DNA of 23,625 bases from a virus: positions 1 through 23,625 of IMG/VR virus record IMGVR_UViG_3300025141_000771, one strand, 5' to 3'. A model generated the notes under the pieces. The model saw only the letters and a list, made by a program, of their open reading frames with translations. It did not search any database and was not told the origin of the DNA. The position numbers and the translations under genes were made by a program. Positions 1 to 23,625 of the stretch are shown in pieces (positions within the stretch are counted from its first letter, which is position 1; the number at the start of each line of letters is the position of its first letter).

Positions 1-3
1 GAT

Positions 4-77
4 ACTCCCGTAGCTCAGTTGGTCAGAGCAAGCGGCTCATAACCGCCAGGTCGTAGGTTCAAGTCCTACCGGGAGTA
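4..77 (+). tRNA. tRNA with CAU anticodon (Met or lysidine-type Ile2)
   Basis: The cloverleaf can be folded by eye. The acceptor stem ACTCCCG (4-10) pairs perfectly with CGGGAGT (70-76). The D stem is GCTC/GAGC (13-16/26-29). The anticodon stem (31-35/43-47) has one A.C mismatch at its base. The anticodon loop CTCATAA carries CAT at 38-40. The T stem GTAGG/CCTAC encloses TTCAAGT (58-64). The discriminator base is A77 and no CCA is encoded. A CAU anticodon can mean elongator Met, initiator Met or AUA-reading Ile2. The C4-G69 and C5-G68 acceptor pairs, which as I recall favour the lysidine synthase TilS in E. coli tRNA-Ile2, and the frequent ATA codons nearby lean towards Ile2. The A1-U72 pair does not by itself decide the identity. 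Confidence 0.93.
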
Positions 78-97
78 CTTTAAATACAAATTCTTTG

Positions 98-106
98 TGT
101 TATAAT
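98..106 (+). promoter_or_regulatory. Extended -10 promoter before the helicase operon
   Basis: TGT directly precedes a perfect TATAAT (101-106), giving an extended -10 element. No convincing -35 box lies upstream, where the tRNA 3' end sits, which is tolerated for extended -10 promoters. Transcription would begin near 113, leaving a leader of about 18 nt with the Shine-Dalgarno AGAGGA (121-126) before the ATG at 131. It would drive the helicase-reductase-GroES block using host sigma70. Confidence 0.6.
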
Positions 107-130
107 GGTTCGTAGAATTTAGAGGAATGA

Positions 131-1495
131 ATGAATATAGACGAAAAAGCTAATTTTTCAAAATTTGGGAAACTCTTTCAAGAAAATTTATGTCAACTTA
201 TTCTTTATGATCGCGTATTTGCAGATCAAATGAGAGAGGTCTTGAATATTAATTTTCTGGAATTGAAGTACCTACAAACCTTCACTAAGAAAATCTTTAA
301 CTACAAAGAAAAATATGGTACCCATCCTTCAGATAAGATTATGTTGACGGTTCTTAGAACTGAGATTGGGAATGAAAATGAACTAGTTCAAAAGCAAGTG
401 CGCGACTTTTTCGCAAGAATGATGAAAACGGACGTTCAAGATGCAGAGTACATTAAGGATGTGGCCCTCGATTTTTGCAAAAAGCAAATACTCAAAGAGG
501 CGATATTAAAATCGGTCCCGCTGTTAGAACGTTCTTCCTTTGAGGATATTCAAGCCTTAATAGATAATGCAATGAAGCTGGGGTTGGATAACGACTATGG
601 ATATGATTACATAAAAGATTTTGAAAAGCGTTTCGAAATTCAAGCTAGGAATCCAGTTACAACAGGCTGGGGCATTGTCGACGGCCTCTGCAAGGGAGGC
701 CTAGGTCGCGGAGAGCTTGGTGTTGTTATCGCCCCAACGGGCGTGGGGAAATCAATGGTCCTTGTGCACCTAGGCGCCCAGGCAATAAAAGAAGAAAAAA
801 CAGTAATTCACTACACCCTTGAACTTCAGGACACTGTTGTTGCATGCAGGTATGACAGTTGCATTACCGGCATGAGCTTGATGGAAATATTTTCTAAAAA
901 AGATGAAGTTTATGATGAGATTAAAGATTTAAAAGGAAAATTAATAGTTAAAGAATATCCTACCAAATCTGCGTCAACAGCAACTATTCACAATCATCTT
1001 GAAAAGTTACGACAACGCGACATATCAGTTGATATGATAATTGTAGATTATGCAGATTTATTATCCTCAAAAACAAATCTTTCTGAGAAAAGGCACCAGC
1101 TAGAATCTATTTACGAAGAGCTTCGTGGAATTGGGCAAGAATTTGAGTGCCCAGTTTGGACGGCATCTCAAACTAATAGATCAGGCTTGAGCGAAGAAGT
1201 TATAACGATGGAAAAAATATCTGAAGCGTTTAATAAGTGCTTTGTTGCAGATTTTATTTTTTCTTTAGCTAGAACTGCTGAAGATAAGACTACAAATGGT
1301 GGTAGAATGTATGTAGCAAAAAATAGAAATGGCCCAGATGGGATGGTATATCCCATCTTTATGGACACTAGCAATGTAAGTATTAAAGTTTTACCATCAA
1401 CTGGTCAGACTGTTGGGGAGATTAATAAAAATGCCGTGAAGCGGCAGCAAGAGCGAATTAAAGAAATATATAAAGACAATAGAAAAAAAACATAA
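131..1495 (+). CDS. Replicative DNA helicase, DnaB/T4 gp41 family
   Basis: This is a hexameric 5'-3' replicative helicase that would unwind the fork ahead of the polymerase at 7161. The RecA-like ATPase core is clear. The Walker A motif APTGVGKS is at residues 201-208. The TLEL segment (about 229-232) carries the likely catalytic Glu. The Walker B motif MIIVDYADL is at 302-310, a QTNR polar motif at 347-350, and a basic KNRNG segment near 397-401. The first 150 residues form an alpha-helical N-terminal domain. The LIVKEYPT segment (271-278) closely resembles T4 gp41. The length of 454 aa is normal. The start follows AGAGGA at 121-126 with good spacing and is the first gene behind the promoter at 98-106. 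No intein or primase fusion is seen. Confidence 0.93.
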   Translation: MNIDEKANFSKFGKLFQENLCQLILYDRVFADQMREVLNINFLELKYLQTFTKKIFNYKEKYGTHPSDKIMLTVLRTEIGNENELVQKQVRDFFARMMKTDVQDAEYIKDVALDFCKKQILKEAILKSVPLLERSSFEDIQALIDNAMKLGLDNDYGYDYIKDFEKRFEIQARNPVTTGWGIVDGLCKGGLGRGELGVVIAPTGVGKSMVLVHLGAQAIKEEKTVIHYTLELQDTVVACRYDSCITGMSLMEIFSKKDEVYDEIKDLKGKLIVKEYPTKSASTATIHNHLEKLRQRDISVDMIIVDYADLLSSKTNLSEKRHQLESIYEELRGIGQEFECPVWTASQTNRSGLSEEVITMEKISEAFNKCFVADFIFSLARTAEDKTTNGGRMYVAKNRNGPDGMVYPIFMDTSNVSIKVLPSTGQTVGEINKNAVKRQQERIKEIYKDNRKKT

Positions 1496-1507
1496 GGAAA
1501 CACAAAA

Positions 1508-3367
1508 ATGATGGAAGTGGCAACACAAATTTTATCCGATATTACCGTTCACATGAAATATGCACGTTATCTACCTAAAAAAGAGAGACGTGAAACTTGG
1601 CGAGAATTAGTTACTCGCAACAAAAAGATGCATATCAAAACATATCCTCAGTTAAAGGAAGAGATTGAAGAAGTTTATGAATATGTTTATGATAAAAAAG
1701 TATTACCGTCAATGCGATCAATGCAATTTGGCGGGAAGCCAATTGAAGTGGCGCCAAATAGAATATTTAATTGCGCGTACTTGCCAGTTGATGATTGGCG
1801 AGCGTTCAGTGAGACAATGTTCTTGTTGCTCGGCGGCACAGGAGTCGGCTATAGTGTTCAACAACACCATGTTGAACAGCTTCCCGAAATCCAAAGGCCA
1901 AACGAAAAGCGTACTCGAAGGTTTTTAATTGCAGATTCAATAGAGGGCTGGGCAGACGCAATTAAAGCGCTGACTAAAAGTTATTTTAAAGGAGGCTCTA
2001 AAATTCGTTTTGATTACAGCGATATTAGACCAAAGGGCGCGCGCCTCCTCACTTCCGGAGGAAAGGCTCCTGGCCCCCAGCCTCTTCGCGAATGTATTGT
2101 TAAAATAGAGGGCATCTTTCGACAGAAAGAGAATGGCGACAAGCTAGAGCCAATTGAAGTTCATGATATTATTTGCCACATTGCCGACGCTGTATTGACG
2201 GGCGGCATACGAAGAGCCGCCTTGATTGCACTATTCAGCGCCGCAGACGACGAAATGATCGCGGCGAAGACGGGAAATTGGTGGGAGAAAAATCCTCAAC
2301 GGGGACGCGCTAATAATTCTGTTGTTTTGATGCGCCACCGAATTACAAAGAGGTACTTTAAAGAATTATGGGAGCGTGTTAAAGCCAGTGGCTCCGGAGA
2401 ACCCGGGTTTTATTTTACAAACGATAAAGACTGGGGCACGAACCCTTGCTGTGAAATTGGGCTAAGGCCATATCAGTTCTGTAACTTAACAGAGATTAAT
2501 GCTAGTGATATATCTTCACAGGAAGAATACGAAAACAGAGCAAAAGCTGCAGCATTTATTGGGACGCTTCAAGCTGGTTATACGGACTTTCATTATCTTC
2601 GCGATATATGGCGTAGGAGCACTGAAAGAGATTCTCTAATTGGCGTCAGCATGACTGGTATTGCATCCGGCAAAGTTTTGAAGCTCGACATGGAGCAAAC
2701 TTCGAAAGTGATTAAAGAAGAAAATAAACGAATTGCCAAGTTAATTGGAATCAGACCGGCCGCAAGAACAACATGTGTGAAACCGGCCGGCACCACATCC
2801 TTAACTTTGGGCACTTCTAGCGGAATTCATGCTTGGCATAATAAATATTATCTTCGAAGGTTGCGCGTCGGCAAGAATGAAGCTATTTATACTTATTTAC
2901 AGGTGCACCATCCTGATTTAATAGAGGACGAATTTTTTAGACCACACGATACTGCTGTTATTTCTGTGCCACAAAAAAGCCCACACGGCGCAACTACACG
3001 TCACGAGAGTGCAATTGATTTGTTGGAGCGGGTTAAAAAAGTGAGCGATGAATGGGTTTTGCCCGGACATAAAAAAGGTCAAAATACTCACAATGTTTCT
3101 GCTACAATTAGTGTCAAGGAGAAGGAGTGGGAAAATGTTGGAGAGTGGATGTGGAAAAATCGTGATTGCTATAATGGTTTAACTGTGCTACCATATGATG
3201 GGGGCAGCTACAAGCAAGCTCCCTTTGAAGATTGCACGAAAGAAGAATACGAACGATTAATTGAGACTTTGCAAGAAGTTGATTTAACGAAAGTTATCGA
3301 AGTAGATGATAACACAAATTTAACTGGCGAACTCGCATGTGCTGGTGGTGCATGCGAAATTACATAG
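1508..3367 (+). CDS. nrdJ: Class II (adenosylcobalamin-dependent) ribonucleoside-triphosphate reductase
   Basis: Reduces ribonucleotides to deoxyribonucleotides with a B12-generated thiyl radical, supplying dNTPs for phage replication. The sequence fits the monomeric Lactobacillus leichmannii type. The active-site motif NPCCEIGL (312-319) gives Asn312, thiyl Cys314 and Glu316. The redox pair is likely Cys89 (FNCAY) and Cys325 (QFCNL). The C-terminal shuttle pair is Cys611/Cys616 in CAGGACEIT. GGTGVGYS (109-116) and KPAGTTSLTLGTSSG (425-439) are typical of the family. The 619 aa are shorter than the roughly 740 aa of the Lactobacillus enzyme, as is usual in phages. Cys315 next to the thiyl Cys is commonly Gly. 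ATG ATG starts at 1508 after AAGGAAA. It lies 12 nt after the helicase gene, so the two are probably co-transcribed. The glutaredoxin at 21425 could be a reductant. Confidence 0.95.
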   Translation: MMEVATQILSDITVHMKYARYLPKKERRETWRELVTRNKKMHIKTYPQLKEEIEEVYEYVYDKKVLPSMRSMQFGGKPIEVAPNRIFNCAYLPVDDWRAFSETMFLLLGGTGVGYSVQQHHVEQLPEIQRPNEKRTRRFLIADSIEGWADAIKALTKSYFKGGSKIRFDYSDIRPKGARLLTSGGKAPGPQPLRECIVKIEGIFRQKENGDKLEPIEVHDIICHIADAVLTGGIRRAALIALFSAADDEMIAAKTGNWWEKNPQRGRANNSVVLMRHRITKRYFKELWERVKASGSGEPGFYFTNDKDWGTNPCCEIGLRPYQFCNLTEINASDISSQEEYENRAKAAAFIGTLQAGYTDFHYLRDIWRRSTERDSLIGVSMTGIASGKVLKLDMEQTSKVIKEENKRIAKLIGIRPAARTTCVKPAGTTSLTLGTSSGIHAWHNKYYLRRLRVGKNEAIYTYLQVHHPDLIEDEFFRPHDTAVISVPQKSPHGATTRHESAIDLLERVKKVSDEWVLPGHKKGQNTHNVSATISVKEKEWENVGEWMWKNRDCYNGLTVLPYDGGSYKQAPFEDCTKEEYERLIETLQEVDLTKVIEVDDNTNLTGELACAGGACEIT

Positions 3368-3376
3368 GAGGAAATT

Positions 3377-3670
3377 ATGTCTGCCGAATTAAAATTAGTA
3401 AATGAAGAAGAGAAAGAAGAAGTAAGCAAGGAACAACATGTCGTTGATTACTTGAAATCAATGGTTACTATTGAAAAGGCAATGGAACCATACAAAGAGC
3501 AAAAAAAGGATTTGCGAAAAAATTATATTGAAAACGGGTGGCTAACTCGCCAAGATATTTGGAATGCAGTGAAGGCTTTTCGCTTGTACGAGCAGGATGC
3601 CGACATGGATGATTTAAATGACATGTTTGAGACTGTAGAGCAACAGTTTGGAGAGAAAAACAATGTTTAA
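3377..3670 (+). CDS. Small helical protein, faint GapR/DUF2312-like pattern
   Basis: A 97-aa charged protein, predicted mostly helical, with no Cys and an acidic N-terminal tail rich in Glu. Its middle part (roughly residues 30-80: EKAMEPYKEQKKDLRKNY, then WLTRQDIWNAVKAFRLYEQD) follows a layout seen in DUF2312/GapR-type DNA-binding proteins, with a helix rich in E and K, a short turn, then an I-x2-V-x2-hydrophobic-R helix. That match is weak and from memory, so no function is claimed. The start has a strong Shine-Dalgarno (AGGAGG at 3367-3372, next to the reductase stop). Its 3' end overlaps the GroES start by 8 nt, so it sits inside the helicase-reductase-GroES operon. Confidence 0.8.
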   Translation: MSAELKLVNEEEKEEVSKEQHVVDYLKSMVTIEKAMEPYKEQKKDLRKNYIENGWLTRQDIWNAVKAFRLYEQDADMDDLNDMFETVEQQFGEKNNV

Positions 3671-3953
3671 GCCGCTTAATAGGCATATCTTACTTGAACC
3701 AATCGAGACCAAAGAGACAGAAGAAGAAAAATCTACAATTTTAGTACCAGATGACTATTCTATTCCTAAGTCTCGATATGGTTTGTGTAGGGTCTTGGAT
3801 ATTGCAAGAGACTGTGACAAATTTAGCAGCGCCGACGTCAACAAGACGGCGTTGGTTAATAATTCAATGGTAGAAGAAATTAAAGTTAAAGATTCAGTTT
3901 ACTATTTAATGTTAGAAAACCATGCTTATGGTTTGTTCAATGAAGAAGGTTGA
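3663..3953 (+). CDS. groES: GroES-like co-chaperonin (Cpn10)
   Basis: A 96-aa lid protein for the chaperonin ring, the expected partner of the GroEL at 18629. The N-terminus FKPLNRHILLEPIE matches the first beta strand of Cpn10 proteins. The segment STILVPDDY (24-32) corresponds to the mobile loop, with Ile26-Leu27-Val28 in the place of the hydrophobic tripeptide that docks on GroEL. The C-terminal VKDSVYYLMLENHAYGLFNEEG resembles the last Cpn10 strands. The ATG at 3663 is preferred over an in-frame TTG at 3648 because GGAGAG (3650-3655) lies 7 nt before it. It overlaps the previous gene by 8 nt and is well separated from groEL, unlike the usual bacterial groES-groEL operon. Confidence 0.82.
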   Translation: MFKPLNRHILLEPIETKETEEEKSTILVPDDYSIPKSRYGLCRVLDIARDCDKFSSADVNKTALVNNSMVEEIKVKDSVYYLMLENHAYGLFNEEG

Positions 3954-3959
3954 AATGAC

Positions 3960-4694
3960 ATGAAAATACTTATTGAAAATTGGCGGAAATTTCTTGCCGA
4001 ATCAAAAGATGGCGTAGCTGACAAAATAAAAGAAGTCAAATTTAATTCAACCCTCGCCCTATCTGTTTTTAGGGACGAGGGTACTTTAACTGAGGCGGAA
4101 GTCGGCGCGTTGGAATATGAGGTTAGCCTGGCTGAAAATCCGAACGAAGAAGTTGTAATGGGCTTTTACGAATCCCTGTACGCCGGCGGACGAGCGGGAT
4201 TTTTATCTCCCTACTCCACAGATGAACTTAGAATGATGGATTTATATAAGCTGAAAGGGCGCAATGCGGGATTTGCCATCAAAGATGGTGACGATATCGT
4301 CAGCGTCCACAATAATTCTAACTTATCCGGATTGGCAAACGAATTTATGAGAAAAGCAAAAGAAGTCGGCGGCACAAGGCTGGATCATTTTGATGGCTTT
4401 TTGAGTGGTTTATATAGAAAGTACGGATTCACAGATGTTTACGAGATTTATCAATGGGATGAGCAATATGCTCCCGAAGAATGGAGTTTCGAAAAAGTAG
4501 ACATTATGAATCCGAAAACCAGCGTATATGCACAAGCCTTAGATTTGCTTGCCTATCGGGATCCAAGTGTTTTACCAAATGAATTGGTGGAAATTGAAGC
4601 TGAAGATGATTTAATGCTTGACATCAATCCAAATTTAAAATATAATAACTACAAATATGGTCGCCCCGACGTGATCATGAGAAAATTAGCTTAA
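3960..4694 (+). CDS. GNAT-like protein with possible capsid-targeting N-terminus
   Basis: A 244-aa protein. Residues about 100-165 (GFAIKDGDDIVSVHNNSN, LANEFMRKAKEVGGTRLD, HFDGFLSGLYRKYGF, then YQWDEQYAPEEW) look like the C-terminal half of GNAT-fold acetyltransferases found in phages, but the classic acetyl-CoA R/Q-x2-G-x-G/A loop is not obvious, so activity is uncertain. The N-terminus MKILIENWRKFLAES is set apart. It is a short amphipathic helix ending in Leu12-Ala13-Glu14-Ser15, an L-x-E site like those cut by T4-type prohead proteases. A similar N-terminus occurs in the gene at 22452. This suggests, as inference, a protein carried in the capsid. It starts 6 nt after groES with only a weak AGAAGG signal. 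Confidence 0.82.
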   Translation: MKILIENWRKFLAESKDGVADKIKEVKFNSTLALSVFRDEGTLTEAEVGALEYEVSLAENPNEEVVMGFYESLYAGGRAGFLSPYSTDELRMMDLYKLKGRNAGFAIKDGDDIVSVHNNSNLSGLANEFMRKAKEVGGTRLDHFDGFLSGLYRKYGFTDVYEIYQWDEQYAPEEWSFEKVDIMNPKTSVYAQALDLLAYRDPSVLPNELVEIEAEDDLMLDINPNLKYNNYKYGRPDVIMRKLA

Positions 4695-4707
4695 ATTTGG
4701 AGGCTTA

Positions 4708-4914
4708 ATGTATAAAGTGCACGATGGGTGCTTCTTTAAAATAGAAGAATTAGTTGCAATTTGGTCTGAAAAATATAGCGATCCAAAATTGGATCAAGAA
4801 TGTTATTTGGTAAGAGCATTTTTTAAAAATAATTCTACAATTTTAACGATTGCAAACTTTCCTTCAAAGGAAAAAGCGGACGACTTGATTCGCAAAATTA
4901 ATAAAACAAAATAA
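4708..4914 (+). CDS. Small hypothetical protein (68 aa)
   Basis: Not recognised. The protein is small and soluble, with alternating hydrophobic and charged residues that suggest a compact alpha/beta fold (MYKVHDGCFFKIEELVAIW at the start, a beta-like CYLVRAFFKN and STILTIANF in the middle, and a C-terminal helix KEKADDLIRKINKTK). A good Shine-Dalgarno (TTGGAGG, 4697-4703) precedes the ATG by 4 nt, which supports a real gene. It lies between the GNAT-like gene and the transglycosylase, with short gaps on both sides. Confidence 0.72.
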   Translation: MYKVHDGCFFKIEELVAIWSEKYSDPKLDQECYLVRAFFKNNSTILTIANFPSKEKADDLIRKINKTK

Positions 4915-4930
4915 AACAACAGGAGAAAAT

Positions 4931-5461
4931 ATGACAACCGTAGAAATTTTATGTTTAGCAGTACTTAATATCGGGATGCCAAAGGCGCATTTTGCATGCG
5001 ACCAAATGGAAACGATAACCCGAGCAGCAGAGCACAATGACCTCGCAGCAGAAGTTATTATAGCGCTCATTCATTACGAAAGCAATTGGAACCCCACCGT
5101 TGTAAGCAGTGCCAATGCTTGCGGTTTGATGCAGGTGATCCCGCGATACATGAAAAAACCCGGGAAAACTTGCAAGCAATTAAAAAACCCCGACACAAAC
5201 ATCGAAGTTGGCACAATAATTCTACGCAGATGGATCGAAAGATATGGCAAAGGAAGCCTTGCTCGTGGTTTATGTGGGTATAGTTCAGGGTACAAGTGTG
5301 GGAAAAAATATAATCGAAAACATGCTGGCTGGAGATACTCGCGGAAAGTTCGCAAATTTGCGAAACGGCTGATGAAAGAGGTTGATTACTTAGAGGATTG
5401 CCTAGAGTACAGACTTAAAGACGAAATTGACGAGTATGAAGAGCACGGATGCGGCTGTTAG
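4931..5461 (+). CDS. Lytic transglycosylase (SLT domain)
   Basis: Cleaves the glycan strands of peptidoglycan. The SLT signature is clear: catalytic Glu50 in HYESNWNP (48-55), then ACGLMQVIP (63-71), and a downstream GYSSGYKCG region replacing the usual AYNAG element. The 176 aa are about one SLT domain. The N-terminus VEILCLAVLNIG is mildly hydrophobic but has no basic residues, so a signal peptide is doubtful. The protein is unusually Cys-rich and ends in HGCGC. The start has AGGAGAA (4921-4927) at close spacing. The 3' end overlaps the next gene. It could be a second lysis enzyme, or a virion enzyme that opens the wall during entry. The amidase at 16181 is the more typical endolysin. Confidence 0.9.
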   Translation: MTTVEILCLAVLNIGMPKAHFACDQMETITRAAEHNDLAAEVIIALIHYESNWNPTVVSSANACGLMQVIPRYMKKPGKTCKQLKNPDTNIEVGTIILRRWIERYGKGSLARGLCGYSSGYKCGKKYNRKHAGWRYSRKVRKFAKRLMKEVDYLEDCLEYRLKDEIDEYEEHGCGC

Positions 5462-6284
5462 AATCAAGAAGTATAAGCACGACCAAGTAGTAATTGGCGG
5501 TAACTTAAGTGCACTAATATATTCTTATTTAAATGGAATCCCTTGTATAATAAATAAATTATCCGTCCCCCACCAGTTTGAAAAAATCAACAACGAAAGT
5601 CAGTCAGAACTGTGGAAAAAATTATATTTTTTACTTTCACTAGCTGGTTTGAATTTGTTTGGAGATCAGGTGCATTACGTAAGAATAAATAAAAATGAGG
5701 GCGCGGTGACGACTTTAAATTCAAAAATTATTAAATTTGTTTTCGAAAAGGCAATCGTTTTTGATGACGAAAATGTGACCGGGCTGCCAATGTCAATTGA
5801 AGATTTATACAAAACCGCAAGTAAATTTATCGTGTCGGATTGGATGACAGCACGCTCTTGTATGGTGCATGATTTTGAACACTTCCACACAGGAGATGAT
5901 TTCGTTAGGGATGTTTACTTTTATCCCACCGAGCGCGTCGCCGGAAACCACCCCAATCAAAAAGATCTTGTTGTAATATCCCACTTAACGGCAGAACAAT
6001 TGCAAGACTTTGATTATTCTGATACATATGCGCGCTTTAAAGCGCTCAAGCTGCTAAAAGAGAAGGGGTTCACCGGCCGAAAGAATGGCTTTTTAAACGA
6101 GAAAAGAATTTATTATCCCTTGGACTTAAAGGTTGAGAAAAGAGAAATTAAAAAATTTAGAATGAACCTGTACGATGATAGCGATGAAATTGAATTTAAC
6201 TATGCGACCCCGCAGGAATTATTAATCAAAGAAAGTAAAATTGGGTATCAAAATAAGTTAAATAATTTATTAAAAATATTATGA
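5436..6284 (+). CDS. Unknown protein with Rossmann-like N-terminus
   Basis: Not firmly recognised. Residues about 15-38 (HDQVVIGGNLSALIYSYLNG followed by IPCIINK) follow the beta-alpha-beta dinucleotide-binding pattern seen in FAD/NAD enzymes such as UDP-galactopyranose mutase (hydrophobic strand, GGxxSA turn, helix, hydrophobic strand). The rest shows no motif I can name. The ATG at 5436 is taken; an in-frame TTG lies at 5427. The start is inside the transglycosylase gene with no clear Shine-Dalgarno, so translation is probably coupled. Its stop overlaps the start of the nucleotidyltransferase-like gene (ATGA at 6281), which suggests that the two proteins act together, perhaps on a sugar nucleotide. 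That role is inference. Confidence 0.75.
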   Translation: MKSTDAAVRIKKYKHDQVVIGGNLSALIYSYLNGIPCIINKLSVPHQFEKINNESQSELWKKLYFLLSLAGLNLFGDQVHYVRINKNEGAVTTLNSKIIKFVFEKAIVFDDENVTGLPMSIEDLYKTASKFIVSDWMTARSCMVHDFEHFHTGDDFVRDVYFYPTERVAGNHPNQKDLVVISHLTAEQLQDFDYSDTYARFKALKLLKEKGFTGRKNGFLNEKRIYYPLDLKVEKREIKKFRMNLYDDSDEIEFNYATPQELLIKESKIGYQNKLNNLLKIL

Positions 6285-7174
6285 TTGAAAGCGGCCCACA
6301 AAATATAAATTCTTTTCATCTAGCAGGGATTATACCAGTTGCAGGTCAGCCCCTGGACTTTGATTTTCCATGGCACGATTGCTTGCAGCCAATTGGAAAA
6401 GGCTATTTAGCAGTCGAAAGGGCAGCATGGGAGTGTGCCTGTGCTGGCGCCGAAACCATATGGATCGTTTGTCATGATGATATGCAGCCGTTAATTAGAT
6501 ATCGCTTAGGGGACTATATCCAAGATCCTCTTTTCGTCGACAAGACGAGAAGCTCCATGCCAAAAGAGCTTAAAAAGCCAATTCCAATTTATTACGTACC
6601 AGTTCACGCTCGCGACCGCGATAGGAGAGATTGCCTGGGCTGGAGCGTGCTTTATGGGGCCTTAACTGCATATTGGCTTAGTCGAACGATTAGCCAATGG
6701 GCCACTCCAGACAAATATTATGTTGCTTTTCCATATGGAGTGTATGATCCCGAACATCTAAAATCACGTAGAAAGCAAATATCGAACAAAAGGCCATTTT
6801 TTGTCTCACACGAAGGAAAGACCGTAAAAGACAACGAATACCTTGGATTTACTTTTGATGCCGAAGATTTTAAGGCATGCCGAAAGTTGATAAGAAGGGA
6901 GGGCACGGGGCAGAGCCTAGGTTTCGGCATGGATCGAGTGCCTCTTGAAAAAAGATGGTCTGCCAGGTTTTTTTCTCTTGACAAAGTTTTCAGTTCTGTT
7001 ATTATGGAAGATGCAAACACATTGAATATTCCTTGGTACTATAAAGTTGATAGTTGGGATAGTTTGCGAACTTTTCTGCGCTCAAAAGAATGTGGAGCGC
7101 TTGATAAACCCCCCAAAGAAGTATTGGGGTATCATGAATGGAATCCGATAGGAGTGGATAATGAAGAAGAATAA
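6281..7174 (+). CDS. Nucleotidyltransferase-like (GT-A fold) protein
   Basis: A 297-aa protein whose first about 80 residues resemble sugar-nucleotide pyrophosphorylases. LAGIIPVAGQP (14-24) stands where the NTP-binding G-G loop is expected, followed by a segment like the PxxKPLxP region (CLQPIGKGYLAVERA), then GAETIWIVCHDDM (56-68), which matches the usual G-x3-I-x-V-V strand. The canonical GxGTRL loop is degenerate, so substrate and activity are uncertain. The middle and C-terminal parts are not recognised. It overlaps the Rossmann-like gene by 4 nt upstream and the polymerase gene by 14 nt downstream, so the three are one transcript. A role in making a modified sugar or nucleotide is possible but unproven. 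Confidence 0.75.
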   Translation: MIESGPQNINSFHLAGIIPVAGQPLDFDFPWHDCLQPIGKGYLAVERAAWECACAGAETIWIVCHDDMQPLIRYRLGDYIQDPLFVDKTRSSMPKELKKPIPIYYVPVHARDRDRRDCLGWSVLYGALTAYWLSRTISQWATPDKYYVAFPYGVYDPEHLKSRRKQISNKRPFFVSHEGKTVKDNEYLGFTFDAEDFKACRKLIRREGTGQSLGFGMDRVPLEKRWSARFFSLDKVFSSVIMEDANTLNIPWYYKVDSWDSLRTFLRSKECGALDKPPKEVLGYHEWNPIGVDNEEE

Positions 7175-10100
7175 CATTCCGTTTGTGGGCTTACACGCCC
7201 ATAGCGTAGTGGGCTCGCCATTTGATGGGCTAGGTTACCCAAAAGAGCATATGGACTATGCTTTCAAAAACGGCTCCGGGGCATTGGCTTTAACAGATCA
7301 CGGCAATATGAATGGAATGGCATATCAGGTGCTCCATGCAAAACAAATGCTTGAGGAGGGTAAAGACTTTAAGCCGATATTTGGAGTCGAGGCTTATTTT
7401 CTACCAAGCTTGGCTAAATGGAAGGACGAATATGAAAAGGCCAAGATAGACAAGAAAACAAAATCCTCAATTGATGATTCTCGATCCGGCACAACAATTG
7501 AGGATGAGGGCGCCTCCAAACGCGCCGTTAAAAACATACTAAACAAGCGCAGGCATTTGATCTTGTTGGCACAAAACCAAACAGGATTAAATAATATTTT
7601 TGAAATGGTTTCTAGGTCATTCTCCAAAGGGAGCTTTTATCGTTTCCCGCGCATTGATTATAAAATGCTGAAAAAACACAATGAAGGGGTGATCGCTGCT
7701 AGTGCTTGTCTCGGTGGTGTATACGCTGGCAATTATTGGGAAAATAAAGACAATGGCGAAGACGCAGTGTTGGATGCTGTGCGAAATACAACAATGGAGA
7801 TGGTTAACATATTCGGCGACCGCTGGTATGGCGAACTCCAATGGAACAACTCCCCAGACCAGCACAGATTAAATAAATACATTATTCAAATGCACCATGA
7901 ATTTGGAATCCCCCTGATTTCCACGGCCGATAGTCATTATCCAAGCCCAGAAGCATGGAAGGACCGCGAGCTTTACAAGAGACTAGGCTGGTTGGGCAAA
8001 TCAACAGCTAGGCCACATTATTTATCCGCCGACATTCCAGAGAGCGTGGAAGAGATAGGCTATGAACTATATCCCAAAAATGGCCAACAAATGTGGGACG
8101 CTTACAAGTATTATTCAGACTATTGTGGAGCAGAATACAACGACGATTTGATTCGACGATCCATCGAAGAGACACATTCAATTGCACATGAGCGCATTGA
8201 CAGCTTTATACCAGATGACACTGTGAGGTTGCCAGATTTCGTTGTACCGGATGATTTAACGGCAGAACAGGCGCTAACAGGCCTGTGCGCTGATCGCTTG
8301 CGCTCAATGAACTTGCATCATGACAAAGAATACGCAGATCGAATGCGGGAGGAATTAGAAGTAATTAGCGACCGCGGTTTCAGCAAGTATTTCTTGACAA
8401 TGAATGCAGTAGCAACTAAAGCAAATGAAATTCAATTAACTGGACCTGGCCGCGGCTCAGCGGCCGGTTCTTTGGTCGCGTATGCCCTTGGAATCACCCA
8501 GGTAGATCCAATTAAGTATAATCTACTCTTTTCTCGCTTTTTGAGGCGAGACGCAAAAGATTATCCAGACATTGATTATGATGTTTCGGATCCAATGGAG
8601 CTGAAGGAATTATTAATGGAAGAATGGGGCCGCAGCACCGTGGTTCCAATTTCCAACTTTAACACTTTGCAGCTCAGATCTTTAATTAAAGATGTATCAA
8701 AGTTCTATGGCGTACCATTCACCGAAGTTAATTTAGTGACTTCTAGAATGCTAAAGGAAGCAACGCCATTGGCGAAAAAGAAACATGGGATTAAGTCAGG
8801 AGTTTATACGCCAACTTTCGAAGAAGTGATGGAATTCTCAGATTCCTTGAAAACATTTTTGAATAAGTATCCTCAAATCGCAAACCACATCAACGTTTTG
8901 CACGGCCAAACAAGATCAGTTTCGCGACATGCAGGCGGCGTTGTTATTGGGGAGAATCTAGATCGTTGTATGCCTTTAATCAATAGCGGAGGGATCACAC
9001 AGACTCCATGGTCAGAAGGTCAGAATGTCAGGCATCTCGAACCTTTGGGGTTCATCAAGTTTGATATTCTCGGGCTTTCAACACTAAAGATGATCGAAGG
9101 TGCAATTGCACATATTTTAAAGAGACATCACGGCATTGAAAACCCAACGTTTGAAGAGGTTCAGGACTATTATAATGAGAATCTACACCCAGATAAAATA
9201 GATTTTAATGATCAAAAGGTGTACAACAACATTTTCCACAAGGGAAAGTGGGCTGGTATATTCCAGTTCACAGAAGAAGGCGCGCAGAAGTTTTGCGTAA
9301 AAGCAAAGCCAAAAAATATAATTAATATCGCAGCCATCACCTCTATCTATCGACCAGGCCCTCTTGGTGCAGATGTCGATAAATCATATGTCGAGGCGAA
9401 AGAAAACCCTGGTAATATAGTTTATGAAAATGATATTGTCAAAGAAGTAACAAAAGAGACGTATGGCTTCTTGATTTTTCAGGAGCAAATTGCACTTCTT
9501 GCACACAAATTAGGCAAGGATTTTAGTTTGGATGAGGGCAACAAGCTTCGCAAACTTCTCACTAAAAAAGGAACAGGCGCAGTCGCGAAGCAAAAGCTTA
9601 AGTTAAAAGTTAAGTTTGTTGCGGGTTGCATCGAGAAGGGCATGACGGAGAAAGCAGCAAATTCTCTTTGGAAGAAATTTGAATACTTCTCGGGCTATGG
9701 TTTTAATAAATCCCACGCGGTTTCTTATTCTGCGCTATCTTACCAGTGCGCTTGGCTGTTTAATTATTATCCAGTAGAGTGGATGGCGGCGTTCTTAGAC
9801 AAAGAGCCGGAAACCCGGAAAGAAAAAGCAATTAACCTTGCAAAGAAGTTTAAATTTAAAATTCAATCAGTGGATGTAAATAAATCTGGCACTGTTTGGG
9901 AAATTGCAGAAGACAATAAAACATTAATTCAGCCCCTAACTTCTCTTAAGGGCCTAGGGGATAAGGCAATTGAGCAAATTATTAATAATCGCCCGTTTAA
10001 TGTGGCCGAAGATTTTCTTTTCAACGAGAACATCGTCTATAGCAAATTAAACAAGAAGGCCCTCGATGTTTTAGCCAGGAGTGGCGCTCTAAGCTGCTTG

Positions 10101-10592
10101 GTTGATGACAGGTTTGAGGGTTCGAAACATTTTTGGACCGCCACCGTCGTGGAACGCCCTAAAAATAGAAAGAAATTAGAAGAGAATATAGAACTTTATA
10201 AACCAGAAGGCAAATTTTCAAACAAAGAGAGAATTGAAAACCTGGTTTCATTAACCGGCATTTTTCCAATGGACTTGGTATTGGACGAGAATATCCTCAA
10301 GAGACTGGAACATTATCGGGTACCACCACTTGGAGATTGGGACAACGATTTGGGAGTTGCCTGGTTTATTCCGAGAGAGGTTATTGAAAAGAAAACTAAA
10401 AATGGAAAACCTTATTGGATCATAAAAACAATTGACAGCACTTCAATCCAGAGCAGCATTAAGTGTTGGGGTGTGAAGCCAGAGCGAGATGTGGTTCATC
10501 TTAACCGGCCTTATATGAGCAGGTTAGACTATGATGAGCAATGGGGTTTTAGTACGAGATCAATTAAGTATAATTTTAGACTTTTAGGATAA
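7161..10592 (+). CDS. dnaE: DNA polymerase III alpha subunit (C-family) with PHP domain
   Basis: The replicative DNA polymerase, 1143 aa against 1160 in E. coli. The N-terminal PHP domain (about 1-290) appears to keep all nine metal-site positions: His12, His14, Asp22, His47, Glu77, His132, Cys183, Asp257 and His259. The palm has GPGRGSAAGS (428-437), the catalytic Asp470 and Asp472 in PDIDYD, and Asp635 in KFDILGL. Further family blocks are HAGGVVI (590-596), YRPGPL (730-735), FQEQIA (773-778) and GYGFNKSHAVSYSALSYQ (845-862). A helix-hairpin-helix (LKGLGDKAIEQI) follows near 940, and the C-terminal region is shortened. GGAG (7151-7154) precedes the ATG. The start overlaps the previous gene. 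No separate epsilon exonuclease is in this window, so the PHP domain may proofread. Confidence 0.96.
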   Translation: MKKNNIPFVGLHAHSVVGSPFDGLGYPKEHMDYAFKNGSGALALTDHGNMNGMAYQVLHAKQMLEEGKDFKPIFGVEAYFLPSLAKWKDEYEKAKIDKKTKSSIDDSRSGTTIEDEGASKRAVKNILNKRRHLILLAQNQTGLNNIFEMVSRSFSKGSFYRFPRIDYKMLKKHNEGVIAASACLGGVYAGNYWENKDNGEDAVLDAVRNTTMEMVNIFGDRWYGELQWNNSPDQHRLNKYIIQMHHEFGIPLISTADSHYPSPEAWKDRELYKRLGWLGKSTARPHYLSADIPESVEEIGYELYPKNGQQMWDAYKYYSDYCGAEYNDDLIRRSIEETHSIAHERIDSFIPDDTVRLPDFVVPDDLTAEQALTGLCADRLRSMNLHHDKEYADRMREELEVISDRGFSKYFLTMNAVATKANEIQLTGPGRGSAAGSLVAYALGITQVDPIKYNLLFSRFLRRDAKDYPDIDYDVSDPMELKELLMEEWGRSTVVPISNFNTLQLRSLIKDVSKFYGVPFTEVNLVTSRMLKEATPLAKKKHGIKSGVYTPTFEEVMEFSDSLKTFLNKYPQIANHINVLHGQTRSVSRHAGGVVIGENLDRCMPLINSGGITQTPWSEGQNVRHLEPLGFIKFDILGLSTLKMIEGAIAHILKRHHGIENPTFEEVQDYYNENLHPDKIDFNDQKVYNNIFHKGKWAGIFQFTEEGAQKFCVKAKPKNIINIAAITSIYRPGPLGADVDKSYVEAKENPGNIVYENDIVKEVTKETYGFLIFQEQIALLAHKLGKDFSLDEGNKLRKLLTKKGTGAVAKQKLKLKVKFVAGCIEKGMTEKAANSLWKKFEYFSGYGFNKSHAVSYSALSYQCAWLFNYYPVEWMAAFLDKEPETRKEKAINLAKKFKFKIQSVDVNKSGTVWEIAEDNKTLIQPLTSLKGLGDKAIEQIINNRPFNVAEDFLFNENIVYSKLNKKALDVLARSGALSCLVDDRFEGSKHFWTATVVERPKNRKKLEENIELYKPEGKFSNKERIENLVSLTGIFPMDLVLDENILKRLEHYRVPPLGDWDNDLGVAWFIPREVIEKKTKNGKPYWIIKTIDSTSIQSSIKCWGVKPERDVVHLNRPYMSRLDYDEQWGFSTRSIKYNFRLLG

Positions 10593-10604
10593 GGGAGGAA
10601 AAGA

Positions 10605-11309
10605 ATGAATTATATAGAACCTATTAAGAGCGATAGAAATCAATATGGATACAAAGGAGTCAAGCGCAACGAAGGTTGTAGAAAACCATTCATTGCTGTC
10701 TATGCAAAAGAAAGACTTGGCCGCTTCGATACGGCCTATGAAGCTGGTCAAGCGTATGCGCGGAAAATCTTTTCTGAAAATGAAACCCAACAAGAGTTTG
10801 ATTTCTACTTCAAGGAAGAGGAGTCGAACCGCGAGGAGACGACCGGATTTATTAAGAAAGAATTTATTTCTTTGCTGAAAAACAATGAAGAAGTTGCTTT
10901 TCAGACTGCCGAGTTGATCGACGAGATTTTTAATTTGCGACCATCCCAAAGAAAAGAATTGCTAAAAAGCACAAATAGAATTCTTTTCAGAGGGGTGAAA
11001 TATTCATATTCAGGCTTGGATAAGTTTTTTAAAGATTGGTCTGTAAAAAACCCAGGTATTAAGTCTTTTAAGAGCAAGGGCACAAATTATTACGTTTGGC
11101 AAGAAACTCGCGAAGAGAAAGCAATACAAATTATTCAAAATGAATATGGAGATTTTTCTTCCCAGGCTTCACAATTTAAAGACCTTCAAGATCATGTCCA
11201 GGTTTACTTTTCTAATAACGATTTTGGTTTTAAGGTTTCCTTAGAAGAGAACACCATTATAGGATTTAAAATTGGCTCGAAGTTTTCAAGAAACTGGGAG
11301 GGCAAATGA
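10605..11309 (+). CDS. AP2-domain DNA-binding protein
   Basis: A 234-aa protein with an N-terminal AP2/ERF-type DNA-binding domain at residues about 13-57: YGYKGVKRN, then KPFIAVYAKERLGRFDTAYE, then AGQAYARK. This matches the three-strand sheet and helix of AP2 domains, which in phages often accompany HNH homing endonucleases. No HNH motif is seen here. The remaining about 170 residues are not recognised. They include a helical region rich in E and K and a beta-like region (FRGVKYSYSGLDKFFKDW). GGGAGG at 10592-10597 gives the start. The stop overlaps the dUTPase start (ATGA). It could be a transcription regulator or a worn homing endonuclease relative. Confidence 0.85.
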   Translation: MNYIEPIKSDRNQYGYKGVKRNEGCRKPFIAVYAKERLGRFDTAYEAGQAYARKIFSENETQQEFDFYFKEEESNREETTGFIKKEFISLLKNNEEVAFQTAELIDEIFNLRPSQRKELLKSTNRILFRGVKYSYSGLDKFFKDWSVKNPGIKSFKSKGTNYYVWQETREEKAIQIIQNEYGDFSSQASQFKDLQDHVQVYFSNNDFGFKVSLEENTIIGFKIGSKFSRNWEGK

Positions 11310-11776
11310 TTATCAAAGCATTTAAGATACGACCAGACGCGAAACTGCCCACACGGGCACATCAAACGGATGCCGGAATGGATCTGTATTATTGCCCCAA
11401 TGGTGAGCGCGCCCGAATCATTCAAGAAGAGGGTCTAGTAATTGAGCCACGATCAACTGTTTTAATTCCAACCGGCATCAAGGTGGAGGTGCCATATGGT
11501 TATATGCTGGAAATAAAAAACAAATCAGGACTGGCCTTTAAAAGGCAATTGCTGGTAGGCGCTTGTGTCGTTGATCCTGGTTACGACGGAGAAGTGTACG
11601 TTAATCTTCACAATGTTGGATTGAATACACAATTTATGCAGCCTGGCGATAAGGTGGCGCAAGCCGTATTGGTGCCAATTGCACATTGCAAGGTTGAAGA
11701 AGTCGAGACCGACGAGTTTCTGAACCTCGATTCGACGCGCGGCGAAGGTGGCTTTGGCTCGACGGGAGAAAGATAA
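11306..11776 (+). CDS. dut: dUTP diphosphatase (trimeric dUTPase)
   Basis: Hydrolyses dUTP to dUMP and pyrophosphate, keeping uracil out of phage DNA and feeding dTMP synthesis. All five motifs of the trimeric family appear in order: I DAGMDLY, II EIKNKSGLA (Arg of the usual RSGLA replaced by Lys), III GACVVDPGYDGEV, IV PGDKVAQAVLVPI and V TRGEGGFGSTG. The 156-aa length is typical. The start overlaps the AP2 gene stop by 4 nt (ATGA) and the stop overlaps the next start by one base (TAATG), so translation is coupled along this operon. It acts with the ribonucleotide reductase and the DUF3310 protein in dNTP supply. Confidence 0.97.
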   Translation: MIIKAFKIRPDAKLPTRAHQTDAGMDLYYCPNGERARIIQEEGLVIEPRSTVLIPTGIKVEVPYGYMLEIKNKSGLAFKRQLLVGACVVDPGYDGEVYVNLHNVGLNTQFMQPGDKVAQAVLVPIAHCKVEEVETDEFLNLDSTRGEGGFGSTGER

Positions 11777-12066
11777 TGTCTTTAGAGAGAAAATTGAAGA
11801 GAAACAAGGCAAATAAGGCAAAAAAGATTGCTGAAAAAGAAATGGCGGCCAAGGTTGCTTTGTTTGATAAAATTCCGGATAAGTGCTTGACTTGTGAAGA
11901 ATCATTTGATAAAATGAATAAAGAACAAGTAGAGACATGGAATGTCGTAGTGAGACAAGAAGAGGGAATTGTTCGTCTTTATTGTCCAGGGTGCTGGAAG
12001 AAGGCAGTCAGCATCATTCAGGACTTTAAAGAGCACTTAGAAAAAGGAGCAGAATTTGAAAAATGA
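11776..12066 (+). CDS. Zinc-ribbon-like small protein
   Basis: A 96-aa protein. The first 30 residues are a strongly basic helix (KLKRNKANKAKKIAEKE). Two CxxC pairs, Cys37/Cys40 (KCLTC) and Cys70/Cys73 (YCPGCW), would hold one zinc in a ribbon fold. Between them lies a charged segment and a beta-like WNVVVRQEEGIVRLY. A basic tail with a zinc ribbon suggests nucleic-acid or RNA polymerase contact, but no specific family is recognised. It shares one base with the dUTPase stop and 4 nt with the next gene. Confidence 0.82.
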   Translation: MSLERKLKRNKANKAKKIAEKEMAAKVALFDKIPDKCLTCEESFDKMNKEQVETWNVVVRQEEGIVRLYCPGCWKKAVSIIQDFKEHLEKGAEFEK

Positions 12067-12248
12067 AATTTTTAAGAGAAGAGAAAATAGCAGTACTAGC
12101 ATTTATGGCTAGTGTGCTGATCATGTCTGTTATTCTTTATTTTGCATTCGAGATTGCACCCAAAATAAAGACACCAGAAGATAATTGCGATATCGGGTGT
12201 CCCGTGCACGCACCATGCCATCCGGACTGTAAGGAAGGGATAAAATGA
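12063..12248 (+). CDS. Small single-pass membrane protein with twin CX3C tail
   Basis: A 61-aa protein with a basic-acidic N-terminus (MKFLREEK), one hydrophobic span at about residues 9-30, and a 30-residue tail with Cys42, Cys46, Cys52 and Cys56 arranged as CX3C-X5-CX3C with His49 and His53 between. The positive N-terminal end suggests N-in topology, which would put the tail in the periplasm or outside, where the Cys could form disulfides or bind metal. Not recognised. It overlaps both neighbours by 4 nt. Confidence 0.72.
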   Translation: MKFLREEKIAVLAFMASVLIMSVILYFAFEIAPKIKTPEDNCDIGCPVHAPCHPDCKEGIK

Positions 12249-12475
12249 GCGACGACGTTAACTATCCGAAACACTACAACATCAACTGGAAAGGCGAACA
12301 GGCTATTGAAACATTTACATATATCAAATCATGGAAAATGGGCTATGCTGAAGGCAACGTAATTAAATATGTTTCTAGGCACAAATACAAGGGCAAAGCC
12401 TTGCAAGATTTAAAAAAGGCACGCTGGTATATCGATAGAATGATCGAAGAATTGGAAAAAGATGAAAGTCGGTGA
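12245..12475 (+). CDS. DUF3310 protein (T7 gp1.7-like nucleotide kinase family)
   Basis: A 76-aa protein with the family signature: VNYPKHYN (5-12) near the N-terminus, a central GYAEGNVIKYVSRHKYKGKA (33-52), and a final helix DLKKARWYIDRMIEEL. DUF3310 proteins are common in tailed phages. The T7 member gp1.7 phosphorylates dTMP and dGMP and sensitises cells to dideoxythymidine. The present protein is a minimal version, so kinase activity is only inferred. A good Shine-Dalgarno (AAGGAAGGGA) sits inside the preceding gene. It fits the surrounding nucleotide metabolism cluster with dUTPase and the IMPDH-like enzyme. Confidence 0.88.
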   Translation: MSDDVNYPKHYNINWKGEQAIETFTYIKSWKMGYAEGNVIKYVSRHKYKGKALQDLKKARWYIDRMIEELEKDESR

Positions 12476-12656
12476 CTTGATAAAGCATAAAAATGTCGGC
12501 ACTACAGGGGTGGTATTGAGTATCTTTATGCCTACACAACACCTTGAATATCGAACTGAAGAATATGCAAAAGTTATATTTTCAGGGGACTTGATTGCGA
12601 CAACGGCACCGCTTAAATTACTAAAAGAGAACTGGGAGGTTATTAGTGAGATTTAA
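12462..12656 (+). CDS. Small hypothetical protein, SH3-like N-terminus
   Basis: A 64-aa protein beginning MKVGDLIKHKNVGTTGVVLS, a pattern of small beta-barrel phage proteins (VGDLV-x-H then GxVL). The remainder is not recognised. It overlaps the DUF3310 gene by 14 nt and the IMPDH-like gene by 11 nt, and GAAAAAG-type purines provide only a weak ribosome site, so coupled translation is likely. Confidence 0.68.
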   Translation: MKVGDLIKHKNVGTTGVVLSIFMPTQHLEYRTEEYAKVIFSGDLIATTAPLKLLKENWEVISEI

Positions 12657-13686
12657 AAAAGCTTTAACATACGATGATGTATTGTTGGTACCACAATATT
12701 CTGACATTGAAAGTCGGAAAGAAGTAGACATCGGCAACAATTTAGACAAAAGAATTTGTTTAGATTTTCCAATAATATCGGCACCAATGGATACTGTCAC
12801 AGGTTTGGATATGGCCTATACTCTTGGAAGCAAGGGTGGCTTGGGGGTGGTCCACAGGTACATGACCATTGACGAACAATCATCTCTGGTAAAGGAATTG
12901 CACTCCTCATTGCCGCCCGGAAAACTTCTTTCTATAAATGTGGCCGCGGCCATTGGTGTTAGGGGTGATTATCTTGAGCGTGCAATGGAACTAGCCAACA
13001 ATGGAGCAAATGTGCTTTGCGTTGATGTGGCCCACGGCCACCATATTTTAGTCAAGAGGGCGATTAATGCAATCAAATCAAAGATTAATGATGTGCACGT
13101 CATGGCTGGAAATGTCGCGACAAAGGAAGGCTATGTTGCACTGTCTGATTGGGGTGCTGATTCCGTTCGTTGCAATGTTGGTGGCGGCTCTATATGCTCA
13201 ACGAGAGTTAAAACGGGTCATGGCGTCCCGGGCTTGCATACGGTGTTTGACTGTGCCACTGCAAAAAGGGAATACACAAAAATAATTGCCGATGGGGGGA
13301 TTAAGACCTCTGGCGATGCCGTGAAGGCCCTGGCGGCAGGCGCCGACTTTGTGATGCTGGGATCATTGCTGGCTGGTACGGATGAGTCGCCTGGAGAAAA
13401 AATAATCACCCTTGATGGCATTAAAAAACAATACCGTGGAATGGCAAGTAAAGACGCCCAAATAGATTGGAGAGGTCAGTACTCTTCGAACGAGGGCATT
13501 TCCACAACAATTCCATACAAAGGCCCGGTGGGTGCTGTTATAGAAGATTTGCTCGGCGGAATAAGATCCGGACTCTCTTATTCGGGCGTCCGGAGTATCA
13601 AGGAGTTACAGGAGAATGCCATATTTACACAGCAAACAGCAGCAGGTAGGGTTGAAAGCGGCACACATATCCTTGGAAACACATGA
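12646..13686 (+). CDS. guaB: IMP dehydrogenase/GMP reductase family enzyme without CBS domains
   Basis: A TIM-barrel enzyme of guanine nucleotide synthesis (IMP to XMP if an IMPDH). Family marks include [15 protein letters not shown] (7-21), SAPMDTVT (45-52), the catalytic loop GGGSICSTR with Cys184, IIADGGI (213-219), [17 protein letters not shown] (235-251), YRGMASKDA (263-271) and [13 protein letters not shown] (302-314). The C-terminal [11 protein letters not shown] fits IMPDH better than GMP reductase, while RVKTG after the Cys loop is reminiscent of GMP reductase. At 346 aa it lacks the Bateman (CBS pair) module that would sit near residues 73-94, so allosteric control by adenine/guanine nucleotides through that module should be absent. 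GTG start at 12646 behind GGGAGG (12634-12639). Confidence 0.9.
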
Positions 13687-14012
13687 TGATAGATTATGGG
13701 AATCTTATTAAGAAGATTTGTTTTGAAAGCACAGACAAACTCCACGCTGATCTGAAAATTCGTTTACACTATGATGATCTTAAGATCCGCGAATTTTTTA
13801 ATGATGTAATATCTGGCTATGTGAGTAGAAATGAGCATATTTTAGCTTTTGTTGAAGAGCTAAAAGAAAAGAAAGCTATGTCAAACCCCAGACGAAATAA
13901 AATTAAACGAGCGAGATTGAAAGAAAAAGAAATTATAAAACAATTTGGTTTAGATAAAAATGAAATAGAAAATATATTTGATATTATAGAAAAGGAGCAT
14001 AAAGATTTATGA
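13683..14012 (+). CDS. Hypothetical helical protein (109 aa)
   Basis: No function recognised. The N-terminal half (LIKKICFESTDKLHADLKIR, then LHYDDLKIREFFNDVISGYV) and the C-terminal basic-to-acidic helices (NPRRNKIKRARLKEKEIIKQ, then FGLDKNEIENIFDIIEKEH) resemble, from memory, a small protein family seen in marine myoviruses. The basic stretch near 68-85 could bind nucleic acid. The ATG overlaps the IMPDH-like stop and the stop overlaps the next ATG (ATGA at 14009), placing it at the end of the metabolism operon. Confidence 0.75.
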   Translation: MMIDYGNLIKKICFESTDKLHADLKIRLHYDDLKIREFFNDVISGYVSRNEHILAFVEELKEKKAMSNPRRNKIKRARLKEKEIIKQFGLDKNEIENIFDIIEKEHKDL

Positions 14013-14239
14013 TAAGTTGCGCTAAAGAGTGTTTAAAAAACCAACAAGGCTGTAGAGAGAGGCGATGTCGATTGTGGATCGACTATGGCGAAGATTTTAA
14101 TTGCACGGCCGTTGCTGTAAACAGCAACCCTGAAATGACATTAAGCGAAGTTTCTAAGCGACTAAATATAAGCATCGTAAGGGTAAAACAGATTCAAGAC
14201 GCAGCCTTACAAAAATTAAAGAAAATATACGATTACTGA
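14009..14239 (+). CDS. Cys-rich protein with sigma-70 region 4-like helix-turn-helix
   Basis: A 76-aa protein in two parts. Residues 4-32 hold five Cys (Cys4, 8, 15, 20, 32) around basic residues, consistent with a small zinc site. Residues 42-71 (EMTLSEVSKRLNISIVRVKQ, then IQDAALQKLKK) match region 4.2 of sigma70 factors, where TLEEVAxxLGxTxERVRQI and the final ALxKLR helix read the -35 element. No region 2 is present, so it is not a full sigma factor. It may be a transcription co-regulator in the manner of small phage sigma-like proteins. It is the last gene before the ACTATTTATA element at 14249 and the acidic paralogue pair. Identification of the HTH is good; function is inferred. Confidence 0.83.
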   Translation: MISCAKECLKNQQGCRERRCRLWIDYGEDFNCTAVAVNSNPEMTLSEVSKRLNISIVRVKQIQDAALQKLKKIYDY

Positions 14240-14247
14240 AATAAAAG

Positions 14248-14258
14248 ACTATTTATAT
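14248..14258 (+). promoter_or_regulatory. GACTATTTATA element, copy 1
   Basis: GACTATTTATA lies 8 nt after a stop codon and 33 nt before the ATG at 14292. Related elements occur at 20202 and 22439. It could be a phage-specific promoter element, since it opens a new gene block after the sigma-like gene. It is not a forward T4 late box: TATAAATA would read on the other strand. Confidence 0.4.
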
Positions 14259-14291
14259 CTAGAAAACCTTTTTATTTATAGGAGTGGACTA

Positions 14292-14969
14292 ATGAGCAAG
14301 GGCAAGAAACTTTTAAACGAAGATACTATTAAACGATTCATGAAACTGGCCGGAACTGAAAAGCTTTATGAAAATGTGCAGCTTGAAGAAGCTGAAGAGC
14401 TTGAAGAAGCCGAAGAGCTTGAAGAAGCTGAAGAGCTTGAAGAGGGCGAAAAGCTTGAAGAGGGCGAAAAGCTTGAAGAACAGGTACCGGGACCACCGGA
14501 AGACGAAGACGAAGCCGCCATGGCCGCAGTCGATGATGTCCCACCGGTCGACGTAGAAGGCCCGCCGCCCGAAGCTATGGAGCCAGAAGTCGAAGCAGAC
14601 CCTGCCGTAGTTGATGCGGTGGAAGCCATAATCACTGCCGTTGGCGATACCGCCTCTGCGTACGGAGTTAAAGTCCAGGTCACGGACGAGGATGAGGCCG
14701 AAGAGCCACTCGCAGATGTACCACTCGGCGAGCCTGCTATGCCCGAGCCCGGACCGGATGCACTTTTGGACGCAGACGCAGACGAAGATGAAGAAGGTCC
14801 ACTTCCTCCGATGGCAGAGGCAAAACGTCACGCCGCACAACAAGAACTTTTTATGGAAGAGTTGGCTACGCGCGTCGCCAATCGCATTAAAAGAGAGCAC
14901 ATTGTTGAACAAGTCACAAAACGCGTTGCTCAAAGATTGCAAAATGCAAAGAGACGCACCAAAAAGTAA
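14292..14969 (+). CDS. Acidic repeat protein A, possible prohead core protein
   Basis: A 225-aa protein in three parts. The N-terminal module KKLLNEDTIKRFMKLAGTE (5-23) is shared with the next gene. The centre is extremely acidic and Pro/Ala-rich, opening with six-residue repeats of the type LEEAEE (about 31-63) followed by LEEGEK. The C-terminus (about 185-225) is a basic helical segment (ELATRVANRIKREHIVEQV, then KRVAQRLQNAKRRTKK). Each repeat offers an L-E-E followed by Ala or Gly, like the (L/I)-x-E sites cut by T4-type prohead proteases. I infer a scaffold or core protein; no homology search was possible. TAGGAG at 14279-14284 gives the start. The tandem 18-nt repeats make length variation likely. 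Confidence 0.85.
   Translation: MSKGKKLLNEDTIKRFMKLAGTEKLYENVQLEEAEELEEAEELEEAEELEEGEKLEEGEKLEEQVPGPPEDEDEAAMAAVDDVPPVDVEGPPPEAMEPEVEADPAVVDAVEAIITAVGDTASAYGVKVQVTDEDEAEEPLADVPLGEPAMPEPGPDALLDADADEDEEGPLPPMAEAKRHAAQQELFMEELATRVANRIKREHIVEQVTKRVAQRLQNAKRRTKK
14381..14480 (+). repeat. Tandem 18-nt repeats (hexapeptide) in acidic protein A
   Basis: Five full 18-nt units beginning GCTTGAAGAA or GCTTGAAGAG and a 10-nt partial sixth. The first three units differ by one base (GCT/GCC); the last two are identical to each other and encode LEEGEK instead of LEEAEE. The period keeps the reading frame. Confidence 0.95.
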
Positions 14970-14982
14970 AAGAGGTTAAAAA

Positions 14983-15459
14983 ATGACTGACAAGAAAAAG
15001 ACACTCCTAAATGAAAGCACCGTACGTCGATTTATGGCATTGGCCGGTGTAGAATCCTTAGTTAATCCATTCTTAGGTAAAGTAAATGAAGCTTTTGATT
15101 CACCAGAAGAGCCCGTGGAAGAAGGTTTTGTCATGTCGACGGTTGATGCCGCTGGTGGCGCTGATGTCGCTGGTGACGCTGATGTCGCTGGTGACGCCGA
15201 TGTCGCTGAAATGGTCCCCGAGCAACAAGAGCTTGAAGAAGCAGAAGAGCTTGAAGAAGCAGAAGAGCTTGAAGAAGCAGAAGAGCTTGAAGAAGCAGAA
15301 GAGCTTGAAGAGGCCCCCATCTCAAAATCTTTGGCAGAATCAATTCTGCGACATATCCCCAATCTTGAAGTCGTCGACGACGAATCCACATTTAAAACTA
15401 CAAGAAAATCTGATATACTACAAGAAGTACTCAGAAGAGTTAAAGAGAAACTTTCTTAA
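14983..15459 (+). CDS. Acidic repeat protein B, paralogue of A
   Basis: A 158-aa protein built like its neighbour. The N-terminal module KKTLLNESTVRRFMALAGVE (5-24) aligns with that of protein A. An acidic middle follows, first with Asp/Ala hexapeptides (ADVAGD, about 54-75) and then LEEAEE repeats (about 83-110). It ends with a helical C-terminus (LAESILRHIPN, then ILQEVLRRVKEKLS). The repeated L-E-E-A motifs resemble prohead-protease sites. As with protein A, a core or scaffold role, or packaging inside the head, is inferred from composition, pairing and motifs. The ribosome site AGAGGTTAAAAA at 14971 is nearly the same as those before 15471 and 18629. Duplication of one ancestral gene followed by repeat expansion explains the pair. 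Confidence 0.85.
   Translation: MTDKKKTLLNESTVRRFMALAGVESLVNPFLGKVNEAFDSPEEPVEEGFVMSTVDAAGGADVAGDADVAGDADVAEMVPEQQELEEAEELEEAEELEEAEELEEAEELEEAPISKSLAESILRHIPNLEVVDDESTFKTTRKSDILQEVLRRVKEKLS
15142..15207 (+). repeat. 18-nt repeats encoding (V/A)D(A/V)AG(G/D)
   Basis: A degenerate unit GTTGATGCCGCTGGTGGC, two identical units GCTGATGTCGCTGGTGAC (15160-15177, 15178-15195) and a 12-nt partial unit. This is a second hexapeptide repeat in the same gene, different in sequence from the LEEAEE repeat but with the same 18-nt period. Confidence 0.9.
15231..15312 (+). repeat. Perfect tandem 18-nt repeats in acidic protein B
   Basis: Four identical units of GCTTGAAGAAGCAGAAGA and a 10-nt partial fifth ending GAG. 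Perfect identity points to recent slippage or recombination. The unit differs from that of protein A mainly at the GCA/GCT codon, so each array has expanded on its own. Confidence 0.95.
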
Positions 15460-15470
15460 GAGAGGTTAAA

Positions 15471-15848
15471 ATGTATGAGTTCCTATGGTTTTTATCCGGA
15501 GCAATATTATATAAATTTCTATCAAAATTATTAGGAATTTATCAATTATCTATACTTTTTCAAGAAATACAGCTTCACGTAATTGCAATGTTGATTGCAG
15601 CCTCACAAGATTTAGAAGGCGCATCTTCAATAAAGCAGGAATTGCTAGCAGAAACTGACATACCATCCGAAGAGTTAGAGGGGCTAAAACTAGTCGACGA
15701 TTCAATAGTGAATGCCTGGAAAAAAGCATCGATGTCTAACTTACAAAGAGTGACGCCAAAAAGCTTTCAATCACTAGTTGGCTTTGAGACGTGGGAGGAG
15801 GCAGTGGATTATTACAATCAATCTGTAAAAAAGGATCTTAGACTTTAA
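15471..15848 (+). CDS. Membrane-anchored hypothetical protein (125 aa)
   Basis: Not recognised by function. The N-terminus (MYEFLWFLSGAILYKFLSKL, continuing LGIYQLSILF) is a hydrophobic stretch of about 20-30 residues that may span or enter the membrane. Next comes an amphipathic segment (IQLHVIAMLIAASQDLE) and a soluble C-terminal part with FETWEEAVDYYNQSVKKDL. The ribosome site AGAGGTTAAA at 15461-15470 is strong and directly follows the stop of acidic protein B, so it belongs to the same transcript. Confidence 0.78.
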   Translation: MYEFLWFLSGAILYKFLSKLLGIYQLSILFQEIQLHVIAMLIAASQDLEGASSIKQELLAETDIPSEELEGLKLVDDSIVNAWKKASMSNLQRVTPKSFQSLVGFETWEEAVDYYNQSVKKDLRL

Positions 15849-15852
15849 AGAA

Positions 15853-16125
15853 ATGGTAGATAAAGATACGCTCATGCAATGGCTACGGGATGAGGGTGCA
15901 TTTTATCGCGATGACAATATTTATTATGCAGATAAAGCTTTTATTGTAAATTCCGTAGTGAAATGGTGTGCCCAAAGAAGTGCCTCTAAGAATATTTCCA
16001 GTGCTGAATTGGATAGATATTTTCATAGTTTACGTCTTTTTTTGCAGAATAAGATTGACATTTATTGGGACGGTGATATAATTAATGTTAAAGTAAAGAC
16101 TCGAAAAGATGAAGATGAAATTTAA
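15853..16125 (+). CDS. Hypothetical protein (90 aa)
   Basis: Not recognised. A soluble alpha/beta protein. A helical N-terminus (KDTLMQWLRDEGAFYRDDNI) leads into a helix around VNSVVKWCAQRS, then YFHSLRLFLQNKIDIYWDGD and a beta-like C-terminus IINVKVKTRKDEDEI. The start lies 4 nt after the previous stop and has only weak purines (AAAGAAA) ahead, so coupled translation is likely. The following 55 nt are the only gap before the amidase gene. Confidence 0.72.
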   Translation: MVDKDTLMQWLRDEGAFYRDDNIYYADKAFIVNSVVKWCAQRSASKNISSAELDRYFHSLRLFLQNKIDIYWDGDIINVKVKTRKDEDEI

Positions 16126-16141
16126 TTTTTAAAAGAAGATT

Positions 16142-16150
16142 TGTTAAAAT
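16142..16150 (+). promoter_or_regulatory. Possible extended -10 before the amidase gene
   Basis: TGT then TAAAAT (16145-16150), followed by GGG, echoes the TGT-TATAAT-GG element at 98-106. It lies in the 55-nt gap before 16181, which then has AGGAAA (16169-16174) as ribosome site. There is no clear -35 box. A weak candidate. Confidence 0.35.
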
Positions 16151-16180
16151 GGGATAAATGATTTAATCAGGAAATTAATT

Positions 16181-17077
16181 ATGGTAGTTAAGGATAAGAT
16201 ATTTTACAATAAGGCATCTGCATCCAAATTGGGATGGGAGCCCTCGTGGTTTGGTGCAAAAGAATTTGATGAAAAATTAGTTACAAACATAAGAAAATTT
16301 CAGAAAGAACATGGCTTGTCAGCGGATGGGCTATGTGGGCCAACGACCTTTCGCAGGGCGAACACGGACTACGAAGCTGGTCTTGAAAAAGAATTTGAAA
16401 ATCTTGAGGGCAATCATTTAATTTGCGAAGGCGAATTGGTACCAATCGACTGGGATAAGGTCGTCAACCTTCGCGACGAAGATAACTTAGCTCTACCAAA
16501 AGGATTTAGAGAGTATAAGAAAAGTAAACGAAATGTTAAAATGATTGTTACTCATTTTGACGTGTGTCTTTCTGCTAAATCTTGTGCTAGAGTGCTAGAG
16601 AAGAAAGGAATTTCTAGTCATTTTGTCATTGACAACGACGGTACAATTTATCAGATGGTCGACACCCAACATGAAGGTTGGCATGCCGGAAACCGCAAAG
16701 TAAATAAAGCTTCCATTGGAATTGATATTTCGAATGCAGTCTATACAAAATATCAAAAATGGTACAGAAGAAAAAACTTTGGGCCGCGGCCACTCCTAGA
16801 AAAAGTAAAAGTACACGGCAGCTATATAAAAGAATGTTTGGGATTCTATCCGGTACAACTTGAAGCATATAAAGCTTTAGTTAAAACCCTCTGCTCCCAC
16901 TACAACATTCCGATACAAATGCCAATGGGTGACGATGGAAACGTTTTACTGGCAGAACACAAAGAAACTAAGGACGGGAAGTTTAGCGGCATTGTAAACC
17001 ACTTTCATGTATCTAGAAATAAATGGGATGCAGCAAATTTAGACTGGGATGAGATGTTGAGCGATCTAAGGGACTAA
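16181..17077 (+). CDS. Endolysin: N-acetylmuramoyl-L-alanine amidase with peptidoglycan-binding domain
   Basis: Cuts the amide bond between muramic acid and the stem peptide, the usual phage endolysin reaction. The N-terminus (about 30-60) is a peptidoglycan-binding type 1 domain (VTNIRKFQKEHGLSADGLCG, PTTFRRA). The amidase_2/PGRP domain follows from about 118 to 285: MIVTHFDVC with likely zinc ligand His125, SSHFVIDNDGTIYQMVDT (145-162), EGWHAGN (165-171), SIGIDISN (178-185) and a C-terminal NHFHVSRNKWDAANL supplying the third ligand (His274 or His276). The length of 298 aa is normal for a modular endolysin. No signal peptide is seen, so it would need a holin; the coiled-coil/TM protein at 20230 is one candidate. 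The SLT enzyme at 4931 cuts a different bond. Confidence 0.92.
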   Translation: MVVKDKIFYNKASASKLGWEPSWFGAKEFDEKLVTNIRKFQKEHGLSADGLCGPTTFRRANTDYEAGLEKEFENLEGNHLICEGELVPIDWDKVVNLRDEDNLALPKGFREYKKSKRNVKMIVTHFDVCLSAKSCARVLEKKGISSHFVIDNDGTIYQMVDTQHEGWHAGNRKVNKASIGIDISNAVYTKYQKWYRRKNFGPRPLLEKVKVHGSYIKECLGFYPVQLEAYKALVKTLCSHYNIPIQMPMGDDGNVLLAEHKETKDGKFSGIVNHFHVSRNKWDAANLDWDEMLSDLRD

Positions 17078-17084
17078 TTATAAT

Positions 17085-18614
17085 ATGGACATTAATAAAC
17101 TAAACGAAAACTATCTCGCATTCAAGTCTCTTGGCTTAAATGGGTTTTTAAAAATAATTGAAGAAGAGATCAATCGGTTTGGCACTCTTGTAACTGAGGC
17201 CGAAGCGCCCATAGAGGCAGATGAAGCATCTGAAGAAAGAGTGATCAAGTTTCCAGCAATTAAAATTACCGAGAACTGGGGCGTGAAAAACACCGAAGAC
17301 CGCGCGATCCTAGAAACTTTAATGAAAAATGTTGAAGGCGGCACCATCGAAGCAAAATTAGCCAGTGTCAACGACTTCATGAATTATCAACCGGGCTTAC
17401 CAGTCCCCAAGATTCTTTCAAACTTAATCTTTTTGCAGATATTTTCAAACATTATTGAAGAATACAACGCTTCAACGGCTGGTTTTCTTTTCGAAGCATT
17501 TTTGGCTGGTTTGTTTTTGGGCGAACAAGTTCAAGATCCAGAGCAGGTCGGTGCTGAAGCTGGTTCTCTTCCAATTGAGGACGTGAATTTGATGATTCGT
17601 AGAGCAATTCAGGCCGGAGATGAAGCAGATGTAGAGGAAGCAATCGTGCCTTATAGTTTAAAGGTACTTAGTCCAGGTACGGACTTGAAAGGGAGTTTTA
17701 AAAACTTGGTTGACTTTTTTGCAGGGGGCCGATCTTCAAAGATTGTTTATTTGGTTGTAACAAAAATGGGCAAAGGCACGCTGGCCTTCAATGAATTTGA
17801 TATTACTCCTGAAAACTTTTTAGATTATATTGGTCACGAAGAATTTAAAATGCAACATAGAATTGAACCAGTAGAGTTTACGTTTGGTGTTGACAGCACT
17901 CCCGCTGCCAATGTAAAAATTACCGCTGGCCCAGCAATGAGAGCTAAAATTGTTAATGGCGAAATTATTCCTAGGCCACCTACCAGACCAAAAGGTCGAT
18001 TTATGCAATACGATGAAATTGAATCAGAAGAGATTATAACACAAAAAATTAATCCCGCGGCCATTTCTGATGAAGTTGCTCTATCAAAAGTCACAGAAAG
18101 CGGAGAAGTTCGTCTAAACCCGGAAGACCTGTTAATAGCCGGTGAAACATATAAAGTTAATGCAAGGGTTGGAGAAAAAGAATATACAACAACTGGACAA
18201 AGAACTGGAACTTCAATGAAATTATATGGCAAGGAAGAGGATCTCTACAGCGCTCTAAAAGCAATGGAGAGAGGCCCAGAATTTTGGGAAGCAATTAAGG
18301 AAAGCCCAGGCTACGAACAGAGAAAGCAATTTCACATTGCACCCGGCTACTTTAGAAAGCAATCTAGAGAGGTTGGCGTGCTCGATTTGTACCCGCCAAA
18401 ACTTATACAAATTGCAAATCAATATGCAAAAGATTTAAGTAATAACTTGATTGCTATTTATAATTCTTTGAGCAGCCTTTCTGTTAATATTAATAAGTTT
18501 TTCCTTGACGTGGATGACGGCGAGATGAGCAGAAATCAACACGGCATGGGTGCCGTCAAAGATGCTGGAAGGTTAAACTATCACACCAAAAAAGCAGTTG
18601 AAAAAACTGAATAA
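17085..18614 (+). CDS. Large hypothetical protein, possible nuclease-like core
   Basis: A 509-aa protein not assigned to a family. Residues 125-212 contain FLFEAFLAGLFLG (Glu137), PIEDVN (Asp166) and YSLKVLSPG (Lys193). The order Glu-helix, Asp, then x-x-Lys on a beta strand is the layout of PD-(D/E)XK nuclease folds, and I recall similar SLK-x-L-(S/T)-P-G proteins in marine phages; the match is suggestive only. Beta-rich segments follow (IVYLVVTKMGKGTLAFNEF; VEFTFGVDS), and the C-terminus is helical with many Asn and Ser. The N-terminus is acidic around residues 38-52. A weak AAGGGA lies 11 nt before the ATG. It stands between endolysin and groEL, with 14 nt to the latter. Confidence 0.85.
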   Translation: MDINKLNENYLAFKSLGLNGFLKIIEEEINRFGTLVTEAEAPIEADEASEERVIKFPAIKITENWGVKNTEDRAILETLMKNVEGGTIEAKLASVNDFMNYQPGLPVPKILSNLIFLQIFSNIIEEYNASTAGFLFEAFLAGLFLGEQVQDPEQVGAEAGSLPIEDVNLMIRRAIQAGDEADVEEAIVPYSLKVLSPGTDLKGSFKNLVDFFAGGRSSKIVYLVVTKMGKGTLAFNEFDITPENFLDYIGHEEFKMQHRIEPVEFTFGVDSTPAANVKITAGPAMRAKIVNGEIIPRPPTRPKGRFMQYDEIESEEIITQKINPAAISDEVALSKVTESGEVRLNPEDLLIAGETYKVNARVGEKEYTTTGQRTGTSMKLYGKEEDLYSALKAMERGPEFWEAIKESPGYEQRKQFHIAPGYFRKQSREVGVLDLYPPKLIQIANQYAKDLSNNLIAIYNSLSSLSVNINKFFLDVDDGEMSRNQHGMGAVKDAGRLNYHTKKAVEKTE

Positions 18615-18628
18615 GAAAAGAGGTAAAA

Positions 18629-20200
18629 GTGTCACGAAAATATGAATCTAATCTAAAACTTCAACAAAAAATTTTAAAAGGCGTTAATATATTAGCCGAT
18701 AATGTAGCTTCTACGCTAGGTCCGCGCGGCCGAAATGTAATACTGCATGATAAAAACAGGGGCAACCCAATCATTACAAAAGATGGAGTCACAGTAGCAA
18801 ATTTTATTGAATTAGAAGACCCGTTTGAAAATGCGGGAGCACAAATTATTAAACAAGCTGCCGCAAAAACAAACTCAGAAGCCGGAGACGGAACCACAAC
18901 CTCGACAGTTTTAGCGAGAGCGATTTTAGATAAAGCCCAAAAATATTTAATTTCAGGTGCACCGCCAATTGAGCTTAAAAAGGGAATTGACAAAGCTGTA
19001 GAAGCTATTGTTAATAATTTAAAAGAAGTCTCTACTTCGATTTCATCCGAAGAAGACATCGCGCACATTGCAACTATTTCTGCGAATGGGGACCCAGCAA
19101 TCGGAAAGTTGATTGCCACAGCGGTTGATTTGGCCGGCAAAGATGGTTCGATAACGATTGAAGAGGCGCGATCTCTTGAAACAAGCTTGGATGTGGTGGA
19201 GGGCTTTCGCTTTGATTCCGGATACCTAGCAACGGCATTTATTACAGACGAGAAACGCGGCGTTGTTAGGTATGAAAATCCATTAATTTTAGTTACAGAC
19301 GAGAGGATTGAATCTGTAGAAGAAATGATGCCAGCTTTGGAGATTGTTGCAAGAGAGGCCCGACCTTGCATAGTTGTTGCTGAGAATATTGAAGGGCAAG
19401 CACTCGCGGCCCTTATAATGAATACTGTTAGGGGTACTTTAAAAATCGCCGCTGTGAAAGCTTCGCGTTACGGAGAGGAAAGAAGAAATATTTTAAAAGA
19501 CCTAGCTACATCGATTGGAGCAACATTAATTAGCAGAGAGAATAACTTGAAAATGAAAGAAGTTAAATTAACCCATTTTGGATCTGCAAAGACTTTTGAG
19601 TGTTCAAAAAACTTTACCACCATTGTTGGCGGGAAAGGGGATACAAAAGATGTTGAAAAAAAGATAGAAAAGTTAAAAGTAGAACTCAGTCAGACGGAGG
19701 ATCTTCATGAATGTGCAAGAATCCAAGAAAGAATTACGAGATTGGCAAGCGGCGTTGCAATCATTAAAGTTGGTGCCGCCACAGAGATCGAAATGATAGA
19801 AAAAAAACACAGGATCGAAGATGCTCTAGAAGCTGTGAAATCAGCACAGCAAGAGGGGATTGTACCAGGAGGTGGAGTCGCGCTAGTCCGGACTTGCAAG
19901 AGCTTGCAAGTAGAAACTGACAATGAAAGTCAAGAACTGGGCGTCAAGATCATATTGGAGGCGGTCAAAGAGCCGGCGCGGCAAATGGCAATTAATGCTG
20001 GCGAATCACCAGATTTAATTTTATCGAAAATAGAGGGTGAAGACGACAACTTAGGAGTAGATTTTACCAACGGCAATGTTATGGACATGCTAGAGGCTGG
20101 GATTATAGATCCAGCTAAAGTTACGCGCTGTGCATTACAAAATGCGGCTTCAGTTGCATCTACATTAATTACAACAAACTCGGCTGTTATTGAGGCCTAG
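18629..20200 (+). CDS. groEL: GroEL-like chaperonin (Cpn60, group I)
   Basis: Forms the ATP-driven folding ring that works with the GroES at 3663. Group I marks are present across the whole length: TLGPRGRNVIL (29-39), the ATP site GDGTTTSTVLA with Asp87, KDGSITIEEA (171-180), VVEGFRFDSGYL (189-200), RIEDALEAVKSAQQEGIVPG (395-414) with Asp398 at the same number as the E. coli catalytic residue, and GGGVAL. The equatorial C-terminus ends at residue 523 without the Gly-Gly-Met tail of bacterial GroEL, and the apical region is diverged, as expected for a phage chaperonin with its own substrates. GTG start with AGAGGT (18619-18624). No groES lies next to it. Confidence 0.96.
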   Translation: MSRKYESNLKLQQKILKGVNILADNVASTLGPRGRNVILHDKNRGNPIITKDGVTVANFIELEDPFENAGAQIIKQAAAKTNSEAGDGTTTSTVLARAILDKAQKYLISGAPPIELKKGIDKAVEAIVNNLKEVSTSISSEEDIAHIATISANGDPAIGKLIATAVDLAGKDGSITIEEARSLETSLDVVEGFRFDSGYLATAFITDEKRGVVRYENPLILVTDERIESVEEMMPALEIVAREARPCIVVAENIEGQALAALIMNTVRGTLKIAAVKASRYGEERRNILKDLATSIGATLISRENNLKMKEVKLTHFGSAKTFECSKNFTTIVGGKGDTKDVEKKIEKLKVELSQTEDLHECARIQERITRLASGVAIIKVGAATEIEMIEKKHRIEDALEAVKSAQQEGIVPGGGVALVRTCKSLQVETDNESQELGVKIILEAVKEPARQMAINAGESPDLILSKIEGEDDNLGVDFTNGNVMDMLEAGIIDPAKVTRCALQNAASVASTLITTNSAVIEA

Positions 20201-20201
20201 G

Positions 20202-20210
20202 CACTATTTA
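20202..20210 (+). promoter_or_regulatory. CACTATTTA element, copy 2
   Basis: CACTATTTAG, two bases after the groEL stop and 20 nt before the ATG at 20230, shares ACTATTTA with the elements at 14248 and 22439. It is followed by TATAC and the GGGGG ribosome site. It may mark a transcription start or processing site. Confidence 0.3.
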
Positions 20211-20229
20211 GTATACGGGGGCTTTATAT

Positions 20230-20517
20230 ATGGCGGCTGATGAATATGGCACGGAAGTAAAAGTCACTTTTGCCGAAATTGGTGGGAAGTTTGATCAAAT
20301 TATGCAAAGTGTAGATACCATTAAAGAAAAGCAAGAAGAAATGGCCGATGACATATCGCACATTAAAGAGGCCGTCTACCATCCAGATGAAGGCCTCTAT
20401 GCTCGCCTGAAAGCCTTGGAAAATTGGCAAAAAACCTCGACGCGCCTTATTTGGATTATAATAAGCTCTGTCGTAGGTATGGCCGCCGCCGCCGCTCTTA
20501 AAATGTTTAATTTCTAA
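20230..20517 (+). CDS. Coiled-coil protein with C-terminal TM segment, holin/XhlA-like
   Basis: A 95-aa protein. The first about 65 residues look like a coiled coil or helical stalk (VTFAEIGGKFDQIMQSVDTI, KEKQEEMADDISHIKE), then AVYHPDEGLYARLKALENWQ, and finally one hydrophobic span (LIWIIISSVVGMAAAAALKM, about 73-92). Stalk, H-x-x-x-G-L-Y/F-x-R-L and a C-terminal TM segment is the layout of XhlA-type hemolysin/holin-associated phage proteins. This makes a lysis helper for the amidase plausible, but the link is from pattern only. Ribosome site GGGGG (20217-20221). It is the last gene before a weak terminator. Confidence 0.78.
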   Translation: MAADEYGTEVKVTFAEIGGKFDQIMQSVDTIKEKQEEMADDISHIKEAVYHPDEGLYARLKALENWQKTSTRLIWIIISSVVGMAAAAALKMFNF

Positions 20518-20525
20518 CATTTTTT
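20500..20525 (+). terminator. Weak rho-independent terminator
   Basis: AAAATGTT (20500-20507) and AACATTTT (20516-20523) form a perfect 8-bp stem around an 8-nt loop, followed by T residues to 20525. The stem is AT-rich and overlaps the stop of the preceding gene, so efficiency may be low. Its placement directly before a strong promoter supports a transcript boundary. Confidence 0.5.
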
Positions 20526-20536
20526 AAAAAAAATAC

Positions 20537-20565
20537 TTGACTACGTTGTGGACTTTTGATATATT
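20537..20565 (+). promoter_or_regulatory. Strong sigma70-type promoter
   Basis: TTGACT (20537-20542), a 17-nt spacer and TATATT (20560-20565), with TG one base before the -10 (an extended -10 as well). Transcription would start near 20572, giving a very short leader over GAGGAG (20572-20577) before the ATG at 20584. It is the only site in the window with both boxes close to consensus and probably serves early or constitutive expression of 20584-22439. Confidence 0.78.
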
Positions 20566-20583
20566 ATATATGAGGAGTATTAC

Positions 20584-20910
20584 ATGAGAGTGAACATAAC
20601 TTATTCTGTGGACTTGGAGGACGTGCCACAAGCCACCGCCAAGCTTATCCACGAAACTAAAGAAGGTTCTCTAAGGCCGTTAACAAAAAAGCTTGACGAG
20701 GCTTTAACCTTATTAAACAAAGAAGATGAAAAAAACGCTACTCGCCTTTTGGACGAAGTGCGCCAAGAACTATCTAAGATTGATTTGAGATTGGCCGATT
20801 GCGTAGACATTCTTTCAGGGTACCAAAACGTTTTGCTGGGGAATGCAGAGGGCCACGAAGACTTAGAGGGGCCAGTAGAAGCGAAAGAGGTTCCAAATGA
20901 AAAAGGGTGA
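20584..20910 (+). CDS. Hypothetical helical protein (108 aa)
   Basis: Not recognised. Starts with a short beta-like segment MRVNITYSVDLEDVPQ and continues as charged helices (KLIHETKEGSLRPLTKKLDE, then ALTLLNKEDEKNATRLLDEV), likely a coiled coil, with an acidic tail (GHEDLEGPVEAKEVPNEKG). First gene behind the promoter at 20537, with the strong GAGGAG at 20572-20577. Its end overlaps the next gene by 14 nt. Confidence 0.75.
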   Translation: MRVNITYSVDLEDVPQATAKLIHETKEGSLRPLTKKLDEALTLLNKEDEKNATRLLDEVRQELSKIDLRLADCVDILSGYQNVLLGNAEGHEDLEGPVEAKEVPNEKG

Positions 20911-21133
20911 TTTAATTTATGTGCCGGCAGAAACAAGGCTGCTTCAGTACAACAAAGAAGTAAAGGACGTTGACCCTGAAAAAACTTACATTGGCCCCAC
21001 GCCAATTAAATTCAATAGACTAACCAAGCCTTTAAATTTATTGTTAATTGAAGAAAATGCAGGAAATGAATGCGTGAAAGTCTGGTATCAGGGCGAAGAG
21101 TGGTTTGTAGAGAAAAAAAATATTAGGATATAG
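20897..21133 (+). CDS. Small hypothetical protein, beta-rich (78 aa)
   Basis: Not recognised. MKKGDLIYVPAETRLLQY and the closing VKVWYQGEEWFVEKKNIRI suggest a small SH3-like beta barrel, a common fold of small phage proteins. The overlap with the previous gene and the upstream purines GAAAGAGG support coupled translation in the operon from 20537. Confidence 0.72.
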   Translation: MKKGDLIYVPAETRLLQYNKEVKDVDPEKTYIGPTPIKFNRLTKPLNLLLIEENAGNECVKVWYQGEEWFVEKKNIRI

Positions 21134-21141
21134 GAGAAAAT

Positions 21142-21441
21142 ATGATTAAATTAGTGGAGGTATGCGAATTGTTAAAGGCATCGAAATCGGCCCAACAGCA
21201 ATTTACATTAAGAGAGATATTTATAAACCCAAAGCATGTGGTGTCGCTAAGGGAGGAGCCATCGTACGCACAGAAGCTCAAAGAGGGGCGACTACCGGGC
21301 GAATTAGATTCTAGGCAACGATTCACTCGATTGACTTTGGACAGAGGTCAAGTTGGTTTAGACGTAATCGTTGTAGGTTCTGCAAATATGATAGAATCCA
21401 AGATGAGAATGAATGGAGAAAAGCATGTCCTCCACGATTAA
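21142..21441 (+). CDS. Hypothetical protein (99 aa), FlbD-like beta pattern
   Basis: Not recognised with confidence. REIFINPKHVVSLREEP followed by RFTRLTLDRGQVGLDVIVVG and MIESKM recalls the arrangement of FlbD-like and similar small phage proteins (strand with I/L-N-P-x-x-I, strand with T-x-L, strand with V-x-V/E-S), while a loop of about 20 residues is inserted. The ATG has GGAG (21132-21135) upstream. The 3' end overlaps the glutaredoxin gene by 17 nt. Confidence 0.72.
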   Translation: MIKLVEVCELLKASKSAQQQFTLREIFINPKHVVSLREEPSYAQKLKEGRLPGELDSRQRFTRLTLDRGQVGLDVIVVGSANMIESKMRMNGEKHVLHD

Positions 21442-21688
21442 AAGACATTTTATTTTATGGACGAAAAGAGGTTGTCCATATTGCGATGCAGCCGCCGCTA
21501 TTTTGCTTGAATCCGATCACACCTTTACCGTTTTTGAAATGAGCGGCAGCTTAGAACAGTTAGAAAAAGTTCAAAAACAGCACCAGTGGGCGACCGTGCC
21601 GTTAATTATTGAACAGTGCTCAAATGGCGAAAACAGTTTCATTGGAGGATATTCAGATTTAGAAAAATACTTGGAGATTATTAAATGA
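21425..21688 (+). CDS. Glutaredoxin
   Basis: A small thiol-disulfide oxidoreductase (87 aa from the ATG at 21425). The fold is visible: a first strand RHFILWTKR, the redox motif CPYC (Cys17, Cys20), the cis-proline strand ATVPLII and the glutathione-contact FIGGYSDLEKYL. The ATG at 21425 is preferred over 21413 because GGAGAA (21415-21420) stands just ahead. It could provide electrons for the phage ribonucleotide reductase at 1508, whose C-terminal Cys pair needs reduction, as T4 NrdC does for T4 reductase. The genes are 18 kb apart and possibly under different promoters. Confidence 0.9.
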   Translation: MSSTIKRHFILWTKRGCPYCDAAAAILLESDHTFTVFEMSGSLEQLEKVQKQHQWATVPLIIEQCSNGENSFIGGYSDLEKYLEIIK

Positions 21689-22113
21689 TAGAATGCAAAT
21701 TGATACCAATGGCCGAGCACTCAGCTAGCTCTTCGCGGCTAAAAAAGGTTAGATATGGTTTATATTCCAATTCGTTTCACTGGTCTGTGCCTGGCTTTGG
21801 GCGAAAGCAGTGGGTTGTAGTTGTCAACATTGATGTGGACCACGGAAAGCATGTTGAAGAAGGTAGGACCATCGAAGAAATTGTGGCCGGCTGCATAGAG
21901 CATCTAAACACGCCGCCAAAAAGCAAGTACGGCAGGGTGCGAAAAAGAAAGCCATTGTACGGTACGTTTCACGAAAGACCGCATAGAGCGAAATTAATAG
22001 AAAAAGGTAGCAAGACATACATACAGGCTTTGTTGGTGGTCGACCAGAAGAAAAGTCGGCACTTTTGGGGGGAGGGGCCAGTAGCCAAGACCAAGAGAAG
22101 AAAAAAGGGATGA
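21685..22113 (+). CDS. Hypothetical basic protein (142 aa)
   Basis: Not recognised. Contains RYGLYSNSFHWSVPGFGRKQ and a beta-like WVVVVNIDVDHGKHVEEG, a helix TIEEIVAGCIEHLN, and a strongly basic tail (VAKTKRRKKG). The basic end and several Arg/Lys clusters (KYGRVRKRKP) suggest nucleic-acid contact. It overlaps the glutaredoxin stop by 4 nt (ATGA). Confidence 0.74.
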   Translation: MIECKLIPMAEHSASSSRLKKVRYGLYSNSFHWSVPGFGRKQWVVVVNIDVDHGKHVEEGRTIEEIVAGCIEHLNTPPKSKYGRVRKRKPLYGTFHERPHRAKLIEKGSKTYIQALLVVDQKKSRHFWGEGPVAKTKRRKKG

Positions 22114-22439
22114 AAGAAACAGTTTTTGTCTTATCAGAAGAAAAGTATTTTAATTACCTAGATAAAATTGAAAAACATGATAAGATACTCAAGCACAACT
22201 TGTTTAAAGACACTTTTTTTCATGAAAATAATGAGACAATCGCCCTAATGTGCGAATATCTTTCTTTACTGGATCACATGAAGTTGATTTTGGAGGACAT
22301 TGAAGAGCAGTACAACGAACAAGGCCAGTTCTTTTACCTAGAAAAGGAGCAGGCTGTAAAGTTTTCAGTTTTTTTTGAAGGTGCCGTCACTACAAAGGAA
22401 TTATTAACAAGTAAGAATGTTTCTTTCTCTCTACATTAG
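22110..22439 (+). CDS. Hypothetical helical protein (109 aa)
   Basis: Not recognised. MKETVFVLSEEKYFNYLDKI begins a helical, acidic protein with NETIALMCEYLSLLDHMKLI, then LEDIEEQYNEQGQFFY. The ATG at 22110 is chosen because it overlaps the previous stop (ATGA) and has AAAAAAGGG ahead; an in-frame TTG at 22065 would extend it by 15 residues. It ends at the stop codon that touches the third ACTATTTATA element and is the last gene of the operon from 20537. Confidence 0.72.
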   Translation: MKETVFVLSEEKYFNYLDKIEKHDKILKHNLFKDTFFHENNETIALMCEYLSLLDHMKLILEDIEEQYNEQGQFFYLEKEQAVKFSVFFEGAVTTKELLTSKNVSFSLH

Positions 22440-22449
22440 ACTATTTATA
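22439..22449 (+). promoter_or_regulatory. GACTATTTATA element, copy 3
   Basis: Identical over 11 bases to the element at 14248. Its first G is the last base of the preceding stop codon and its end is only 2 nt before the ATG at 22452, which has no Shine-Dalgarno. As a promoter it would start transcription inside the next gene, so either that start is wrong or the element has another role. Confidence 0.35.
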
Positions 22450-22451
22450 AC

Positions 22452-23625
22452 ATGCAACAATTATTCGAAGGCTGGCGAAAGTACACACTCCTTTCGGAAG
22501 AACAACTTTTAATTGAAGGTCGTATCGAGGACGTCAAAAAGAAATATCCTCGCATTCCGAAAATTATTGATTATCTTGTAAGGCGAGACCCTTCTGGTAG
22601 CCAAAAATATCTTGCTTGGGCCGCAAAACAAACTGAAAAAGCCCGTCAATATCGCGCCCAACACACTCCACCAGGAACTGGCTTAGACGTCGCACAAATA
22701 GAATCTTCATGGGTGCCCGAACTCACAGATAAAATTGAGAAGTTCCACAAATGGAACCAGCGGCTGCCAAAATTTGGTTTTTCAAAGGACATCAATTCTT
22801 ACAAAGACTTTGAATCGCTTCGAGACGCCATCAGCAAACTCGAAGAAGAGGACACGCAAGCCGCAAAAAGAGCAGAAGAGAAGAGAGCAGCTTTCAGCGA
22901 AGCAGAAGTTATCGATGACACCGAAGATTATTTCATCGTTAGGCCAATGAGCACTCAGGCGTCTTGCTTTTTTGGGCGCAGCACGCAGTGGTGTATCTCC
23001 GCAGAGCGAAGCCACAATTATTTCGATAGTTACACAAATGAAGGCAAAATGTTTTATTTTGTATTTATGAAGCGGCTTGATTCTGACAATAAATATAAAA
23101 AATTAGCATTTGTTCTCGACAATGAATACGACCTTGAAAGTGTTTTTGATGCAGAAGATAGCGAACTGGGCAGCACAGAGATGACAGAAGCGTTTGTACA
23201 AAATCTACTACACCAAGGGGTCGCAGAAGGCGCTTGGATGGCGTATTTGTGGTATGATGGCAATAGGTTTGCTGATGAAGCAACCGAAAAGGATAAAGCG
23301 TCATATAATCAGGCGCTTGAAAGACTTCAAATTGATTTGCCTCCCACTCCCGAAGACGAAAAATCAAAACACGATTATGAGTGGGTGACACGGTTTGAAC
23401 GGGCTAATGAAAAAATACGCGACGAAGCAGATGCCGTTCTGTACGGCATCGTGGAACAAATGCGCGATCACGCCTATGAAAATCCTGCTGGTCCAACTGA
23501 AGCAGATTACCAGAAGATCCAAGATGCATTTGATCAAAGCGCCGAGCACTCACACGTCTATTTTGACGAATACGAAGAGGGCAAATATTACTATAATGGT
23601 GGAATGTCTTTTGATTTCTCTGATT
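22452..23625 (+). CDS. Large unfinished protein with WRK N-terminus and WCIS domain (partial)
   Basis: An open frame of 391 codons with no stop before the window end, so the 3' end is missing. The N-terminus MQQLFEGWRKYTLLSEEQLL resembles that of the gene at 3960 and contains Leu20-Ile21-Glu22-Gly23, an L-x-E-G prohead-protease-like site. A segment about 31-58 (KYPRIPKIIDYL, DPSGSQKYLAWAAK) and one at 175-205 (GRSTQWCISAERSHNYFDSY, then TNEGKMFYFVF) are, from memory, typical of a recurring uncharacterised phage domain. An acidic helical stretch (130-150) lies between. No ribosome site is seen; GACTATTTATA ends 2 nt before the ATG. Possibly a virion or core-associated protein. Function unknown. 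Confidence 0.82.
   Translation, partial: MQQLFEGWRKYTLLSEEQLLIEGRIEDVKKKYPRIPKIIDYLVRRDPSGSQKYLAWAAKQTEKARQYRAQHTPPGTGLDVAQIESSWVPELTDKIEKFHKWNQRLPKFGFSKDINSYKDFESLRDAISKLEEEDTQAAKRAEEKRAAFSEAEVIDDTEDYFIVRPMSTQASCFFGRSTQWCISAERSHNYFDSYTNEGKMFYFVFMKRLDSDNKYKKLAFVLDNEYDLESVFDAEDSELGSTEMTEAFVQNLLHQGVAEGAWMAYLWYDGNRFADEATEKDKASYNQALERLQIDLPPTPEDEKSKHDYEWVTRFERANEKIRDEADAVLYGIVEQMRDHAYENPAGPTEADYQKIQDAFDQSAEHSHVYFDEYEEGKYYYNGGMSFDFSD

Follow-up and report, generated by a model that had tools for sequence, protein, structure and literature searches.

A pair of very acidic proteins in marine T4-type phages: candidate internal head proteins with a predicted prohead-protease tag

Two adjacent genes, here called ACIDIC1 and ACIDIC2, are best explained as late genes of a marine myophage of the T4 type, encoding accessory proteins of the core, or internal head proteins, that are targeted to the capsid and each carry an N-terminal tag that would be cut off by a protease (probability roughly 0.6). 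The two proteins would most likely be functional analogues, not homologues, of the internal proteins of T4. The prohead reading is drawn from the T4-type head genes of relatives, from an invariant site in the tag and from a motif common to scaffold genes, and it is from these that we infer cleavage, entry into the prohead and the task of the acidic body there. The family to which the genes belong is large and undescribed, and searches of public family libraries returned no match to it.

The window (the whole stretch of DNA analysed, one entire IMG/VR record of 23,625 bases) carries on one strand genes for DnaB, class II RNR, DnaE, dUTPase, IMPDH, amidase and GroEL, named by family search or by recognition from sequence; no head genes lie in this 23.6-kb fragment. 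The reading frames, the motif and the composition bear out the pair as described in the first-pass annotation: ACIDIC1 (14292–14969, + strand, 225 aa) and ACIDIC2 (14983–15459, + strand, 158 aa) are adjacent, have LLNE(S/D)T(I/V)(R/K)RFMxLAG in common at their N-termini, contain 28% Asp plus Glu each and hold five LEE(A/G) units apiece.

ACIDIC1 is laid out as an N-terminal tag, the LEE repeats, acidic disordered linkers, a single middle helix and a long basic C-terminal helix. Its AlphaFold model is an elongated molecule with helices at residues 10–19, 23–62, 104–123 and 174–224 and disordered acidic linkers; the first of these helices starts at the predicted cut, and the second runs through the repeats. 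The predicted prohead-protease site is the LNE of LLNE↓D (14313–14321, + strand; the arrow marks the cut), with Leu at P3 and Glu at P1. It is followed by TIKRFMKLA (14325–14351, + strand), an amphipathic helix and candidate docking or targeting element in which FMKLA is invariant in alignment A2. The C-terminal helix (14811–14963, + strand; pattern ELxxRVAxRI...QVTKRVAQRL) was assigned from conservation and from the model, where its mean pLDDT is about 90, and E176, V195 and R198 within it are nearly invariant in alignment A2. ACIDIC2 begins with a tag like that of ACIDIC1, in which the LNE of LLNE↓S (15007–15015, + strand) is the predicted site and the small P1' residue is canonical, and continues through a hypervariable middle to a conserved C-terminal block of its own (15331–15456, + strand). 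This block carries SLAESILRHIPNLE..DILQEVLRRVKEKLS, is near-identical in four genomes and is distinct from the C-terminus of ACIDIC1.

Profile-profile comparison detects homology between the two proteins over only about 30 N-terminal columns (E=4e-12), and a profile of the family C-terminus finds ACIDIC1 (1.3e-6) and not ACIDIC2 (best domain E 0.73). The proposed paralogy thus holds for the N-terminal columns, whereas the C-terminal parts differ. The LEE units, which had been read as stacked cleavage sites, do exceed residue shuffles, with six [LI]xE[small] matches in ACIDIC1 (1.6 expected, p 0.0025) and eight in ACIDIC2 (1.6 expected, p<0.0005). However, they are 18-bp minisatellites, with 5.6 copies at 91% matches in ACIDIC1 (14380–14480, + strand, (EELEEA/G)n) and 4.7 identical copies in ACIDIC2 (15227–15311, + strand, (EELEEA)n, 100% matches). 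With the repeats removed the counts drop to 1 versus 0.8 expected in ACIDIC1 and to 3 versus 0.7 in ACIDIC2, so that the excess in ACIDIC1 is accounted for by its minisatellite. Another 18-bp tandem array, of DVAGDA repeats, is present in ACIDIC2 at 15144–15209. Across the family described below, LEE is absent from 28 of the 60 members and three tandem units occur in none (0/60), the stack being confined to the window and the relatives closest to it. The LEE stack arose by recent expansion of the repeat, and the proposed head role does not require it.

Family members were collected by scanning marine virus contigs for back-translated IRRFMKLA, which yielded 60 distinct proteins of the ACIDIC build. 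They have a short basic start followed by [LI]L-x-E-[S/G/N/A/T]-[T/E/Q]-IRRFMKLA, a body with 24–38% acidic residues in most members, and usually RVAxRL within a helix at the C-terminus. The pair itself had no match in Pfam, PHROGs or the PDB, and tblastn of 50,697 phage records returned no homologue; a 32-residue consensus gave only chance Bacillus matches in phage records (E about 6). Profile A2 found no match in immuto, Mel-JY01, RM378, LR756508, T4 or S-RSM4, a comparison that lacked a positive control.

The genes occupy a conserved slot, in the order IMPDH, sigma4-like, ACIDIC, membrane protein, ClpP-like, P509 and GroEL. Among the 60 loci, IMPDH was found in 54, a 109-aa gene in 55, the sigma-70 region 4-like gene in 58 and the ClpP-like gene in 50 (Pfam CLP_protease, 2.9e-30); P509, GroEL and a small membrane-type gene were each found in 31, and 31 is also the number of loci whose downstream sequence is 3 kb or longer. 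Both acidic genes are present in three close records (G001, G002 and G003 hold ACIDIC2 orthologues, the hypervariable middle being even basic in G002), and in more distant relatives one acidic gene alone fills the slot. The clade of the window has kept the acidic genes, and ClpP is absent from the slot. In some relatives a protein with AHEYVHL (HExxH) lies directly behind the acidic gene, which is the slot of ACIDIC2 in the window, with the ClpP-like gene one or two genes beyond (for example L161:5209-5850, L021:4476-5108 and L132:1278-1976); a derivation of the ACIDIC2 C-terminus from this protein, as a relic, was rejected (hhalign probability 3%). The sigma-70 region 4 type gene, which in most of the 60 loci is directly upstream of the acidic gene, encodes in the window (14009–14239) a protein of 76 aa whose start is rich in cysteine and which may be a late transcription factor. 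P509 is a conserved 509-aa protein (17085–18614) with a late motif of its own 12 bp upstream, and several homologues have a possible L-x-E site ahead of the conserved domain; its structure model was unreliable (mean pLDDT 46) and was left unused.

The head genes of the group were identified in relatives. The 185-kb record G010 has an ACIDIC homologue in the same slot, far from a head module in which a terminase, the gp20 portal, small genes, an S77 prohead protease, a gene in the scaffold position and gp23 follow one another (PF03420 protease 6.7e-33, gp20 2e-72, gp23 7e-70). Of 10 further related records with a head module, 8 also have PF03420, which was found in none of the first nine fragment records, all of them without head modules. 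The protease and major capsid genes named in the first-pass annotation are present in relatives and missing from the window, and the records examined did not show the protease gene of the clade nearest to it. Scaffold genes were labelled by where they lie, by their composition and by homology to the gene that occupies this position in cultured relatives. The scaffold has its own gene, adjacent to that of the major capsid protein, so the acidic pair is not the main scaffold; its assignment as gp22 was rejected, the place immediately before the major capsid gene being taken by a different gene in the group.

Scaffolds of the group end almost always in R[MWF][KRQ].LAG[IL] (for example L134:4061-5488:-), and this ending is still conserved in Flavobacterium phage immuto and Microcystis phage Mel-JY01. 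With a post-hoc regular expression, the matches in each genome fall almost entirely at the C-terminus of the scaffold and the N-terminus of the acidic protein. A profile built from scaffolds only ranks the two acidic genes first and second in the window, at 8–9 bits, but shuffled ORFs give a mean maximum of about 8–12 bits, no lower, and a docking motif shared by scaffold and acidic proteins was rejected as not significant by profile.

The Leu and Glu of the predicted cleavage site lay outside the IRRFMKLA search pattern, and in this flank of the 60 members Leu is found in 59/59 and Glu in 59/59 relatives, with S, G, N, A or T at P1' and P2 free. The family form, LL[NT]E↓[SGAN] near residue 10, matches that of candidate sites in the group's own protease (N-terminal DLL[TN]E↓[ASG]EK), major capsid protein gp23 (LL[RK]E↓[AS]) and scaffold (SL[SN]E↓[AV]), and in T4 itself the sequences of gp23 and gp24 contain FLTE↓A and ELLRE↓S, respectively. 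The P1' residue of ACIDIC1 is atypical, being Asp in the window and Asp or Arg in its clade. In T4, gp21 cleaves after L/I-X-E, and the internal proteins bear tags of 10–19 residues with targeting-sequence roles (PMC9026906). A second [LI]xE stands behind the helix in 53 of the 60 members (24 expected), and N-termini throughout G010 hold 32 [LI]xE against 10 expected, a 3-fold excess. Past residue 35, the family has 59 [LI]xE[small] matches where 71 are expected, unlike the scaffold control with 608 against 268 (2.3-fold). It is this lack of internal enrichment that distinguishes a tag removed once or twice from a protein designed for shredding, and at family level it gives no support to the proposal that the stacked LEE serve that end. 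The proposal of a protease-cut prohead protein is retained with a different site, the conserved one being LLNE and not LEE; the head genes of relatives and the late-like motif argue in the same direction. Alternatively, LLNE could be a helix-capping feature.

Upstream of ACIDIC1, by 44 bp, lies ACTATTTA (14248–14255, + strand), a late-promoter-like motif of the form ACTA[TA]TTA. The window has five such sites on the coding strand (3901, 14248, 17073, 20203 and 22440) and none on the other, and the genes behind them are ORF 3960 (MKILIENWRKFLAE↓S), ACIDIC1, the 509-aa gene, a 95-aa gene at 20230 and ORF 22452 (MQQLFEGWRKYTLLSEE). All 60 family members have the motif within 100 bp upstream. This count is no independent test, as the motif was first noticed ahead of acidic genes and the genes are homologous. 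Independent tests were provided by the strand asymmetry, 87:2 coding to non-coding in five genomes (G010, G011, G013, G014 and G016; p 1e-23), and by the scaffold genes, 56 of 77 of which have the motif upstream compared with 59 of 532 among all genes. The sheath, tube and neck genes likewise follow it, as do genes of the capsid targeting sequence (CTS) type, and dnaB, RNR, DnaE, IMPDH and GroEL are not among the genes listed with it. By analogy with the late promoters TATAAATA of T4 and NATAAATA of cyanophages (PMC2984593), ACTA[TA]TTA is read as the probable late promoter of the group, from which the acidic genes would be expressed late. The T4 element TATAAATA was found upstream of 0/66 acidic genes, and no description of ACTA[TA]TTA was met in the literature searched. 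Many unrelated proteins begin with one of two stretches that close on L/I-x-E, MKLLxENWRxxLxE or MKxTKxQLxxIIKE. They are encoded in the window (3960–4694 and 22452–23624) and on the reverse strand of G010 at about 24.6–33.2 kb (L131), and these N-termini are candidate capsid targeting sequences.

Under the preferred explanation, a tag of about 10–35 residues, made up of LLNE and the TIRRFMKLA helix, would dock the acidic proteins into the assembling core. The S77 (gp21-like) protease would cut after LLNE, and probably again after the [LI]-x-E just behind the helix, freeing inside the head the rest of the protein, an elongated and very acidic body that ends in a basic helix and may serve in core spacing or as a co-packaged protein. 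Against this explanation stand the lack of head genes in the window, so that the link to the head runs through relatives, the position of the acidic gene, which is far from the head module and has ClpP-like genes for neighbours, joined in some relatives by genes of the HExxH type, and the Asp or Arg at P1' of ACIDIC1 in the window clade. If it is correct, a widespread family gains a location in the head interior, a processing enzyme and a predicted cleavage site. A broader and tentative extension, which we consider possible and rather doubtful, is a group-wide code for capsid import, composed of ACTA[T/A]TTA and at least three kinds of tag ending in L/I-x-E (LLxE-TIRRFMKLA, MKLLxENWRxxLxE and MKxTKxQLxxIIKE) on many unrelated proteins, with RFMKLA imitating the scaffold R[MW]KxLAGI so that both would dock to the same partner. 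If the preferred explanation holds, its rules would likewise predict dozens of further proteins packaged by abundant uncultured phages of the ocean, and some of these proteins may enter the host by injection, as T4 internal proteins do.

A sacrificial prohead core protein, cut to peptides at the stacked LEE in the manner of T4 gp22, gp67 and gp68, appears unlikely. T4 gp67 is, by its sequence, likewise small and acidic with L-x-E sites, and is degraded by gp21 (PMC9958956); the five LEE(A/G) units of each window protein would suit such a fate, yet the family carries internal sites at or below chance, and the LEE stack, young and of minisatellite origin, is seen as a tandem array in none of the 60 members. 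The scaffold of one relative (L045:52-243) contains eleven copies of the same 18-bp unit as the window pair, encoding EELEEG and reading LEEGEELEEG in series, and this striking coincidence keeps a clade-specific version of shredding alive.

We judge it distinctly improbable that the acidic proteins are late but not part of the virion, and that through LLNE...FMKLA they bind the product of a neighbouring gene (the ClpP-like protease, the membrane protein or the chaperonin) as its adaptor, substrate or inhibitor. The tight synteny with these genes, and the Pfam support for ClpP, would be accounted for in this way; the window clade nevertheless retains the acidic genes without ClpP in the slot, the L-x-E-[small] form is that of candidate prohead sites in the same phages, and P509 lies directly behind its own copy of the late motif. 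Functionless low-complexity ORFs with a motif arisen by chance would fit the richness in repeats and the lack of a database family, and are refuted by conservation, given 60 distinct relatives with an invariant motif, a conserved slot and the upstream motif.

The internal head protein reading can be set against known systems. Head proteins of SPN3US and phiKZ have long N-terminal propeptides that are removed by proteolysis at several x-x-E sites (PMC5694885); they differ in an A/S-x-E specificity, and we know of no homology to the acidic proteins. The scaffold of the group itself resembles the acidic proteins in the late-promoter-like motif upstream, an acidic centre and L-x-E-[small] sites, in a C-terminal R[MW][KRQ].LAG[IL] that is loosely like RFMKLA[GN] and not significantly so by profile, and, in one relative, in an EELEEG repeat; it differs in being encoded apart, next to the major capsid gene, and in its dense L-x-E sites. 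T4 gp67, the gene for which is located between those of gp20 and the protease, is comparable in being a core protein that is small, acidic and provided with L-x-E sites in a helical N-terminal part, but has no homology to the acidic proteins and is degraded, whereas their internal sites are not enriched. In T4, gp22, gp67 and gp68 are degraded and the internal proteins only trimmed (PMC9026906, PMC9958956). From IPI–IPIII and Alt the acidic proteins differ in the tag, LLNE↓STIRRFMKLA, and in being a single conserved family with a very acidic body in a fixed slot far from the head genes; homology was rejected, with no Pfam or PHROGs match and nothing found in T4 by profile A2. They resemble these T4 proteins in a short tag at the N-terminus that closes with an L/I-x-E site of the gp21 type, a predicted one in the acidic proteins, in the occurrence of unrelated bodies behind similar tags, and in the T4-type S77 protease of the phage group that encodes them.
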